A stretch of 64,000 nt of DNA from Chloroflexota bacterium (GTDB lineage Bacteria > Chloroflexota > Dehalococcoidia > Lucifugimonadales > UBA3495). The notes under the pieces were generated by a model, which worked only from the letters and a program-made list of their open reading frames with translations, was not told where the DNA came from and ran no database searches. The DNA lies in assembly GCA_028873965.1 (NCBI GenBank), contig JAPPMU010000049.1, forward strand, positions 1 to 64,000. The letters run 5' to 3'. Shown piece by piece: positions 1 to 64,000 of this stretch. Position numbers and translations under genes: made by a program. The stretch's first letter is position 1, and every line of letters starts with the position of its first letter.

Positions 1-501
1 GCCAGAGCCGGATGGTCGTTCGTTAGCCCCACGGCCGGGGGTGGTACGCAAAGTTTTTACTGCCATGGTTGACGGTTGCGGCATGATGCCGGCGCGTCCA
101 GGAAGGCAGCTGCCCCTGTGGCCAATTGGACTACGCGCCTGAGATGTTGGGACGACGACAGTCCGGGTTGTCCCATGGCCGGTGATGCGATTTTGATGCT
201 AACGGGATGGCCGTAAACGACCTGGTGGCCCTGGCAAAAGTTTTTCACCTGACGCTGACCATTATGGAACATAAGTTCGCGTCGTGTCAAGAGGAGGTTG
301 TCGGCAGGGCAATCACGTCCACATGGGTGGCGTCGGATCTATGTCGCATGGCAGCAGCCGTCGATGAATTTTACCGGGATGAACAGGATGAACGGGATGG
401 ACAGGATATGATGCGATTGCCCTGGAGGTTGTCAGGCTTTTGGCGGGATGACCGGGTCACGATGATACAATTGGCCCATCCATACTTGAGGGGGAAATGC
501 C
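1..501. other. No supported gene
   Basis: I see no convincing coding region here. An open frame on the plus strand from 207 runs through a dispersed 83-bp repeat (328-410) and into the next gene in another frame, and it shows no recognisable family motif, so it is treated as chance. Apart from that repeat the stretch appears non-coding. Confidence 0.5.
328..410 (+). repeat. 83-bp dispersed repeat, copy 1
   Basis: This segment matches the reverse complement of 8417-8499 without gaps, differing at roughly a dozen of 83 positions. Its 3' half carries the GGGATGAACAGGATGAACG type of iteration. It is probably a REP-like dispersed repeat that happens to remain open when translated. It belongs to no gene I can support. 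Confidence 0.7.
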
Positions 502-873
502 TTGTCGATGTTCAAGGTGGACGTGGGAGTCGGCAATCTGGACGGCGGCGATCTCGCGCCGGTGCAGCCGGTGGTGGACACCGGAGCGGCGCATTCGATG
601 CTGCCGGAGTCGCTGATGACGCAGTTGCGCATCGAGCCGCGTGAACACCTGCGGTTCATCCTCGCCGACGGAACCCGGGTGCGCTACGGATACGGATTCG
701 CTCGGTTCAGCATCGATGGCGACGAGCGGCCCTGTCCGGTCATATTCGGGCCGGACGGGAACTACCTGCTGGGCGCGTCGACGCTGGAGGCGTTCAACCT
801 AGTGGTGGATCCCGTGGGCGAGCGCTTGGCGCCGGCGGAGTGGCTGTCGCTGGGTTGGGGCGGATCGAGGTGA
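502..873 (+). CDS. Retropepsin-like aspartyl protease domain protein
   Basis: A 123-residue protein dominated by one retropepsin-like fold. The catalytic signature VDTGAAHSMLP puts the aspartate near residue 26, and a later hydrophobic GNYLLGAST stretch resembles the second half of single-domain aspartyl proteases (often annotated as clan AA or retroviral-type proteases). Such proteins act as dimers; substrates are usually unknown. The TTG at 502 lies about six bases after a GAGGGGGA ribosome-binding site; the ATG at 508 is the alternative. It stands alone on the plus strand. The family call rests on the DTG motif and length. Cellular role is not known. Confidence 0.75.
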   Translation: MSMFKVDVGVGNLDGGDLAPVQPVVDTGAAHSMLPESLMTQLRIEPREHLRFILADGTRVRYGYGFARFSIDGDERPCPVIFGPDGNYLLGASTLEAFNLVVDPVGERLAPAEWLSLGWGGSR

Positions 874-968
874 ATCCACAATTGCCAGGCAGAGTTTGGG
901 CAGGCACCCGGACACCAGCCTTTCCAGTATCATTGGGATTGTGTCGCGCCAAAACCGGAAAGACCGCC

Positions 969-1775
969 ATGGAAATGCTTAGCGCAACGAAACCTGACAT
1001 TCGAGCAGTCAGCATCGCCCAGCAAATCCACAAAGTGGCCGACGCGGAGCAAACGTTTCTGTTCGGCTCACGGGCCCGCGGGGACCACCGCCCGGACTCC
1101 GACATCGACGTCGTGGTCGTCAAGGAAGAACCCCAGACGGAATCCTGGCTGGAAGACCTGCAACGGCACGCTCGCGACATACAGAAAACTCAGATGCCGG
1201 AAGCATCCGGCATCGACGTCATCTGCATGACGAAATCCGAATTCAACAGAGGGCGCGTCCTCAGAAATCACATGGCGAACACCATCGCCAAGGAAGGATA
1301 CCCGACCATGCCCGACGAAGGCGTTGGATATGGAACCGACTACGCAGACGAACGCATTGACTGGGACGACGTCGATAAGAAAATCATTGACGCGACCGGC
1401 GCCGCCACCTGGATCAACGCCATCCGGGACGCGGGAATCATCGACGTGGGCGATGACCTACAGCTCGGACGCGTGGCTCAAAATGCCCTCGAATTCGCGT
1501 ACAAAGCCGTCTTGGGAGCCCACGGTTGCGCATACCCCGTCAGCGGACGCGACGGGCACAACCTACGGATCTTGACGGATCTGCTCAGGGAAAATCAAAT
1601 CATAGGCGCGGACGAACTCGCTCCGGGTGAAAACCATCGGTACCTGACCGAGTTTGGCGGAGGAGCGGTCTATGCTCGTGAACACCCGCCACTGGACAGA
1701 CGGCTCATCGCCCGTGAAATACCCCAAGCGGTGGCGCAACTGCGGACCATGGTGGACGACACCCGCCATAGCTGA
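969..1775 (+). CDS. MNT-type nucleotidyltransferase fused to a HEPN domain
   Basis: A 268-residue two-domain protein. Residues 33-47 hold the nucleotidyltransferase signature GSRARG followed by DSDID, the metal-binding aspartates of minimal nucleotidyltransferases. From about residue 165 a helical domain (ALEFAYKAVLGAHG, then GHNLRILTDLL) resembles HEPN domains. Separate MNT and HEPN proteins form MntA-HepT toxin-antitoxin pairs, in which MNT adds AMP to a tyrosine of the HEPN RNase; here both are in one chain, as in some stand-alone regulators. The ATG at 969 was chosen over upstream in-frame codons because the family begins shortly before the GSxxxG motif. A toxin-antitoxin role is inference; no clear Rx4-6H RNase motif was identified. 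Confidence 0.8.
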   Translation: MEMLSATKPDIRAVSIAQQIHKVADAEQTFLFGSRARGDHRPDSDIDVVVVKEEPQTESWLEDLQRHARDIQKTQMPEASGIDVICMTKSEFNRGRVLRNHMANTIAKEGYPTMPDEGVGYGTDYADERIDWDDVDKKIIDATGAATWINAIRDAGIIDVGDDLQLGRVAQNALEFAYKAVLGAHGCAYPVSGRDGHNLRILTDLLRENQIIGADELAPGENHRYLTEFGGGAVYAREHPPLDRRLIAREIPQAVAQLRTMVDDTRHS

Positions 1776-1955
1776 CCGGACATCGCACCAGAAATACGGG
1801 CACTGCCCTGAAAACGCCTTCCGTCACAGTGCCGAACTTATGCGTCCCGGTCAGACTTTTCCAGAGCAGCGAAATCGTCTCCGCTGAACCCACCGCCATT
1901 GACACCCCTAACCGTTGTTGGTAGCCTGAATCTGCGTTCCGGCGCACCATGGCCT

Positions 1956-2031
1956 GGCCCGCTAGCTCAACTGGCAGAGCAGCTGACTCTTAATCAGCAG
2001 GTTCTCGGTTCGACCCCGAGGCGGGTCACCA
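1956..2031 (+). tRNA. tRNA-Lys (anticodon CTT)
   Basis: The full cloverleaf can be folded by eye. The acceptor GGCCCGC pairs with GCGGGTC (one G-U), the D stem is GCTC/GAGC, the anticodon stem GCTGA/TCAGC encloses CTCTTAA with CTT at 1989-1991, and the T arm is CTCGG-TTCGACC-CCGAG. CCA is encoded at 2029-2031. It reads AAG codons. Confidence 0.96.
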
Positions 2032-2083
2032 TTTTCATTTAACCGTTGCGCGGGATCAGCGATCCGGCCGAGCCGACGGTCGC

Positions 2084-2168
2084 GGGGAAGTGTCGGAATT
2101 GGCAGACGAGCATGACTTAGGATCATGTGCCCTTGGGCGTGCGGGTTCGAGTCCCGCCTTCCCCACCA
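2084..2168 (+). tRNA. tRNA-Leu (anticodon TAG)
   Basis: A class II tRNA. The acceptor GGGGAAG pairs with CTTCCCC, the anticodon stem CATGA/TCATG encloses a loop with TAG, a long variable arm follows (TGCCCTTGGGCG region), and the T arm is GCGGG-TTCGAGT-CCCGC. CCA is encoded at 2166-2168. It lies 52 bases after tRNA-Lys, probably in the same transcript. Confidence 0.96.
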
Positions 2169-2183
2169 CCCCGCTTTGGTACT

Positions 2184-2543
2184 TCAGCCCTCGTCCCCCT
2201 CGTAGGGGTCCAGCCAGCCGAAGCGGCGGAAGCTGACCCGGCCGGCATCGCTGAACTCCACCCCTTCCGCCTCCAGCAGCTCCCGTTGCAGCAGCGCGCC
2301 CAGACCCTCGCCGCGGGGGCTGATCTTGCCCTGGGCGTTGATCACCCGCTGCCACGGGACGTCGGGACGTTCCGCATCGGGGTATCTCCCCAAAGACGCC
2401 AGGCAGAAGCCCACCATGCGCGGGGTGCAGCCGCCGACGATCTGGGCGATCTGCCCGTAGGTTGCCACTTGACCATGCGGGATCTGGCGTACCACCTCGA
2501 GGACGCGCTCGTACACCGGCGGGAGGTCGGGAGCGTCTTCCAC
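2184..2543 (-). CDS. Alkyltransferase-like (ATL) DNA-damage protein
   Basis: A 119-residue member of the O6-alkylguanine-DNA alkyltransferase family. It has the helix-turn-helix region (PHGQVATYGQIAQIVG) and the active-site loop, but the loop reads PWQRVI where methyltransferases have PCHRV. The tryptophan in place of the acceptor cysteine is the hallmark of ATL proteins, which bind and flip alkylated guanines and hand them to nucleotide excision repair without removing the alkyl group. The start is a GTG at 2543, seven bases after the stop of the upstream membrane-protein gene, so the two are likely co-transcribed. The gene converges with the tRNA genes. Confidence 0.9.
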   Translation of the reverse strand: MEDAPDLPPVYERVLEVVRQIPHGQVATYGQIAQIVGGCTPRMVGFCLASLGRYPDAERPDVPWQRVINAQGKISPRGEGLGALLQRELLEAEGVEFSDAGRVSFRRFGWLDPYEGDEG

Positions 2544-2550
2544 GAAAGGG

Positions 2551-3117
2551 CTACTCGGTGGCGTCAGGGCGAACCACGTTGGCCTTGTTGGCCACGGCTG
2601 CCCAGGTCAGCTCGGTAAGCATCCGCACCGGGTCGAGGATGGCCCACAGCACACCGACGTTGAGGAAGTAAGCGTTGGCGAACACCACTATGCCCAGCGC
2701 CGCCGGGACCACCGCGCCGACCTTGCCGGCCGCGCATCCGCAACGCCAGAGCGCCACCGCCGCCACGCTGCACGACGCGATGAACAGGGGGTTGAGCGTC
2801 CGCCACACTTCGCCCCAGTAGTCGCCAAACAGTTCGGTGTATCCGTTGATGAAAACCGCCAGCGCGAGCACCGCCAGCGCCAGGCTCCGCACCCAGGCGA
2901 CTCGCCGAGTGCTCAGCCAGAACCACCAGACGCCCGCGAAGCCCATCACCAGCGGGCCGATCTGCCACAGCTTCCATCCCCAGCCGGCCACGCTCAGGTC
3001 GTTGGGGTCGGCTATGTCCGTGTTCACCGTCCAGGCGAAGATGGCAAAGATGATGATCGCCGCGGCGGCGAGGGCGGCTATCGCATCGAGGTCACGGGGA
3101 AAGAAGTGCTTGAACAC
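2551..3117 (-). CDS. Integral membrane protein of unknown function
   Basis: A 188-residue protein with about five hydrophobic segments (for example IAALAAAAIIIFAIFAW, SLALAVLALAVFI, VGAVVPAALGIVVFANAYF). I recognise no family. The start is a GTG at 3117, with a palindromic repeat element lying upstream (3166-3275). It precedes the ATL gene by seven bases. Location in the cytoplasmic membrane is clear from composition; nothing in the sequence indicates a substrate. Confidence 0.7.
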   Translation of the reverse strand: MFKHFFPRDLDAIAALAAAAIIIFAIFAWTVNTDIADPNDLSVAGWGWKLWQIGPLVMGFAGVWWFWLSTRRVAWVRSLALAVLALAVFINGYTELFGDYWGEVWRTLNPLFIASCSVAAVALWRCGCAAGKVGAVVPAALGIVVFANAYFLNVGVLWAILDPVRMLTELTWAAVANKANVVRPDATE

Positions 3118-3165
3118 GGTAGAACGCTTTACGATTCGCCGCGATGTTTTGCTGGGCAGTCGATT

Positions 3166-3275
3166 GTCAGAAGCAGGATTTTCAAGATTTGGGGATTGTC
3201 AGGATTGGAACCGTTATGTGATGGAGGTCTCCCAATCCTGTCCAATCATAAAATCCGCGAAATCCTGATTCTGAC
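3166..3275. repeat. Palindromic repeat family A, copy 1
   Basis: A 110-bp element bounded by GTCAGAAGCAGGATT and AATCCTGATTCTGAC (14 of 15 bases complementary). Inside, GGATTG-type blocks also mirror each other (GATTGTCAGGATTGG against CCAATCCTGTCCAATC), so the transcript could fold into a long hairpin. Related copies lie at 40483-40593, 41946-42033 and 43693-43740. It occupies the gap between two minus-strand genes. Confidence 0.85.
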
Positions 3276-3284
3276 GGTTCCCTA

Positions 3285-3623
3285 TTACCAGTTGACCAGG
3301 CCGGGCTTTTGCGCCTTCCAGCCGGCGTCTGAGGGGAACATGGTTTCCATTTCGACGCGGCCGAGGTCGCCCTCAAACATGTGCTCGACGGCCGAGCGCC
3401 AGGCGACGTAGTGGGGCTGCTCGCGGTGGGTGGCGTGGGCCTCGCGGTTGGCGTACACCTCGTAGAGGTAGAACTGGTTGGGGTTGTCGGGGCTGCGCAG
3501 GATGTCGAAGCGGAAGCAGTTTTCCTCGTCGCGCACGCTGCCCTGGCCGTCGCCGAGGCTGGCGGCGGCGAACTCGTCGGCATAACCGTCCTTGATGTTG
3601 ATGGTCACGAAAATGGCGTACAT
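3285..3623 (-). CDS. Antibiotic biosynthesis monooxygenase (ABM) family protein
   Basis: A 112-residue single-domain ABM/YgiN-like protein with a ferredoxin-like dimeric alpha-beta barrel. The N-terminal strand YAIFVTINIKDG, the central FRFDILRSPDNPNQFYLYEVY and the following AHxxHxxxPHYxxW helix are typical. Members include quinol monooxygenases and LsrG-like isomerases; the substrate here cannot be deduced. The ATG at 3623 is preceded by a strong AGGAGGAA site. It is divergent from the alpha/beta hydrolase gene and probably uses an extended -10 promoter read leftward at 3686-3691. Confidence 0.85.
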   Translation of the reverse strand: MYAIFVTINIKDGYADEFAAASLGDGQGSVRDEENCFRFDILRSPDNPNQFYLYEVYANREAHATHREQPHYVAWRSAVEHMFEGDLGRVEMETMFPSDAGWKAQKPGLVNW

Positions 3624-3685
3624 GGTCGGGATTCCTCCTGTGAATTGAGGCGGCGAGATACCCTTCGGGTTGGCCGCCGGGCGAA

Positions 3686-3693
3686 ATTATAGC
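3686..3693 (-). promoter_or_regulatory. Extended -10 promoter for the ABM gene
   Basis: Read on the minus strand this is TGCTATAAT, a consensus -10 with the TGn extension, about 60 bases upstream of the ABM start codon. No good -35 is seen, which is normal for extended -10 promoters. Assignment is from sequence only. Confidence 0.45.
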
Positions 3694-3731
3694 AGGCGAC
3701 CCCGTGCTAAAATGCCGCGAGGAGACTGCCC

Positions 3732-4607
3732 ATGCCCACCCCCAACGACTGTTACATCGACCTGCGCGGATTGCCCTTCCATTACCGTGATTGGGGCGGA
3801 GATGGCCGACCGGTCCTGCTGCTGCACGGGTTGGCGTCCACCTGCCACATCTGGGATTTGGTGGCTCCGCTGCTGGCGGAAGAGTTCCGGGTCGTCGCGC
3901 TGGACCAGCGGGGTCATGGGCTGTCGGCGCAGGTGGAGGACGGGTACGATTTCGCCACCGTGTCCGGCGACGCGGAGGCGTTCGTAAAGTCCCTGGGATG
4001 GGAGCGGCCCGTGATCGTCGGACACTCCTGGGGCGCGGACGTTGCCTTGGAACTGGCTGCGGCATGTCCTGAAGCGGCGGCCGGCCTGATATTTGTCGAC
4101 GGCGGAACCATCGAACCGTCGGCTCGACCCGGGTGGAGCCTGGAACAGGCGCGGCAGGATATGGCGCCGCCCATCTTCACCGGCTTCACGCCGGAGATGA
4201 TGCGGGCGCGCGTGGTCGATGGCGCGCGCTTCGGGCCGAACCCTTCCGAAACGGTGATCGAGGCCGTGCTGGCCAACTTCCGCGTGCTGGAGGACGGCAC
4301 CATCCAGTCCCACCTGCGTCGGGAGAACCACCTGCGGATCATCGACGCGCTGTGGGATCACAAGCCGTCGCAGCTGTATCCGACACTGCGGTGTCCGGTG
4401 CTGATGCTGCCAGCGCGGCAGTCCACGCCTGACGCCATGGACCGGCGGTTCCGGCGCGAAGAATCGATTGCGAAAGCGACGTCGCTGATGCCCGTAAGCA
4501 AGACGGTGTGGCTGGAAGACAGCATCCACGACGTGCCGTTGCAACGCCCCGAACTCGTCGCCAGCACCATCCGGGAACACATAATGGGTGGGTTTTTTGA
4601 TCGCTAG
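3732..4607 (+). CDS. Alpha/beta-fold hydrolase
   Basis: A 291-residue single-domain hydrolase. It opens with the oxyanion-loop segment VLLLHGLAST, carries the nucleophile elbow GHSWGAD (serine near residue 100), and ends with a histidine-containing IHDVPLQRPE segment suited to the catalytic His. The acid is probably an aspartate in the late strand region. The family includes esterases, epoxide hydrolases and C-C hydrolases, and substrate cannot be told from sequence. The ATG at 3732 follows GAGGAG. It is followed by the coiled-coil membrane gene at 4685. Confidence 0.85.
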   Translation: MPTPNDCYIDLRGLPFHYRDWGGDGRPVLLLHGLASTCHIWDLVAPLLAEEFRVVALDQRGHGLSAQVEDGYDFATVSGDAEAFVKSLGWERPVIVGHSWGADVALELAAACPEAAAGLIFVDGGTIEPSARPGWSLEQARQDMAPPIFTGFTPEMMRARVVDGARFGPNPSETVIEAVLANFRVLEDGTIQSHLRRENHLRIIDALWDHKPSQLYPTLRCPVLMLPARQSTPDAMDRRFRREESIAKATSLMPVSKTVWLEDSIHDVPLQRPELVASTIREHIMGGFFDR

Positions 4608-4684
4608 CTTCGCCACGTCATTGACGGGCGCTGCTGGAAAGTCACCGAATACGCGAGGCTGGTTTACTTATGGGAGAAACTGGT

Positions 4685-5218
4685 ATGACTCCGTTGCTGA
4701 CGGCGCTAATCGCCGCTTACGCAGTTTTGGTCGCCGTCGTGGTGGCCGCGCTGACGGCCATCTGGTCCCGGCTCACCAACCTGGGCAAGGACCAGGGCGC
4801 ATTGCATGGGGCGTTTGGCGGTGTCCAGGGTCAGTTGGCTTTGATGAACGAGAACATTGGCCGGATCACCGCGGAAATCGGCCGTCTCAATGGCGAAATC
4901 GGGCGTTTGGATGCCAAGATCGATAACAGGTGTGGGTCTCTGGACCAAAGAATTGACGCTTTGCGTGGACAGGTCGAACGGAGCAACGAAACGCTGCGAG
5001 AGGAAATGCGCCACAACCACGAAACGCTGCGGGAGGAAATGCGCCGCGACAACGAAGCGACGCGGGAGGAGATGCGCCGCAACCACGAAGCGACGCAGGA
5101 GGAGATGCGCCGCAACACTGAAAGAATTTTGTCGGCCCTCGCCAACCACTCGCATCAGGATGGCAGCCCGCCGGTATTCGCAGCTCCCCCTGACGCAGAG
5201 ACGATAGCCGCCGACTGA
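4685..5218 (+). CDS. Membrane-anchored coiled-coil protein with HxH tail (paralog A)
   Basis: About 177 residues: an N-terminal transmembrane helix (residues 2-25, LLTALIAAYAVLVAVVVAAL), then a long coiled coil (INGEIGRLDAKI-type heptads), then four near-identical 10-11-residue repeats of the type REEMRRNHEATQ, and a C-terminal motif ILSALANHSHQ before a Pro/Ala/Asp-rich end. The same architecture and C-terminal NHxH-like motif occur at 21087, 32712 and 43228, so this is one paralogous family. The ATG at 4685 was preferred to 4670 because GGGAGAAA lies at the right distance. Function is unknown; a membrane-tethered oligomer is likely. Confidence 0.75.
   Translation: MTPLLTALIAAYAVLVAVVVAALTAIWSRLTNLGKDQGALHGAFGGVQGQLALMNENIGRITAEIGRLNGEIGRLDAKIDNRCGSLDQRIDALRGQVERSNETLREEMRHNHETLREEMRRDNEATREEMRRNHEATQEEMRRNTERILSALANHSHQDGSPPVFAAPPDAETIAAD
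4985..5125 (+). repeat. Internal tandem repeat in paralog A
   Basis: About four imperfect 30-33-base units based on GAGGAAATGCGCCACAAC, encoding the REEMRxNxExT repeat. The near-identity at DNA level indicates recent unit expansion inside the gene. Confidence 0.7.
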
Positions 5219-5283
5219 TTAAAGATAGACCCGCTCCGCGACCATTCCGTTGAAAGCCGTCAACCCGACACAGGAGGCAGATC

Positions 5284-6159
5284 ATGACCACCGTAGGCTC
5301 CGGCAAGTACACCTACACTCTCGAAGAAAACTGGGCGCATCTCCCCGAGGGCATGACCATGGGCAACGCCTCGGCGGTGGCCACGGACTCGCAGGACCGG
5401 GTTTACGTGTTCCAGCGCAAGGACCCGCCGGTGCTGATCTTCGGACCCGGCGGCAACTACTTGGGCTCCTGGGGCGTGCGCGCCATCGACGAGGCGCACG
5501 GCATCTACATCCAGGACGATATCGTTTACATCACCGACCGCACCGACTCGGTGTGCGTCATCTTCACGCTGGACGGCAAGCCGTTGCAGGTCATCGGCGA
5601 CCGCGGGGTTCACTCCGACACCGGCTGCGAGGTGCCCGGCGAGGTGTGCCCGCGTTCGGCCGGTCCGTTCAACTATCCCACCGAGATCGTGCCCGCCCCC
5701 AACGGCGATCTGTACGTTTCCGACGGGTACCGCAACGCCCGGGTGCATCGCTTCTCCAGGGACGGGCAGCTGAAGCAGTCCTGGGGCGAGCCGGGCAAGG
5801 GCGGGGCGGGCGAGTTCCACCTGCCGCACAGCATCGTGGCGCATCCCAACGGCAACCTCTACCTGTGCGACCGCGAGAACAACCGCATGCAGATCTATTC
5901 GCCCGACGGCGAGCACCTGGCCATGTGGGAGGACATGCGGCGGCCGCTGGACATCTCCATTGACAGCGAGAACAACCTGGTCATCAGCGAGGGCGGCGCG
6001 AACGGCCTGTCGCCGCGGGTCAGCATCATGGACCCCGACGGCAACGTGCTGGCGCGCTGGGACTCCGAGTCCGCCCACGGCAGTTGGGTGGATGCCCACG
6101 GCAACATCTACATGGCGCTGGGCGCCCAGGAGCGGGTGGACAAGTACGTGCGGCAGTAG
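5284..6159 (+). CDS. NHL-repeat six-bladed beta-propeller protein
   Basis: A 291-residue NHL-repeat protein. Repeating blades show the pattern of a hydrophobic strand, then LYVSDGYRNARVHRFS or LYLCDRENNRMQIYS, the classical D-x-x-N-x-R-(I/V) NHL signature, about every 45-60 residues. There is no signal peptide, so it is probably cytoplasmic or a scaffold; related proteins include the propeller of peptidyl-alpha-hydroxyglycine lyases. The ATG follows AGGAGG at optimal spacing. The final 65 bases, including the stop codon, recur exactly at 7250-7314, after an inserted module. Confidence 0.85.
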   Translation: MTTVGSGKYTYTLEENWAHLPEGMTMGNASAVATDSQDRVYVFQRKDPPVLIFGPGGNYLGSWGVRAIDEAHGIYIQDDIVYITDRTDSVCVIFTLDGKPLQVIGDRGVHSDTGCEVPGEVCPRSAGPFNYPTEIVPAPNGDLYVSDGYRNARVHRFSRDGQLKQSWGEPGKGGAGEFHLPHSIVAHPNGNLYLCDRENNRMQIYSPDGEHLAMWEDMRRPLDISIDSENNLVISEGGANGLSPRVSIMDPDGNVLARWDSESAHGSWVDAHGNIYMALGAQERVDKYVRQ

Positions 6160-6160
6160 G
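6096..6160 (+). repeat. 65-bp direct repeat, left copy (NHL gene 3' end)
   Basis: The last 21 codons of the NHL gene with its stop. It is identical over 65 bases to 7250-7314. Together the two copies bracket the Panacea/toxin module, as expected if the module was inserted with duplication or regeneration of the 3' end. Confidence 0.95.
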
Positions 6161-6288
6161 ACGATATCACCCGGATTGTCGTCAGCGTTGTAAATCGGCG
6201 ACGCGCCCCCAACGCAATATAGCTGCGGGGCGCGTCGTTCTGTTCCCGGGTCGTATAAAGAGTCGTTGCATCCCAGGAGACGGCCAGT

Positions 6289-6888
6289 ATGGAAACGCCA
6301 ACCCAATTTACGCAGGATACGAACAAGGTGATCGAAGCGGTCATCTACATGGCCGAACAATCCAAGGATGACTCTTACTTCGGCGAACGCAAGGTGTATA
6401 AGCTGCTGTACTACGCCGACTGTGAAGCGTATAGACAGCACGGTGCGCCCATCACCGGCACCATGTACGTCCACTATCCCCACGGCCCGTTTCCTGAGAA
6501 CTGGCCGACGCTGAAAAAAAGGATGATAACGGCCGGCGACGTGCAGATATTTGGCAGTCACCCCCGGGAAGGTCGTAAGGATCATGGACTCAACCTGATA
6601 TATCCTCAACGTTCGGTCAGAGAGGGCATCCTTACCCCGGAAGATTATGCGATTCTGTCAGCGCAGGTAAAGCGATTCGCCGGCTTCAACTTCGCGGGGA
6701 TTGAAGAATACGTGCAGGAGGAAGCAGGATGGTTTACGACGGATGATGGCGACACGATTCCGTATGAGGCGTCCGGAATTTCAGCCCCGCCGTTGAGCGC
6801 GGACGGGGTCAGGAGGGGGAAAAGCATTGCTGAGAGACGCGCCCGGCAACGGACCCCGCTACGAAGTCCGGGAGACCGCCCAGTTTGA
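6289..6888 (+). CDS. Panacea-domain (DUF4065) antitoxin-like protein, locus 1
   Basis: A 199-residue protein with the Panacea (DUF4065, SocA-like) domain: VYKLLYYADCEAYRQHG then YVHYPHGPFPENW near residues 35-70, and a C-terminal region ending in PYEASGIS. Panacea proteins are the antitoxins of PanAT systems, where one fold neutralises many unrelated toxins, usually encoded next to it. The ATG is preceded by AGGAGA. The small gene at 6827 overlaps its 3' end. It is about 40% alike by eye to the second Panacea protein at 7432. The antitoxin role is inferred from family and context. Confidence 0.85.
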   Translation: METPTQFTQDTNKVIEAVIYMAEQSKDDSYFGERKVYKLLYYADCEAYRQHGAPITGTMYVHYPHGPFPENWPTLKKRMITAGDVQIFGSHPREGRKDHGLNLIYPQRSVREGILTPEDYAILSAQVKRFAGFNFAGIEEYVQEEAGWFTTDDGDTIPYEASGISAPPLSADGVRRGKSIAERRARQRTPLRSPGDRPV

Positions 6889-7126
6889 TGCTGACTGGCG
6901 CAGGGAAATCCAGGTGGGAAATCTAAATCCGATGGTGGCGCCTTCTGATCTGCTGTTCATCAAAACGCTGTTGGCGCAGCAACCTTACTCGGGCAGGTGG
7001 CAGCCAGGCACGCCTTACGATTGTCGCACCATAGCACTGGCCAGGATCTTTGAGATTGGATATTACGTGGTCGAGGATGACCGGGCCGTTTACCTGGACA
7101 GCATCAGCTTTGTCGGTGGGAACTGA
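6827..7126 (+). CDS. Putative toxin partner of Panacea antitoxin, RelE/ParE-like
   Basis: A 99-residue protein overlapping the antitoxin gene by 62 bases, with a TTG start following AGGAGGGGGA. The sequence YEVRETAQFDADWRREI, then GTPYDCRTIALARIFEIGYYVVEDDRAVYLDSI, suggests a small alpha/beta RelE/ParE-type fold (R-x-I/V strand followed by a V-V-E-D-D-R-x-V-x-L strand). The start of a homologous gene follows the second Panacea gene at 8024. The toxin call is inferred from size, overlap and partner; I do not recognise the exact family. Confidence 0.6.
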   Translation: MLRDAPGNGPRYEVRETAQFDADWRREIQVGNLNPMVAPSDLLFIKTLLAQQPYSGRWQPGTPYDCRTIALARIFEIGYYVVEDDRAVYLDSISFVGGN

Positions 7127-7249
7127 ATCGGGGTTGCGGGTAGCGCTTGTGATGCAATGTGCGGCGCCACTTGCTGCTAAAGCAGCGGAGGTGTTGCTTT
7201 GTCGTCGATACAAAATTCACTGCAATGCCTGGATTTAATGGGTTGATGT

Positions 7250-7314
7250 CCACGGCAACATCTACATGGCGCTGGGCGCCCAGGAGCGGGTGGACAAGTA
7301 CGTGCGGCAGTAGG
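7250..7314 (+). repeat. 65-bp direct repeat, right copy
   Basis: An exact copy of 6096-6160. It has no upstream NHL coding sequence, and its preceding bases (GTTGATGT against GTGGATGC) already diverge, so it is a detached gene end. The natural terminator lies 13 bases further on. Confidence 0.95.
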
Positions 7315-7326
7315 CAGGGCACGCAA

Positions 7327-7370
7327 CCGCAGGGGCCGGCCGTTCATCGTACCGGCCCCTGCGGTTTTTT
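7327..7370 (+). terminator. Rho-independent terminator
   Basis: CCGCAGGGGCCGG at 7327-7339 pairs perfectly with CCGGCCCCTGCGG at 7352-7364, with a 12-base loop and six T residues after the stem. Confidence 0.92.
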
Positions 7371-7431
7371 ACGTATGTTCAGTTTGCGGTACGATGCGTG
7401 TATCCAGTTACAGCCGGCGAGGAGGTCGCAC

Positions 7432-8034
7432 ATGGAAGGCAAAATCAGTTTTCCCTTGAAGTGGGACAAACTTACCGCTGCCGTCGCGTATCTTACGGAA
7501 CGTTCGCGTCACGACGACCACTTTGGTTTCCCCAAGCTGGTCAAGCTGCTGTACTACGCCGACTGCGCCGCGTATATCCGCACCGGCCAGCCCATCACCG
7601 ACGTGACTTACGTTCATATGCCCCACGGCCCGTACCCCGATGACTGGACAGCGATGCTGAAGCGACTGGAAGATGAGCAGGCGATAAAAACCCTGAAGGA
7701 ATATGCTCCGAAAGGTTACTGGACACACCGCCCGGCCGCCAGTGACGCAGCAGCCGCGGCTGCGCTCACCGAAAAGGAACGGTCGTTCCTTGACGAGCAA
7801 TTGCGGCAGTTTGCCGACTTCAGTGCAGCGGAGATTGAGGAGTATTCCCACGATGAACTGGCTTGGGGCGCTACCGCGCAAGGGGAAGTGATGCCCTATG
7901 AACTGTGCGGCATCAGGATGCCCGGCCCGGTGACAGACGACGTTAGGCAGCGGGCGCAGCGAATTGCGGAGGACATTCGCAGCAACGGTCGCCAAGTTTC
8001 CCGTATCCTCGTCGAGCGCCGGGATGCAGTATAG
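7432..8034 (+). CDS. Panacea-domain (DUF4065) antitoxin-like protein, locus 2
   Basis: A 200-residue paralog of the protein at 6289, sharing FPKLVKLLYYADCAAY, PITDVTYVHMPHGPYPDDW and the end PYELCGIRMPGPV. The ATG at 7432 is preceded by GAGGAGG; the open frame extends further upstream through the duplicated NHL tail, but that part is not Panacea sequence. A small gene overlapping by 11 bases (8024) resembles the toxin at 6827 but is frameshifted. The intact antitoxin with a broken partner suggests a decaying or antitoxin-only locus. Confidence 0.85.
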   Translation: MEGKISFPLKWDKLTAAVAYLTERSRHDDHFGFPKLVKLLYYADCAAYIRTGQPITDVTYVHMPHGPYPDDWTAMLKRLEDEQAIKTLKEYAPKGYWTHRPAASDAAAAAALTEKERSFLDEQLRQFADFSAAEIEEYSHDELAWGATAQGEVMPYELCGIRMPGPVTDDVRQRAQRIAEDIRSNGRQVSRILVERRDAV

Positions 8035-8397
8035 GGTTGTCACAACGCTTCAATTCGATCTCCTATGGCAATCTGCCATAGACGTCGGTGTACTTCACCC
8101 GGAAGTTGACGAATTAACCTGCAAAGACTGGTCGGATTCCTGTCGCTGGACCCGCGCTATTTCCTGTTTAATCCCGATGAAGGGCCGGCGAACTGGGGCC
8201 GCGCTTTTCTTGTCGACGGCCCAACCACCGTCGACGTCTTATACGAACTCGTTGCCGACGATGGCACGGTGTACCTGCAATCGCCAGGGCAATCGCGTCT
8301 TCAACATAATGATAATCAGGCGCGGACCACGTCTCTTGATTTGATACCACGCCGCTCTTCCCCCACACCGGAAACTCGTCCAACGGCCGAAAATTGA
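8024..8397 (+). pseudogene. Frameshifted Panacea-associated toxin gene
   Basis: The first frame gives MQYRVVTTLQFDLLWQS then IDVGVLHPEVDEL, aligning with YEVRETAQFDADWRREIQVGNLNP of the toxin at 6827. Around 8113-8119 the homology moves to another frame, which reads LQRLVGFLSLDPRYF and later TVDVLYELVADDGTVYL, matching FEIGYYVVEDDRAVYL, and runs to a stop at 8395-8397. A single-base-type frameshift therefore separates the two halves. The C-terminal 35 residues beyond the match run into the dispersed-repeat region. A sequencing error is possible. Confidence 0.6.
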
Positions 8398-8416
8398 TTG
8401 ACCGGATCAACCGAAC

Positions 8417-8499
8417 CGTATCCTGTCCATCCCGTTCATCCTGTTTATCCCGGTAAAGTTCACCGTAGGCTTTTGCCACGCGCCATAGATCCGACACCT
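8417..8499 (-). repeat. 83-bp dispersed repeat, copy 2
   Basis: The inverted partner of 328-410, ungapped, with about a dozen differences in 83 bases. It lies in the non-coding gap between the broken toxin gene and the rplS promoter. Confidence 0.7.
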
Positions 8500-8546
8500 T
8501 CAACATCCAGATTTAGACGCGATTGCCCTGCTGCAATCGCTCGAAT

Positions 8547-8578
8547 TTGACTGATTGGCGGCAGAACTGTGCTATAAT
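8547..8578 (+). promoter_or_regulatory. Promoter of rplS
   Basis: An extended -10 (TGCTATAAT, hexamer at 8573-8578) with a TTGACT hexamer at 8547-8552, 20 bases upstream. The TGn extension compensates for the long spacer. An 80-base leader separates it from the rplS ATG. It is the only consensus -10 in the gap. Confidence 0.6.
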
Positions 8579-8659
8579 CTCGGTCTTGTTGGTTGAGTCG
8601 CCGCCGAGTGCGGCCAGTTTACTCTCTCGCGTCGCCTGCAATCCTGTGGCAGATACATT

Positions 8660-9019
8660 ATGAAAGCATCTGAACTCGTTACCCCCGAAGCCAACGAAAA
8701 TATCCCCGAATTCCAGCCGGGCGACACGGTCCGCGTCAATTTCCGTATCCGGGAAGGCGCCCGGGAGCGTGTGCAGGCATTCCAGGGAGTGTGCATCCGG
8801 CGCACCCACGGAACCGGGCCGGCCGCCAACTTCACGGTGCGGCGCATCACCGCCGGCATCGGCATTGAGCGCGTATTCCCGCTGCACTCGCCGTTGATCG
8901 AGTCGCTGGAGGTCACGCGGCAGGGCAAGGTGAGAAGGGCCAAGCTGTATTACCTGCGGGGTCGGCAGGGACGCGCCGCGCGCATCAAGGAACGGACGAC
9001 TTACCGCACCAATCGGTAG
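8660..9019 (+). CDS. rplS: 50S ribosomal protein L19 (bL19)
   Basis: A 119-residue protein, the normal bL19 length. Family hallmarks are [20 protein letters not shown], the [11 protein letters not shown] strand, [21 protein letters not shown] and [20 protein letters not shown]. bL19 sits at the 30S-50S interface of the large subunit. It has its own promoter at 8547-8578 and a terminator after it, so it is a single-gene unit here, separate from the usual rpsP-rimM-trmD neighbours. No clear Shine-Dalgarno sequence precedes the ATG. Confidence 0.98.
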
Positions 9020-9040
9020 GCTACAAACTCGAAAAGTCAG

Positions 9041-9081
9041 CCGCCGCCCGCTGCCTCTTCCGGCGCGGTTGCGGCGGTTTT
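9041..9081 (+). terminator. Intrinsic terminator after rplS
   Basis: CCGCCGC (9041-9047) pairs with GCGGCGG (9071-9077), with an additional inner CCGC/GCGG pairing, followed by TTTT. Confidence 0.7.
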
Positions 9082-9144
9082 GCATTGTCACATCCTGCGA
9101 CGCACGCGGAACCCGACCGATGAGGTGGAAAACGAGGTCGCACC

Positions 9145-11595
9145 GTGAATTACGCCGACGTCGCCATCGACGCTGACTGGATCCCGCCGGGGAAGACTTT
9201 CTCCTATCGCGTACCGCGTCACCTGGCGGTGGAACCGGGACAGCTGGTCTGGGTCCAATTCGGCCGCAACATCGTGCAGGGGTTGGTCCTCAGCCTGGCG
9301 GACGCGTCGGCAGTGTCGGAAGAGGAAACGCGGGACATCCTGCACCCGGTGGAACCGTCTCCGCTGGTTGGTTCGCTGGGTCTGGAGCTGGCGGAGTGGC
9401 TGGGGCAAACGTACCGGTGCTCCCCATTCGAGGCCGTGGCGCCGATGCTGCCGCCGGGTTTTCGGGCACAGCAGCGGTCGAGATTGACTGCGATCTCTGG
9501 CCCTGATGATACGAGTGAGTTGGCGTCTTTCCGTGAATCCACGCGGGGCGCGTGGCGGGAACTGGCCGACTCCACCCGGGCCTGGGAGGAAATCGCGTTC
9601 CTGAAACGGATCGACCCAACCCATGCCAACATTGCCCGACGGGAATTGCAACGGCTGGTGTCCCGTGGCTTCGTCAGCAAGGAGGTCAGCCTGCCGCGAT
9701 CGCGCACGCACCGGTATCGTCGGCTGCTGATTCCCGGCCACCACCCCGAGGCTGGTGATGATGGCGCAGATCCCCCGCCGATGCGGGGCGCGCGTCAGGT
9801 GGAGCTCCTTGCCGCCGTGCGCGAGTCGACAGCCGGCTACGACACCGCCGGCGCCGCCAGTCGCCTGGGACCGGCGGCGGACGCCCTTCTCGAACGCGGG
9901 CTGGTGGCAGAGGAATGGCATCGAGCGGAACACGAGATTCCGTCCGGCGTGGCTGCATCCAACCCGTCGCCTGACCGGCTGACCGCGGCTCAAAACCAGG
10001 CCGTGACCGGAATCACCGCCGCACTGGACAATCCCGGTCTGCTGCCGCGCAGTTTTCTGTTGCACGGCGTAACCGGCAGCGGCAAGACGGAGGTGTACCT
10101 GCGCGCCATCGCCCACGCGGTTGGTCAGGGCAAGCAGGCGATTTACCTGGTGCCGGAGATCGCGCTGACCCCGCAGACGGTCGGCATGGTGAACGACCGC
10201 TTCCCCGGCCGCGTGGCCGTCCTGCACCACCGGCTCACCGAGCGGCAACGGTTTGAGCAGTGGTGGAACATTCGCGACGGCCTGGCCGACGTTATCGTAG
10301 GACCCCGCAGCGCCCTGTTCGCTCCGACCGTCAATCTGGGCATAATCGTGGTGGACGAGGAGCACGAACCGGCGTACAAACAGGACGAGCATCCGCCCAA
10401 TTATCACGCGCGCGACACCGCCCTGGCGCTGGCTCGCCGCTCCGGCGCGGTGGTGGTGATGGGCTCGGCGACCCCCGACGTGAGCACGTACTACGAGGCG
10501 ACGCGGGGCCGGCATCACCTGTTGCGGCTGCCGGAGCGGGTACCTCGCGTTGACGGAGACCCGACTCCGTTGCCCGAAATCAGCGTGGTTGACATGCGGC
10601 GGGAGCTCCGGGAAGGCAACCGCAGCGTCTTCAGCCGCAGCCTCACCGAAGCCCTGGACGCGACGATAGCCCGCGGCCGGCAGGCGATCCTTTTCCTCAA
10701 TCGCCGGGGCAGCGCGGCGTTCATGCAGTGCAGGGATTGCGGATGCGTGATCAATTGCAGCCGGTGCTCCGTGTCCTACGCCTTCCACCGGGAATCAGGG
10801 CGCCTGATTTGTCACTACTGCAACCGGCAACGGCGATTACCCCGGGCCTGTCCGCAGTGTCGCGGCGGCCGCATCCGGGAGATGGGCGCCGGCACCGAGA
10901 CCATTACGTCCGAGCTGCAGGAGCGCTATCCCGGCGTGGTCGTGGAACGGTGGGACTCGGATTCGGTTCGAAACCCGCAGGAGCTGGAAGCGGCGATGGA
11001 ACGGCTGGCCGGCGGGCAGGCGCAGATCCTGGTGGGGACACAGATGGTGGCTCGGGGGTTGGACCTGCCCAACGTCACGCTGTCCGCCGTCCTGCTGGCG
11101 GACCTGGGCCTGAACCTGCCGGATTTTCGCGCCGGCGAGCGAGCGTTTGCCCTGCTCTGCCAGGTGGCGGGCCGGTCCGGTCGCGGCCACGAGCCGGGAC
11201 GGGCAATCATCCAGACCTACCAGCCGGACCACTACGCCATCGCCGCCGCCGCCGAGCAGGACTATGCCGCGTTTTACGGCATCGAAATCGCTGCCAGGCG
11301 ACTCCAGGGCAACCCGCCGTTCAACCGGCTCGCCCAGGTGATTTGCGCCGATCTCAGCGTGCGGGCCGCACAGCAGACCTTGGGAGAGTTAGCCCAGTCC
11401 TGGGGGGAACAGGCCGCTCGCGAAGGACGAACGGACCTTGACATTATCGGGCCGACGCCCTGCCTGCCTGAACGCGTTCGCGGCCGGTACCGTTGGCGAT
11501 TGCTGCTCCGTGGCCGCAGGATCTGGCAGTTCCTGGAAGGGCGCACCGTCCCGAGGAACTGCCGGATTGACGTCGACCCGGTGCGGCTGGACTAG
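9145..11595 (+). CDS. priA: Primosomal protein N' (replication restart helicase PriA)
   Basis: 816 residues, a full-length PriA. The N-terminal 3'-DNA-binding domain opens with the typical FSYRVPRHLAVEPGQLVWVQFG. The helicase core has Walker A GVTGSGKTEVYL (about residue 306), the DEEH Walker B (about 404) and PRSALFAP. Eight zinc-binding cysteines follow in the CRDCGC, CSRC, CHYC and CPQC pairs (about 528-575). The C-terminal half carries GTQMVARGLDLPNV and QVAGRSGRG. PriA reloads the replisome at stalled forks in the cytoplasm. The start is a GTG with GAGG seven bases upstream. A miniature transposable element lies 29 bases after the stop. Confidence 0.97.
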   Translation: MNYADVAIDADWIPPGKTFSYRVPRHLAVEPGQLVWVQFGRNIVQGLVLSLADASAVSEEETRDILHPVEPSPLVGSLGLELAEWLGQTYRCSPFEAVAPMLPPGFRAQQRSRLTAISGPDDTSELASFRESTRGAWRELADSTRAWEEIAFLKRIDPTHANIARRELQRLVSRGFVSKEVSLPRSRTHRYRRLLIPGHHPEAGDDGADPPPMRGARQVELLAAVRESTAGYDTAGAASRLGPAADALLERGLVAEEWHRAEHEIPSGVAASNPSPDRLTAAQNQAVTGITAALDNPGLLPRSFLLHGVTGSGKTEVYLRAIAHAVGQGKQAIYLVPEIALTPQTVGMVNDRFPGRVAVLHHRLTERQRFEQWWNIRDGLADVIVGPRSALFAPTVNLGIIVVDEEHEPAYKQDEHPPNYHARDTALALARRSGAVVVMGSATPDVSTYYEATRGRHHLLRLPERVPRVDGDPTPLPEISVVDMRRELREGNRSVFSRSLTEALDATIARGRQAILFLNRRGSAAFMQCRDCGCVINCSRCSVSYAFHRESGRLICHYCNRQRRLPRACPQCRGGRIREMGAGTETITSELQERYPGVVVERWDSDSVRNPQELEAAMERLAGGQAQILVGTQMVARGLDLPNVTLSAVLLADLGLNLPDFRAGERAFALLCQVAGRSGRGHEPGRAIIQTYQPDHYAIAAAAEQDYAAFYGIEIAARRLQGNPPFNRLAQVICADLSVRAAQQTLGELAQSWGEQAAREGRTDLDIIGPTPCLPERVRGRYRWRLLLRGRRIWQFLEGRTVPRNCRIDVDPVRLD

Positions 11596-11616
11596 ATCTG
11601 CCACCGGAGGCCGGCC

Positions 11617-11832
11617 AATGGCGCGTAACTGTTCAGAGTTGGTGAGTCATTCGAGCATTCAGCACGTTATTCCGGCCCCCGTATCGAGTACGGGGCAAGC
11701 TTTGAGCCGTATCCAGAAAGTCCTACCCTGCTCACCATAACCTTTCAGCAGGCTTTTCTGGATACCGGCTTTCGCCGGTATGACGGTTTTGGTTCTGGGC
11801 CGCTCCGCAAATCTGAACAGTTACAATGGCGC
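11617..11832. mobile_element. MITE-1 (GTAACTGTTCAG family), copy 1
   Basis: A 200-bp element at 11625-11824 with perfect 12-base terminal inverted repeats GTAACTGTTCAG / CTGAACAGTTAC, flanked by a direct 8-base duplication AATGGCGC (11617-11624 and 11825-11832). It has no coding capacity. The interior holds a palindrome with the TTTCGCCGGTATGACGG type of end seen in other repeats. The GTAA tips and 8-base duplication resemble the IS66 family, which may supply the transposase in trans. It sits between priA and the small gene at 11931. Confidence 0.92.
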
Positions 11833-11840
11833 GCGCGATA

Positions 11841-11870
11841 TTGACAACGTGAACGATTTTGGTGTATCAA
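11841..11870 (+). promoter_or_regulatory. Sigma-70-type promoter
   Basis: TTGACA (11841-11846), an 18-base spacer and TATCAA (11865-11870). It lies just outside MITE-1 and drives the small gene at 11931. Confidence 0.6.
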
Positions 11871-11930
11871 TTTGCCACTGCTTGTGCGCCCCAATTTTAG
11901 GATTGGTAGCCTTGTCACGGAGGAGGAACC

Positions 11931-12182
11931 ATGCCCGACATCTATTACGCCAGGCCCAGCAACTTCCTTTCCGACCCGCGAGACCGCACGGTGATCACGG
12001 GTGAGTCCGAGGAAGAAGTGCTCCAGAAAATGTACGCATACCTCAGCAGCCCCGAAGCTCAGGCACGCTACCCCGGCGTGGATGATCCGACCGAGCTCGA
12101 GAACAACATCCGGACGTGCATCTTCAAGAAGGGCACCAAGGCCATCCACAACCGCCCGCCGGATGCGGAACCGGTCAAGTAG
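11931..12182 (+). CDS. Small conserved-looking protein of unknown function
   Basis: An 83-residue, soluble, mixed-charge protein beginning MPDIYYARPSNFLSDPRDR. I do not recognise the family. The gene looks real: a consensus promoter lies at 11841-11870, a strong GGAGGAGG ribosome-binding site precedes the ATG, and a hairpin follows at 12209-12235. No cysteine pairs apart from a single Cys, no membrane segment and no signal peptide are visible. Confidence 0.75.
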   Translation: MPDIYYARPSNFLSDPRDRTVITGESEEEVLQKMYAYLSSPEAQARYPGVDDPTELENNIRTCIFKKGTKAIHNRPPDAEPVK

Positions 12183-12208
12183 CCCGAGGAAATACTCGCG
12201 GCCATTCG

Positions 12209-12239
12209 TGCCCCCGTTCATGCCGGACGGGGGCATCTT
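12209..12239 (+). terminator. Probable terminator hairpin
   Basis: TGCCCCCGT (12209-12217) pairs perfectly with ACGGGGGCA (12227-12235), loop of nine, followed only by TCTT. It is a strong stem with a weak T tract. Confidence 0.6.
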
Positions 12240-12249
12240 GGCGTTCGGG

Positions 12250-12278
12250 TTGCTGCGCCGGCCGCCCGTGGTTATACT
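12250..12278 (+). promoter_or_regulatory. Promoter implying a leaderless mRNA
   Basis: TTGCTG (12250-12255), 17-base spacer, TATACT (12273-12278). The next gene's ATG is at 12287, so the expected transcription start falls on or within two bases of the start codon. No Shine-Dalgarno sequence is present, which agrees with leaderless translation. Confidence 0.55.
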
Positions 12279-12286
12279 GCGGCATC

Positions 12287-12976
12287 ATGGCGATCAATCC
12301 TGACGACTTCCCGCCGGGAACCTACCACGAGCTGTCCCTGTTCCCGCTGAACAACGTGGTGCTTTTCCCCGGCATGCCGTTGCCGCTGCACATTTTCGAG
12401 GAGCGGTACAAGGCGATGATCGGCGACTGCATCGAGCGGGACGAACCGTTCGGAGTGCTGCTCATCAGGGAGGGCAACGAGGTGGGCGAACCGGCGGAAC
12501 CGCATTCCATCGGCACCACGGCGCGGGTCTCGCAGGTCCAACGCCTGCAGGAAGGCCGTCTGAACATTCTGACCCGCGGCGAAACCCGTTTCGAGTTGCT
12601 GCAAACCGTGCAGACCGTACCGCATCTGGTCGGGTTGGTCCGGTTCATGGAAGAAGACGAGGGGGATGTTTCCGCGACCGCGGTAGCCAACGTGCGCGAA
12701 CAGTTCATCCAGTTGCAGCGTCAGCTCACCGCCATGGCCGGCGGCTGGGATCGGGAGGTCACGGTTCCCGACGAGCCCATCGCGCTGGCCCGCATCGCTT
12801 CGGCCACCCTGGCCGTCAGCCTGCCGCTGCCCCCCGACGTGCGGCAATCCTTGTTGGAAACCCCCACCGCCGGTGGACAGCTGGAAAAGTTGCAGACCCT
12901 GATGCGGCAGGCGAACCGCATCGTCGCGGAACAAGCGGAACAGAACACCCCGTTCAAGGGGCCACGCCTGAACTGA
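12287..12976 (+). CDS. LON substrate-binding-domain protein
   Basis: 229 residues consisting of a LON N-terminal (PUA-like) domain without the AAA+ or protease parts. The opening LSLFPLNNVVLFPGMPLPLHIFE is the family signature, followed by the beta-rich PFGVLLIREG and TTARVSQVQRL strands. Stand-alone proteins of this kind are common, and their role is unknown (substrate recognition or regulation is presumed). The ATG at 12287 is nine bases after a -10 hexamer and lacks a ribosome-binding site, suggesting a leaderless message. The gene converges with the Uma2 gene. Confidence 0.88.
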   Translation: MAINPDDFPPGTYHELSLFPLNNVVLFPGMPLPLHIFEERYKAMIGDCIERDEPFGVLLIREGNEVGEPAEPHSIGTTARVSQVQRLQEGRLNILTRGETRFELLQTVQTVPHLVGLVRFMEEDEGDVSATAVANVREQFIQLQRQLTAMAGGWDREVTVPDEPIALARIASATLAVSLPLPPDVRQSLLETPTAGGQLEKLQTLMRQANRIVAEQAEQNTPFKGPRLN

Positions 12977-12990
12977 CCCGGCGGTGTTAA

Positions 12991-13701
12991 CTACCGAGAT
13001 TGAAGGCGGCGCAATTGTTCGCGCAGTTGGCGCGCTTCTTCCTCAGCCCTTTCGGCTCGTGCTTCGGCGGCGGCCAGCGCCTCCAACGCTTCTACGAGGT
13101 CCGGCAGATATTCCCGCGTCGCCGGGTCCCAGAACCGCAGCTGTCGGTCTTCCGCGCGCAACTCCAGACCCAGGCTGGGACTGTAGCCCCGCACCAGGCC
13201 ACCGTCGTCGTAGTCGATTGGCCAGGGCCGGTACACTCCGTTTTCCAGCACCTCGCCGGCCAGAGGGGCGTCGTGCCACTGCCCGCCGCTGGGGTCAAAC
13301 CGCCAGTATTCCCTGACCTCCAGGCGCGCGTAGATGTCGCGTTTCGCGGTGTAGTCGTACCGGCCGGTGCTCGGCGACGCCACTTCCAGCACGAAGTCCG
13401 GCGGCTGCCCGACTTCGCTGATGACGTATCCGTTGGCTTCTTCAATGAGTTGAGCGGGAAAGGGGAGATCAAAGGCGGCCACGCAGTCGGGGCGAGGGGA
13501 GCGGCGAGCATCGCGGGCCTCAAAGCAGAGATAGCCCTCTCCCGACACCAGGGTGTTGGGCTGGCGCCGGTAGTGGCTGCGCAGAACCTGATCGATACGG
13601 GCGATATGGGGGCGCTGTTTCATGCCGTCAGGAAGCGGGGGCGGATCCGGCAACTCCGTGAGATTGGGGTAGGCAGCGGCCGGCCGCGGTTTCGTGGTCA
13701 T
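12991..13701 (-). CDS. Uma2 family (DUF820) PD-(D/E)XK nuclease-like protein, copy 1
   Basis: 236 residues. The core reads PPDFVLEVASPSTGRYDY, then AKRDIYARLEVREYWRFDP, the D-ExV-K-YxxxxVxEYW order that defines the Uma2/DUF820 restriction-endonuclease-like fold. The C-terminal 35 residues are an Ala/Glu/Arg-rich coiled coil. Members are abundant in Cyanobacteria and Chloroflexota and lack a proven role. The start overlaps the stop of the upstream BtuF-like gene (ATGA at 13698-13701), implying translational coupling. A paralog with the same coiled-coil tail lies at 59212. Confidence 0.88.
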   Translation of the reverse strand: MTTKPRPAAAYPNLTELPDPPPLPDGMKQRPHIARIDQVLRSHYRRQPNTLVSGEGYLCFEARDARRSPRPDCVAAFDLPFPAQLIEEANGYVISEVGQPPDFVLEVASPSTGRYDYTAKRDIYARLEVREYWRFDPSGGQWHDAPLAGEVLENGVYRPWPIDYDDGGLVRGYSPSLGLELRAEDRQLRFWDPATREYLPDLVEALEALAAAEARAERAEEEARQLREQLRRLQSR

Positions 13702-14648
13702 GGGGAACCCCCTTGTCCAGAGCCGTGGCCGGAGCCGTAAATGCGGCGCGCCCCCGCCTCCGGGATCATCCCGGCGAACAGCTCGGGATGGATCATCTCG
13801 GCAAGTATCTCCAGGCCGGTGACGAGCCGCGGGCCGGACCGGCTGGTGTAGTTGCTGGCGTCGATGACGTACACGCGGTCGTTCTGCACTGCCGGCAGTC
13901 CAGCCCAGCCTTCTTTCTCGGTGAGCAGGGGGATGTCCTCCATGGCACGGGGCACCTCAAACCCGCAGGGCATGACCACGATGACCTCCGGCTGGCTCTC
14001 GACCACCGCGTCCCATTCCAGCGGGAAGGAGCCCGTCTCCTTGTCGCCGAAGCAGTTGGTTCCCCCGGCCAGCTCCACCATTTCCGGAACCCAATGGCCG
14101 CCGCACATCAGCGGATCGGTCCATTCCAGGTGCAGCACCTTGGGGTGGGCGTCGGCCAGTTCAGCACGCCGGGTCACGGCGTCGATGCGGTCCTGCATCC
14201 GGGCCGTCACCTGCTCGGCAACGGACTCGGCGCCCGTGGCTTGGCCCACCCGGCGGACGTCTTCCAACACGTCGCCAAGATACTGCGGGTCCAGCGACAG
14301 GACGGTGGGCTCCTTATCCATGTTGGCGGTGGACTCGGCGACCTGCCGAGAAGACACCGCTCAAACCTCGCAGATAGCCTGGGTGAGCAGCAGGTCCGGG
14401 TTGGCCGCGTCGAGGATATCCTGGTCGATGTGGTAGATCCCGAGCCCCTCGGCGAGGCGCTCCGAAATCACGCGGCTGATCTCACCGCTGCTGGGTTGAG
14501 TGCCCTCGAAAACGCTGCGCACCACCCACGGCTTGTCTTTGGCCTGGGCTGGGTAGTCGCACTCGTGGGTTACGCCGTAGAGCTGGTCCTCCAGCCCCAA
14601 TGCGTAAACGATCTCGGTGGCGGAGGGTAGAAAAGAACAGATTCGCAT
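13698..14648 (-). CDS. BtuF-like metal/cobalamin receptor, candidate selenoprotein (UGA at residue 96)
   Basis: A 316-residue helical-backbone metal-receptor protein (BtuF/FecB fold) if the in-frame TGA at 14361-14363 is read through. The N-terminal part [18 protein letters not shown] and the C-terminal [23 protein letters not shown] are both well-conserved family segments in the same frame. The UGA sits in C-E-V-UGA-A-V-S, where relatives have CxxC (CAVS), giving a CxxU motif. A 35-base hairpin follows immediately. Both halves look intact, unlike a pseudogene. No signal peptide is obvious, so it may be a cytosolic relative of the periplasmic receptors. The alternative is a nonsense mutation splitting the gene (14361-14648 and 13698-14357). 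The 3' end overlaps the Uma2 gene. Confidence 0.75.
14326..14363 (-). promoter_or_regulatory. Candidate bacterial SECIS element of the BtuF-like gene
   Basis: Directly after the UGA, GCGGUG pairs with CACCGC and, after a 4/2 internal loop, CUCGGC pairs with GCCGAG, closing an AGGUC apical loop. The loop begins 16 bases after the UGA, within the accepted 16-37 window, and has a G in its second position. The E. coli fdhF SECIS loop is AGGUCU, a near match. All pairings were checked base by base. Confidence 0.75.
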
Positions 14649-14704
14649 GGTGTCGCCTGCCTGATAATGACTGCGCGCATTGTAGCACCGCCTGAAAATC
14701 ACAC

Positions 14705-14802
14705 CGTCGTTCCTGCGAAAGCAGGAACCCAGAAAAGCCTCTGCGATAAGAACGTTGGTTGGAATTTACGCTCACTGGATTCCGGCTTTCGCCGGAATGA
14801 CG
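14705..14802. repeat. Palindromic repeat family B, copy
   Basis: A short hairpin GTTCCTGCGAAAGCAGGAAC near the left end, followed 70 bases on by ATTCCGGCTTTCGCCGGAAT. The outer bases CGTCGTTCC and GGAATGACG also nearly match. It is the REP-like 'CTTTCGCGGGAATGACG' type of element, lying between the antiporter and the BtuF-like gene. Confidence 0.75.
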
Positions 14803-14819
14803 TCATTTGGTAACAGACC

Positions 14820-16793
14820 CTAATCGGCCTCCCTTTGGGCGGCAGGTTCCGCGCCTTCACGCGGTCGCGCCGGCGCCGGACTGAACAGCTCGATGCGCTC
14901 TTCCAGGAAACGCCACAGATCCTCGGTAGAATCTTCGGCAGCCTGGGCAGCGGCGGCGGCGCGCGCCTGCTGGGCCGGTTGCGCGTCCGGGTCGGCCCAG
15001 TGGTTGAAGGAGGGGCTCTCCACGTCCATCGCTTCAAAGGCGCTGGGCGCTGGCGCCTCGGTGCGCCGGGGAGCCGTGGGAGCGATGAACGTGTTGCGGA
15101 ACACCGGTTGCAGGACGCGATGGACATGGAAGCCGGCAAACACCAGAGCGCCTGCGGAAGCCAGCAGCAGGAACACTGACAACGGCACCGACAGGCTGCC
15201 CAGGGAGAATAGCCGGATTATCAGCGGGATCATCAACAGGACGCCGACGAGCAAAAGCGCCGTGGCCATGCCGTCGCGCAGCAGGGTGCGCAGGGTGTAT
15301 CTCGCCGGCTGGCCCGCGGTGTCGCGCACCGAGGCCCGAACGGTCAGGCTGGCTACCACCCGCAATTCCCGCCAGATGGCTATGGCAGCGGGGATGTTGA
15401 TCCCCACCGTGGCGCCGCCCAGGATCACGCCCAGCAGGGCGTGGGACACCGAATCCGGTTCGGCCAGCAGGTCGGGCAGGGTGTACACCGCAGCGGTGCC
15501 GATGGCCGTAAGCACCGCGATGATGCAGATGTCGATGATGATGCGACGCACCGCGTTTTTCAGCAGACGGCCCGTTTCGCCGGGCAGGGAGAACGCGGCC
15601 CAGAACGACTGAATGCCCAGAAAGATCACCAGGTTGACCGCCAGGACCGCCGGTGGCGAGCGCCGTTCCAGCCAGTCGTACATGGGCGTCGCGATCTTCG
15701 AGGTCAGCGGAGCCAGGATCGCGGTGATCGCGGTGGCGATTGCCAGCACCGGGGCCACCACCGGACCCACCGCCGCGTTGGTAGCGCTCAGGTGACCGAT
15801 GGCCAGTGAAAACTCGCCCATCTGGGGCATGGTCATCCCGACCTGCACCGCGGTGCGCGAGCGTCGTCCCGCCAGTATCGCGCCGATGGTGTTGGCCATG
15901 ATCTTGCCGCCCATGAACATTCCCACCACTATCAGGGCGGGCACGATGTAGTCGTCCAGGGTTCGGTAGTCGATGAGCATACCTATCGACAGGAAGAACA
16001 ATGCGCCGAACATGTCGCGCACCGGGTTGACCAGCCTGGTGACCCGGCCGGCGGCGTCGGTGTCGCCGATGACCACGCCGATCAGGAAGGCGCCGGCGGC
16101 CGCGGACAATCCGAGGAACTCGGCCCCCAACGCCAGTCCGAAACAGCAGCCCAGTGAAGCCACCAGCAGGGTCTCGTCCGATTGCATTCGGGAGAGGAAC
16201 CGCATGAGGCGGGGCGCCAGCAACGCGCCGAAAGCCAGGACCGCGATGCAAAAGATGCCCAGCTTCGCGGCCAGCCATCCCACGTCCGCCAGGTCGGTGG
16301 AACCGGTGGTGGCCACGCCGGCCAACAGGGTAAGCAGGATGACCGCGGCGAAGTCTTCCACCAGCAGGATGCCGACGATGGTCTGACCCCATCCGGCGCG
16401 CAGGTTGCCGCTGTCCCGCAAACCCTTCAGCAGTATCGCCGAGCTGCTGATGGCCATGGCGCCGCCAAGGTACAGGGCGTTCGCTCCGGATATGCCCATC
16501 ACCTTGTCGGCGATCAGCACACCAAGGTAGGTCAGGGTGGAGATCTCGACCACCCCGATAACCAGCACGCGCAGGCCGATTTCCTGGATGCGTCGCCAGC
16601 CCAGTTCCAGGCCGATGCCGAAGAGCAGCAGGATCAGCCCCAGTTCGGCCAGCAACTCGATGGTGTCCAGGTTGCTGATAACCGGGTGCGGCAGGGTATA
16701 AGGTCCGATGACCACCCCGGCGATGAGATAACCCAGCACCGGCGGCTGCCATACCAGCCGGGCTAGCGCCAGCCCAACCGCCGCAATGGCCAT
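14820..16793 (-). CDS. CPA2-family cation:proton antiporter
   Basis: At least 657 residues. The N-terminal half is a KefB/NapA-like exchanger of about 10-12 helices with PPVLGYLIAGVVIGP, LGLILLLFGIGLEL and AGAFLIGVVIG. After about residue 385 there are further membrane helices and a polar, Ala/Pro/Glu-rich C-terminal tail; no TrkA-N nucleotide-binding domain is seen. It exchanges Na+ or K+ for H+ across the membrane. The first ATG is 16793, but the frame stays open upstream for more than 25 codons and reads like the usual first helix (LTIFAAGLSDASAGLLKDFA) without an ATG, GTG or TTG, so the true start is unresolved. Confidence 0.88.
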   Translation of the reverse strand: MAIAAVGLALARLVWQPPVLGYLIAGVVIGPYTLPHPVISNLDTIELLAELGLILLLFGIGLELGWRRIQEIGLRVLVIGVVEISTLTYLGVLIADKVMGISGANALYLGGAMAISSSAILLKGLRDSGNLRAGWGQTIVGILLVEDFAAVILLTLLAGVATTGSTDLADVGWLAAKLGIFCIAVLAFGALLAPRLMRFLSRMQSDETLLVASLGCCFGLALGAEFLGLSAAAGAFLIGVVIGDTDAAGRVTRLVNPVRDMFGALFFLSIGMLIDYRTLDDYIVPALIVVGMFMGGKIMANTIGAILAGRRSRTAVQVGMTMPQMGEFSLAIGHLSATNAAVGPVVAPVLAIATAITAILAPLTSKIATPMYDWLERRSPPAVLAVNLVIFLGIQSFWAAFSLPGETGRLLKNAVRRIIIDICIIAVLTAIGTAAVYTLPDLLAEPDSVSHALLGVILGGATVGINIPAAIAIWRELRVVASLTVRASVRDTAGQPARYTLRTLLRDGMATALLLVGVLLMIPLIIRLFSLGSLSVPLSVFLLLASAGALVFAGFHVHRVLQPVFRNTFIAPTAPRRTEAPAPSAFEAMDVESPSFNHWADPDAQPAQQARAAAAAQAAEDSTEDLWRFLEERIELFSPAPARPREGAEPAAQREAD

Positions 16794-17080
16794 GGCGATG
16801 GCGAAGTCTTTCAGCAGTCCGGCGGATGCGTCGGACAGCCCGGCGGCAAATATGGTTAGCGGGAACTCTATCTCAGATCCCCCTGCTGCTGTAGTGCCTG
16901 TGTGATTCCGGTACCGGCGCGGGACCCAGGCGCGCGACCAACGATGCCAGAAATGTAAGGGTTATATTGGCTCCGCCGGAGATCGGCGTCGCCGCTTATC
17001 GCCCCGGTCCGGCGACGTGTTCCCGCCGTCGGGACGGGGGCAGATGTTGCGCCGAAAAGCGGCGCGCAGTCCGGTGAGCC

Positions 17081-17539
17081 CTACGCGGCGCGTCCGGCGT
17101 GCTTGGGCCGGGACTCGGCAACGAATTCGGCGGTGACTGAAGTGCTGGGGGTCGCCACGGCGACCGAACCATAAAGCGGTCAACGCTTCTTCCACGTGTC
17201 CACCAAGTAGTTGCCCTGGTCGTCGTCCACGCCCCAGATCTTGAAGTGAATGCGCACGTCGGCGTAAAGGCTCACGTCGCCGGGGGTTGCTTCCGAGTCC
17301 CGGAAGGCTTCGGCGGACACTTCCATGAAGTCCACCGGGGCGTCGTCGGTGAGCGCGATTCGCTCCACCATGTTCACGGCGCACGCGGTGATGCCGGAAA
17401 GGAACAACTCACCGGCTCCCACCGCATCGCCACCGCCGTCGTCGGCGACCCAGTGATGCGTGCGAGCATTGCAGATCGCTCTGCCGTGGGTTCCCGAGCT
17501 GTACGTTTCCACGTGATAGGCCATTTCCAGTGCCATCAT
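17081..17539 (-). CDS. OsmC-like peroxiredoxin, candidate selenoprotein (UGA at residue 120)
   Basis: A 152-residue OsmC/Ohr-fold protein if the in-frame TGA at 17180-17182 is decoded. The first family cysteine is in SGITACAVNMVERIA (Cys53). The second should follow the long helix; here it is KKR-UGA-PLYGSVAVATP, exactly where relatives have CPLYG. The frame then stays open for 32 codons to a TAG. The family reduces organic hydroperoxides with its two cysteines; selenocysteine at the second site would form a Cys/Sec pair. AAGGGGG precedes the ATG. A SECIS-like hairpin follows the UGA. Without readthrough the protein would lose its catalytic C-terminus. Confidence 0.78.
17146..17182 (-). promoter_or_regulatory. 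Candidate bacterial SECIS element of the OsmC-like gene
   Basis: Nine bases downstream of the UGA a hairpin forms: UGG/CCA, a small internal loop, then GGUCGC pairing with GCGACC around the CGUG apical loop. The loop starts 20 bases after the UGA, with G in its second position, fitting the general bacterial SECIS rule. Confidence 0.6.
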
Positions 17540-17641
17540 GCCCCCTTTGGAGTAACGCGCTCCGCAGATGTTCCCTTAAGGTGATATTGATCCCATACCG
17601 CCTAAATCATAAACTATGTGGGCCTCAACGCCAAGCGCGCA

Positions 17642-17833
17642 AATTTTTGGTAACTGTTCAGGGTTGATGGGATCCCCTGTCGGAAACCTGTCGTTCCTGC
17701 GGAAGCAGGAACCCAGGAAATCCGCGCACCAGCAGCCGTGAGCATAACCGGGATTTCCTGGATACCGGCTTTCGCCGGTATGACGGCTTTGGCGCTGGGC
17801 CGCCACCTCAAACGTGAACAGTTACAATTTTTG
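17642..17833. mobile_element. MITE-1 (GTAACTGTTCAG family), copy 2
   Basis: A 176-bp element at 17650-17825: left end GTAACTGTTCAG, right end GTGAACAGTTAC (one mismatch at the innermost base), flanked by the 8-base duplication AATTTTTG (17642-17649 and 17826-17833). Non-coding. Its interior contains the CGTTCCTGCGGAAGCAGGAAC and GGCTTTCGCCGGTATGACGG palindromes. It inserted directly in front of ispD. Confidence 0.92.
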
Positions 17834-17846
17834 GGCGGACGATAGA

Positions 17847-18545
17847 TTGAACAACGCCGGACGGGAGACATCGGATGGGCTGTTGGGCGTCGTAGTGGTG
17901 GCTGCCGGGCGCAGCACTCGCATGGGCGGCACCGACAAGACCTTCGTTGACGTGCTGGGAACGCCCCTGATTGGCCATACCCTCCGGCGCATCGCTGCGT
18001 CGGACGTGGTGGACCGGATCGTGCTGGTTGTCTCCGCCGATGCGGTTCACGACGGTGTAGCGATCGTGCAGGACTTGGGTATTCCCAAAGTCGCCGCGGT
18101 TTGCGCCGGCGGCGCCCGCCGCCAGGATTCGGTCTTAGCCGGGCTGGTCGCCATGGGTGACCGGCGATGGGTCGCGATTCACGATGGAGCCCGACCGTGT
18201 GTGACGCCCGATATTCTGGGCCGCGCGCTCCGTGAAGTCCGGGGATCGGGCGCTGCCATCGCCGCGGTGCCGGTCAAGGATACGATCAAGGTGGTTGGCG
18301 ACGGGCAGGTGATTTCGGCTACTCCCGACCGCGCGACCTTGTGGGCGGCGCAAACTCCGCAGGCTTTCGATTATCAAACCCTGATGGATGCCCATCGCGC
18401 CGCGGATGCCGAATACACCGATGACGCGGCCATGGTCGAAGCCGCGGGCCACCGGGTCACGGTTTTCCGGGGCGATTATGACAATTTGAAGGTGACCACT
18501 CCGGAAGACCTGGACGTGGCGAGCTTGCTGTTAGCACGGGGATAA
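17847..18545 (+). CDS. ispD: 2-C-methyl-D-erythritol 4-phosphate cytidylyltransferase
   Basis: About 232 residues, the usual length. The CTP-binding loop VVVVAAGRSTRMGG, the AIHDGARPCV segment, AAVPVKDTIK, WAAQTPQAF and DDAAMVE are all IspD hallmarks. It makes CDP-ME in the non-mevalonate isoprenoid pathway in the cytoplasm. The start is uncertain: no ATG in frame; a GTG at 17814 falls within the MITE end, TTG at 17847 is the first codon outside the element, and TTG at 17883 gives the most family-like N-terminus. The MITE has evidently replaced the native upstream region. ispF follows after one gene. Confidence 0.93.
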   Translation: MNNAGRETSDGLLGVVVVAAGRSTRMGGTDKTFVDVLGTPLIGHTLRRIAASDVVDRIVLVVSADAVHDGVAIVQDLGIPKVAAVCAGGARRQDSVLAGLVAMGDRRWVAIHDGARPCVTPDILGRALREVRGSGAAIAAVPVKDTIKVVGDGQVISATPDRATLWAAQTPQAFDYQTLMDAHRAADAEYTDDAAMVEAAGHRVTVFRGDYDNLKVTTPEDLDVASLLLARG

Positions 18546-18700
18546 GTCGAAACTGCCGCAAATGGGAAACGAGACTGCTTGCCACAAACTGACCTCTATG
18601 CATACGATGCTTAATGACGTCTCTTGTCACACATCGGCGCGTGTACGTGAAGCAAGATTCGCGCCTTTGGACAAGGGATGTCAGCAAGCGGAGGATCAGA

Positions 18701-19147
18701 ATGGTCGCCAGCACCGTCAACCGTCGCTCCCGTTACCGGGAGTATGCTCAATTCCTGCGGCTGAGCGCTGACCGGCTGGACATGGCAGTTGCTCCCGGCC
18801 GGCTGGAGCATCTGCGCTCGAAGGTGAATGCCGAGCGCAATACGTTCCTGGCGTGGGTCATCATATGGTCCATCCTGGCTTTGATCTGCATCGCCCCGCT
18901 GGTGATGCTCCTGGTTGCCAGATTGGACTTGCCGGCGCCGGCTTATATCGCGGCCCAAAGCGATGCCCTGTTCTCCCGGCTTTGGATTGGCGAGGCGCCG
19001 ACCAACGCGGATTTCGTCGCTAACGGGTCGCTGCTGACGTTTCTGGCAGCGATTGTGATCGGTTACGCGCCGATCATCGCCTACGGCGGCCCACTGAACG
19101 ACATCGAGCACGCGCACCAGACCCTCAAGGCCATCGAGCGAGGGTAG
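18701..19147 (+). CDS. Two-helix membrane protein of unknown function
   Basis: 148 residues with a basic N-terminus, a first hydrophobic helix (FLAWVIIWSILALICIAPLV) and a second near the C-terminus (LLTFLAAIVIGYAPIIA). The ATG at 18701 follows GGAGG; upstream in-frame codons lack a ribosome-binding site. It lies between ispD and ispF with gaps of 155 and 29 bases, so it may be part of the same transcript. I recognise no family. Confidence 0.75.
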   Translation: MVASTVNRRSRYREYAQFLRLSADRLDMAVAPGRLEHLRSKVNAERNTFLAWVIIWSILALICIAPLVMLLVARLDLPAPAYIAAQSDALFSRLWIGEAPTNADFVANGSLLTFLAAIVIGYAPIIAYGGPLNDIEHAHQTLKAIERG

Positions 19148-19176
19148 GCGCAGAACCCGGCTGGCGGCCCGCCCCA

Positions 19177-19668
19177 TTGAGTCCCTCGGTGCAGTATCGA
19201 GTAGGCACTGGAGCCGACGCCCATGCCCTGGCCGCCGGGCGCGCGCTGGTGCTCGGCGGCGTGACGATTTCGCATCCTACCGGGCTGGCCGGCCACAGCG
19301 ACGGCGACGTGCTCAGCCACGCGATGATCGACGCCCTGCTGGGCGCCGCCGGCGCCGGCGACATCGGAATGCACTTTCCTCCCGGAGATCCGTCGCTGGC
19401 CGGTATCAGCAGCCTGCTATTGCTGGAGCGCACGGTTGCCGTACTGGCGCAGGGCGGTTGGTACATCGCCAACGTTGATGCTACAATGCTGGCGCAACGT
19501 CCCAGGCTGTCGCCGCACGTGCCGTTGATGCGCCAGAACATCGCCACCGCGCTTTCGGTTGAACTGTCGCAGGTCAGCGTCAAAGCCACTACCACCGATT
19601 ACCTGGGATTCACCGGGCGGGAAGAGGGCATCGCGGCTGTTGCCGTGGCGTTGCTGTGCCGGCCCTGA
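19177..19668 (+). CDS. ispF: 2-C-methyl-D-erythritol 2,4-cyclodiphosphate synthase
   Basis: About 160 residues. Metal ligands lie in GADAHAL (D-x-H) and the SDGDVLSHAMIDALLGA helix, and the CDP-binding end reads TTTDYLGFTGREEGIAA. The enzyme is a homotrimer that closes CDP-ME-2-phosphate to MEcPP in the non-mevalonate pathway. The start is TTG at 19177 or GTG at 19189; both are non-ATG. With ispD just upstream, this is a usual ispDF arrangement, broken by one membrane-protein gene. Confidence 0.96.
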   Translation: MSPSVQYRVGTGADAHALAAGRALVLGGVTISHPTGLAGHSDGDVLSHAMIDALLGAAGAGDIGMHFPPGDPSLAGISSLLLLERTVAVLAQGGWYIANVDATMLAQRPRLSPHVPLMRQNIATALSVELSQVSVKATTTDYLGFTGREEGIAAVAVALLCRP

Positions 19669-19719
19669 CACCGCACGTGATCCAACAGGCCGCAAAGGCC
19701 GTCGTCAATCCGGTTTAGT

Positions 19720-21090
19720 ATGAAGCTCTACAACACCCTGAGCGGACAGGTCGAGGAGTTCGTTCCCGCCGAAGGCAACCTGGTCAAGATGTACGTGTGC
19801 GGGGTGACCCCGTATTCCGCCACCCACGTCGGGCACGCGCTCAGCTACGTGGTCTTTGACACCCTGCGGCGATACCTGGAGCACAAAGGATACGAGGTTC
19901 GTCATATCCAGAACTTCACGGATATCGACGACAAGATAATCCAGAGGGCGCAGGAGTCCGGCGTCTCCGAGGACGCGCTGGTCGAAGAATTCATCGGGGA
20001 CTACTTCCACACGATGGACGCCCTGAACATCCAGCGGGCTTCCGAATATCCCCGCGCCACCCGCGAAATTCCGCGGATCATCGACGCCATTGCCGGCCTG
20101 ATCGACCGGGGGCACGCTTATCCCGCCGCCGGCGACGTCTATTTCCGCGTGACCAGCAAGGACGACTACGGCAAGCTGAGCCACCGGACCCTGGACAGCA
20201 TGATCGCCGGCGCCCGCATCCAGGTGGACGAGAACAAAGAGCATCCCATGGACTTCGTCCTGTGGAAGGGCGCCAAGGCAGGCGAGCCTTCGTGGGAAAG
20301 CCCGTGGGGGCCGGGTCGGCCCGGCTGGCACATCGAGTGCACCGCCATGTCGCTGGAATACCTCGGGGAGCAGCTGGACATCCACGGCGGCGGCCAGGAC
20401 CTGGTGTTTCCCCACCACGAAAACGAGATCGCCCAGAGCGAGTGCTACACCGGCGCCAAGCCCTTCTCCCGCTACTGGATGCACAACGGGCTCCTACAGC
20501 TGGGCTCCGACAAGATGAGCAAGTCCCTGGGCAACCTGGTTTCAGTCGTAGAGGCGCTGGAGCGCTACAGCCCCGACGCCATGCGTTTGTATTTCCTCAG
20601 CAGCCACTACCGCAGTCCGTTGGCCTACAGCGACGAAGGCGCCGCCGCGGTGGAGCGGAGCCTGGAGCGGGTGCGGCGAGCGCTCATCCCCGGCAACGGA
20701 GCCGGACCCGAGATGGAAGTGGACACCCACCGGGCGCGATTCACTGCGGCCATGGACGACGACCTCAACACTCCCCAGGCGGTGGCCACCCTGTTCGACC
20801 TGGCCCGCGACATCAACCGCGGCCGCGACGCCGGACAGAGCATCGGATCCGGACAGGACGCCCTGCGCGAGCTGGGCGGCGTACTGGGGCTGACTTTCGA
20901 AGATCGTCCGTCCCTGGAGGAAAACCTCGCCGCGGCACCGTTCATCGACCTGCTGGTGTCGGTGCGTACCGAGTTGCGGGCGGCCCGCCAGTTCGCCCTG
21001 GCCGACCAGATCCGGGACGGCCTCGCCGAGCAGGGCGTGACCCTGGAGGACGGCCCTCAGGGCACACAGTGGCAGCGGCAGGACCAATGA
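19720..21090 (+). CDS. cysS: Cysteinyl-tRNA synthetase
   Basis: 456 residues, full length. Class I motifs are visible: the HIGH-type THVGHAL near residue 37, the KMSKS loop at about 265-269, zinc ligands in MYVCGVTPYS, GWHIECTAM and FPHHENEIAQSE, and the conserved LDIHGGGQDL. It charges tRNA-Cys. The stop overlaps the start of the coiled-coil gene (ATGA, 21087-21090). ispF-cysS adjacency is common in bacteria. Confidence 0.98.
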   Translation: MKLYNTLSGQVEEFVPAEGNLVKMYVCGVTPYSATHVGHALSYVVFDTLRRYLEHKGYEVRHIQNFTDIDDKIIQRAQESGVSEDALVEEFIGDYFHTMDALNIQRASEYPRATREIPRIIDAIAGLIDRGHAYPAAGDVYFRVTSKDDYGKLSHRTLDSMIAGARIQVDENKEHPMDFVLWKGAKAGEPSWESPWGPGRPGWHIECTAMSLEYLGEQLDIHGGGQDLVFPHHENEIAQSECYTGAKPFSRYWMHNGLLQLGSDKMSKSLGNLVSVVEALERYSPDAMRLYFLSSHYRSPLAYSDEGAAAVERSLERVRRALIPGNGAGPEMEVDTHRARFTAAMDDDLNTPQAVATLFDLARDINRGRDAGQSIGSGQDALRELGGVLGLTFEDRPSLEENLAAAPFIDLLVSVRTELRAARQFALADQIRDGLAEQGVTLEDGPQGTQWQRQDQ

Positions 21091-21491
21091 AGTCCGTTGA
21101 GGTAATTTACGTGGAAGCAGCAACTATAACCGCCATTGCAAGCATAGCCGGCCTCACCATAACCATATTTCTTCTGGGTGGTGGTGGGCTGCTGTGGATG
21201 TGGAGACTCAGCAGCCGGGTTGACCAGCTTTCCTACCGCGTTGATCGCCTAGAAGAGGGTTTGGCCGAGACGCGGCAAGAAGTGCGCGAAACGCGTGAGG
21301 AGCTGCGCGCCGAGATGCGGGAAATGCGTGAGGAAATGCACGCCGAGATGCGGGAGATGCGGGAGGAAATGCGCGCCGAGATGCGGGAGACGCGTGAGGA
21401 AATGCGGCGCAACCACGAGCAGCTACTGGTGGCGTTGGCTAACCACAACCATGACGAGACCGGCCAGGCCATGTTCCGCAGCCCGCTGTGA
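21087..21491 (+). CDS. Membrane-anchored coiled-coil protein with HxH tail (paralog B)
   Basis: 134 residues: a transmembrane helix (residues 8-36, ITAIASIAGLTITIFLLGGG), then heptad coiled coil, then tandem REEMRAEMREM-type repeats, and the C-terminal LLVALANHNHDETGQAMF motif. It is a paralog of the proteins at 4685, 32712 and 43228. The start overlaps the cysS stop and its own stop overlaps the next GTG, so it is translationally coupled in a cysS-coiled coil-oxidase operon. Function unknown. Confidence 0.8.
   Translation: MKSVEVIYVEAATITAIASIAGLTITIFLLGGGGLLWMWRLSSRVDQLSYRVDRLEEGLAETRQEVRETREELRAEMREMREEMHAEMREMREEMRAEMRETREEMRRNHEQLLVALANHNHDETGQAMFRSPL
21296..21412 (+). repeat. Internal tandem repeat in paralog B
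   Basis: Units of 21 and 33 bases built from GAGATGCGGGAAATGCGTG, encoding (R/H)EEMRAEMREM. DNA-level near-identity points to recent expansion. Confidence 0.7.
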
Positions 21492-22945
21492 CCTTCCCCC
21501 GCGTGCCTGACAGCCCGCAATCCTCCCATCCCATTGACTGGCGACAGGTTGCCGGCCGGCTCCGGGACATCACCGGCCCGGCGCACGTTCTCACCGACCC
21601 CGACGCCATTGACCGCTATTCGGCCGACGCGCTGACCCCGTACCGCGCCTACTATGCCGACGCGGCTTTCGACCGCCTGGCCGACGTTGTCGTGCGCCCG
21701 GCGGACACGGCGCAGGTGTCGCAAGTCGTCGCGCTGGCCCAGGGCGCCGGGGTTCCGCTGATCCCATACGGTGGCGGCACCGGGGTGATGGGCGGGATCC
21801 TGCCCGTGAGCGGTGGGATCATCCTTGACCTTGGCCGGCTCAACCGCGTGATCAGCATCGACCCGGTGTCGCAAACTGCCGAGGTCGAGGCCGGGTTGAT
21901 CCTGCAAGACCTGTACGACGCGCTGGAGCCCCACGGGCTGATGCCGGGACATGACCCGTACAGCGTTCCCATCGCCAGTGTAGCCGGCACGATTTCCACC
22001 AACGGCGTGGGTTACCGCGCCGCCGCCTACGGCCCCATGGGCGATCAGGTAGTGGCTCTGGAAGTGGTTCTCCCCGACGGCCGCGTCATCAACACCCGTC
22101 CGGTGCCCAAGCCATCCTCCGGCCCCAATCTGAACCACCTGTTCATCGGCAGCGAAGGGGTCTTCGGCGTGATCACCCGGGCCACCCTGCGCGTGTTCCG
22201 CCAGCCCGAGGCGGCGGAGTACGCCACCATGGAATTCGCCGGTTTCGACGCTGGCTTCGCGGCCGTGGCGGAAATGTCCGCCCTCGGTATTCGGCCCACG
22301 CTGCTGGATCTGACCGAGGATAGCGAGGGCGTCTTGCTGCACCTGCTCTTTGAGGGTTACCGGGAAGGCGTGGATGCCGCGCTGCGCCGCACACTGTCCG
22401 TATGCGAAGCGGCCGGCGGGTGGAACGTGGGCCCGGAGCCAACCCTGTCCTATTGGAAACACCGGCACGACTCCGCTTTGAACTATCGCCAGACGGCCCT
22501 GGGACGCCCGCGTGAAGAACGCTGGCAGCGGCAATGGGGGCGCACCTTCGACTACCTGCACATGAGCCTGCCGGCCGACAGGGTACTGGACTACCGCCGG
22601 CGCGCCGACCGGATGCTGGAGGCCCGGAAGATCAAGGTGGTGGAATACTGCCTCTGGAGCCGACCCGAGTTCTTCTCCATGCTGGTGGTGCCCGACGGCG
22701 ACCGGCGAGTGGTCGGTCGGGACGGCTACGATCCTGAGGTGCGGGCAAATCTGGCTGCCGGCGTGGACGAGGTGCTCACCCTGGCCCAGGACATGGGCGG
22801 GATCATGGAGTATTGCCACGGCGTCGGCATCAAGTTGCATCATTTGTTGGGTCGCGAGCTGGGGGTCAGCCGGGACGCGCTGCTGGATATCAAGCGGGCG
22901 CTGGATCCGGCGGGGGTCATGAATCCGGGGAAATTGACGTTGTAG
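21488..22945 (+). CDS. FAD-binding oxidase (GlcD / D-lactate dehydrogenase type)
   Basis: 485 residues. The FAD-binding PCMH domain shows VVVRPADTAQVSQVVALA, PYGGGTGVMGG and SVAGTISTNGVGYR; the C-terminal FAD-oxidase domain ends with the typical HGVGIKLHHL and LKxxLDPxGVMNPGK pattern (IKRALDPAGVMNPGK). The family oxidises 2-hydroxy acids such as glycolate and D-lactate. The substrate is not decided by sequence. The GTG start overlaps the upstream stop by four bases. A terminator follows at 22981. Confidence 0.93.
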   Translation: MTFPRVPDSPQSSHPIDWRQVAGRLRDITGPAHVLTDPDAIDRYSADALTPYRAYYADAAFDRLADVVVRPADTAQVSQVVALAQGAGVPLIPYGGGTGVMGGILPVSGGIILDLGRLNRVISIDPVSQTAEVEAGLILQDLYDALEPHGLMPGHDPYSVPIASVAGTISTNGVGYRAAAYGPMGDQVVALEVVLPDGRVINTRPVPKPSSGPNLNHLFIGSEGVFGVITRATLRVFRQPEAAEYATMEFAGFDAGFAAVAEMSALGIRPTLLDLTEDSEGVLLHLLFEGYREGVDAALRRTLSVCEAAGGWNVGPEPTLSYWKHRHDSALNYRQTALGRPREERWQRQWGRTFDYLHMSLPADRVLDYRRRADRMLEARKIKVVEYCLWSRPEFFSMLVVPDGDRRVVGRDGYDPEVRANLAAGVDEVLTLAQDMGGIMEYCHGVGIKLHHLLGRELGVSRDALLDIKRALDPAGVMNPGKLTL

Positions 22946-22980
22946 CACAGCCGATAGCGGAATTGAGGTCATGACTGAGG

Positions 22981-23004
22981 GCGGGTCCACAACCCGCTTT
23001 TTTA
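22981..23004 (+). terminator. Rho-independent terminator
   Basis: GCGGGT (22981-22986) pairs with ACCCGC (22992-22997), loop of five, followed by seven T residues. Confidence 0.92.
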
Positions 23005-23009
23005 TTTAC

Positions 23010-23069
23010 AAAATTGATATTGATTATCCTATAATATCCGTTGACGGAATGCAGTAATCTCGGTATCAT
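23010..23069 (+). promoter_or_regulatory. Promoter region with possible Fur-like operator
   Basis: TTGACG (23041-23046), 17-base spacer and TATCAT (23064-23069) form a good sigma-70-type promoter. Immediately upstream an unusually A+T-rich stretch contains GATATTGATTATC, which resembles one half of the Fur GATAATGATAATC box; a second -10-like TATAAT lies at about 23031. The operator reading is speculative. Confidence 0.55.
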
Positions 23070-23115
23070 AATTTCAAATGATCACAGGCTTGCAATATCA
23101 GCCTCGGAGGAACAA

Positions 23116-23418
23116 ATGGTTACCGCACTGAAACCCGAAAACAAAGCCAACACCGCGGTTGCCGAAAACGCCGCCGCCCCTGCCGCTACCACTGCGCCGG
23201 CCGCTGCCGTTGACGTTTCTCGCATCCCGGAAACCCCCGCCGAACTGCTCAAGGAGTGGAATCCCTCCCGCAAACCACTGCTGCACACGGTCATTGCCGC
23301 TACCTTCGTCCGCCTGTGGAACGTCGTGGCCGGCCCGGGCATGACCGAGCGCGCCCGCCTGGAGCGCGAGATCGCCGAAACCCGCGGCTACCGCGACGGT
23401 TTCACCAAGCTGGTCTGA
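23116..23418 (+). CDS. Small Ala/Pro-rich protein of unknown function
   Basis: 100 residues. The first 40 are low-complexity (NTAVAENAAAPAATTAPAAAV), and the rest is an amphipathic domain (LLKEWNPSRKPLLHTVIAATFVRLWNVVAGPGM) ending in a charged helix. GGAGG lies five bases before the ATG. A strong promoter and terminator frame it as a single-gene transcript, so it is probably well expressed. I do not recognise it. A membrane-peripheral location would fit the amphipathic segment but is a guess. Confidence 0.7.
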   Translation: MVTALKPENKANTAVAENAAAPAATTAPAAAVDVSRIPETPAELLKEWNPSRKPLLHTVIAATFVRLWNVVAGPGMTERARLEREIAETRGYRDGFTKLV

Positions 23419-23476
23419 TCAGCCAACGCTGATCGCCGGGCAGCGCGTCTTTCCCTGCGCCGCCTCATGGTTTTGC

Positions 23477-23516
23477 AAAGGGCTTCCGCCATAGCGGAGG
23501 CCCTTTCGCTTTGTTT
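23477..23516 (+). terminator. Terminator hairpin
   Basis: AAAGGGCTTCCGC (23477-23489) pairs with GCGGAGGCCCTTT (23494-23506), with one G-T pair, then CGCTTTGTTT. It may serve the convergent minus-strand gene too. Confidence 0.8.
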
Positions 23517-23521
23517 CCCCG

Positions 23522-23875
23522 TTATTCGATCATCGGCTGCAACAATTCCAGCAACCGTCTCACCTTCGCCAGCTCGTCTTCCACATACTGCGACGACATC
23601 CAATTCTCGTAGAAGTTGACGTGCAGCGCGCTCGCGGCGCCGAACAACGGCTCGATCTCCTGTATTCCAGCTTCTCGCACCAGACGGCTAGCCGTGGCGA
23701 ATAGGGCTCCATGGTTCGTATGGGTCCAGCCACGTTGCTGCGCGACGGCTTTGACCATCTGCGCCGCTGCGTCCCATCCTTTCTCCGAGGCCTGACGCGC
23801 GTCTCCGGCGGCCAGTTCGTCCACTCCCTGCGCCAGCAGTTCCCACGCCGCAGCCTGATACGTTTGCGTTGTCAT
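23522..23875 (-). CDS. PaREP1-like / HEPN-type protein
   Basis: 117 all-helical residues. AWELLAQGVDELAAGDARQASEKGWDAAAQMVKAVAQQRGW followed by THTNHGAL resembles the PaREP1/HEPN superfamily found in Archaea and some Chloroflexota. The R-x4-6-H ribonuclease motif is not clearly present, so activity is uncertain. The gene is alone, divergent from the dehydrogenase gene at 23930. Confidence 0.65.
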   Translation of the reverse strand: MTTQTYQAAAWELLAQGVDELAAGDARQASEKGWDAAAQMVKAVAQQRGWTHTNHGALFATASRLVREAGIQEIEPLFGAASALHVNFYENWMSSQYVEDELAKVRRLLELLQPMIE

Positions 23876-23929
23876 ACTCTGTCCCGGTTACAATATACTC
23901 ACCATCATACCATCGAAGGGTGAAACGCC

Positions 23930-24910
23930 ATGTCGACCCCTCGCGCTTTCGTTACTCGCACTCTGCTTCCCGAGGCTTTGGACATCATCCGGGAGGTTGC
24001 CGACGTGACCGTGTGGCCGGAGGAAACACCGCCACCCGTGGAGGAGTTGCGCCGGCAGGCCGGTTCCTCCGACGGCATTCTCACCACCATAATGGACCGC
24101 GTGGACGCCGACCTGCTGGACGCGGCGCCCAACCTGCGGGCGATCAGCCAGCTGGCGGTGGGCCTGGACAACGTGGACGTCGCCGAGGCGACGCGACGCG
24201 GCATCCCGGTGGGTTACACGCCCGGGGTGCTGGCCAAGTCCACGGCCGACCTGGCCATGGCCCTGCTGCTGGGCGCGGCCCGACGCACGTCCGAAAGCGA
24301 GCGCTGGCTGCGCGGCGGCGGCTGGCAGATCCAGTTTCACCCCACCCACTGGCTGGGGCAGGACGTTCACGATGCCTGCCTGGGGATCGTGGGATTGGGC
24401 CAGATCGGCCGGGAGATCGCCAAACGGGCCCGCGGGTTCGACATGGACATCGTTTACCACTCGCGGACCCGCTACACCGACATGGAAGCAGAGTACGGCG
24501 TGCGGTACGCCGAGTTCCCTGATCTCCTGGGCCAGGCCGATTTCGTCGTGCTCAGCGTGCCCCTGACTCCGCAGACCCATCACCTGATCAGCGGGCCGCA
24601 ACTGGCGCTGATGAAACCCTCGGCCATCCTCATCAACGTGTCGCGCGGGCCGGTGGTCGATCCGGCGGCACTCTACGAGGCGCTGCGCGACGGGCAGATC
24701 GCCCGCGCCGCCCTGGACGTGACCTCTCCGGAACCCATCTCGATGGATGACCCGCTGCTGACCCTGGACAACCTGGTCATCACCCCGCATATCGGCAGCG
24801 CCGCGCTGCCCACACGCCTGAACACGATGAAGCTGGCCGCGCGCAACCTGGTGGCCGGCCTGCGGGGCGAACCCATGGAAGCCTGCGCCAATTCGGAGGC
24901 AACTCCATGA
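23930..24910 (+). CDS. D-isomer-specific 2-hydroxyacid dehydrogenase (glyoxylate/hydroxypyruvate reductase type)
   Basis: 326 residues. The NAD(P) Rossmann motif GIVGLGQIGREIAKRARGF is at about residues 150-168, and catalytic Arg, Glu and His lie in LINVSRGPVVD, ALDVTSPEP and ITPHIGSA. The closest types are GyaR/GRHPR glyoxylate reductases; cofactor preference cannot be fixed. It is cytoplasmic. Its stop overlaps the ATG of the next gene (ATGA at 24907-24910). Confidence 0.93.
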   Translation: MSTPRAFVTRTLLPEALDIIREVADVTVWPEETPPPVEELRRQAGSSDGILTTIMDRVDADLLDAAPNLRAISQLAVGLDNVDVAEATRRGIPVGYTPGVLAKSTADLAMALLLGAARRTSESERWLRGGGWQIQFHPTHWLGQDVHDACLGIVGLGQIGREIAKRARGFDMDIVYHSRTRYTDMEAEYGVRYAEFPDLLGQADFVVLSVPLTPQTHHLISGPQLALMKPSAILINVSRGPVVDPAALYEALRDGQIARAALDVTSPEPISMDDPLLTLDNLVITPHIGSAALPTRLNTMKLAARNLVAGLRGEPMEACANSEATP

Positions 24911-25746
24911 TAAAGGTAGTTTGTTGGAACATCGGCAGAACTCACAAGCCGTTGGAAGATCTCCTAGAAATGGACGCAGACGTGGCGTTGCTGCAGGAAG
25001 TGTATCCTCGCGGGAGAGGCTGGTTAAGTACATGCAAGAATGGCGTCGCAGTCAGTTCGCAGGAGCCCTGGGAGCCATGGCCATACGATTCCTACGACCG
25101 CTGGCCACTAGTGGTGAAATTGTCCGACCGCGTGAAGGTGGAATGGTTCAAGCAGACGGTTCCCACCCGCTGGGTCCAAGACGACGAGATAGCGGTCAGT
25201 GGCATTGGTACTATCGCCGCTGCCAAAATCATCCCGGAGAGTGGCGCAGAGCCGATTATCGCCGTGTCGATGTACGCACGCTGGTTCGAGACAAAACCAA
25301 CTAACGGGACTGGCTGGATTTACCCGGACGCCTCAGCGCATCGCATCGTCTCTGACCTGTCGGTGTTCATCGGCTCATACGACACCTCCACTCACCGCAT
25401 TTTGGCTGCTGGCGACCTCAATGTCTCTTTTTTCAGCTCCGATGCGTTCGACGTCCGAGCTCAAACGATCGTTGACCGGATGAAGGCCCTGGGGTTGGAG
25501 TACATGGGGCCACAATATCCTAACGGCCGGCGCGCTGACCCCATACCGGCACATCTGACGGAAGATTCTCTGGACGTTCCAACCTACCACACGGTGCGGA
25601 ACTCTCCGGCAACTGCCCACGTACAAGTTGACCACGTTTTCGCCTCCCGCGGCTTCCACGAGAGCATCAGAACCCGCGCCCTGAATGGGGTGGACGAATG
25701 GGGTTCCAGCGACCATTGCCGGATACTGATTGAAATTGAGGATTGA
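24907..25746 (+). CDS. Endonuclease/exonuclease/phosphatase-fold protein
   Basis: 279 residues. EEP-fold landmarks are VVCWNIG at the N-terminus, ADVALLQEVY (metal-binding Glu), AAGDLNVSFF, VDHVFASRGF and the terminal WGSSDHCRI (catalytic His). Substrate may be DNA, a phospholipid or a phosphate ester. Codon use is less G+C-rich than in the dehydrogenase gene it overlaps, so it may have been acquired separately. Confidence 0.82.
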   Translation: MIKVVCWNIGRTHKPLEDLLEMDADVALLQEVYPRGRGWLSTCKNGVAVSSQEPWEPWPYDSYDRWPLVVKLSDRVKVEWFKQTVPTRWVQDDEIAVSGIGTIAAAKIIPESGAEPIIAVSMYARWFETKPTNGTGWIYPDASAHRIVSDLSVFIGSYDTSTHRILAAGDLNVSFFSSDAFDVRAQTIVDRMKALGLEYMGPQYPNGRRADPIPAHLTEDSLDVPTYHTVRNSPATAHVQVDHVFASRGFHESIRTRALNGVDEWGSSDHCRILIEIED

Positions 25747-25784
25747 ATGCGCGCAACAGTTGATGGAATTGCGCAGATTTCGGT

Positions 25785-26087
25785 TCATTCCTGTATGACG
25801 GCATCTTTTCCGGCACCTATCAGGTCGTAATAAACGTCAAGCTGGGAGCGTCCGTCCAACTTGGCGAGGAGCGTTACTGCCTCAGAGACGCGCACGGCAT
25901 ACGCGTCGGAGTGCTGCCGTAGCGGTACCAGGATCTCATGTGTCAGTTCATCCTGCTTGCGCGACCACACCATAATCCGGTTGCGCCAGGTTTGCTCATG
26001 AACCCACTGGTGTGCCTTGAGATAAGCACACAGCATGGGCGGTGTTACTCTCCGCAACGCTTCAGAGTCCCTGATTTGCACGTCCAT
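25785..26087 (-). CDS. Small protein of unknown function
   Basis: 100 residues, soluble, predicted helical (LRRVTPPMLCAYLKAHQWVHEQTW, then YAVRVSEAVTLLAKLDGRSQLDVYYDLI). I recognise no family. The size and a defence-poor neighbourhood do not allow an assignment. It lies between two plus-strand genes. Confidence 0.55.
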   Translation of the reverse strand: MDVQIRDSEALRRVTPPMLCAYLKAHQWVHEQTWRNRIMVWSRKQDELTHEILVPLRQHSDAYAVRVSEAVTLLAKLDGRSQLDVYYDLIGAGKDAVIQE

Positions 26088-26232
26088 CGTCGGCCTCCGT
26101 GAATCACAGCAGTTGGCGGAAAATATTCAGCAACCCGTTCTGGTCAACCCCGGCGCCATTCTGCATTATGCTATGATATGCGCTCCAATCGGGGTTGTCC
26201 CCGCCATACGTTCTCCAGGAGTTCCGATTACG

Positions 26233-26541
26233 ATGACCACCCCGACGGTTTCCGTCCAACTTGAAACCCGCGACACCCTGGGCAAGAAGGTCAAAGCGCT
26301 GCGCCGGCAGGGCGTCGTTCCGGTCCATCTCTACGGCAAGGGCGTCGAATCCCGCTCGCTGCAATGCGAGGTTCGCACGCTGCTGCAGGCCATCAGCCGC
26401 GCCGGCGGGGAGTACGGCCAACCACTCCGGGTGACCATCGCCGGCGAATCGGGCGAGTACACCGCCGTTGCTTCGGAGATCCAGTGGCAACCCCGCACCG
26501 GCGACGTTCTTCACGTTGATTTTCGGACCGTCGCTCAATAG
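26233..26541 (+). CDS. rplY: Ribosomal protein bL25, short form
   Basis: 102 residues matching the N-terminal 5S-rRNA-binding domain of bL25/Ctc: VQLETRDTLGKKVKALRRQGVVPVHLYGKG, then LQAISRAGGEYGQPLRV and HVDFRTV. The C-terminal beta domain of long Ctc proteins is absent, as in the E. coli-type short protein. The ATG at 26233 begins the domain directly. A TATGAT -10-like hexamer lies at 26173-26178. Confidence 0.88.
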   Translation: MTTPTVSVQLETRDTLGKKVKALRRQGVVPVHLYGKGVESRSLQCEVRTLLQAISRAGGEYGQPLRVTIAGESGEYTAVASEIQWQPRTGDVLHVDFRTVAQ

Positions 26542-26634
26542 CCGGTCCAAGCTGCTGGCGTCGGCAAGCGCCGCCGTCGCCACCAACCCCAGCCAGGGCC
26601 GATAGAGCCCGCCGCGCCAGCCTGGGAGGCTACC

Positions 26635-27405
26635 ATGTACCTGGTTTTCCTCAGTGAATCCGGCCAGACCGGCCTCAGCGCCGACGATCCCAGCCAGCCG
26701 CATCACGTCCACGCCGGGTTGCTGGTGCAGGAGAGCCAGTACATTTCCATGTCGGGCGAGTACGACGCGCTGGTTCGACGGCACTTCGGCGCCCCCGCCG
26801 GCACCGACGGCGTGCCCAACGAGCTGCGCCCCGGCGACCTCTACCAGGGCAAGGGGTACTTCCGCTCGTGGCGGCCGGAGCGCCGGGGAGAGCTCATCCA
26901 GGATTGCCTGAGCATCCTGATCCGCCGCGAAATCCCGCTGCTGGTGTCATATATCGACAAGGCGCGGTTCCTGAGCGCCAGCAACACGGAGGGCAACTCC
27001 ATCTACGGCAATACCGATCCGTCACAGTTGGCGTTCAGCCGGTTCCTGCTGGCCCTGACGATGTTCCTCGACGAAAACGTCATGGCCCAGATGAACCCCG
27101 ACGACATCATGCAATCGGTGTGGAACGTCAACGACTACGCGATGTTGATGGCAGGGTCGCAGTCGAACTCAATCGCGCTGGGCTTGAGCGAATTCCTGAG
27201 CGAAGAAAACGATTCGGTCACCCCGAATATGTATGACGACCTGATGATCGCCCCGGCCTCCACCAGCGTCGGCGGGCAGCTGGCCTCGCTGTGCGCCTAT
27301 ATCATCCGCCGCTGGCTCCAGCAGCCCCAGGCCGGCCACGGGTACTTCGACGCCCTGCGCGACGGACGGGTCCTGCAGGTGGTGTATCCCTACCAATTCG
27401 ACTGA
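26635..27405 (+). CDS. DUF3800 family protein
   Basis: 256 residues with the DUF3800 outline: the first strand MYLVFLSESGQTG (most members have DESG; here Ser replaces Asp), a middle helix region LAFSRFLLALTMFLDE, NVNDYAMLMAGSQ and the late LQVVDxxxW-like end replaced by LQLADSLC-type QLASLCAYIIRRWL. The fold is RNase H-like and members often occur in mobile or defence settings. The lost first aspartate may mean reduced activity. A terminator follows the gene. Confidence 0.8.
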   Translation: MYLVFLSESGQTGLSADDPSQPHHVHAGLLVQESQYISMSGEYDALVRRHFGAPAGTDGVPNELRPGDLYQGKGYFRSWRPERRGELIQDCLSILIRREIPLLVSYIDKARFLSASNTEGNSIYGNTDPSQLAFSRFLLALTMFLDENVMAQMNPDDIMQSVWNVNDYAMLMAGSQSNSIALGLSEFLSEENDSVTPNMYDDLMIAPASTSVGGQLASLCAYIIRRWLQQPQAGHGYFDALRDGRVLQVVYPYQFD

Positions 27406-27431
27406 CTCGAACTCGAATACGCCAGATAAAA

Positions 27432-27459
27432 GGGACGGGATGCAATCCCGCCCCTCTTT
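27432..27459 (+). terminator. Rho-independent terminator after DUF3800 gene
   Basis: GGGACGGGAT (27432-27441) pairs with ATCCCGCCCC (27445-27454) with one mismatch, loop of three, then TCTTT. Confidence 0.75.
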
Positions 27460-27494
27460 GTTTGGCCAGTGGTTCCCACAACTCGGGGCGAGAT

Positions 27495-28805
27495 TCACAC
27501 GGCCCACTCTCCCATGGATTCACGCTGTATCACCCCATTGTTGACTAGAGCGAATGCGACAACCCGGTCGGAGACTTGAAAGTGGGCGGCGGCGTCATCA
27601 ATGTCATCATCGTTCGGCGGCGCTGGTCCTAGGAAATCCAGCAAATCGCTGATTGGACATAGCATCTCGCGCGCAAAGGCCCGTTGGAATTTCTGGCGAC
27701 TGGTGCGAGCGGCGGTCGCGGGCAGCAGTCGCTCTTCTGGCGGGGCTGCCACCTGATCGCCAATCAGCCGTGCCAGCGTGAAACGTCGGCCGGTCAGATA
27801 ATGCTGATGCAGTGAGATGCTCATGACGTCAGACCCGTCATCGCGCAATCCGACCGACAGCGGCAGTTCGGATTGAGGGCGTTCATCCAGACTGACGCCG
27901 AACAAGTCTGCCAGCGTGCTGGTCTGGATCGGGCCGGACGGCAACCCCCAGATGCCGCGGGCAATCCTGGCCGCCTGCTCGCCGCGCCGCCAGGGGGCAT
28001 CTAAGGGCTTTATTTGATCCCGGTGCTGCTCTCTGATCGTATCGCAAGCGGGCAGCCGCGCCGAGACACCCCGGCCTCTCACTTCGTTTGCCATGGATTC
28101 CAAATGGTCGATGGCGTTGTCTTTGGAGGCGGCTGCAATCTCTTGGATAGCGCCCGCCCCGTATTTGCTGCGTTGTTTCAGCAAGGTCGCTATCAGAGTG
28201 TCTGGGGCTTCGCCGGGGTCGTACCCCAGTCCAGCTTCCAGTTTGCGCAGAGCGTAGAGCTCCGGCTCAGCTCGCTCACGAGCCACTTCGGCCCACAAGT
28301 CAACGAGTTCGGTGTTTTTCCTGGCTTCGGCGGGAAGGCAGTCGATGGTGGTGGCTATGAATTCGTCGACAACACGCTCAAAATCAACCGCCGGTATGAT
28401 ACCCGCATAATCCAGCAAATAACGAATGGGCTCTGCGCTGTTAGGGTCGCCGGCTTTGGTGACAGCCAGAACGGTTTCCCCGTCGCAGCTGAACGTGAGG
28501 TTGGGCCACAGGTAGCCACCGCCGGCGGCGGCCAGATTGTGGCTCATTTGCCAATCAGGGCTTGCCCGACGTTCTTCCGGCTCCCAGCGCAGTCGCCACC
28601 AATTGCCCGCGAACCAGCGGGCCATCCGCGTCATTGACACGCGCACCGACCGGCGGGTTTGGTAGATTTCACCGGCCCGGTCCTCCGCCTCGGTTACGCA
28701 CACTCCGCTGAGCCAGATAGACACCGCCGCCCGGACCGCATCGTCTGCTCCATTCAGCATCTCGCTGTTGAGCAACTCGTGTTCGATTCTAAAGGGCGTG
28801 CTCAT
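27495..28805 (-). CDS. Degenerate ImmA/IrrE-type protein
   Basis: 436 residues. The C-terminal third has the layout of ImmA/IrrE metallopeptidases: RRFTLARLIGDQ (about residues 340-350), then SRQKFQRAFAREMLCP and a helical end. The catalytic HExxH expected in the FTLAHELGH position is lost (ARLIG), so zinc proteolysis is unlikely. The N-terminal 280 residues match nothing I know. The ATG at 28805 lies after GGAG and overlaps the upstream gene by 17 bases, so it is coupled to it. The pair probably acts together; a DNA-damage, phage-response or toxin-antitoxin-type role is conjecture. Confidence 0.65.
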   Translation of the reverse strand: MSTPFRIEHELLNSEMLNGADDAVRAAVSIWLSGVCVTEAEDRAGEIYQTRRSVRVSMTRMARWFAGNWWRLRWEPEERRASPDWQMSHNLAAAGGGYLWPNLTFSCDGETVLAVTKAGDPNSAEPIRYLLDYAGIIPAVDFERVVDEFIATTIDCLPAEARKNTELVDLWAEVARERAEPELYALRKLEAGLGYDPGEAPDTLIATLLKQRSKYGAGAIQEIAAASKDNAIDHLESMANEVRGRGVSARLPACDTIREQHRDQIKPLDAPWRRGEQAARIARGIWGLPSGPIQTSTLADLFGVSLDERPQSELPLSVGLRDDGSDVMSISLHQHYLTGRRFTLARLIGDQVAAPPEERLLPATAARTSRQKFQRAFAREMLCPISDLLDFLGPAPPNDDDIDDAAAHFQVSDRVVAFALVNNGVIQRESMGEWAV

Positions 28806-29226
28806 CGCTGCTCCAGAAAGCCAAGACCTGATCTCGGAAGGGATCATTCAAAGCCAATGGGTAACCGTGGTAGGCCCCCTGGGTTCGATTCTCCAATTGC
28901 GCTTCCAACGGGTACCCGTTTTCATCAACAGCCCACACGTTTTGCGGAAAAGCACCCCGCGTCTGCTCGCTGATCAAATCTCTTTCGATTCCGGCTTTCA
29001 GCAGGCGCATAGCAGTTGACCTGGAGAATATTCCGGCCGCGTCGCACAACGTCTTGTCATCCCGCGGGTCCGCAGGCGGAGTGAGGCCAAAATCTCCGGG
29101 GTTGCTTTTGTGAGCCGGATTGCCCGCGTACGATACCCTCTCCGCGAGGTCAGTCAGGTTTTCAAGTCTGCGGGATTGGCGTATGCGCCGCTTGTTATTA
29201 AACCGGCGGCGTGGGGAGTTGTTCAT
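28789..29226 (-). CDS. Conserved-type partner of the degenerate IrrE protein
   Basis: 145 residues with a basic N-terminus (NNSPRRRFNNKRRIRQSRR) and a compact domain: VSYAGNPAHKSNPGDFGLTPPADPRDDKTLCD, then GIERDLISEQTRGAFPQNVWAVD and LENRTQGAYHGYPLALNDPFRDQV. I recall similar proteins paired with IrrE-like genes but cannot name a family. GGAGAG precedes the ATG at 29226. The upstream frame stays open into secA antisense, but the promoter at 29251-29279 rules out a longer protein. Confidence 0.7.
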   Translation of the reverse strand: MNNSPRRRFNNKRRIRQSRRLENLTDLAERVSYAGNPAHKSNPGDFGLTPPADPRDDKTLCDAAGIFSRSTAMRLLKAGIERDLISEQTRGAFPQNVWAVDENGYPLEAQLENRTQGAYHGYPLALNDPFRDQVLAFWSSDEHAL

Positions 29227-29250
29227 ACAGCTCTCCGTCCTGGGTATGCC

Positions 29251-29279
29251 AGTATAATCGCGCTGGTATGGTGGGTCAA
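29251..29279 (-). promoter_or_regulatory. Strong sigma-70-type promoter of the IrrE-like operon
   Basis: On the minus strand TTGACC (29274-29279), a 17-base spacer and TATACT (29251-29256), 25 bases upstream of the ATG at 29226. It is one of the best promoters in the window. Confidence 0.8.
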
Positions 29280-29443
29280 TTAACAGACGGCGCGGCATAT
29301 AGCGATGCGCCGCGGCGTGCAACCGTTTGCCTGTGCTCCGGTCGGCAATCCGACCGGGGCTTATCAACGTAACCGGGGCATCCTTGCTATACTGGCATGG
29401 CGTTCCTCCTTTTGTCGAAAAGAGGAACGGGTGAGGGGTTCCT

Positions 29444-32086
<2,643 letters not shown>

Positions 32087-32191
32087 CGCGCCCCAAGGCC
32101 AGCGATTCGGTGCGGAGGGGCGGCCCAGACACCCGCTCTTCCCTCCAGCAGGCCGGCCTGGTAGCTTTCACCGTCGAACCGGAGCACAACC

Positions 32192-32413
32192 ATGAACCAG
32201 CTGCTCAAAGAAGCCTTTGACCGAGCCGCCGGCCTTCCTCCCGAAGAACAAGACAGGTTGGCCAAGTTCTTACTGGCAGAACTCGACGCTGATCGAGAGT
32301 GGGACCAACTACTCGCTCTGCCTGAATCCGACCAATTACTGGACCGTCTTGCCGATCAGGCTCTGTCCGAGCATCGGGCAGGAAGGACCCTGCCCCTGCG
32401 TCCCACAGACTAG
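32192..32413 (+). CDS. Small antitoxin-like protein
   Basis: 73 residues: NQLLKEAFDRAAGLPPEEQDRLAKFLLAEL, then a Glu/Asp-rich helical region and an Arg/Pro end. Proteins of this pattern (a PPEEQxxLAxxLLxEL helix) often precede RelE/ParE toxins as antitoxins. No toxin gene follows; the next 50 bases lead to a minus-strand gene, so it may be an orphan. Start ATG 32192 lies after CGGAGCAC. The call is from pattern only. Confidence 0.55.
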   Translation: MNQLLKEAFDRAAGLPPEEQDRLAKFLLAELDADREWDQLLALPESDQLLDRLADQALSEHRAGRTLPLRPTD

Positions 32414-32461
32414 TAGGTATGCGCTCTTTTTCCTGGGGCGCGCTCAAATTGCCCACAAGCC

Positions 32462-32695
32462 CTACTGCCCGCGACGGAACAGCCGGCGCACGAAAGTAAC
32501 CGGCTGCGGTTGCGGCTCCTCCATGGCGATGGGTTTGTTGCGGCCGGACGCCCAGCCTTCCGGGTCGCGCTCGAAGGCGATGCGGCACCCCGGGGCGCAG
32601 AAGTAGTAGGTCTGCCCCTCGTGTTCGCTGGTCCCGCCGTTGGGGTTGTCGGTATCCACCTGCATCAGGCAAATGGGGTCGGTTGCAGTTGCCAT
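32462..32695 (-). CDS. YHS-domain metal-binding protein
   Basis: 77 residues. The YHS domain reads DPICLMQVDTDNP, then YYFCAPGCRIAFERDPEGW, with cysteines placed to bind copper or a similar metal; the end is Pro/Arg-rich. Domains of this kind occur next to or within copper P-type ATPases, and a CopA gene lies 600 bases away on the same strand. AGGAAA precedes the ATG at 32695. A role in copper handling is inferred. Confidence 0.85.
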   Translation of the reverse strand: MATATDPICLMQVDTDNPNGGTSEHEGQTYYFCAPGCRIAFERDPEGWASGRNKPIAMEEPQPQPVTFVRRLFRRGQ

Positions 32696-32711
32696 GTCGA
32701 TTTCCTGCTGA

Positions 32712-33227
32712 TCAGTTGTCGGCGGGCGCGGGTTCAGTCTCTGGCGGGAGCGTGAACACGGCCTGGCCGTTGGCATTGTGCGTGTGATTGACCAGAGCCA
32801 GCATCAATTGCTGATGGCTGTGGCGAATCCCCCTCAAAACTTCATCCTTGGAGTCGGTAATCTCTTTTCGCAGCCTTGCTTCGGTAGCGGCGATTTCTTG
32901 CCGCAGCCTTGCTTCGGTGGCGGCGATTTCTTGTCGCAGCTTGGCTTCGGTGGCGGCGATTTCTTGTCGCAGCTTGGCTTCGGTGGCGGCGATTTCTTGT
33001 CGCAGCTTGGCTTCGGTGTTGAGGATTTCCAGCTTTACATTCGCGACATCCTCTTTGAGTTCCACCTTGTTGGCGGCCACCTCACCGCGGAGGGCGTTGG
33101 ACTCTTCACGCGATGGAAGCCGACCAACGCGGAATGCCATGAGAGCCAGAGCCGCTACGATGAGGCCCTGGCTGCCGATAATTGCGACTATTATCGGCAT
33201 TAGACTGTTGGCGTCTGCCGTTTCCAT
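32712..33227 (-). CDS. Membrane-anchored coiled-coil protein with HxH tail (paralog C)
   Basis: About 171 residues: a transmembrane helix (PIIVAIIGSQGLIVAALALMAF), a coiled coil with five exact or near-exact 11-residue repeats LRQEIAATEAK, then VLRGIRHSHQQLMLALVNHTH and GQAVFTLPPE at the end. The C-terminal NHTH motif matches NHSH and NHNH of paralogs A and B. The ATG at 33227 begins the protein just before the membrane helix; an upstream ATG at 33242 is possible. It sits between the YHS and copper-ATPase genes. Function unknown. Confidence 0.8.
   Translation of the reverse strand: METADANSLMPIIVAIIGSQGLIVAALALMAFRVGRLPSREESNALRGEVAANKVELKEDVANVKLEILNTEAKLRQEIAATEAKLRQEIAATEAKLRQEIAATEARLRQEIAATEARLRKEITDSKDEVLRGIRHSHQQLMLALVNHTHNANGQAVFTLPPETEPAPADN
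32871..33018 (-). repeat. 33-bp tandem repeat in paralog C
   Basis: Four to five units of 33 bases (TCTTGTCGCAGCTTGGCTTC core on the plus strand), the last three almost identical. It encodes the LRQEIAATEAK repeat. Confidence 0.9.
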
Positions 33228-33299
33228 GACGCATTCCTTCATCCTAGTAAGCGATTTTTCAAGCCGATTGTACCAGCATTGCAACACCCTGCGTGCCAT

Positions 33300-35615
33300 T
33301 TAGATTGACGCCCGTCGCAGGCGCAGGGAGTTGCTCACCACGCTGACCGAGCTGAACGCCATGGCCAGCGCGGCCAGGATGGGGTTGAGGAAACCGGCCT
33401 CGCCGAAGAAAAACACCAAGCCCGAAGGCACGCCGCCCAGCGCGGTGAACACCGGGTACAGCGCTCCGGCGGCAACCGGAATCAGCAGCGTGTTGTAGAA
33501 GAATGCCCAGAAGAGGTTTTGCCGAATGGTGCGCATGGTCGCCTTGGACATCTTCAGCGCGGTGGCAACGCCCATGAGATCGTCCCGCATCAGCGTAACG
33601 TCCGCCGTCTCCCGGGCGATGTCGGTACCGCCGCCCATGGCTATTCCGACGTTGGCGCGGGCCAGCGCCGGCGCGTCGTTTATCCCATCGCCGGCCATCG
33701 CCACCGTGTGTCCTTCCGCCTGCATTCCGGCGACGGCATCCGCCTTGTCAGCCGGCAGCATACCGGCGCGGTACCGGTTGATGCCGCACTGGGAAGCTAC
33801 TGCCGCGGCCACCTCCGGGCGGTCGCCGGAGAGCATCACCGTCCGCACCCCCAATTGATGCAGGGCCGCCACCGCGTCGGGCGCGCCGGGCTTCACCCGG
33901 TCGGCGACGGCGATTACGCCGATAGCCCGTCCGTCTCGGGCTACGAACATGGGCGTAGCTCCTCCTTCGGCGAGTTGTGTCGCCGCGGCGACAAGCTCGG
34001 CGTCGGTGGACGCGCCGACCTGTTCCATGAGCGAGGCGTTTCCGACCGCCACCCCTTGTTCGGCGACTACAGCGGTCACGCCCGCGCCGGCGTGGGCAAC
34101 GAAATCCGTGGACGGAGCGACCGCCAAACCGTCGGCTTGAACCCGTCGCAGCACCGCCTGACCAAGGGGGTGTTCCGACAGGGTTTCGACCGACGCCGCG
34201 CAACGCAGCACGTCGGTTGTGCGAACACCCGGTGCGGGCACGACGTCGGTGACCTCCGGTTGCCCCGTGGTCAGGGTTCCGGTTTTGTCCAGGGCAACGA
34301 CATCCACGCGATGGGCGGTTTCCAGCGCGGCGGCGCTCCGGATCAGGATGCCGCGCTCAGCGCTTCTGCCTACGCCCACGATGATGGCGGTGGGGGTTGC
34401 CAGACCCAGCGCGCACGGGCACGCGATGATAAACACGGCGACCAGGGTCAGCATTGCGTACCGCGCCGACGGGTCCGGCCCGAGGAACAACCACAGTACC
34501 GCCGCCGCCAGCGCGATCAAACCCACCGCCGGGACGAACCAGGCGGCGACGCGATCGGCCAGGCGCTGCACCGGGGCCGCCGAGCCCTGGGCCTCTTCCA
34601 CCAGCCGGATCACCTGGGCCAGCGTGGTGTCCGTGCCGACGCGGGTTGCCCGCATGAGAATCGCGCCGGCTCCGTTCAGGGCGCCGGCGAACACGGAGTC
34701 GCCGGTCGATTTATCGGCCGGGATGCTCTCCCCGGTGAGGGCGGACTGGTCAACCGTGGTGGTCCCGCTGGCCACCTCGCCATCAACCGGGATCTGCTCG
34801 CCCGGGCGTACGGCCAGGGTGTCCCCGGTTGCAACGCTTTCTACGGGCACATCCGATATGGACCCGTCCGCAGCCATGAGGTGGGCCGTTTGGGGCCGCA
34901 GATCCAGCAGCCGTTCGATTGCGCCGGAGGTGCGCGACAGGGCGCGGGCCTCAAGCCAGCGTCCCAGCAGGATCAGCGCGACGATTATGGCCGCCATGTC
35001 GAAGTGCAGCTGGTGCGCTCCGGGCGTCGCCAATGCGCCGGGAGCGAGCAGCGTCATCAGAACGACCACCACGCTGTAGCCGTATGCCACCGACGTGCCC
35101 AGGGCGATCAGCGTGTGCATGTTGGGCTGCAACCGCCGGATTCCGGCCCAGCCGGCGGTGTAGAACGACCATCCGGCCCACAGTTGCACCGGTGTCGCCA
35201 CCGCCCAAAGCAGCAGCGGATACCACCAGAGGGCCAACAGGCCGTGAGCCCAGGGCAGCGTCGGGAAACTTCCGAGCAGCAGCGCGCCTCCGCCCACCGC
35301 GGCCACGATCAGCCGGACCCTGACTCGCTTTTCCTCCCGCGCCCGCGGGCTAACGCCGCCGCCGGTGGTCGATGGCGGATTGGTATCCAGGCGGTATCCA
35401 GCATCTGCGACTGCCCGGGCCAACGTTTCCATATCGGGAGACGCGGAGCCTGCATCGTCGTCCAGGCTGATCGTCGCCCGCTCGGTCGCCAGGTTGACGC
35501 TGACCTCGGCCACGCCGTCCACGGAGCGCAGGGCTTCGCCCACGTGGTACACGCACGCCGCGCACGTCATCCCGGCGACGGGGAGAACCAGGGTGTTTGG
35601 TGACAATTGGGGCAT
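33300..35615 (-). CDS. copA: Copper-translocating P-type ATPase (CopA-like)
   Basis: 771 residues. One N-terminal heavy-metal domain with GMTCAACVYHV (residues 15-25), eight membrane helices, the CPC ion site in IIACPCALGLATPTAI, the phosphorylation loop DKTGTLTTG and the hinge GDGINDAPALA are all seen. The CPC motif and the HP dipeptide in the nucleotide domain (SEHPLGQAV) mark a P1B-1 Cu+ exporter. It protects the cytoplasm from copper. Start ATG 35615. Neighbours include the YHS protein. Cu(I) over Ag(I) or others is from motif rules. Confidence 0.94.
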   Translation of the reverse strand: MPQLSPNTLVLPVAGMTCAACVYHVGEALRSVDGVAEVSVNLATERATISLDDDAGSASPDMETLARAVADAGYRLDTNPPSTTGGGVSPRAREEKRVRVRLIVAAVGGGALLLGSFPTLPWAHGLLALWWYPLLLWAVATPVQLWAGWSFYTAGWAGIRRLQPNMHTLIALGTSVAYGYSVVVVLMTLLAPGALATPGAHQLHFDMAAIIVALILLGRWLEARALSRTSGAIERLLDLRPQTAHLMAADGSISDVPVESVATGDTLAVRPGEQIPVDGEVASGTTTVDQSALTGESIPADKSTGDSVFAGALNGAGAILMRATRVGTDTTLAQVIRLVEEAQGSAAPVQRLADRVAAWFVPAVGLIALAAAVLWLFLGPDPSARYAMLTLVAVFIIACPCALGLATPTAIIVGVGRSAERGILIRSAAALETAHRVDVVALDKTGTLTTGQPEVTDVVPAPGVRTTDVLRCAASVETLSEHPLGQAVLRRVQADGLAVAPSTDFVAHAGAGVTAVVAEQGVAVGNASLMEQVGASTDAELVAAATQLAEGGATPMFVARDGRAIGVIAVADRVKPGAPDAVAALHQLGVRTVMLSGDRPEVAAAVASQCGINRYRAGMLPADKADAVAGMQAEGHTVAMAGDGINDAPALARANVGIAMGGGTDIARETADVTLMRDDLMGVATALKMSKATMRTIRQNLFWAFFYNTLLIPVAAGALYPVFTALGGVPSGLVFFFGEAGFLNPILAALAMAFSSVSVVSNSLRLRRASI

Positions 35616-35791
35616 GGTGTCGCGTCGTCGGTGCGGGCAAGGATTGTGCGGAGGTTGCCGTCTTCATTGTAGCAGCGGCGATGTTTCCTGGGCAGGAACA
35701 TCTGCTCTCGCCCGGTGCGGCGGCGCGGGCTTGGCAGAGCTCCGATCGCCGTGGCCGGTTGCCTCCGGGAAGCGTCAGGATCCTCAAGATT

Positions 35792-35959
35792 TAGGGCGCG
35801 TCGTCAAATTATCTCGTCATTCCTGCGGAAGCAGGGATCCAGGCGTTTCCGTGTCAAAATCGTTCTGACACAGCAAGCGATTCTGGATTCCCGCTTTCGC
35901 GGGAATGACGGAAACGGAGCGGTTTGACACTTGGAAACTCAATTTGACGACACGCCCTA
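35792..35959. mobile_element. MITE-2 (AGGGCGyGTCGTCAAATT ends), single copy
   Basis: A 166-bp element at 35793-35958: left end AGGGCGCGTCGTCAAATT, right end the complement of AGGGCGTGTCGTCAAATT (17 of 18). TA flanks both ends (35792-35793, 35958-35959), compatible with a TA target duplication as in IS630/mariner-like elements. The centre holds the palindrome TTCCTGCGGAAGCAGG and CCCGCTTTCGCGGGAATGACG. Non-coding. Only one copy is in the window, so the boundary is less certain than for MITE-1. Confidence 0.7.
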
Positions 35960-35985
35960 GCCTGTGCAGTCGGCGACGTATTGTT

Positions 35986-37584
35986 CTACCCCGCAACCGT
36001 CGCCGTTTCCCGCCGCTCCCCCTGGAAGTCGCGGGTTAGCTGGGCGAGGAGGAAGAAGATGTTTTCCACGGCGTTGGTGGCTTCTACGATGATACGGTGG
36101 CGGCCGTCGTCTTCCTCGGGGGCCATGGCCAGGTAGCGGGCGCGGACGTCCTGCATCAGGCTGCGGCGGTCGCCCATCACCTGCTCGACGAAGGCCCAGG
36201 AGTCGGGATCGTCCTCTTCCAGGGCGTCCAGGAAGATGAGCAGGGCGGCGTCGGTGCCCTCGACCACGCTGATCTGGAACATTTCCAGCGTGTCGTCCTC
36301 GGGCAGGTCGCGCAGCAGGTCGGGCAGGGTGGAGAATTGCTCCTCCAGCCAGGTGATAAGTTTCTGCCGGCTCAGCACGGTGTTGCGGCGTTCGCTGTCC
36401 TGCCCCGGGTTGCGCTGCCCCAGTTCGGTGAGGAACTCCTCGATGCGTCCATTGACCTCCAGAGTGGACTGGCGGACGGCGCCCAGGGGCTGCCCCATGC
36501 GGGCCTGCTCCAGGTACTCGGAGAACCGGCCCAGCACGCGCTTCTGCTCCAGATGGGCCAGGTCCAGGGCCGTGGCCACGTCGTCGATGGCCTGGTCGTG
36601 GATGAACTGGGGACGCGACCGCTCCTCCTCGGCGCTGGCCGGCCAGATCCGGGCGAAGAGCCGCATGGTCCAATCGGGCGCGGACAGCACCACGATGCGC
36701 GACGGCATACCGAAGACGATTACCGCCAGCGCCATCTGCGGGCCCAGTCCGATGTCCGGCCAAGTCACCAGGGCCTTCACCAACGGCACCTGCGCGTACA
36801 CCTCTACATACAGGAGTATCACCAGGATAATTGCCGAGAAGAAGACCTGGAACGCCCAGAACATGCCCAGCTGCCGGGCGGTGCCGCTCAGGCCCGAGGA
36901 GACCACGATGACGCTGATGGCCAGCCCCACGTAGGAGCCGTAGATGTACATCAGCACCTGCTCCACTCCCACCAACTGGGCGGCGGCCAACCCGATGCCA
37001 AAGGCCACCACCGGCACCAGCGCCTGCACGATGAAGGTGAGCAGCGCCCCCAGGATGAAGGACAGCAGGATAGACTCCGCCGAGATCTCCAGGCCGGCCT
37101 GGAACCAGGCCTGGTCGGCCAGGGGTTGGGCTGATTCTTTGATCAGGACGAGACCGAAGAGCAGGGCCGCCACGCCGAAGAGCATGGCGCCGGCCTCCCG
37201 GTAGTTGCCCCGGTTCATACGGGTGATGATGACGCCACCCACGCCGATGCCGTACAGCGCGGCCACGCGGATGTCCACCGTCACGATGAAGAGGATGAGG
37301 CCGACACCCATCTGCGCGCCCAGGGCGATGGGATAGCCCTGCTTGGCCGAGATCAGGCCCGACCGCAGCATGCTGATGGTGATGAACGTGACCGCCGGCG
37401 AGGACTGGGTGATGGCGCCGGCCAGGGTGCCCCAGCCGAAGGCGGCGAAGCGGTTGTCGGCCAGGCGGCTGGCCAGCACCCGCAGGCGCGGCCCCACCAC
37501 CGTCTTGAGGTTCTCGGAAAGGAGCCACATCCCAAAGAACAGCAGCCCAACGCCGCCGAGGATGCCACCCAGCACTGCAATCAT
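35986..37584 (-). CDS. Na/phosphate cotransporter family protein with PhoU-like domain
   Basis: 532 residues. The N-terminal 310 residues form repeated membrane segments of the NptA/PNaS type: LGGILGGVGLLFFGMWLLSENL, AITQSSPAVTFITISML (QSS repeat), then a second set. The C-terminal 200 residues are helical, charged and PhoU-like (LAHLEQKRVLGRFSEYLEQARMG). Such proteins transport inorganic phosphate with Na+. ATG at 37584. It lies just downstream (in transcription, upstream in coordinate) of MITE-2. Confidence 0.88.
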   Translation of the reverse strand: MIAVLGGILGGVGLLFFGMWLLSENLKTVVGPRLRVLASRLADNRFAAFGWGTLAGAITQSSPAVTFITISMLRSGLISAKQGYPIALGAQMGVGLILFIVTVDIRVAALYGIGVGGVIITRMNRGNYREAGAMLFGVAALLFGLVLIKESAQPLADQAWFQAGLEISAESILLSFILGALLTFIVQALVPVVAFGIGLAAAQLVGVEQVLMYIYGSYVGLAISVIVVSSGLSGTARQLGMFWAFQVFFSAIILVILLYVEVYAQVPLVKALVTWPDIGLGPQMALAVIVFGMPSRIVVLSAPDWTMRLFARIWPASAEEERSRPQFIHDQAIDDVATALDLAHLEQKRVLGRFSEYLEQARMGQPLGAVRQSTLEVNGRIEEFLTELGQRNPGQDSERRNTVLSRQKLITWLEEQFSTLPDLLRDLPEDDTLEMFQISVVEGTDAALLIFLDALEEDDPDSWAFVEQVMGDRRSLMQDVRARYLAMAPEEDDGRHRIIVEATNAVENIFFLLAQLTRDFQGERRETATVAG

Positions 37585-37652
37585 CCGTCGCTCCTTCCTG
37601 CAACCGTCGTCGCTGCGCTTTTAGATTTGAGACCGGGAGAGTTACCCGCGGG

Positions 37653-38273
37653 TCAATCTCCGTTGCGGGGAACCGGTTTGCCGTTTCGGATCACAATGTC
37701 CGGTCTGCTGAACACTGCGGCGTTCCTGAACCTGGTCGCTGGTCTGATCACGCCAAACGTATGAGTGCGGCCTCCGCCGGCGGCGCCGGCCGCGCTCCCT
37801 TCGTACTTCCAATCAGACGCCTCAAGGAAAGCCAGGTGAACGCGCCAGATCAGCACGTGCTTGCCAGGCTCGATGGTACCTGTTGGATCAACCAGATAGC
37901 GGAAGACGCAGTACCAACCGGCGTGGTTGTAGTGAGCTTGCAGTGCCCAGGGGCGGAGGCTGGCTTTAATTTCGAGAGAGTCGCCAGGTGAGGGAGGGTC
38001 CGACGAGCCTCGAAGTTTCAGGTCGGGAAAACGCTGCTGCGCCACGTCAGCGTGTCGCGGTTTTTCGTAAACCGTCAGGAAGGAGAATGCCCGGGCCGCG
38101 AAAATACCCACCAACGCACTGAACACATTTGCCTGCTCGAAATATATTTCTACAAACTGTTCAGCTTCGTTTTCCACTGAGTCAATTACACGTCTCAATT
38201 GACCCACTGTCAAGCCGGAAGGCAGCGCAACATCCCGATCAAACCAACTGTCAGGGGGGCTAGGGCTAATCAT
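37653..38273 (-). CDS. Putative type II restriction endonuclease
   Basis: 206 residues, no family recognised. It overlaps the methyltransferase gene by eight bases. GDSLEIKASLRPW gives the E-x-K half of a PD-(D/E)XK nuclease site, with an upstream Asp in PDLKLRG; SDPPSPGDSLEIK spans the expected strand. A Gly/Ala-rich loop and HxF segments follow. The call rests mainly on the methylase partner and this motif. Confidence 0.6.
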   Translation of the reverse strand: MISPSPPDSWFDRDVALPSGLTVGQLRRVIDSVENEAEQFVEIYFEQANVFSALVGIFAARAFSFLTVYEKPRHADVAQQRFPDLKLRGSSDPPSPGDSLEIKASLRPWALQAHYNHAGWYCVFRYLVDPTGTIEPGKHVLIWRVHLAFLEASDWKYEGSAAGAAGGGRTHTFGVIRPATRFRNAAVFSRPDIVIRNGKPVPRNGD

Positions 38274-39162
38274 CTTGCAGCTGTGTCAACAGAGGAACCG
38301 CCCGCCGCGCCATAGCGTGATATTCGGGCGATGCTTCGATGCCGATGGCGTGCAGGCCGGAGGCCCGGGCGGCGGCGACGGTAGAGCCCGAGCCCATGAA
38401 CGGGTCAAGGATGGTTCCCGTGCCCAGAGGCAGCGCCGCTCGCGTCAGTTGCCGCATCAGTCTCTGGGGTTTCAGCGACGGATGCGGAGCAATCCGTCGC
38501 TCCGCTTTGGACGCTGGCGGGCATGTGATGACGTCCCAGAATGGCTGCTCATCGGAGATGCGGCGAAGACCTCCGACCCCCCATTGTCGCAGGTTGTCCT
38601 GCACGCGTCCTTCGATGGGTTTGCGGAACAGCCCCCAAGGCTCCCAACCCGAACGTGGCATCACCGACACGTCAGGAAACTCTTCGTGTGCGCCCTTGGG
38701 CCGGTCGCCGCCGCGCAGGGTCTTCACGATGCGCACGATTTCGCCGCGCTTTTCGAAACCGGCTTCCAGCATAGGCCCATACACATGATGCGACAGCAAC
38801 GGGTTGGTGGCAATGAATACGTGCGCGCCCGGCACCAGAACGCGCATCAGCAGTGGCGCTAATCGACTGAAAAACTGTTGCAGGCCATCCTCTTCCGTCG
38901 GCGTGAGCACCGTGAAACGTGGCACCGGATTGCGCTGCGCGCCGTCAAAACTCGGCGGGATACGCCAGACGCCGCCGGACCCGTTCTTCCGCTTGTCCAG
39001 TTGCTCCGGCTGGTATTCAACCAGCCCGTAAGGCGGGTCGGTGACGACCGCATGGATCGACGCCGGTTCGGCTGTCGCCAACCACTCGAAGGCATCGGCG
39101 TGGATCAGGTCTGCGTCGCCGGGCTCAGTGGTGAAGTTTTGCAGTTCCGGCTGGACAACCAT
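38266..39162 (-). CDS. Site-specific DNA methyltransferase (beta class, type II)
   Basis: 298 residues. Motif IV DPPYGL (about residue 43) precedes motif I DPFMGSGSTVAAA near the C-terminus, the circular order of beta-class N6-adenine or N4-cytosine methyltransferases. HPSLKPQRLMRQL is typical of the same group. The ATG at 39162 follows GGAGGG. The start precedes the endonuclease gene in an operon. Recognition sequence unknown. It protects the host from the partner nuclease and often travels with phages, here beside the prophage remnant. Confidence 0.88.
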   Translation of the reverse strand: MVVQPELQNFTTEPGDADLIHADAFEWLATAEPASIHAVVTDPPYGLVEYQPEQLDKRKNGSGGVWRIPPSFDGAQRNPVPRFTVLTPTEEDGLQQFFSRLAPLLMRVLVPGAHVFIATNPLLSHHVYGPMLEAGFEKRGEIVRIVKTLRGGDRPKGAHEEFPDVSVMPRSGWEPWGLFRKPIEGRVQDNLRQWGVGGLRRISDEQPFWDVITCPPASKAERRIAPHPSLKPQRLMRQLTRAALPLGTGTILDPFMGSGSTVAAARASGLHAIGIEASPEYHAMARRAVPLLTQLQDD

Positions 39163-39210
39163 GGGAGCCCTCCGAGGTTGGCGTAGCATAGCGCAGGGCC
39201 GTAATGCTGT

Positions 39211-40461
39211 CTATTGACCGCCCGCCGGCCGGTCGCCCCAGGGCACCTCGGGCAGGTTCCGCTCCCGGCGCACCTCGTTGATGGTGAGGACGCCGCGATC
39301 CAGCAGCGCCGACTCCCGCTGCACCCGGTTGTTCTCGTCCTCCTGCAACGCCTCGATGGTTGACAGGTCGAACTCCACCGACAGCTGCGGGTAGCCGAGC
39401 CGGGGCAGCAGCATCCGGTTCAGCTGCTCCTCCAGGAACCGCACCTCCGGCACCACGGTGTTGCGCCAGAACATACGCTCCGACGCCTGGACGTTGGCGT
39501 AGGTGGCGCGCTCGAAGTCGCCCAGCAGCAGCTTGGGCACCCCGTAGGTCCGGCTGACCTCCTCCAGGCTCCAGCGGAGGCCCTGGATGAAGTCGATGTC
39601 GCGGTGGGACAGGCCCAGCGTCTTCACGTCGCGCACCGCCGACGCCACCGCCGGCCGGTTGGCGTTGGCCGAACCCTGGTGGCGCATTTCCCACCGCGTG
39701 TAGAACTCCTCCAATTCCGTCTCGCTCATCTCCTCGTTGGTCAGCAGCAGGAAATCAGGCCGCGCCGAGTTGCGCAGCAGGTGCCGGTTGAAGCGCAACC
39801 CCTCGTGGCCCATGTCGGCGGAGAGCCGCGCCGGCGCCAGCGGCGACAGGCCGGCCAGCTCCTCCAGCGGGTTGAAGTAGCGCAGCCACACGATCTCGTC
39901 GGGCGTGTAGGCCACCGGCTCCGTTGTCGAAGAGCTCGGCCCGCGGTACACGAAGCCGCGCACGTAGCGCTGCCGGTCCGGCAGCACGGCGACGCGGTCG
40001 GGACGCAGGGGCCACAGCTCCGGCTGGCCGTCCTCGTCGCGCTCGATGGCCCAGAAGGCCGCGCCCCACAGGCAGAGGTGGGTTTCCGTCGCCCGCCACA
40101 GGTCGGCGCGGGTGTGCCACGGGTTCACCCGGTCCAGCAGACGCGCCACCGGATGCGACGGCTCCACCGCCGTCCTGCGGCCGCCGGTTTCGCCGGTGCG
40201 GTACACGCGCAGCGGCGGCCGGGTCAGGGCGTCGGCGCGCAGCTTGATGGCAGCGTACACCGACGGCGACGTCGCCATGTACCGCCCGTACTCCGGCCGC
40301 GCCCAGCCGCCGCCGGCGTCGGTCGCCAGGCCGGCCAGCCGCTCGTCCGCGGGCAGCCGGTCCGCCAGCGCGGCGCGATTGGCTCGTTGCACTACCCTGG
40401 TGTCCGCAACGTTCCGCCGGCCGACCCGAACGGAGCGCAGCATCTTGCCCAGTTTTACCAT
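39211..40461 (-). CDS. Phage portal protein (HK97-like)
   Basis: 416 residues. The N-terminal SPSVYAAIKLRADALTRPPLRVYR, the RVAVLPDRQRYVRGFVY and EIVWLRYFNP strands, and the conserved FERATYANVQASERMFWRNTVVPEVRFLEEQLNRML clip-stem region define an HK97-type portal. The portal forms the 12-mer at the capsid vertex. The ATG at 40461 follows AAGGAGAG. No prohead protease or major capsid gene follows; the MTase is next, so the phage unit is incomplete. Confidence 0.9.
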   Translation of the reverse strand: MVKLGKMLRSVRVGRRNVADTRVVQRANRAALADRLPADERLAGLATDAGGGWARPEYGRYMATSPSVYAAIKLRADALTRPPLRVYRTGETGGRRTAVEPSHPVARLLDRVNPWHTRADLWRATETHLCLWGAAFWAIERDEDGQPELWPLRPDRVAVLPDRQRYVRGFVYRGPSSSTTEPVAYTPDEIVWLRYFNPLEELAGLSPLAPARLSADMGHEGLRFNRHLLRNSARPDFLLLTNEEMSETELEEFYTRWEMRHQGSANANRPAVASAVRDVKTLGLSHRDIDFIQGLRWSLEEVSRTYGVPKLLLGDFERATYANVQASERMFWRNTVVPEVRFLEEQLNRMLLPRLGYPQLSVEFDLSTIEALQEDENNRVQRESALLDRGVLTINEVRRERNLPEVPWGDRPAGGQ

Positions 40462-40482
40462 GTTTGTTCTCTCCTTGGTATT

Positions 40483-40593
40483 GTCAGAAGCAGGATGCAC
40501 CGGATTTGGGGGATGTACAGGATTTGGGGGCAGACGCTCACCACGGCATTTCATCCTGATAATCCTCGCAATCCCGAAAATCCTGCTTCTGAC
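40483..40593. repeat. Palindromic repeat family A, copy 2
   Basis: 111 bases between perfect 14-base inverted ends GTCAGAAGCAGGAT / ATCCTGCTTCTGAC, between the portal and terminase genes. Confidence 0.88.
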
Positions 40594-40604
40594 GCTCTCC
40601 CTTA

Positions 40605-41936
40605 TTAAAGGAACAGGTCCCGCATCCAGCGGGGGTGTTCGATCATGGGGCCGGTGTCCAGGAAGGCCAGCATCAGGGCGTCGGCCTTGTCCGGCGAGGG
40701 GAGGCCGCGGCTTTTCATGCTGTCCTTGCTCTCCATCAGCACCTTGCCCCGGCTGTTGTACCGGTAGCGCAGCGACGCCAGCTCGCCGATCAGCTCCGCG
40801 TCCCGGGGGATGCGGATCCGGTGGTCGCGGAACCTCCGCGCCAGGGTCCAGTAGCCCTCCGCCCGCAGGTTGGCGCAGACCATCTCATCGGCCACCGGCG
40901 CAGCGGACCCGTTGAACCCGTACACGGCGAACTCCTGCTCCCGCAGGATGTCCACCACGCCGGCGCCGAGGCCGGTTTCGTCCACGTTCACCTGCTGCGG
41001 ATGATGGTCCTGCGCCGACGCCACGATCAGTCCGGTGGTCGCCGTGGTGGGGAACCCGTGGCGCACCTTCACGTCCACCACCACGTCGCCCCGCCGCACC
41101 ATGATGACGGTGCGGTCCACGCCGTAGCGGGCCACGTCCACGCCCAGGATCACCGGCTCGTACCCGCCCGTGGCCGGCGGAACCTCGCCCAGCGGATACG
41201 TGGCGTCGTCGATGTCGGAGATGGCGATCAGGTTGTCCTCGCCGCGGTCGGGGAACTCGCCCATGACCCGCGCCTTGAACATCTCGCTGTTCTCGCCCCA
41301 CATCGCCCGCCGCTCTTCCACCCAGGCCGGCGTGGTCAGGCCGGGGATGGCGATCTTGCCCTTCACCACGTTGGGCGACTCCAGGGCCGACATGGTGATG
41401 GTCTCGTAGATGCCGCTCTCCCGGTGAAAGGCGCGGTGGAACCCGCCCGAGGTGGTCGTCGGGTTGCCGATGAGCAGCAGCGTGGGGTGGGCCGAGGTCA
41501 TCACCGCCTCCACCGCCTCGTAGATGGGCTCGGCGACGCCCTCGGCCTCGTCCACCACCACGAACATGTTCTCGCAGTGGAAGCCCTGGAACTGGTCGGC
41601 GTCGTTGGCCGACAGGCCCAGGGCGTAGCGGTCGTCGGCCAGTTCCCAGCGGGTGTCCAGCATGGTGCCGCCCAACGTGTCGGCGGCGTTGCGGTAGAGC
41701 CGGTGGATCTGCCGCCACAGCACGTGACGCACCTGCCGAAAGGTGGGCGCGGTGCTGAGCACGATGGCTGGGTCGTGGGCGTGGACGTACCACAGCACGG
41801 CCACGGCGGCGGTGAAGTCCTTGCCCAGGCCGTTGCCCGACTTCACCGCCACCCGACGCGAGCGCTCCACCGCCCGCAGAACCTCCTCCTGCTTCTCCCA
41901 CAGCGTCACGCCCAGGGTGTCCGAGGCGAACCGCAC
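40605..41936 (-). CDS. Phage terminase large subunit
   Basis: 443 residues from a GTG at 41936. The ATPase has Walker A SGNGLGKDFTAA, Walker B MFVVVDEAEGV and the coupling motif LLIGNPTTTSG. The nuclease domain begins LGVDVARYGVDRTVIMVRRG and continues with ESKDSMKSRGLPSPDKADALML. It packages phage DNA into proheads. The frame is open upstream to 42299 only by reading through the palindromic repeat at 41946-42033 and the antisense-frame of the zinc-ribbon gene, so that extension is unlikely to be real. Confidence 0.88.
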   Translation of the reverse strand: MRFASDTLGVTLWEKQEEVLRAVERSRRVAVKSGNGLGKDFTAAVAVLWYVHAHDPAIVLSTAPTFRQVRHVLWRQIHRLYRNAADTLGGTMLDTRWELADDRYALGLSANDADQFQGFHCENMFVVVDEAEGVAEPIYEAVEAVMTSAHPTLLLIGNPTTTSGGFHRAFHRESGIYETITMSALESPNVVKGKIAIPGLTTPAWVEERRAMWGENSEMFKARVMGEFPDRGEDNLIAISDIDDATYPLGEVPPATGGYEPVILGVDVARYGVDRTVIMVRRGDVVVDVKVRHGFPTTATTGLIVASAQDHHPQQVNVDETGLGAGVVDILREQEFAVYGFNGSAAPVADEMVCANLRAEGYWTLARRFRDHRIRIPRDAELIGELASLRYRYNSRGKVLMESKDSMKSRGLPSPDKADALMLAFLDTGPMIEHPRWMRDLFL

Positions 41937-41945
41937 CGGACCGTT

Positions 41946-42033
41946 GTCTGAATCAGGATTTGCCGGATTTGAGGATTGCCAGGATTTTTGCCAATCCGGT
42001 AAATCCCGTAATCTCGAAAATCCTGCTTCAGAC
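41946..42033. repeat. Palindromic repeat family A, copy 3
   Basis: 88 bases bounded by GTCTGAATCAGGATT and AATCCTGCTTCAGAC (14 of 15). The third base pair differs from the other copies on both ends in a compensating way (TCTGA against TCAGA), which argues for structure rather than sequence being retained. It lies between the zinc-ribbon and terminase genes. Confidence 0.82.
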
Positions 42034-42076
42034 GACTTTGAGACGGTTGCTACGACGTCCGTCCCATCCCGCCCCA

Positions 42077-42316
42077 CTAACGCGAAACGCCCGAGCCCGG
42101 CCGGCGGCGCACTGCGGCCACGGAGGCGAGCCGGCGCCGCGCCTCCTCGGGGTTGATTGGCGTCGCGGCCGGCTGCACGTTTTTGCCCCCGCCGTGTCCG
42201 TCCGGCGGGCTGAACAGGAAGCCGCAGTCCAGGCAGCGATACACCGTATGGTCTTCCCCGTCCAGTCGGGCCAGTTCCAGCAGTCGGTCGGAGTTGCAAC
42301 GACGACAGATCAGCAC
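42077..42316 (-). CDS. Small zinc-ribbon protein, phage-associated
   Basis: 79 residues from a GTG at 42316 (GAGAGG upstream). Cys4-Cys7 (ICRRC) and Cys28-Cys31 (RCLDCGF) make a zinc ribbon, with a Gly/Pro/Arg-rich tail. Located just upstream of the terminase, it may have a small-terminase or regulatory role; this is inferred from position only. Confidence 0.7.
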   Translation of the reverse strand: MLICRRCNSDRLLELARLDGEDHTVYRCLDCGFLFSPPDGHGGGKNVQPAATPINPEEARRRLASVAAVRRRPGSGVSR

Positions 42317-42397
42317 GGTTAACCTCTCTCTTGTGGCCGGAAATTGCAGAATGGCCAGGCCACGAGCCAATAGGTTATAGAACGTGTGTTCCATATG

Positions 42398-42828
42398 TCA
42401 ACCGGGCGGTGTCAGCAAAAAAAGTCGTCGTTCCGGCCTTAACCCGTCATTCCTGCGGAAGCAGGAATCCAGAGGCTTCACAATGAACGAATCTGGAACA
42501 CCGTTAACGATTGCGGCCACTGGATTCCCGCTTTCGCGGGAATGACGAGTATAAAGTCCTCCAAATGAACGAATCTGGAACACCGTTAACGATTGCGGCC
42601 ACTGGATTCCCGCTTTCGCGGGAATGACGAGTATAAAGTCCTCCAAATGAACGAATCTGGAACACCGCTAACGATTGCGGCCACTGGATTCCCGCTTTCG
42701 CGGGAATGACGAGTGGAAGTCCTCCAACTGCGTAAGTCCTGTGACAAGCTTGTGCAGACACCAAAAAGCCCCGCCGGGAAGCCGGCGGGGCGCAATCGCG
42801 GGCGTTGGGTTGGGCTGGCGGAGCCGGG
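42398..42828. other. Repeat-filled intergenic stretch
   Basis: No gene. The whole gap is taken up by a repeat family B element with an 82-bp unit repeated in tandem. Confidence 0.8.
42448..42728. repeat. Family B palindrome with an 82-bp tandem triplication
   Basis: A left arm (ATTCCTGCGGAAGCAGGAAT, about 42450) is followed by three copies of an 82-base unit beginning AATGAACGAATCTGGAACACC at 42482, 42564 and 42646, each ending in the right-arm hairpin CCCGCTTTCGCGGG. The units differ by only a few bases. The unit length and lack of spacer diversity exclude CRISPR. Confidence 0.92.
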
Positions 42829-43023
42829 CTAGCCCGGATTGTGCCGCTGCACGATCTCCACGATGCGAGAGTCCAGGCTACCCAACTGGTCATCCAGAAC
42901 GCCGGCGTCGGCGTAGGCAACGGCCAGGTGGGCGTCGTGCTGGATGTCCTCCCAGTCGGTCTCCAACTCGAACTCGTCGCGCAGCTCCTCAAACAGCTGG
43001 TCCAGCGAAGCCTTGTCGAACAT
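42829..43023 (-). CDS. Small acidic protein of unknown function
   Basis: 64 residues from ATG 43023: FDKASLDQLFEELRDEFELETDWEDIQHD, then a helical end with LGSLDSRIVEIVQRHNPG. GGAGGAGG lies about 13 bases upstream, longer than ideal. Strongly acidic and helical; unknown family. It lies next to the phage genes and may belong to that remnant. Confidence 0.55.
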   Translation of the reverse strand: MFDKASLDQLFEELRDEFELETDWEDIQHDAHLAVAYADAGVLDDQLGSLDSRIVEIVQRHNPG

Positions 43024-43227
43024 ATCGGTTTTGTTACCTCCTCCAGTTGGTCGGCGACCCTGCGGTTGGACCGCCCCGAGCCACGCCGCCGGCACAGGCT
43101 ACCCCGTGCTGACCCAGGCCGATCTCCGGCGCTCGTGGCAGCAGGGGGTATATTACTCCCAATCAACGCCGGGGGCAAGCGTTGGCCCGGCTGGCGCCGG
43201 GGCGGTTTCCCGACCCCGCCCTCGCGC

Positions 43228-43593
43228 CTAGTCCGCCGCCGGGTCGGGCACGGGCTCGGTGGGAGTCAGGATGACCGCGCCCGTCGGCTCGTCGTGGCGG
43301 TGACGCAGCACCAGGTCCACCCGCTCGTGCAGCGCCCGCAGCAGCCCGCGATTCTCCGCCACCTGCTCCCGCAGGTCGGCGATCTGCGTTCGCAGGTCGG
43401 CTATTTCCTGCCGCAGGCCGGCGATGGCCTCCCATATCCGGTTGTTCTCCCCGCGCAGGCCGTTGATGTCTCCCTGTATGCGGCCCACCACCAGGAGCAG
43501 GCGGAACAGTGCGCCCAGGATGGCAAGCTGCAGGAGGCCCATGAACCCCATGAAGGCGAAGAGAATAGTAGCGTTTACGTTGAAGTCGCCCAT
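43228..43593 (-). CDS. Membrane-anchored coiled-coil protein with HxH tail (paralog D)
   Basis: 121 residues. The N-terminus holds a long hydrophobic helix (ILFAFMGFMGLLQLAILGALF), then a coiled coil with 7-residue repeats (LRQEIADLRTQIADLREQV) and a tail with LVLRHRHDEPTGAV followed by Pro/Asp residues. It is the most diverged of the four paralogs (RHRH in place of NHxH). ATG at 43593; AAGGAGA upstream. Function unknown. Confidence 0.75.
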   Translation of the reverse strand: MGDFNVNATILFAFMGFMGLLQLAILGALFRLLLVVGRIQGDINGLRGENNRIWEAIAGLRQEIADLRTQIADLREQVAENRGLLRALHERVDLVLRHRHDEPTGAVILTPTEPVPDPAAD

Positions 43594-43692
43594 TCCGCAG
43601 TCTCCTTGCGGTTTGCCAATATGCTATCACCCTTCGTCAACGGTGACCGGCGTGCGTGTCACCCACAGTTCGCCGCTTCATTATACTGAACC

Positions 43693-43740
43693 GTCAGAAG
43701 CAGGATTTACGGGATTTTGGGATTGGACAGGATTGGGAGA
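43693..43740. repeat. Palindromic repeat family A, half copy
   Basis: GTCAGAAGCAGGATTTACGGG and the following GGATTGGACAGGATTGGGAGA match one arm of the 3166-3275 element, including its central block, but no matching right arm follows. It is a truncated copy. Confidence 0.75.
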
Positions 43741-44084
43741 TCTCCGCCGCGCTGCGCTGGCAATGACGATGCGGGGAAACCCAAATGGCCGCATCTCAAA
43801 AAATCGCCCAAATCCGGCCTTTTTCGTAATACTCCCGTAATATTGACGCCGCTACAATTGCAGGGCAATTCTGGAAATCTATCCAGCCGTCACCCACGGC
43901 CGGCCGTATGCCGGCCCCAAAGACGGCCTCACTGCAAGGAGGTGTGAGCCAAACTACCTGTCGAAAGACGCCCCACGCCCGCCCGCGGGCAACTCTTCAA
44001 ACAGGCCCCGCAAACCAACGGGCCGAGGGCGCACCGAAAACCAAGATTACCCAGAGGACAATCTCGAAAGGGAGATTTTGTCAA
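43741..44084 (+). other. Leader region of the surface-protein operon
   Basis: No separate gene is supported. An A+T-richer patch around 43830-43870 (TTGACG near 43846, TACAAT near 43854) is the likeliest promoter, though the spacing is not standard. A GGCCGGCCGTATGCCGGCC hairpin lies near 43900, and AAGGAGGTGTG near 43936 could start translation in frame with the surface protein at a GTG, but the paralogs argue for ATG 44085. Confidence 0.4.
44060..44077 (+). promoter_or_regulatory. Hairpin-embedded ribosome-binding site, surface gene 1
   Basis: AATCTC (44060-44065) and GAGATT (44072-44077) enclose GAAAGG; the GGGAG ribosome-binding site is half in the loop and half in the stem. Seven bases later comes ATG 44085. 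The same element precedes the genes at 47151 and 49596. Confidence 0.7.
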
Positions 44085-47045
44085 ATGAGTAGAAAAACGA
44101 GAAAGCTGATATGGTCAGCGCCCCTGGTGGCGGTACTCGCCGTCGTCGGTGCCCTGGCCATCTTTGCGGCGCAGGCGCCCAATGTGGCCCTTGCCCATGA
44201 CCCGCCCGGTGCGGTGACAGGCCTCACCCTTGAGGTGGTGAGCTCCATGGAGGTCAAGCTGACCTGGACGGCTCCCACCACGGGCGGCGCCGTTGATAGC
44301 TACCGGATCGACAAGTCCGACGACGGTTTGGTCTGGATGCTCCTCACCGACACAGTGTCCGGCGACAGCACCACTTACACTGACGATACCCTTGAGTTCA
44401 CCGGGGTGCGGTTCTACCGGGTGTTTGGCGTCAATTCCTCCGGTACCGGAGCCGTGTCCGAAGCTGAAGGCGCTCAGACTGAAGCATCAACGCAGCCGGG
44501 CCGGGTCACCGGACTACACGCCGCTGCTGCTCCCGGCAACGCCGGACGGAAGGAAATAGTTCTCACCTGGAGAGCACCAGCAACTACCGGCGGTTCTCCA
44601 ATCGAGAAGTACCACGTCTACTACACCACCCCGGATGCTCTTGCTTTCGAGGACCGCGGTACTGACGCCACCGGGCCAACAATCACGGGAACTACCCGCA
44701 TCATCGTGACCGAAGACGCCAGTCTCACGTACACGCACAAGATGCTGACGCATACCGATCCGGCTACGGATCTTTCTCCCAACACTTCCTACCGCTACCG
44801 GGTGTATGCCGTGAACAAGGCGGAACAGGTGTCAGCAATGGCTTCCGACACCCGCGGCGCCACTACCAAAAAGGTTGGTCCGCCGGACGCGCCCACCGGC
44901 CTGACCGCAGTGGCGACCGGCACCTCTGGCCAGATTCAACTCTACTGGTACCATCCGGCCGACGACGGCGGGCAAGACATCACCAACTTCCGGATCCACC
45001 AGAGGTCGGGCACTCAAACTTGGCCGGACCCCGACACCGATGCTACCGACGACCAGGTCGACAACGTAGAGGCGAAGACATCTCCGGGTGTTGTTGAGGC
45101 GACCATGAGTCTCACTGACGGCACGTCTTACCAGTTCCGGGTGTACTCGGTGACCGGTACTGATCCCAATTTCGTCTTCAGCAACGCGTATGCTGGCACG
45201 GTGAGTGCAACCCCGGTCGGTACGCAAGCGGTGCCTGACGCCCCCACGTTCACCGGCACGCGGGATGCCAAAGGCGTGGTCACGCTCAATTGGACCCGGG
45301 CCACCGATGTGTTGAGCTACCGGATTGACGTGTCAGACGACGGTGAGGAGTGGAACAAGCTCATTGAGTCCACCGGCTTCACCGACGCGCAGTACACCTA
45401 CAAGGATCCCAAGCGCGGTGACGGCGTTGAGCGGCACTACCGGATGTTTGCCCGCAACCGTCATGGCTATAGCTCATCCTCGGCTGCTGTAACAGTCGGT
45501 GTAGAAGCTGCCACCCCCCCTGGGATGGTGCGAGGCCTGACCGCTACTCCGGACCCCAACGACCCCACGAAAATCAATCTCAATTGGATGGCGCCGTCCG
45601 ACGACGGTGGCGCTACCGTGGCAGGGTACTGCATTGACTACGCGGTTGTCACTCGGCCATCTGTTGGCGCCACCTTTGACGGTCAACCTCTGCTTGACAC
45701 TCAACCTGCCGATGCCAGCCCTTGTGCTGACATCGCTTCCACCGATGGAGACGGTGCTGACGACGCCACGGGCACCCGGGTGAAAATTGAGGTCAAGATT
45801 CCGGACGCTGGTGACCTCCCCACTCCTCCGACCACCTACACCGTGGAGGATCTGAAGGCGCAAGACACCGTGCAGATCCGGGTCATCTCGCAGAACTTGA
45901 GCATTGCGAACGTCAGGAATTACAGCCCCATCGCTACTGCTGATGTCGTGAGCGTTACGACCATCAAGGCGGTCCAACCCAACATGCCGCAAGACCTGAC
46001 GGCAGAAGCTGCTCGGGACTCCAATCTGGGAGGCACCGCCAACCTGGGTGTCAACCTGCTATGGAACGCCCCTGAAGCAGTGCACGGCGGGAACATTGCC
46101 GGCTACCGCATCCAGGTGCACTACGACGCAATCCGCTGGTGGGACAGCCTGAACTGCGCGGAAATGAACCAGCAGGCCGGCTCCAATGACACCGTGGGCG
46201 AAGGCTACTGTCAGATGTACGCAATGCTGACGGACGCCCAGAAAGCCGTCGTGATGGGGGCCTACAACAAGGCCGTCAGCGACGATAAAGTCTGGATGGA
46301 CGTAGATGCCAACACCGGGACGACCCAAACTTTCTACACTCACCGGTCGGAACCCGGGAGCAACGAAGTGCGCATATACCGGGTAGCGGCCATCGACAAC
46401 GCGGCTGTTACCAAGCAAAGCCCCTGGTCCGACGAGGTTACGTACCCCGTCCAGATGCACACGCACAACGCGGCTCCCGAACGCGTCGGCATGATCGCCG
46501 ACATGATGGCGACGGTGGGTGATGATCCTTCCACCAGGGACGTGATGGGCTACTTCATGGACGCCGATGGCGACACGCTGACCTACGCGGCGTCGTCCGG
46601 CGACTACACGGTGGCCACCGCCATGATTGCGGCAGGCACCAGCATGCTGACCGTGACCCCCATGGGCGCCGGCACGGCCACCATCACGGTCACCGCCAGC
46701 GACGCCGACGGCTCCGGCATGAGCGCCACGCAGACGTTTATGGTCGAGGTGGCAGCGGCCCCGCCGGAACTGATGGAGCCGACCAACATCCAGGCTAACC
46801 CGCAGGGCAGCGGTCTGGTTTCCGTGTCATGGAATACGGTGGACGGGGCTTCGGGCTACACCATCATTGCCATCAACGTCGAAGACGTGGATGACTATGA
46901 GACGAAGGTCATCGACGACGAGACCGAGACGTCTACCCAGATTGAGCTGACGCCAGGCAAGACCTACAACATCTACGTCGGGTCCTTCGCCGGTCAGGAG
47001 TTCAATCTCAACACAGAGGAGCGCAAGAGGGTTGTTGTCGAGTAA
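44085..47045 (+). CDS. Large secreted surface protein with fibronectin type III domains
   Basis: 986 residues. An N-terminal signal (KTRKLIWSAPLVAVLAVVGALAIFAAQ, cleavage before AHD) leads to six fibronectin type III domains (each with a VTGL or PTGL start and an L-W/T-W core such as VKLTWTAPTTGG), a Big/cadherin-like domain rich in DADGDTLTYA and DADGSGMS, and a last FN3-type domain. There is no LPXTG or C-terminal membrane helix. It is probably exported by Sec and attached or shed. The basic-start signal MSRKTRK is shared with the next two genes. The hairpin ribosome-binding site marks it as their co-regulated partner. Confidence 0.85.
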   Translation: MSRKTRKLIWSAPLVAVLAVVGALAIFAAQAPNVALAHDPPGAVTGLTLEVVSSMEVKLTWTAPTTGGAVDSYRIDKSDDGLVWMLLTDTVSGDSTTYTDDTLEFTGVRFYRVFGVNSSGTGAVSEAEGAQTEASTQPGRVTGLHAAAAPGNAGRKEIVLTWRAPATTGGSPIEKYHVYYTTPDALAFEDRGTDATGPTITGTTRIIVTEDASLTYTHKMLTHTDPATDLSPNTSYRYRVYAVNKAEQVSAMASDTRGATTKKVGPPDAPTGLTAVATGTSGQIQLYWYHPADDGGQDITNFRIHQRSGTQTWPDPDTDATDDQVDNVEAKTSPGVVEATMSLTDGTSYQFRVYSVTGTDPNFVFSNAYAGTVSATPVGTQAVPDAPTFTGTRDAKGVVTLNWTRATDVLSYRIDVSDDGEEWNKLIESTGFTDAQYTYKDPKRGDGVERHYRMFARNRHGYSSSSAAVTVGVEAATPPGMVRGLTATPDPNDPTKINLNWMAPSDDGGATVAGYCIDYAVVTRPSVGATFDGQPLLDTQPADASPCADIASTDGDGADDATGTRVKIEVKIPDAGDLPTPPTTYTVEDLKAQDTVQIRVISQNLSIANVRNYSPIATADVVSVTTIKAVQPNMPQDLTAEAARDSNLGGTANLGVNLLWNAPEAVHGGNIAGYRIQVHYDAIRWWDSLNCAEMNQQAGSNDTVGEGYCQMYAMLTDAQKAVVMGAYNKAVSDDKVWMDVDANTGTTQTFYTHRSEPGSNEVRIYRVAAIDNAAVTKQSPWSDEVTYPVQMHTHNAAPERVGMIADMMATVGDDPSTRDVMGYFMDADGDTLTYAASSGDYTVATAMIAAGTSMLTVTPMGAGTATITVTASDADGSGMSATQTFMVEVAAAPPELMEPTNIQANPQGSGLVSVSWNTVDGASGYTIIAINVEDVDDYETKVIDDETETSTQIELTPGKTYNIYVGSFAGQEFNLNTEERKRVVVE

Positions 47046-47127
47046 CCGCTTCCATCCGCGAGGGTGAAAGCGCCGTTCCGGGCCGGCTTGCGGAACCAGC
47101 CGGTCGGCCGGAACCAAACAAGGAAAC

Positions 47128-47143
47128 AATCTCAAAGGAGATT
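47128..47143 (+). promoter_or_regulatory. Hairpin-embedded ribosome-binding site, surface gene 2
   Basis: AATCTC-AAAG-GAGATT, a perfect six-pair stem with a four-base loop containing part of AAAGGAG; ATG 47151 is seven bases on. Confidence 0.75.
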
Positions 47144-47150
47144 ACCGCAA

Positions 47151-49502
47151 ATGACTTACAAAACCAGAAAGCGCATCTGGCCGGTGGCTGTGGTGTCGCT
47201 GGCGGTGTTTGGGTTGCTGGCCGCGGCGGTGGCGCTGTACGCGCTGCCGACGGGGACGGCCCAGGCGCACGATTGTGACGATGAGCCAACGGCGTTGGCG
47301 CAGGCACAGTGCGACACGCTGCACGAGGTGGAGGGCGAGAACCACGACCAAGTGCCGCCCAACCAGGCGCCGACCGTCGATGCCCCGGACATGGATGAAC
47401 CCATCGAAATTGAAGGGCTCATGGTCGAAGTTGACGGCGCAACGGTGCCAAACACGCATCCAGTGCCCGGAGTGGGGGATTATTTCAGCGACCCCGACGG
47501 CGACGATTTGGAGTTCGCCGTGGGTTCATCGGATACCTCCGTGGCCACCGGGATGCTTAACGACGATGGCGACCTCGTGATCACCGCCCACGACGCCGGA
47601 GAGGCCACCATCACGGTGACCGCAACCGACCCCGATGGGGCGCAGGTCATGTTGGACATCATGGTATCGGTGCGGTTGTCGCCGGCGGAGCGCTACACCA
47701 TAACTCCCCGGAGCTACATGTTTGATGCACCGGAAACGCAGCAGGTTACCTTTACGGTATCCGCCGTGGATGCCGACAACACTCCGCTGGACGAGGACGC
47801 GACGGTCAACTTTGTGATGCAGCAGTTCCCTGCGGATGGTACCGAAATGCCGCTGGTGACGCGCGTGATCGGCTGGGACTCCAGCACCGACAACAACATT
47901 GAGGACGATGACATTCTCCAGGGTTTGCTGACGGTTCGCGCCACTGACCCTGACGGAGAGCGCGGCTTCACCGTCTACTTCCAGTGCTTCGAGCCCGGCG
48001 AGAAAGTCGAGATCGATATGCTCGACGAAGTCCCGCAGTTGGTCGGCGAGGCTACCATCAGCTGTAAGGCGCCGCCGGTTCCGCCGCCGCCGCCGGATGA
48101 CGAATTCCGTTCCGACATGATGACCGTGGTCAGCTACAACGACTGGGACCACTGGGAAATGCACGAAACGGTTTCCGACGGCTTCATCATCGATGCCGAC
48201 GACGACAACGTCAGGCACATTGTCAACGAAGGCGACGGCAAAGTTTACGATCAGATGGGCGTGCTCGTGCGCGATGAGCCCGTGGTGGACGACTACCAGT
48301 TGGCCATCAGCGAGGAGGAGCACCTGGAGCTTATGTCGGGAAGCTTGCCCCGCCGCACCAAGATGCAAGCGGAAGAGGGACAGCACACCGTGGAAGTAGG
48401 GGTGGGTGCGGACTATGTCCAGCTCACTGTCACTTCCGTACTGGAAGGCCCGGCCTACATCCGGTTCCTGGACTCCGACATGGAGCCCTTCGGTACCGAT
48501 GTGGACGAAGAGCCCATGTGGCGCGGCGCCGACGTGGTGGGCCTGGACAGCCAGGGCCGCCTGGCGCTGAACATGATGCCGGCGCTGAGCGACGCGCAAG
48601 CCCTGGCCTACGACCAGTACCGAGTGGTGATCCCCGGCCCCGTCACAGGCAATGCGTACCTGGACGGAGTTGGCGGTGATTACTACCAGGGCACCTTCCG
48701 GTTCTTCAACCCCTGCCCCAGCGACGACCACCACTTCTACGTGGAGGTGTACGAGCGGGAGGGCAAGTACCTCAAGACCACCGAAAAGATCGACTGCGTG
48801 ATTTCGCCGCGCCCTGGTCCGACGGGGTTGAGTTTCCGAATCTACAGCGAGCAGCCCGGGATAGGCGACCTGACCTTCAGGCGGGCCCGGAACGCCGGCC
48901 GTCACGACGTTCTGTTGATTGACGCCGAGAACCGGAATATCGTCCAGACCGTCGAGGACGCCACTTCGCCGGTCCGGTTCGACAACCTGAACAACGGCTG
49001 GACGTACCACCTGGTGGTGGTCGCTGAAGGCGTTGACAACCAGTATACGGCGCACGGCGTCAAGTACTTCCACGTCGAGTGGTTTGGTGAGGACGACATC
49101 CCGTTGAGCACCGCTCCGTCTGACGCACCGGACCACACGCATCCGCTGTGCCAGGCCGACGCGACCGACTACGCCGAGGCGCGGTCGCTGCTGGCCAAGT
49201 GCGACACCGAGCCGGTGACGCCGCCCGAACTGGGCGAGCCGGAAATCGTCAGCGCTATGGTTGACGACAGCGATCCGGGTGCCGCCGCCGTGGTCATCAC
49301 GTGGACGAACGGCGCCAACGCCGACGGCCACGAGGTGGGACTGGTTGACCTCTCCGACTACAGCGTACGCGACCACCGCGTCACTGACGGAAGGACGTCG
49401 CACACGTTCGGCAACGTGGAGTCCGGTCGCTACATGGCCATTGTGGTGTCCACGATGGACGCGGAGTTCGAGTACGACGTGGAGATCGTGACCGTACCGT
49501 AA
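47151..49502 (+). CDS. Large secreted surface protein, operon gene 2
   Basis: 783 residues. The signal peptide follows the same plan (TYKTRKRIWPVAVVSLAVFGLLAAAVALYALP ... AQAHD). Next come a cadherin/Big-like domain (PGVGDYFSDPDGDDLEFAV, then EATITVTATDPDGAQ), strand-rich acidic regions, a proline stretch (PPVPPPPPDDE), and a C-terminal FN3-like module (VVITWTNGANADGHEVGLVDLSDY). It has no membrane anchor at the end. Acidic, Asp-rich loops suggest Ca2+ binding. It lies 105 bases after gene 1. Surface adhesion or envelope-layer function is inferred. Confidence 0.8.
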   Translation: MTYKTRKRIWPVAVVSLAVFGLLAAAVALYALPTGTAQAHDCDDEPTALAQAQCDTLHEVEGENHDQVPPNQAPTVDAPDMDEPIEIEGLMVEVDGATVPNTHPVPGVGDYFSDPDGDDLEFAVGSSDTSVATGMLNDDGDLVITAHDAGEATITVTATDPDGAQVMLDIMVSVRLSPAERYTITPRSYMFDAPETQQVTFTVSAVDADNTPLDEDATVNFVMQQFPADGTEMPLVTRVIGWDSSTDNNIEDDDILQGLLTVRATDPDGERGFTVYFQCFEPGEKVEIDMLDEVPQLVGEATISCKAPPVPPPPPDDEFRSDMMTVVSYNDWDHWEMHETVSDGFIIDADDDNVRHIVNEGDGKVYDQMGVLVRDEPVVDDYQLAISEEEHLELMSGSLPRRTKMQAEEGQHTVEVGVGADYVQLTVTSVLEGPAYIRFLDSDMEPFGTDVDEEPMWRGADVVGLDSQGRLALNMMPALSDAQALAYDQYRVVIPGPVTGNAYLDGVGGDYYQGTFRFFNPCPSDDHHFYVEVYEREGKYLKTTEKIDCVISPRPGPTGLSFRIYSEQPGIGDLTFRRARNAGRHDVLLIDAENRNIVQTVEDATSPVRFDNLNNGWTYHLVVVAEGVDNQYTAHGVKYFHVEWFGEDDIPLSTAPSDAPDHTHPLCQADATDYAEARSLLAKCDTEPVTPPELGEPEIVSAMVDDSDPGAAAVVITWTNGANADGHEVGLVDLSDYSVRDHRVTDGRTSHTFGNVESGRYMAIVVSTMDAEFEYDVEIVTVP

Positions 49503-49572
49503 TTGACTTGAGAGGGCTCCGGGCTCGCTCCGGCGCAGTTCCGGAACCCTCCCAGTTGCGGCAGGCAACGAC

Positions 49573-49588
49573 AATCTCAAAGGAGATT
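49573..49588 (+). promoter_or_regulatory. Hairpin-embedded ribosome-binding site, surface gene 3
   Basis: AATCTC-AAAG-GAGATT, identical to the element before gene 2; ATG 49596 is seven bases on. Confidence 0.75.
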
Positions 49589-49595
49589 CAGTCAA

Positions 49596-52373
49596 ATGAC
49601 TAGTAAAACGAGAAAGCGCCTCTGGCCGGTGTCGCTGGTGATGGCAATGGCTGTCGTCGGCGTGGTGGCCGCATTTCTGATGATGGCGTCTTCCCCGGCG
49701 AACACGCAGGCGCATGACGGTGTGTCCGGCAGCACGCACTGCGACGATCTGGGCTTCATCGGCAAGATCGCCCACGACGAAGATCCGAACAACGACCACG
49801 ACTGCGAGACCGGGCCTGCGGCTACGGCAACGCCGCCGCCGACCATCGACCCCACGCCGGAGCCCATGCCGGCAATGGTCACGTCCAGCTCCACCACTGG
49901 CAGCGCGACCGTGGAGCTGAAGCTCACCGTCACAGTGGATGATGACGTTCCCGTGGGCGGCGCCTTCGTGCTGTACCTGGAGGACGACTACCAGGAGCCC
50001 GACTCCATATCCGCCAGCGACGTGTACTTCGTGGTCACGCCCGCCGACTCCGCCCGCGCTGACGTGACGGGCAACGGGGCCCGGGTGTACGCCACGCAGA
50101 ACCCGGAGATCGACACCGACGATCACTTCACCAAGGACAAGAAGGACATCGACATCCGCGTGTCGTTGCCCGACCTGTGCTCCATCGACACGCCGGACTG
50201 CCAGGGGCAGAATGGCCTGATGGACGGTGACATGGTCACCATGGTGATCCAGAAGAGCGCCGGCATCAAGAACCCGCCGGAAGAGGGCAGCCACAGCACC
50301 GGCTACCTGATCATCGGCCCCGCCGATGCCGTCCCCGGTTCGGCCGCGCCGGACAATCAGCCCTTCAACGTCACCGACGTGCTGCGGACCTGGGCCAAGG
50401 TCGGCATCTCCGACGTGGACAACAGCCGCGGCTACGAGATGACCGTGACCGGCACCGGCTTCAACAACGGCACCAGCGCCGCGGCCTACGTCCTGGCCAC
50501 CAGCAACATCGGCTACGATACCGCCCGTTGGTGGGAGACCCTGGACTGCGCCGGCATGAAGACCGCCGCCAAGGCGTTCGGGTTGTCCGGTGACAACACC
50601 TACTGCTTCCACTTCGACCTCGGCACAGACATGAGCTACACGCTGAACACCAGCAGTGGCGCCCGGGGCGGCCATGCCGATTTCATGGCGTTGACCGCTG
50701 AGGAGAAGCAGGAACGGGCCGACAACATCATCAAGTACGGTCAGTGCGCCACCATCGTCGAGTTCGGCACCAAAGTCGGCGACGCGCTGGTGGGCAGCGA
50801 CGACAAGGTTACGGTGACCTTCGAGGTCACGGCGCCCACATTCAAGCCGGGCAACGTCAACTACATCTGCATGGTTGACGGCGAAGGCCGCGCCTCCAAC
50901 CGCGACGTTGAGGACTTCAAGCTGGAGCCCTCCATCAAGGTGGTGCCCAGCAGCGTATCCTCCGGCGACACCGTAAACGTGTTCGCGCAGGACTTCCCCG
51001 CCGGCACCGGCGGTTTCGCCGAGCTGAAGATCGGCGGCATGGTTCTATGGGCAACCGGGGCCGACAACAACAAGGTCAGCGTTAACGCCGGTGCCATCCG
51101 TCCGGACGGTTCCGACACCGCGACCTTCAAGGTTCCCGGCGGGCTCGAGGGCGTGCTGCGCATCGACGCCAAGTGGGGCAGTGTCAACGAGGACAGCAAG
51201 ATCACCATCACCGGCGGCGAGCTGAACCCCAGCAAGACCGACGTGATGCCCAACGAAACCATCACTGTCTCCGGCAACGGTTTCGGCACTCAGACCTGCA
51301 TCCCCTTCAGCAACATCACTCTGGACAACACGCCGGTGATGGTGCACCCGGATTCCAACTCTGAAGATTGCGCCGGCAATGCCGTCAAGGTCTCCAACTC
51401 CGGGCAGTTCGTGGCCACGGTCATCATCTGGCCGGCCGCCTCGGGCGGCACCAACCCGACGCTGATCCCCGGCACCCACGAGCTGGAGTTCGAGGACACC
51501 AGCGGTTTCTCCTCCAGCGTGTCCCTGACCATCGAGGAGCCGGTCATCACGGTGGCGCCGGACATCGCCGGTCCCCGGGACTACATCACCATCATGGGTG
51601 AGAACTGGCCCGTGGACAACTTGGACAACACCCTGAACAATCCGGTTACCGTCTGCGTGGAAGACTTCGGCAGCGGTGAACGGTGCAACGGCCGCTCGTA
51701 TCCGGTGTACGCCGACGCAGTGGGTCGCTTCACCGTGGAGCACCGGGTCCACCGCCGGGTAGCCATCCCCGACACCGTGCAGGTCAAGGCGACCTACGCG
51801 GACGTGGCCAAGGTTGGCTCCTTCGCGGTGCCGGCCTCCACCGTCGACGTGACCCCTGGCGAGGGCCAGCCCGGAGACATGGTCACCCTGTCCGCCGGCA
51901 ACATGCCGGTGTACACCGAGGTTGACTACATCGAGATCGGCGGCACCCGCTACGACGACCCCGGCGTCAACACCGACCGCGACGGCAACGTGACCGTCGA
52001 GGACGTGCTGATCCCCGGTCTGGATCCTGGCACCTACAGCGTGGTCGTCAACGTTGACGGCACCATCGCCATCGGCGAGGTCAGCGTCCTGGCCGAGTCC
52101 TCGGCCCGTGGCGCCCCCGCCGAGCTCCCCGGAGCGGTGGAGGCCCTGGGTGACAGCCTGGTTGCCATCTTCCACTTCGACGACGTGGGCAAGACCTGGT
52201 CCTTCTACGACCCGCGCCCCGAGTTCAGCGACCTCAACACCCTGACCGAAATGGTCAACGGCGAGGCCTACTGGATCCTGGTCAGCGATACCATGGAAGA
52301 CGTGGTCCTGAACAACAAGGTCCGCAGTCTGACCTGCCGTGGCGACGACTGCTGGAACCTGGAGGTCTGGTAG
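49596..52373 (+). CDS. Large secreted surface protein, operon gene 3
   Basis: 925 residues. The signal sequence TSKTRKRLWPVSLVMAMAVVGVVAAFLMMA with AQAHD-type cleavage (TQAHD) matches genes 1 and 2. A Pro/Thr linker (ATATPPPTIDPTPEP) leads to beta-rich domains with IPT/TIG-like openings (KVVPSSVSSGDTVNVFAQDF, NPSKTDVMPNETITVSGNGFGTQ, VDVTPGEGQPGDMVTLSAGN), and a C-terminal part ending AYWILVSDTMEDVVL. The repeated IPT-like folds suggest an extended stalk. It is followed by the collagen-like gene. Location is extracellular; the attachment mode is not visible. Confidence 0.82.
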   Translation: MTSKTRKRLWPVSLVMAMAVVGVVAAFLMMASSPANTQAHDGVSGSTHCDDLGFIGKIAHDEDPNNDHDCETGPAATATPPPTIDPTPEPMPAMVTSSSTTGSATVELKLTVTVDDDVPVGGAFVLYLEDDYQEPDSISASDVYFVVTPADSARADVTGNGARVYATQNPEIDTDDHFTKDKKDIDIRVSLPDLCSIDTPDCQGQNGLMDGDMVTMVIQKSAGIKNPPEEGSHSTGYLIIGPADAVPGSAAPDNQPFNVTDVLRTWAKVGISDVDNSRGYEMTVTGTGFNNGTSAAAYVLATSNIGYDTARWWETLDCAGMKTAAKAFGLSGDNTYCFHFDLGTDMSYTLNTSSGARGGHADFMALTAEEKQERADNIIKYGQCATIVEFGTKVGDALVGSDDKVTVTFEVTAPTFKPGNVNYICMVDGEGRASNRDVEDFKLEPSIKVVPSSVSSGDTVNVFAQDFPAGTGGFAELKIGGMVLWATGADNNKVSVNAGAIRPDGSDTATFKVPGGLEGVLRIDAKWGSVNEDSKITITGGELNPSKTDVMPNETITVSGNGFGTQTCIPFSNITLDNTPVMVHPDSNSEDCAGNAVKVSNSGQFVATVIIWPAASGGTNPTLIPGTHELEFEDTSGFSSSVSLTIEEPVITVAPDIAGPRDYITIMGENWPVDNLDNTLNNPVTVCVEDFGSGERCNGRSYPVYADAVGRFTVEHRVHRRVAIPDTVQVKATYADVAKVGSFAVPASTVDVTPGEGQPGDMVTLSAGNMPVYTEVDYIEIGGTRYDDPGVNTDRDGNVTVEDVLIPGLDPGTYSVVVNVDGTIAIGEVSVLAESSARGAPAELPGAVEALGDSLVAIFHFDDVGKTWSFYDPRPEFSDLNTLTEMVNGEAYWILVSDTMEDVVLNNKVRSLTCRGDDCWNLEVW

Positions 52374-52493
52374 GCGGTCGTCCCCACAGGGGAGCGACAG
52401 TCAACCGACTGAATGAGTGTCCAGTAAAGCGCCCCCGCTTCCGTGGCCCAGGCTGCGGGGGCGGGGGGACCACCCCAAGCAGGAGCAGATGAG

Positions 52494-53186
52494 ATGAAGA
52501 GAATTGGAGCGATGGCGGCGGTGGCGTTGATTGCCCTGCTGATCGCATTGCCCCTGGGGCTGGTTGCAGCCCAGGGAGATGCGCCGCGGGCCAACGTGCC
52601 CCCCGCCTTCATATTCGGCTACGCCATGGCCGACGGTCTCCCGGTTCCGGAGGGGACGATGGTCGTGGCCATGGCCGGCGACGAGAAGATCGGTTCCACC
52701 ACGACCATGATGGGGGGCCACTACGAGTTGCAGCTGATGCAGCCCATGGACTCCGGCGCCATGGTGACGTTCATGATCGGTGAGCGCATGGTGGACTACG
52801 AGTACACCTGGATGAGCGGCGACCGGATGATCATGGACCTGTCCGCCGACCTGGCGGCGCAGGGCGAGGGCTCCATGGGTCCGGCCGGCCCCGCCGGCGC
52901 GGCGGGCCCTCCGGGCGTCCCCGGACCTGCCGGCGCTGACGGCGCCGACGGCCGCGACGGGGCTCCCGGCCCTGCCGGCGCCGCCGGTTCCGCCGGGCCT
53001 CCGGGTCCGCAGGGCGAGCAGGGCATCGCCGGGCCTCCGGGCCCTCCGGGTCCCGCAGGTCCAGCCGGCACCATCGGCCCGTCCGGTGACGCCGGATCCA
53101 TGGGCATCATCGCGCTGATCGTGGCCATCGTGGCCGTGATAATCGCGATCGTGGCCATCATCATGGGACGGCGCACCACCGCGTAA
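52494..53186 (+). CDS. Membrane-anchored collagen-like protein
   Basis: 230 residues: a signal peptide ([26 protein letters not shown]), a small beta domain ([26 protein letters not shown]), then 26 uninterrupted Gly-X-Y triplets from about residue 126 ([19 protein letters not shown] type) and a C-terminal transmembrane helix ([20 protein letters not shown]) with a short basic end. It should trimerise into a collagen triple helix held to the membrane by its C-terminus. AGGAG lies seven bases before the ATG. It belongs to the surface operon and shares its beta domain with the protein at 54163. Confidence 0.88.
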
Positions 53187-53230
53187 CCATCGGGTGCGCG
53201 AACCCCCCGGATCAGGGTCGCCCGCCAGGA

Positions 53231-53284
53231 CGAGCCACGATCCGAAAAGCGGCCCCCGTCGGCAACGGCGGGGGCTTTTGCGTT
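53231..53284 (+). repeat. 54-bp direct repeat with terminator, left copy
   Basis: CGAGCCACGATCCGAAAA followed by the terminator stem and TTTTGCGTTT. It matches 53968-54021 with two or three differences. The BrnT/BrnA module lies between the two. Confidence 0.92.
53252..53280 (+). terminator. Terminator after the collagen-like gene
   Basis: GCCCCCG (53252-53258) pairs with CGGGGGC (53269-53275), followed by TTTTG. Confidence 0.85.
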
Positions 53285-53301
53285 TCTAAATTGGCGGCGG
53301 C

Positions 53302-53329
53302 TTGACGGCCGGTTTTTTGTGGCTACAAT
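53302..53329 (+). promoter_or_regulatory. Promoter of the BrnT/BrnA module
   Basis: TTGACG (53302-53307), 16-base spacer and TACAAT (53324-53329). The A+T-rich bases after it (ATCATAAACTAATTATAGGG) could hold the BrnA operator. Confidence 0.65.
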
Positions 53330-53386
53330 AAGATCATAAACTAATTATAGGGTACTGATCATGACCAACTACGATAATCTGTCGAT

Positions 53387-53651
53387 ATGATACGAATGGG
53401 ACGAGCACAAACGAACTGAAACCTTGAGAGAGCGTGAAATAGACTTCGCTTCCATGTACGACTTTGATTGGGAAACGGCAATACACCAGCGGAGCGATCG
53501 TGACGAGGAAACCCGATGGGCCAGTTTCGGGCTGATTGGGAATCGGCTGCACCACGTAGTTTGGACAGAACGCGGCGACCGCATTCGCATCATCAGCCTG
53601 CGCAAGGCCAACTCCGGGGAGGTTAGAAAATATGTCGAGGCGCTTGTCTGA
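53387..53651 (+). pseudogene. brnT: BrnT-type toxin gene with a frameshift at codon 2
   Basis: The region YEWDEHKRTETLREREIDFASMYDFDW, then HVVWTERGDRIRIISLRKANSGEVRKY is BrnT (RelE-like RNase fold; RIRIISxRKA is the signature). The natural start would be ATG at 53387 followed by TAC, but an extra A at 53390 puts the ATG out of frame, and a TGA closes the frame just before YEWD. The next in-frame start is a TTG at 53424, giving a 75-residue protein lacking the first strand. Toxin output is probably abolished or reduced. An assembly error in a run of mixed bases cannot be excluded. Confidence 0.7.
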
Positions 53652-53964
53652 GATCATCACCCCAACACCGGAAGAGGACGCGGTCATCAATGCTGGCATC
53701 GCCGCAGACCCGGATGCCAGCGAGGCCAGCGAGGCCAGCGACAATTGGTTCGCCACGGCGATGACGTCCGAGGAGGCGGTACCGCACATCTTGGCGCGTT
53801 ACCGACGGACCCGGGGCCGACAGAAAGCCCCGACCAAACTGCAAGTCCACATCCGGCTGGATGCCGACATTGTTGAGCACTTTCGCAGTTCCGGCTCCGG
53901 CTGGCAAACCCGTCTAAACGACACACTGCGCCGCGCCGTTTTCAGTGCGGATGCCCAATCGTAA
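53632..53964 (+). CDS. brnA: BrnA-type antitoxin
   Basis: 110 residues with a C-terminal ribbon-helix-helix (LQVHIRLDADIVEHFRSSGSGWQTRLNDTLRRAV), preceded by a long linker with a low-complexity DASEASEAS stretch. It overlaps the toxin by 20 bases, as normal for brnTA. BrnA binds BrnT and represses their promoter. The antitoxin is intact while the toxin start is damaged. Confidence 0.88.
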   Translation: MSRRLSEIITPTPEEDAVINAGIAADPDASEASEASDNWFATAMTSEEAVPHILARYRRTRGRQKAPTKLQVHIRLDADIVEHFRSSGSGWQTRLNDTLRRAVFSADAQS

Positions 53965-53967
53965 CGG

Positions 53968-54021
53968 CGAGCCACGATCCGAAAACCGGCCCCCGTCGGC
54001 AACGGCGGGGGCCTTTGCGTT
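53968..54021 (+). repeat. 54-bp direct repeat with terminator, right copy
   Basis: A near-exact copy of 53231-53284, placed just after the brnA stop, with its own stem GCCCCCG/CGGGGGC (53989-53995, 54006-54012) and CCTTTGCG. Confidence 0.92.
53989..54017 (+). terminator. Duplicated terminator after brnA
   Basis: The same stem as at 53252-53275; the tail is CTTTG, a slightly poorer T tract. Confidence 0.75.
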
Positions 54022-54162
54022 ATCCAAAAATTGTTAAAAAACGCGCACCCGCGCCGATGCCGTCTCCCCGCCGGGCCGGCTAGCATTAGGCCGGCCTCAT
54101 ACAAGAGCGGCAACGCATCAACACGCGACCGATAACTGATGCTGACCAACGGGAGCACGGAC

Positions 54163-54858
54163 ATGAAACGCAACTACCCACTCCGACGCCGGTTCGCGCG
54201 GCGGACTATACTGACCCTGACCATGGCGTCGCTGCTGGTGGTGTCCATGCTGGCCGCCCTGGGGGCGGGACCCGACGACACGGCCGGCGCAACAGCGTCC
54301 AACACAGGCGGCCGGTGGCAGGCGTTCGAGGGACACGCCTTCGCCGACAGCCGGATCGTGCCCGAGGGGGTGCATCTGATGGCCTGCCTCGGCGGCTGCG
54401 ACGAGGGCTACGTCAGCGAGCCGGTGGCCATCGGGCAGGACGGGCGCTACAGCGGCCTGAAGGTCGATCCCGGCGCCGCCAACCGCAGCGCCCTGCCCGA
54501 CGCCGACGTGATTACCTTCTGGCTGGTGGGCCACGACGACCGCGTATCCGCCGTCCAGTCGTGGCTATTCACCGGAGACGGCCAGACCCGCGAGCTGCAC
54601 CTCAGCTTCCACAAACTGCCGGTGCCGTCGCGCGGCCTTTCGGCATCGGGCGGAAGCGCGGGCACGGTGACCACCGACCTGACGGTACCCGACGCCGGGG
54701 AGCTGGGCCTGGCTCCGGCGCGCACCCCGCGCAGCTACATCAACTCCTGGTCCTACGGCGGTGTGCCGGTGCTGCCCGGCCTCACGGCGCTGGTGGGCGT
54801 GGTGATCGCGATCATCGGAGTGGCGCTGCTGATGCACCGGCGCCGCCTCACCTGGTGA
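54163..54858 (+). CDS. Secreted, C-terminally anchored surface protein
   Basis: 231 residues. The signal peptide is twin-Arg rich (RRRFARRTILTLTMASLLVVSMLAAL), followed by a beta domain EGHAFADSRIVPEGVHLMACLGGC that matches [22 protein letters not shown] of the collagen-like protein, and a C-terminal helix (ALVGVVIAIIGVALLM) with basic residues behind it. Type I topology is likely. It follows the surface operon but has the BrnTA module and a terminator between, so it is a separate transcript. Function unknown. Confidence 0.78.
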   Translation: MKRNYPLRRRFARRTILTLTMASLLVVSMLAALGAGPDDTAGATASNTGGRWQAFEGHAFADSRIVPEGVHLMACLGGCDEGYVSEPVAIGQDGRYSGLKVDPGAANRSALPDADVITFWLVGHDDRVSAVQSWLFTGDGQTRELHLSFHKLPVPSRGLSASGGSAGTVTTDLTVPDAGELGLAPARTPRSYINSWSYGGVPVLPGLTALVGVVIAIIGVALLMHRRRLTW

Positions 54859-54900
54859 CCGCCCCATCATTGCGAGAACGCACTCAGGCGTACCCAGTTT

Positions 54901-54982
54901 GTCATTGCGAGTGCAGCGCGGCAATCCCGCCCCCGTAGTAAATCCGGCGAGATTGCCGCGTCGCTATGCTCCTCGCAATGAC
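54901..54982. repeat. REP-like palindromic repeat (GTCATTGCGAG ends)
   Basis: 82 bases with perfect 11-base inverted ends GTCATTGCGAG / CTCGCAATGAC and an inner GCGGCAATC/GATTGCCGC pair. The type is widespread in environmental bacteria. It separates the surface gene from glyA. Confidence 0.85.
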
Positions 54983-54999
54983 AGAGCCGTGGCCGGGGC

Positions 55000-56271
55000 T
55001 TACTCGTCGTCCAGCCCGGGCACCGGGAACCGGCGGCTGAGGTGTCGCACCTCGTCGCCGATGGCCGACATCGCCGCATGATCCACCGTGGAGCCCGGCC
55101 CAATGCTGCCCAGCGTCCGCACGATGAGGCGGGCCACTTGGCGCGTGTCCTCCTCGCCCATGCCTCGGCTGGTGATGGCGGGAGTGCCCAGGCGCAGACC
55201 CGACGCGGTGCGTGGCGGCAACTGGTCGTAGGGGATGGCGTTCTTGTTGGCCACGATGTTCACCGATTCCAGCGCGCGCTCCGCCTGCCGGCCGGTGATG
55301 CCCAACGGCGTCAGGTCCACCAGCATCAGGTGATTGTCGGTTCCGCCGGCCACCAGGCGGACGCCGGCCTCGGATAGCTCCTGCGCCAGCACCTGCGCGT
55401 TGGCCACCACCTGGTGAGCGTAGCGAGAGAAGTCGGGCTGCAGGGCCTCGCCGAAGCAGACGGCCTTGGCGGCGATAACGTGCATGAAGGGGCCGCCCTG
55501 CATAAAGGGGAACACCGCGAAGTCGATCTTGCGGCCCAAATCGGCCTCGGTCAGGATCATGCCGCCGCGCGGGCCGCGCAGGGTCTTCTGGGTGGTTGAC
55601 GTGACGATCTGCGCGTGCGGGAACGGCGACGGATGCGCGCCGCCGGCGATGAGGCCGGAAATGTGCGCCATGTCCACCATCAGCATTGCCCCCACGGAAT
55701 CGGCAATCGCGCGGAACCGGGGGAAGTCCAGCACGCGGGAATAGCTGCTGCACCCGGCCACGATCAGCCTGGGGTTGTGCTCCGTGGCCAGCCGTTCCAC
55801 CTGGTCGTAGTCGATGGTCTCGGTCTCCCGGTCCACGCCGTAGGGTATGAAGTTGTACAGCTTGCCGGAAAAGTTGACGCCGGCCCCGTGGGTCAGGTGT
55901 CCGCCCATGTCCAGCTGCATCCCCAGCACGGTATCCCCGGGCTCCAGGACGGCGAAGTAGGCGGCCATGTTGGCCTGGGCGCCGCTGTGGGCCTGCACGT
56001 TGGCGTGTTCCGCGCCGAACAGCTCTTTGGCCCGGTCGATGGCCAGGGTTTCCACCACGTCCACGAACTCGCAGCCGCCGTAGTATCGCCGGCCGGGGTA
56101 ACCCTCGGCGTACTTGTTGTTCATCAGCTGGGCCTGCGCGTCCAGCACCGCCTTGCTGGCGTAATTCTCTGATGCGATCAGCACGATGGAATCGCGCTGG
56201 CGGTGGTTTTCGCTCTCAATGGCGGCGGCGACGGCGGGGTCCAACCGGTCAAGCAGAGTGGTCATATGCAA
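55000..56271 (-). CDS. glyA: Serine hydroxymethyltransferase
   Basis: 423 residues, full length. [27 protein letters not shown], the PLP-lysine segment [15 protein letters not shown], and the C-terminal [10 protein letters not shown] are all GlyA landmarks. The enzyme makes glycine and 5,10-methylene-THF from serine in the cytoplasm. ATG at 56271. Two repeat elements (54901-54982 and MITE-1 copy 3) flank it. Confidence 0.98.
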
Positions 56272-56341
56272 GGTTCTCCCGTTATGGATTGGTTATGCGA
56301 ATTTAGATAGCATATTAACATCATAACAAATCGTCTCAGCT

Positions 56342-56522
56342 CGGCCCGGGTAACTGTTCAGGGTACGCGGAGAAACACGTCGTTCCTGCTTTCGCAGGAA
56401 CCCAGGAAACCCAGGCATCGGCTATCGTGAGCACGGCAAGGATTTTCCGGATACCGTCTTTCGCCGGTATGACGGTTTTGGCTCGGGACGATCACTTCGA
56501 GTCTGAACAGTTACCGGCCCGG
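56342..56522. mobile_element. MITE-1 (GTAACTGTTCAG family), copy 3
   Basis: A 165-bp element at 56350-56514 with perfect 12-base inverted ends GTAACTGTTCAG / CTGAACAGTTAC and the 8-base duplication CGGCCCGG (56342-56349, 56515-56522). It ends four bases after the duplication from the stop codon of the kinase gene at 56526. The third independent site confirms the boundaries. Confidence 0.93.
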
Positions 56523-56525
56523 CTC

Positions 56526-59174
56526 TTACCCTGGCGGGCGCAGCGTGGGCGTCGTGAGGACGGAAAAGTTTCTGGTGTAGTTGTCCGGGTCGTTTGAGCT
56601 ATCCGGGTGCATGATGAAAGTCGGTATGACTTCATTCTCGCGGTAGTTGTCGCATGGTGTCTGCTCCGGGTGTGTGGAATCCGGGTCCAGGCAGACGTAT
56701 TCCCCACGGCTGTCCGTTTGCTTGACCACCGTGGCCTCGTAGCAGGTTCCCGGCTCCAGCGGAAGGAACGCGCCGGTGTTGGTGATGATCTTGACGAACT
56801 TCAGATCCCCGCCGTAAATGGTTGGCTCCCAAACGTCCCACGAAGCCAGGCGGAACTTGCGGGCCGACGTTTTGGCCCCCAGGTAGCAGCCTTGCACCAG
56901 CACGTGGGTTCCCGCTGACGCTCCGGTGATCTTAGGGTCTGCCGGGTGCTGGACGAGCCACTGCGTGGGCGTTCGCGTAGCGAGCGGCGCCGGTGTGGGA
57001 GTCGAGGGTGGAACGGCCGTGGGCGTAGCCGTAGGCGATGGCGTGTCGGTGGGCGCCGGCGTGGGAGTAGGCTCGGGCGTGGGTGTGGGCATCGGCGTAT
57101 CGGTGGGAACAGCGGCGGCTACTGCGGCGGGATAGGTGAACAGAACGTGATCCGATGGCTCCGAGTACACCGAATCGCACAGCGCATAGACCCGGTTCTG
57201 GAAAGTGCGCCCGTCGATGTCGCTGGAAAAGGGGCCGACAGCCTGATAGATTTCGCCAGCGCTCAGCGCGTCCCGAAGGCGCCAATCCGTGTGGGTCCCG
57301 TCGGCGAGCACTTCGCGTGATTCGGTCCGGTATCCGGTGACAGTCAAATCGCTGCTGGCCGGCGCGTCCCAGCTGTAGATGAGGTACCGGTCATTGGCGT
57401 TGAAGGCGCCGGCGCGGAAGTTGGCGGGCTGGCCGCATACCGGCTCGGCCGGCGGCGCTGCTGCCAATATCGGGGTCAGCGCGGGCGTATCGGTGGGGAC
57501 GACAACCGGAGCAATCCCACCGCCGGAGCCGGCATTGACCGTGTTGCCAGCCGCTGACGCAATCGCGCCGCCGTCGGCGCTGACGGCATTGGCCGCCTGC
57601 AAGCTCCTTCTAAAGCGCCAATCCTCCCATTCCCGGAAGACCGCTGAGCCCATGCCGACCAGGATGAAGAGGGCCAGCAGAGACACCCCGCCAATGGCCA
57701 TCCAGCGTTGCCTGGCATTGGGGCCGCGCAGCGACCCGAGCAGCCGTCCTCTGGCCGGAACCAGGAGGATGAACGCCGCGCCCAAGCCCAATCCCAGCCA
57801 CAACCACCACGGCCAGACCGATATGGCCGCACCGATCAATCCCAGCAGGAACCAGATGCCGACCAGCGACGCGACGCCAATCAGGATCCAGCGTGTTGTG
57901 GTGATGGGAGGCTGAAGCAGCCTGCGAACCGGAAGGTAGAAGAGCGCCCCCGCCAGCAGGATCAGCGCCAGCCACCAGAAAGGCCGGAACTGGTTGAAGA
58001 GCAGGAGGGGCAGCAATGCCCCGTAGCCGGCCACAGCCGGCACAAAATAGAGCCAGTCGTCGCCCCCTAAACCGGGAGATCTGTAATAGCGCCGCGGCGC
58101 TGGCGCCGGTTGCCCCGGTGTTGGCGTTGGCGCCGAGCCGGGCGCTGGTATTGGCGTTGGCGCCGGGCTGGGCGTTGGCGCCGGTGACCGCGATGGTGTT
58201 GGCGTTGGGTTGGGCGATGGTGAGGGAGCCGGCGCGGGGACGGTCGGCATTTCCAGCAGGGCTTCCACCCACTCTTCAGGCGTGGGCCGGGGATCGCCTT
58301 GGTGCGCCCTGTCAAAGCAGCGCAGGAACAGTTCCTTCTGCTTGTCGGTCAGGCCGTCCCAGGCTTCGTTGTACGGGTCGGGAGCGGTGACGCCCGAGGC
58401 GGCCGGCGGGAATAACCAGTTGCTGATCCGCTCGCGGGGCAGCGCGTAGTTGGGTTGGTTGGTGACGGTGTAGGGATGGTAGCCGGTCAGCAGGTGGAAG
58501 ATGACCACCGCCAGGCCGAAGCGGTCGTGGTTCTGGGTGCGGTCGGCGTAGTCTCCCTGGGCCTCCGGCGCCTGGAACTCGGGGCGGCCCATGTCATTGG
58601 AAAAGGTCCGGCCGGTGGCGCTATCGGTGAAACCGTAGGAGTCGCAGTCCACCATGGCGATGTCGTTCTGCCGGTTGACCTCGACGTTCTTCTCGTTGAC
58701 GTCGCCGATGACGTAGCCGGCGTCATGGACGGCGCGGAAGCCCAGGGCCAGGTTCCGCGCCATGCGCACCCGGTCGTCGATCTGTATCTCGCGGGCCTGG
58801 GCTGCTCCGGTGCCCTGCGCGGCCCGGCGGTTGTAGTATTCAACTATCGGCTCCCAGGATTCGCCGGGGTTGAGAGTGGGCATCGTATAGCCAACGATGA
58901 CGCCGCTCTCCCGGACTTCGTGCTGGGGCCAGGTGATGTGCCAGGTAACGCCCAGCTCAGGGGTAACCGGGTTGCGCACCAAGTACCGGATTTTGGCCTC
59001 AGCGTCCTGGGGCGTTTTGCCCGGATGCCAGATTTTCACCACTGCGGCGGGATCGCCGTCCACCAGGTGCACGGCGCCTTCGCCGCCCTCGCCCAGCTTG
59101 CGGCCCGGCACGACGGGGTTGCCGTTTTCATCCGCGAACCTGCGGCCGGCCAGGGGATTTGTTGAGGTAGTCAT
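56526..59174 (-). CDS. Eukaryotic-like protein kinase with multi-pass membrane region and C-terminal extracytoplasmic part
   Basis: 882 residues. Kinase domain at about 1-315: glycine loop KLGEGGEGAVHLV, catalytic lysine in AVVKIW (about 47), catalytic loop VIGDVNEKNVEV (about 155-165), and metal-binding VDCDSYGF in place of DFG. This wording is that of YegI-like kinases. A Pro/Ala/Thr/Ser stretch follows, then about five membrane helices (370-490), an FN3-like domain, a second Pro/Thr-rich linker, and a C-terminal beta domain with paired cysteines. It is the last gene of a cluster with PP2C, two vWA and TM2 genes. Substrates are unknown. ATG at 59174. Confidence 0.88.
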   Translation of the reverse strand: MTTSTNPLAGRRFADENGNPVVPGRKLGEGGEGAVHLVDGDPAAVVKIWHPGKTPQDAEAKIRYLVRNPVTPELGVTWHITWPQHEVRESGVIVGYTMPTLNPGESWEPIVEYYNRRAAQGTGAAQAREIQIDDRVRMARNLALGFRAVHDAGYVIGDVNEKNVEVNRQNDIAMVDCDSYGFTDSATGRTFSNDMGRPEFQAPEAQGDYADRTQNHDRFGLAVVIFHLLTGYHPYTVTNQPNYALPRERISNWLFPPAASGVTAPDPYNEAWDGLTDKQKELFLRCFDRAHQGDPRPTPEEWVEALLEMPTVPAPAPSPSPNPTPTPSRSPAPTPSPAPTPIPAPGSAPTPTPGQPAPAPRRYYRSPGLGGDDWLYFVPAVAGYGALLPLLLFNQFRPFWWLALILLAGALFYLPVRRLLQPPITTTRWILIGVASLVGIWFLLGLIGAAISVWPWWLWLGLGLGAAFILLVPARGRLLGSLRGPNARQRWMAIGGVSLLALFILVGMGSAVFREWEDWRFRRSLQAANAVSADGGAIASAAGNTVNAGSGGGIAPVVVPTDTPALTPILAAAPPAEPVCGQPANFRAGAFNANDRYLIYSWDAPASSDLTVTGYRTESREVLADGTHTDWRLRDALSAGEIYQAVGPFSSDIDGRTFQNRVYALCDSVYSEPSDHVLFTYPAAVAAAVPTDTPMPTPTPEPTPTPAPTDTPSPTATPTAVPPSTPTPAPLATRTPTQWLVQHPADPKITGASAGTHVLVQGCYLGAKTSARKFRLASWDVWEPTIYGGDLKFVKIITNTGAFLPLEPGTCYEATVVKQTDSRGEYVCLDPDSTHPEQTPCDNYRENEVIPTFIMHPDSSNDPDNYTRNFSVLTTPTLRPPG

Positions 59175-59211
59175 GGGATGCGATGTTCGGCGGGCTTACG
59201 CCGCCGGCAGC

Positions 59212-59922
59212 CTACCGGCCCTCGCGCAGCCGGCGGAGTTCGGCTTCGAGTTCCGATACCCGGGCCTCGGCGGTTTCAGCCCGGGCCGTTTGCGATTCGA
59301 AGGTTGGTATGTGCTCCCCCGTGGCCGGGTCGTGCAAGCCCAGAACGCCGGCCTCAGCCCGCAGGTTCAAACCCAGCGCCGGACTGTGCCCCTGAAATGC
59401 CCCCGGGCTGATTTCGTCCACTGGTATGGGTTCGTGGCGATCCTCCGCCAACCGATAGCCCCGCAGCGTGAACCCGTAAAACTCCCCTTGGCTGTCGAAC
59501 AGCCAGTACTCGCCTACCCGCAGGCCCTCGCAGTAATCCTTCTTCTCGTTCAAGTCCGTCCGCGCCGTGTACCTCGAACCCACTTCCAGGATGAAGTCCG
59601 GCGGCTTGCCCATTTCGTCAATGACGTACCCATTGCGCTCCTCGTAGGCCGCCGGGTCCACGTGGAAGGCCACCAGCAGGTCGGGGTAGTGGCTGCCGGC
59701 CAGGCTGCGGGTGGGGCGGACGACCACGTAGCGCTCTCCGGTCACCAGGGTGGTGTCGGGATGGCCCAGGTATTGGGCCAGGTGATGGACGATGCCGGTG
59801 GCGGACAGGTGCTTGAAGCTGGTCATGTCGTCGGGATGGCGCTCCGGGATGTCGGGGAGACGGAAAGGCGCCGCCGGGCCGGCGGATTCCGTCGGCGGGT
59901 TGACGGGTCGCGCAGTGGTCAT
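59212..59922 (-). CDS. Uma2 family (DUF820) PD-(D/E)XK nuclease-like protein, copy 2
   Basis: 236 residues. PPDFILEVGSRYTARTDLNEKKDYCEGLRVGEYWLFD matches the Uma2 D-ExV-K-Y-VxEYW frame; the C-terminal 40 residues are a coiled coil as in the copy at 12991, and the linking region (PALGLNLRAEAGVLGLHDPATGE) is also alike. GGAGG precedes the ATG at 59922. Located within the kinase/phosphatase cluster, its presence may be functional or incidental. Confidence 0.88.
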   Translation of the reverse strand: MTTARPVNPPTESAGPAAPFRLPDIPERHPDDMTSFKHLSATGIVHHLAQYLGHPDTTLVTGERYVVVRPTRSLAGSHYPDLLVAFHVDPAAYEERNGYVIDEMGKPPDFILEVGSRYTARTDLNEKKDYCEGLRVGEYWLFDSQGEFYGFTLRGYRLAEDRHEPIPVDEISPGAFQGHSPALGLNLRAEAGVLGLHDPATGEHIPTFESQTARAETAEARVSELEAELRRLREGR

Positions 59923-60029
59923 GGTGAACCTCCACGGGCAGGGCGGGCGTGGCCAGGCGCAGCGTGGCAGTGGCGCCGGTGAAGCGATCATATCACTGCA
60001 GCCGGCAAGGGTATTGGATCCGACAGTCA

Positions 60030-60716
60030 TCAGAACCACGGCCTCCGGTTGACTACATATTCATTCTGAAACGCGCTGTCGCTCTTTCTGAAGTAGAGGA
60101 TGCCTTCAGTCACGCCAATCGCGATGGAGGCCACGAACGCAATGATACCGATGAAGGTGAATACCACGTAATACAGAAAGATGATGAGCGCCACAACAGC
60201 CAGGGTCAGGAGTATGCCCAGTACCAATACGATGCACCCCGGTGAAAAACAGCCGCCATTGTCATCGTCATCATTGTCGTCCCTCCTGCCGCGTCGTCCC
60301 CGCCCGCCGCACCTCCGCCAGCGCTGGTAGCGACGCCAATCCCGCTCCTCTTCCTCCCTCTCCATCATATTCGCCCCAAACCCGACCACGCGAAACGTGT
60401 GCCGGATCAGCCGCCAGGGCCAGAGCAGCAACCGGCCCGGGTTGAGGATCTCGGCCGTGGTGTGGCCAAAATGAACCCGGCGGACGTAGAAGTAGCCGAT
60501 CAGGATGGCCGTCCAGGCCACGATGTTGATGGCGACAAGATTGCTGGCGCTCGCGAAGAATGGGGCCAGCAGCGCCAGCAGCCCCACGCCGGTCAGCGCG
60601 GCGTGAATGGCTCCCACATTCCGGTGGCCGAGATAGAATTTGTGGATCCCGGCCCAGCCCAGAAAAATAGCCAGCAATGCGGTGGTGGTTCTGCTTTTGG
60701 GTCCTGATGAGAACAT
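60030..60716 (-). CDS. TM2-domain membrane protein
   Basis: 228 residues. The TM2 signature is at residues 14-38 (LLAIFLGWAGIHKFYLGHRNVGAIHA), with a second helix pair, a highly charged cytoplasmic loop (REEEERDWRRYQRW then RGRRGRRDDNDDDD), a CFSPGCIVLVLG helix and a final membrane pair. TM2 proteins often sit beside signalling or stress clusters. Here it lies between vWA and Uma2 genes. ATG at 60716. Function not known. Confidence 0.82.
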   Translation of the reverse strand: MFSSGPKSRTTTALLAIFLGWAGIHKFYLGHRNVGAIHAALTGVGLLALLAPFFASASNLVAINIVAWTAILIGYFYVRRVHFGHTTAEILNPGRLLLWPWRLIRHTFRVVGFGANMMEREEEERDWRRYQRWRRCGGRGRRGRRDDNDDDDNGGCFSPGCIVLVLGILLTLAVVALIIFLYYVVFTFIGIIAFVASIAIGVTEGILYFRKSDSAFQNEYVVNRRPWF

Positions 60717-60780
60717 GATCAGCGGACTTTCCGCCCTGGGGCAGGATGCTTTCGCTTGGCGCGGGCACCTTGCCGGTTTC

Positions 60781-61476
60781 CTAGAAATCCAGGTAGTCGG
60801 GCTCCGGCAAGCGGAGGCTGTCGCCGGGCTGCGACTGGGACACGGCGGCCACGGAGCGGGAAAGCCACTGGATGGAGCCGTCCAGCTGCTCCATGTTGGT
60901 CAGCTCCACCGGCTGCCGGGGGGCCAGCTTGGCCAGTTCCGACATATCGGCCGGCAGGTCCGGCGTGCCGATGCCGAAACAGAAGAACGCGACGCTGCGG
61001 TTCTGCTCCATCTCGGACACCCGGGCCGCAGCTCGGGACAAAGCGCCGGCATCATCGTGTTCCGGGTAGCCGTCGGTGAGAAAGTAGGCCAGGCTGCGGT
61101 AGTAGGCGATGCCGCCGTCCCGGTAGCTCTGCTTGCGGGCCTCGGTGATGTCCAGCGCCAGGTTGACGGCCTTGGAGTAGTTGGTGCCGCCCTTGACCGC
61201 GAGAACCGGCGGCTCGAAATCCGTGCCGTTGGTGAAGTCCACGACCACCCGGGCCTCGTGGTCGAACTCAATCACCGCCACGTCGGCCCGCAGGGCGGTT
61301 ACGGAGTCTTCCTGGATGATGTCGCGGAACTTGGTCAGGGCCTGGTTCACAGTCTGAATTTTCAGGCCGCCCATGGAGCCGGAAACGTCCAGGATCAGCA
61401 CGATGGAACACCGCGCTTCCGGGTTATCGGCAAATTCCGCCTGGTCGTACACGCCTACCGAGTCTTGCATCGTCAT
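60781..61476 (-). CDS. von Willebrand factor A (TerY-like) protein, copy 2
   Basis: 231 residues. The MIDAS motif LDVSGSMGG is at about residue 30, with the second-strand KGGTNYSKAVNLAL and FLTDGYPEHDDAG. It binds a divalent metal and probably peptides of a partner. It is 12 bases downstream of the other vWA gene, to which it is closely related (opening YDQAEFADNPEARCSIVLILD in common), so they arose by tandem duplication. ATG at 61476. Confidence 0.88.
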   Translation of the reverse strand: MTMQDSVGVYDQAEFADNPEARCSIVLILDVSGSMGGLKIQTVNQALTKFRDIIQEDSVTALRADVAVIEFDHEARVVVDFTNGTDFEPPVLAVKGGTNYSKAVNLALDITEARKQSYRDGGIAYYRSLAYFLTDGYPEHDDAGALSRAAARVSEMEQNRSVAFFCFGIGTPDLPADMSELAKLAPRQPVELTNMEQLDGSIQWLSRSVAAVSQSQPGDSLRLPEPDYLDF

Positions 61477-61488
61477 CGCTACTCCTCC

Positions 61489-62382
61489 TTAGAAATTCAG
61501 GTAATCGGGCTGGGGCAGGCGGATGCTGTCTCCCGGCTGGGATTGGGACACGGCGGCCACCGAACGGGACAGCCACTGGATGGAGCCGTCCAGCTGTGCC
61601 ATGTTGGTCAGTTCCAGCGGCGGACGGGGCGCCAGCCTGGAAAGCTCCCCAACCCCGGTTCGCATGACCCCGGCATTGACGCACCGTTCCACCAGCTCCG
61701 GCACGTTAGTGCCAGCCAGTTCGGCAACCCGGGCCAGATTGAGACCGGTCCCGCCTTCGCTGCCGTCGCCAAGGGCGCCCGCCGCAGTGAGCTCTTCATA
61801 GCTGACGCCGATCAGTTTGAAGAACGCTTCAACTTTATCGCCATCTACCTGCCATTCGGGGATGCCGCTATCGTCGCTGATTATGAAGGAGAAGAATGCG
61901 ACCCCGCGGTTTTCCTCCACCTGCGCCAAGCGTCGGGCCGTTCCTTCCAGGTCTGCGGGCGAGTCGGCGGGTATGCCGTCGGTGAGGAAATAGGCCAGAC
62001 TGCGGTAGTACGCAATGCCGCCCTCCCGGTAGCTCTGCTTGCGGGCCTCGATGAGGTCCAGCGCCAGGTTGACCGCATTGGAGTAGTTGGTGCCGCCGGA
62101 AACCTCGAGCGCCGGAGCCTCAAAGTCGGTGCCGTTGGTGAAATCCCGAACAACCCGGGCTTCATGGTCGAACGCAATGACAGCCACGTCGGCCCGCAGC
62201 GCGGTAACCGAATCTTCCCGGATGATGTCGCGGAACTTGACCAGGGCCCGGTTCACGGTGTCAATCTTGGCGCCAGCCATGGAGCCGGAGACGTCCAGGA
62301 TCAGCACGATGGAACACCGCGCTTCCGGGTTGTCGGCGAACTCCATCTGGTCGTACACGCCTATCGTGTCCCGGATGCTCAT
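61489..62382 (-). CDS. von Willebrand factor A (TerY-like) protein, copy 1
   Basis: 297 residues, MIDAS LDVSGSMAG. Compared with copy 2 it carries about 65 extra residues before the shared C-terminus (VDGDKVEAFFKLIGVSYEELTAAG, then NVPELVERCVNAGV). The C-terminal MAQLDGSIQWLSRSVAAVSQSQPGDSIRLPQPDYLNF is nearly identical to copy 2. The ATG overlaps the PP2C stop by four bases, tying the two together. TerY-like vWA proteins partner with kinases and PP2C phosphatases. Confidence 0.88.
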   Translation of the reverse strand: MSIRDTIGVYDQMEFADNPEARCSIVLILDVSGSMAGAKIDTVNRALVKFRDIIREDSVTALRADVAVIAFDHEARVVRDFTNGTDFEAPALEVSGGTNYSNAVNLALDLIEARKQSYREGGIAYYRSLAYFLTDGIPADSPADLEGTARRLAQVEENRGVAFFSFIISDDSGIPEWQVDGDKVEAFFKLIGVSYEELTAAGALGDGSEGGTGLNLARVAELAGTNVPELVERCVNAGVMRTGVGELSRLAPRPPLELTNMAQLDGSIQWLSRSVAAVSQSQPGDSIRLPQPDYLNF

Positions 62383-63194
62383 TGCCGGCCCTCCTCTGCC
62401 TTTTGGGGGTTTCGGGCGGCGATGGCGATGGTGACGTCGTCGCCGGTGCGGGACTGCACGCGCTCGCCGCTGATGAAGGCGTGCAGCCTTGCGGGCACGG
62501 CTTCCGGCTCGTCGGTATGGGCCAGGTCATGGAGGATGGGATTCCAGAAACCTGGGAACGCCTCGCGCTCCGGCATCTTCAGGGCCAGGTTTTGCAGGCC
62601 GTCGGTAATCAGGGCCAGGGCGTCGTAATCGTGGCCGGAGGCGTGGCCCACGGAGGCTATCTCATGGGGCCGGCTGCGCGACGTGATGAAGGTCGTTTCG
62701 TTGGCATACTCGCCGGTGTGAGCCTGGCACAAAGTCATTGCGTCGCCGCCACCGATGTTGAAGGCGATCACCGCCCCGTCGCCGACCTGCGCCGCCGTCA
62801 TCAGAGAGTCGCTGGCGAAGGCGACGATGAGGGTGGACGCCAGTTCGCGGGCCGGAGCGTTATGCCGCCGGCCGTAGCGCTCCACCTCGATTTTGGCGCG
62901 CTCGATTGCGTAGCGGACCAACGACGCGGCCATGACCTCGCTGAAAGCCGCCGCCGGCCGCCTGTTGATCCCTTCCGCGACCGACGCAACCGCGGCATCG
63001 ACTGCGACTCTGGAACCCTCGTCGGAGCGCGGGGCCGATCCGGCCCCGTCCGCGACGGCAATTACGGCGGCCGCCCCGTGGCCGATCTCGACCACCCGGT
63101 GGGCCACCGCGTCCTGGTTGGGGGTATCGTCTCTGAGGTGGGAAGCTCCTGCGGCGGTGGCCGCTGCGACGCGCCAGTGTTGTTTGCCGGACAT
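62379..63194 (-). CDS. PP2C-type protein phosphatase
   Basis: 271 residues of the PP2C_2 (YegK-like) family. Metal-binding motifs are AVADGAGSAPRSDEGS (about 45), QVGDGAVIAFN and ALITDGLQNLAL. It dephosphorylates Ser/Thr residues, presumably those set by the kinase at 56526. It is the first gene of the minus-strand cluster; the next vWA gene overlaps it (ATGA, 62379-62382). ATG at 63194. Confidence 0.9.
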   Translation of the reverse strand: MSGKQHWRVAAATAAGASHLRDDTPNQDAVAHRVVEIGHGAAAVIAVADGAGSAPRSDEGSRVAVDAAVASVAEGINRRPAAAFSEVMAASLVRYAIERAKIEVERYGRRHNAPARELASTLIVAFASDSLMTAAQVGDGAVIAFNIGGGDAMTLCQAHTGEYANETTFITSRSRPHEIASVGHASGHDYDALALITDGLQNLALKMPEREAFPGFWNPILHDLAHTDEPEAVPARLHAFISGERVQSRTGDDVTIAIAARNPQKAEEGRQ

Positions 63195-63300
63195 CTTACC
63201 TCCCGGCTGAGAATAGTTTTGCGCGTTTACGTGCTCCCACTCACAGTATATGCCCGGTGTCCATAGACTATAGGATGTGTAATACCGGCAGAGGATCGCG

Positions 63301-63621
63301 TCAGCCGGAAACCGGCGCCGCCCGATCTCGTGGCGTGAGTGCTTGCCGGACGCTCTCCAGGCTCACCTCTGGCGCGATGGCGATGGTCTCCTCCACGCCG
63401 CCGGTGGTGGTGATGGTAACCGAGCGGCCTCCGTCCTCAGTATCGCTGAACTCAACGCCGGCAATCTCCGCCACTCCCTTGGAGCGGGCGATGCAGTCCA
63501 GCAGAGCGCCGAATACCTTTGGGTCGTAATCTTCCAAGGATATTTTGAAGAAGAGGGCAGCGTCTTCGCCGGTTTCTATCACTTCCGCGGGGTCCCACGG
63601 GCGGAATTTGGCCTTCGCCAT
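63301..63621 (-). CDS. HigA-like antitoxin with a divergent C-terminal half
   Basis: 106 residues. The N-terminal half FRPWDPAEVIETGEDAALFFKISLED then ALLDCIARSKGVAEIAG follows the addiction-module antidote pattern (RPWDAAxxLxTxED, LGDIARAKGM), but instead of the usual helix-turn-helix a beta-type segment (VEFSDTEDGGRSVTITTTGG) follows. It could be a hybrid or a shifted frame. It lies 16 bases downstream of a broken HigB-like toxin gene, in the usual toxin-first order. Confidence 0.6.
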   Translation of the reverse strand: MAKAKFRPWDPAEVIETGEDAALFFKISLEDYDPKVFGALLDCIARSKGVAEIAGVEFSDTEDGGRSVTITTTGGVEETIAIAPEVSLESVRQALTPRDRAAPVSG

Positions 63622-63636
63622 CTTTGCCTCCTCGAA

Positions 63637-63923
63637 TTATATTTCGCGCGCTAGGCGTCGGGCTGCGGCAATGTCTTGGGATTGAGTGTCTTTGTCGCCC
63701 CCGGCCAACAGGATGATCAACCGCTGACCGCGCTGCACATAGTACACTCGATAGCCCGGCCCGCAGTTGATACGCAGTTCCGATATGCCTCCGCCAACCG
63801 GCGCGACGTCGCCCGGATTGCCTCCTGCCAGCCGCAAAATCCGGTTGGAGATCGAGACTGCGCTTCTCGGTCACGCAACCGGCTGAGCCATCGCGTGTAT
63901 GTATCGGAAGCGATGATTTCCAT
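63637..63923 (-). pseudogene. Frameshifted HigB/RelE-type toxin gene
   Basis: One frame starts MEIIASDTYTRWLSRLRDREAQSR from ATG 63923; the remainder LRLAGGNPGDVAPVGGGISELRINCGPGYRVYYVQRG ... LAGGDKDTQSQDIAAA is in another frame. Joined, they give a complete RelE/HigB toxin (GNPGD, ELRIxxGPGYRVYxxxRG, LLxGGDK). The shift lies around 63845-63855 and equals one missing base. It is read-through-incompatible and probably inactive, or a sequence error. Confidence 0.75.
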
Positions 63924-63944
63924 TGCAGCAGTTGATTGGCCCCA

Positions 63945-64000
63945 TCACAGCACGTGGTACAGCAGCAGGTGGTCCCGCAGCACGTCGGCGGCGAAGTCGT
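63945..64000 (-). CDS. C-terminal end of a gene cut by the window edge
   Basis: On the minus strand the last 18 codons read DFAADVLRDHLLLYHVL followed by TGA. Too short to assign. Its start lies beyond the window. Confidence 0.4.
   Translation of the reverse strand, partial: DFAADVLRDHLLLYHVL

What the first reader, a model, noticed from the sequence alone, without database searches (positions are those of the whole stretch)
13698..14648. BtuF-like receptor with an in-frame UGA at a CxxC cysteine and an E. coli-like SECIS hairpin
Two conserved halves of one family protein are in the same frame, separated by one TGA. It stands in C-E-V-UGA-A-V-S, where relatives have CxxC, so reading Sec gives a CxxU motif. 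Directly after the UGA is a 35-base stem-loop (6 bp, 4/2 internal loop, 6 bp) with the apical loop AGGUC, 16 bases from the UGA; the E. coli fdhF SECIS loop is AGGUCU. I know of no described selenoprotein in this family.
Basis: partly seen in the sequence, partly recalled or inferred. Interest (0 to 1): 0.92.

Follow-up and report, generated by a model that had tools for sequence, protein, structure and literature searches.

The report
Selenocysteine version of BtuF-like protein
A gene that looks broken by a stop codon really encodes a selenium-containing protein related to vitamin B12 carriers; it is conserved across one group of bacteria, and reviews already list this kind of protein as a predicted selenoprotein.

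Summary
The gene is on the minus strand (CDS 14648-13701). One in-frame TGA (14361-14363) stands in C-E-V-U, and a bacterial-type SECIS hairpin follows directly. The genome has selA, selB, selD (itself UGA-coded) and tRNA-Sec. Among 91 homologous loci from relatives, codon 96 is TGA in 54 (47 genomes) and TGC/TGT in 37. The upper SECIS helix is 97.9% paired, with compensatory changes at 3 of 6 pairs. dN/dS is far below 1 on both sides of the UGA. The tree needs a single Cys-to-Sec change. This is a real selenoprotein gene, seen only in one order of Dehalococcoidia in what I sampled.

It is not new as a kind.

What I add: the protein lacks a leader-like N-terminus and belongs to a wide bacterial and archaeal family with four invariant Cys/Sec residues (30, 93, 96, 228). 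Of 68 Cys relatives, 17 have B12-type uptake or adenosyltransferase neighbours. Inferred, not shown: a cytosolic corrinoid-handling protein whose thiol/selenol residues act on cobalt before adenosylation.

The parts
13698..14648 (-). Sec-containing BtuF-like (Peripla_BP_2) gene, 316 aa, no leader-like N-terminus; terminal stop TGA 13698-13700
   Evidence: found with the UGA in 47 of 250 genomes of the order (counted from the table, codon checked)
14361..14363 (-). In-frame TGA read as selenocysteine (residue 96, CEVU)
   Evidence: codon 96 is TGA in 54 and TGC/TGT in 37 of 91 loci
14326..14360 (-). Whole predicted SECIS hairpin of this genome (35 nt)
   Evidence: lower helix not conserved
14334..14350 (-). 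Conserved SECIS core: CTCGGC-AGGTC-GCCGAG
   Evidence: 97.9% of cells paired, 3 of 6 pairs with changes on both sides, 0 of 500 shuffles reach the covariation score
14370..14372 (-). Cys93, first cysteine of the CxxU motif (invariant)
14559..14561 (-). Cys30 (HECDYP motif, invariant)
13965..13967 (-). Cys228 (MPCGF motif, invariant)
12116..12976 (+). Neighbour: LON substrate-binding domain gene; a gene of the same cluster flanks 9 of 12 named Sec loci and 5 Cys loci of Chloroflexota

Best explanation
A genuine selenoprotein gene. UGA at codon 96 is decoded as Sec by SelB and tRNA-Sec, directed by the hairpin just downstream (strongly supported by comparison and the sel genes, no experiment; about 0.97). 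The product is a BtuF-fold protein without a leader-like N-terminus, from a wide bacterial and archaeal family with four invariant Cys/Sec residues at 30, 93, 96 and 228. By model and alignment these follow beta-strands whose ends should line the inter-lobe cleft (inferred from the model, not measured). It most likely handles corrinoid in the cytosol, between import and adenosylation (inferred, about 0.6). The thiols, with Sec as the more reactive member of CxxU, would ligate or attack cobalt, for example to strip an upper ligand or help reduce it (inferred, about 0.3). Sec replaced Cys once on the tree, in one order of Dehalococcoidia.
For: Codon 96. SECIS covariation, including two compensated pairs in a genome of another family (L058, CGCGAC-AGGTT-GTCGCG). 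bSECIS constraints met by 51 of 53 Sec loci. selB 356.9 bits, selA 542, selD 377.6 with its own internal TGA, tRNA-Sec 66.4 bits with anticodon tca. dN/dS 0.00-0.10 before and 0.05-0.22 after the SECIS in nine comparisons. One Cys-to-Sec change on the tree. UGA still ends 8 of 37 Sec genes with a visible stop, so it is not globally reassigned. Model pLDDT 93.9. Foldseek matches V. cholerae BtuF (rank 4) and E. coli BtuF (ranks 39-40). hhalign puts Cys93 in an insertion directly after 'viawr' of E. coli BtuF, and Cys96 next to it. 17 of 80 named loci, all of Cys type, have a permease, CobA, PduO or TonB neighbour by clustering; representatives were identified. The six with CobA sit beside it; in four of these a separate BtuF-like gene with a leader-like N-terminus was read. 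Cobalamin riboswitches in 5 of the 80 loci. The window's genome has both adenosyltransferase types.
Against: None of the 12 named Sec loci has a B12 gene cluster within about 3 kb, so the corrinoid link is borrowed from Cys relatives, and 51 of 68 Cys loci show none either. Iron and heme binders outrank BtuF in Foldseek. No NCBIfam model reaches its cut-off. Ligand and localisation are untested, and cleft position is not measured. selA is in all 34 UGA-bearing genomes among 60 relatives but also in 21 of the other 26, so co-occurrence adds little. The genome has 7.3% estimated contamination and the sel genes lie on other contigs, though selA is found in all 14 genomes of the genus. The double changes in the stem rest on 5 cells in 4 sequences, two of them from one genus; the count of further pair types was reached by 7 of 500 shuffles. 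All 12 named Sec loci are the same genes as unnamed ones over residues 21-250, so they add names, not independent cases. Several dS values are near or above 1 (saturated).
Confidence: 0.93

Rival explanations
1. Sec is real, but the protein binds something else (heme, soft metal, F420-0 or another cofactor) or is a general thiol oxidoreductase; its four Cys/Sec residues form a metal or redox site unrelated to corrinoid.
For: Iron- and heme-binding proteins lead the Foldseek list; weak sub-cut-off hits to F420-0, heme and B12 receptors; no B12 genes beside the 12 named Sec loci; the review expects redox functions for the majority of uncharacterised selenoproteins.
Against: B12 genes and riboswitches recur beside Cys relatives in several phyla. 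Three of the four residues align with or beside loops of E. coli BtuF; that these face the ligand is recalled.
Confidence: 0.35
2. The UGA is a plain nonsense mutation (pseudogene) or a sequencing error.
For: Only the in-frame stop itself.
Against: Same codon in 54 loci from 47 genomes of three families, no other stop among their mapped codons before residue 306, dN/dS far below 1 downstream, stem covariation.
Confidence: 0.01
3. UGA is read as Trp, Cys or Gly by a changed genetic code or near-cognate readthrough.
For: Selection downstream requires readthrough of some kind.
Against: UGA ends this gene and 8 of 37 Sec-type genes with a visible stop; the aligned residue is Cys in all 37 and all 68 Cys-type loci; SECIS and sel genes are present.
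Confidence: 0.01
4. Termination at UGA is also used: a 95-aa N-lobe fragment with its own role, controlled by selenium supply.
For: SECIS-directed readthrough is incomplete in general (recalled).
Against: The fragment would be half a BtuF fold without the second lobe; not tested here.
Confidence: 0.04

Closest known systems
Predicted selenoprotein 'Cobalamin-binding protein BtuF' (cd01144, CxxU; RUA21600.1 / MDE0719563.1), listed in PMC9312934 and PMC13188914 after Peng et al. 2016
   Same: BtuF family, Sec second in CxxU, prediction only
   Different: In the passages seen, each review gives one table row. I could not read the two accessions or Peng's supplement, so identity rests on family plus motif. 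SECIS covariation, tree, four-Cys core and neighbourhoods are shown here.
E. coli / V. cholerae BtuF (1n2z, 1n4a, 5ysc)
   Same: Fold and sequence profile
   Different: E. coli BtuF is periplasmic by its annotation and has no Cys at any of the four positions (Ser, gap, Gly, gap); here no leader-like N-terminus
BtuM (PMC6072759)
   Same: Proposed analogy: a Cys ligates cobalt and decyanates B12; its gene lies beside btuR in most hosts (abstract and Discussion read)
   Different: BtuM is a membrane protein resembling ECF S-components, another fold
SaoB / SaoX Sec-containing ABC transporter substrate-binding proteins (listed)
   Same: Selenoproteins among ABC substrate-binding subunits
   Different: Listed under other models with motifs CUxxT and UxP; not compared here by sequence

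Membership tests
Bacterial selenoprotein gene | In-frame UGA aligned with Cys in homologs | tested here: met
Bacterial selenoprotein gene | bSECIS: 3-9 nt loop, 4-16 bp upper stem, G in first two loop positions, 16-37 nt spacing, MFE <= -7.5 | tested here: met
   loop AGGUC, 6 bp, 16 nt, -22.1 kcal/mol; 51 of 53 Sec loci; constraints
Bacterial selenoprotein gene | selA, selB, selC, selD in genome | tested here: met
Bacterial selenoprotein gene | Sec residue shown in the protein | not testable with these tools
   needs 75Se labelling or mass spectrometry
Listed Sec-BtuF (CxxU) family | BtuF-family protein with CxxU | tested here: met
   listing
Listed Sec-BtuF (CxxU) family | Sequence match to RUA21600.1 or MDE0719563.1 | not tested
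   I did not have these sequences; no search for them was made
Periplasmic B12 receptor BtuF (BtuFCD subunit) | BtuF fold / Peripla_BP_2 | tested here: met
Periplasmic B12 receptor BtuF (BtuFCD subunit) | Signal peptide and export | tested here: not met
   hydropathy only, no signal-peptide predictor: best 12-residue mean in the first 35 residues is 1.39 here, 1.00-1.78 in 54 Sec proteins, against 2.19 in E. coli BtuF and 2.36-3.35 in 8 operon BtuF-like proteins
Periplasmic B12 receptor BtuF (BtuFCD subunit) | Curated BtuF model NF002894 cut-off | tested here: not met
   36.7 of 234 bits
Periplasmic B12 receptor BtuF (BtuFCD subunit) | Cobalamin binding | not testable with these tools
   binding assay needed

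The most novel reading that the evidence does not exclude
A cytosolic corrinoid-processing selenoprotein: Sec96 (with Cys93, Cys30, Cys228) sits in a BtuF-type cleft and forms a selenolate-cobalt bond, or attacks the upper ligand, to strip cyano or alkyl groups or reduce cobalt ahead of the adenosyltransferase. The Cys form would be the general bacterial and archaeal version of this step.
Probability: 0.2. Interest if true: 0.8.

Novelty: new member of a known kind. Interest (0 to 1): 0.45.

Why it matters
It turns a one-row table entry into a well-supported selenoprotein with a distribution, a single origin and a SECIS. It also singles out a wide four-Cys BtuF-like family without a leader-like N-terminus, some of whose genes lie beside B12 uptake and adenosylation genes. 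If the family handles corrinoids, it may fill a gap between import and adenosylation, and Sec at cobalt would be unusual chemistry. Standard gene calling splits such genes in two, as one search shows here.

Tried and rejected
Rejected: pseudogene, sequencing error, recoding of UGA as another residue (see rivals). Selenium loss in family members lacking the gene: of 60 relatives, the three genomes of the window's family without the UGA gene also lack selA, but they are 66-71% complete; of the five such genomes (56-75% complete) three still carry UGA-type selD, so incompleteness is the simpler reading. UGA form outside the order: 3 of 393 sampled class genomes matched at 1e-90, all in the order (that threshold would miss distant forms). 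Literature treating this protein beyond table rows: searches showed none in listings and passages; most listed papers were not opened (PMC3621897 among them) and supplements could not be read. Papers looked into without a mention of it: PMC12013277, PMC2398784, PMC9402790, PMC5649159, PMC2667541 (passages only). No cobalamin riboswitch in the window at gathering scores. Synonymous constraint over the SECIS codons within the genus was weak: four codons, and 10 of 90 runs elsewhere as low. The selD hairpin of the same genome folds with a different loop. The plasmid search gave only homologs under 60% identity. Distances between the Cys residues could not be measured: model coordinates were not in the box. 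One search folded the wrong strand and is not used; one search translated the wrong strand.

Full report
1. The sequence. The gene is on the minus strand, 14648 to 13698. By table 11 it is two ORFs. With TGA read as a residue it gives 316 aa, the Sec codon being 14361-14363 and the terminal stop TGA 13698-13700. It matches Peripla_BP_2 (2.1e-24, residues 8-264), across both halves. NCBIfam gives only sub-cut-off hits to several receptors, including BtuF, heme and F420-0. The N-terminus is not leader-like: best 12-residue mean hydropathy in the first 35 residues is 1.39 here and 1.00-1.78 in 54 Sec proteins, against 2.19 in E. coli BtuF and 2.36-3.35 in 8 operon BtuF-like proteins. No signal-peptide predictor was run.

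2. The hairpin. It meets the bSECIS constraints printed in PMC13188914 (passages seen). E. coli fdhF, fetched and read, has AGGTCT 17 nt after its UGA.

3. Machinery. In the window's genome (3.88 Mb, 70 contigs, 96.9% complete, 7.3% contamination): selB (356.9 bits), tRNA-Sec (66.4 bits; ARAGORN tca), selD with its own internal TGA, selA (542 bits). All four lie on other contigs than the window. selA is present in 55 of 60 relatives: all 34 with the UGA gene and 21 of 26 without (counted from the tables), so co-occurrence alone is weak evidence.

4. Conservation. Of 93 loci from relatives, 2 did not cover codon 96 (L066, L070). Of the other 91, 54 (from 47 genomes) have TGA and 37 TGC/TGT. In the order, 62 of 250 genomes match at 1e-85; counted from the table, 47 carry the TGA (45 of the window's family, plus G038 and G109 from two others) and 15 do not. 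In the class sample, 3 of 393 match at 1e-90, all in this order. One of its two search patterns contains Cys93. The class is inferred from them to be Dehalococcoidia; the window's own name is not given.

5. RNA covariation. I aligned 33 of the 41 Sec loci then in hand, dropping 8. The upper helix has 97.9% of cells paired, three of six pairs change on both sides, and 0 of 500 shuffles reach the covariation score; 7 of 500 reach the count of pair types; slid controls pair 26-59%. The double changes are 5 cells in 4 sequences (L031, L060, L062, L058); L060 and L062 come from one genus. L058, from another family, has two compensated pairs. L098 pairs 4 of 6. By folding, 51 of 53 Sec loci (one with N left out) and 5 of 37 Cys loci meet the bSECIS rules; L056 and L068 fold otherwise.

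6. Selection and origin. Nine comparisons with the window gene gave dN/dS 0.00-0.10 before and 0.05-0.22 after the SECIS, some with saturated dS. On a FastTree tree of 154 rows (49 Sec, 99 Cys, 6 secreted BtuF-like) the Sec rows form one side of a branch (support 99), one change in all; 54 of 151 inner branches are weak and some long branches are unsure. UGA still serves as terminal stop in 8 of 37 Sec-type genes with a visible stop.

7. Structure. The AlphaFold model from 40 sequences has pLDDT 93.9, pTM 0.91. Foldseek's first hits are iron and heme receptors; V. cholerae BtuF is rank 4, E. coli BtuF ranks 39-40. Cys30, Cys93, Cys/Sec96 and Cys228 are invariant in the 40-row alignment and in 80 of 80 named loci. 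They follow strands 23-27, 86-89 and 222-225. hhalign with E. coli BtuF places Cys30 in the 'ysdyp' loop, Cys93 in a four-residue insertion directly after 'viawr', Cys96 on the next Gly, and Cys228 on a gap. A PDB title (5m2q) names a W66F mutant with cobinamide; that the W of 'viawr' is W66 and faces the ligand is recalled, not tested.

8. Neighbourhood. Among the 80 named loci (up to 3 kb on each side), 17 have a neighbour in the clusters for permease, CobA, PduO or TonB receptor, all of Cys type: FecCD permease in 10, CobA/BtuR in 6, PduO type in 4, TonB receptor in 7. One representative of each cluster was identified (BtuC, corrinoid-type ATPase, CobA, PduO, TonB-B12 receptor; several below NCBIfam's curated cut-offs). 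In L137, L140, L141 and L147 a BtuF-like gene with a leader-like N-terminus precedes btuC-btuD, and our family's gene and cobA follow. Cobalamin riboswitches were found in L139, L142, L166, L187 and L190 (none). In L139 and L190 one lies ahead of a TonB gene and ours; in L142 it lies after our gene, ahead of the secreted BtuF-like one; in L166 it is on the other strand. None of the 12 Sec loci shows such genes. Sec and Cys loci of Chloroflexota share a LON-domain neighbour (9 of 12 Sec, 5 Cys), suggesting the same ancestral place.

9. Function, inferred. BtuM ligates cobalt through a Cys, decyanates B12, and lies beside btuR in most hosts (PMC6072759: abstract and Discussion read). By analogy I propose that the four-Cys BtuF-like protein takes imported or recycled corrinoid in the cytosol and acts on cobalt before adenosylation; Sec would make a stronger nucleophile or reductant. 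The window's genome holds both adenosyltransferase families. This remains a hypothesis.

10. Novelty. PMC9312934 (passages) and PMC13188914 (passages and part 1 of section 7 with Table 1) list 'Cobalamin-binding protein BtuF', CxxU, as predicted, citing Peng et al. 2016. The main text of that paper (abstract and passages) does not contain 'cobalamin' or 'Btu'; its supplement could not be read. The gene is thus a new, well-supported member of a listed kind.

Noticed in passing
window 14364-14366 and Sec loci: The codon just before the UGA is GTT in 49 of 54 Sec loci; perhaps a context effect on recoding.
   Followed up: no
window 13698-13701: A Uma2-family gene (12991-13701, minus) starts in a 4-base ATGA overlap with the stop of the Sec gene; it lies between this gene and the LON-domain neighbour here.
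   Followed up: partly
G000 C10:54762-55679 (L017): selD of the same genome is itself UGA-coded (CAGUAAK), with a hairpin whose loop differs from that of this gene.
   Followed up: partly
L073 and L074 (same genome): Two further paralogs with plain CxxC (43% and 38-39% identity): three versions of the family in one genome, only one with Sec.
   Followed up: partly
L145, L150, L151, L153, L172, L187, L190: A Dph6-like ATP pyrophosphatase (Diphthami_syn_2 in the one copy scanned, L145) recurs beside Cys homologs in 7 of 80 loci; its link to corrinoid is unexplained.
   Followed up: no
window 14700-14810: The upstream intergenic region holds inverted-repeat-like stretches (cgaaagcagg / ttcgccggaatgacg) seen by eye, possibly a dispersed repeat.
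   Followed up: no
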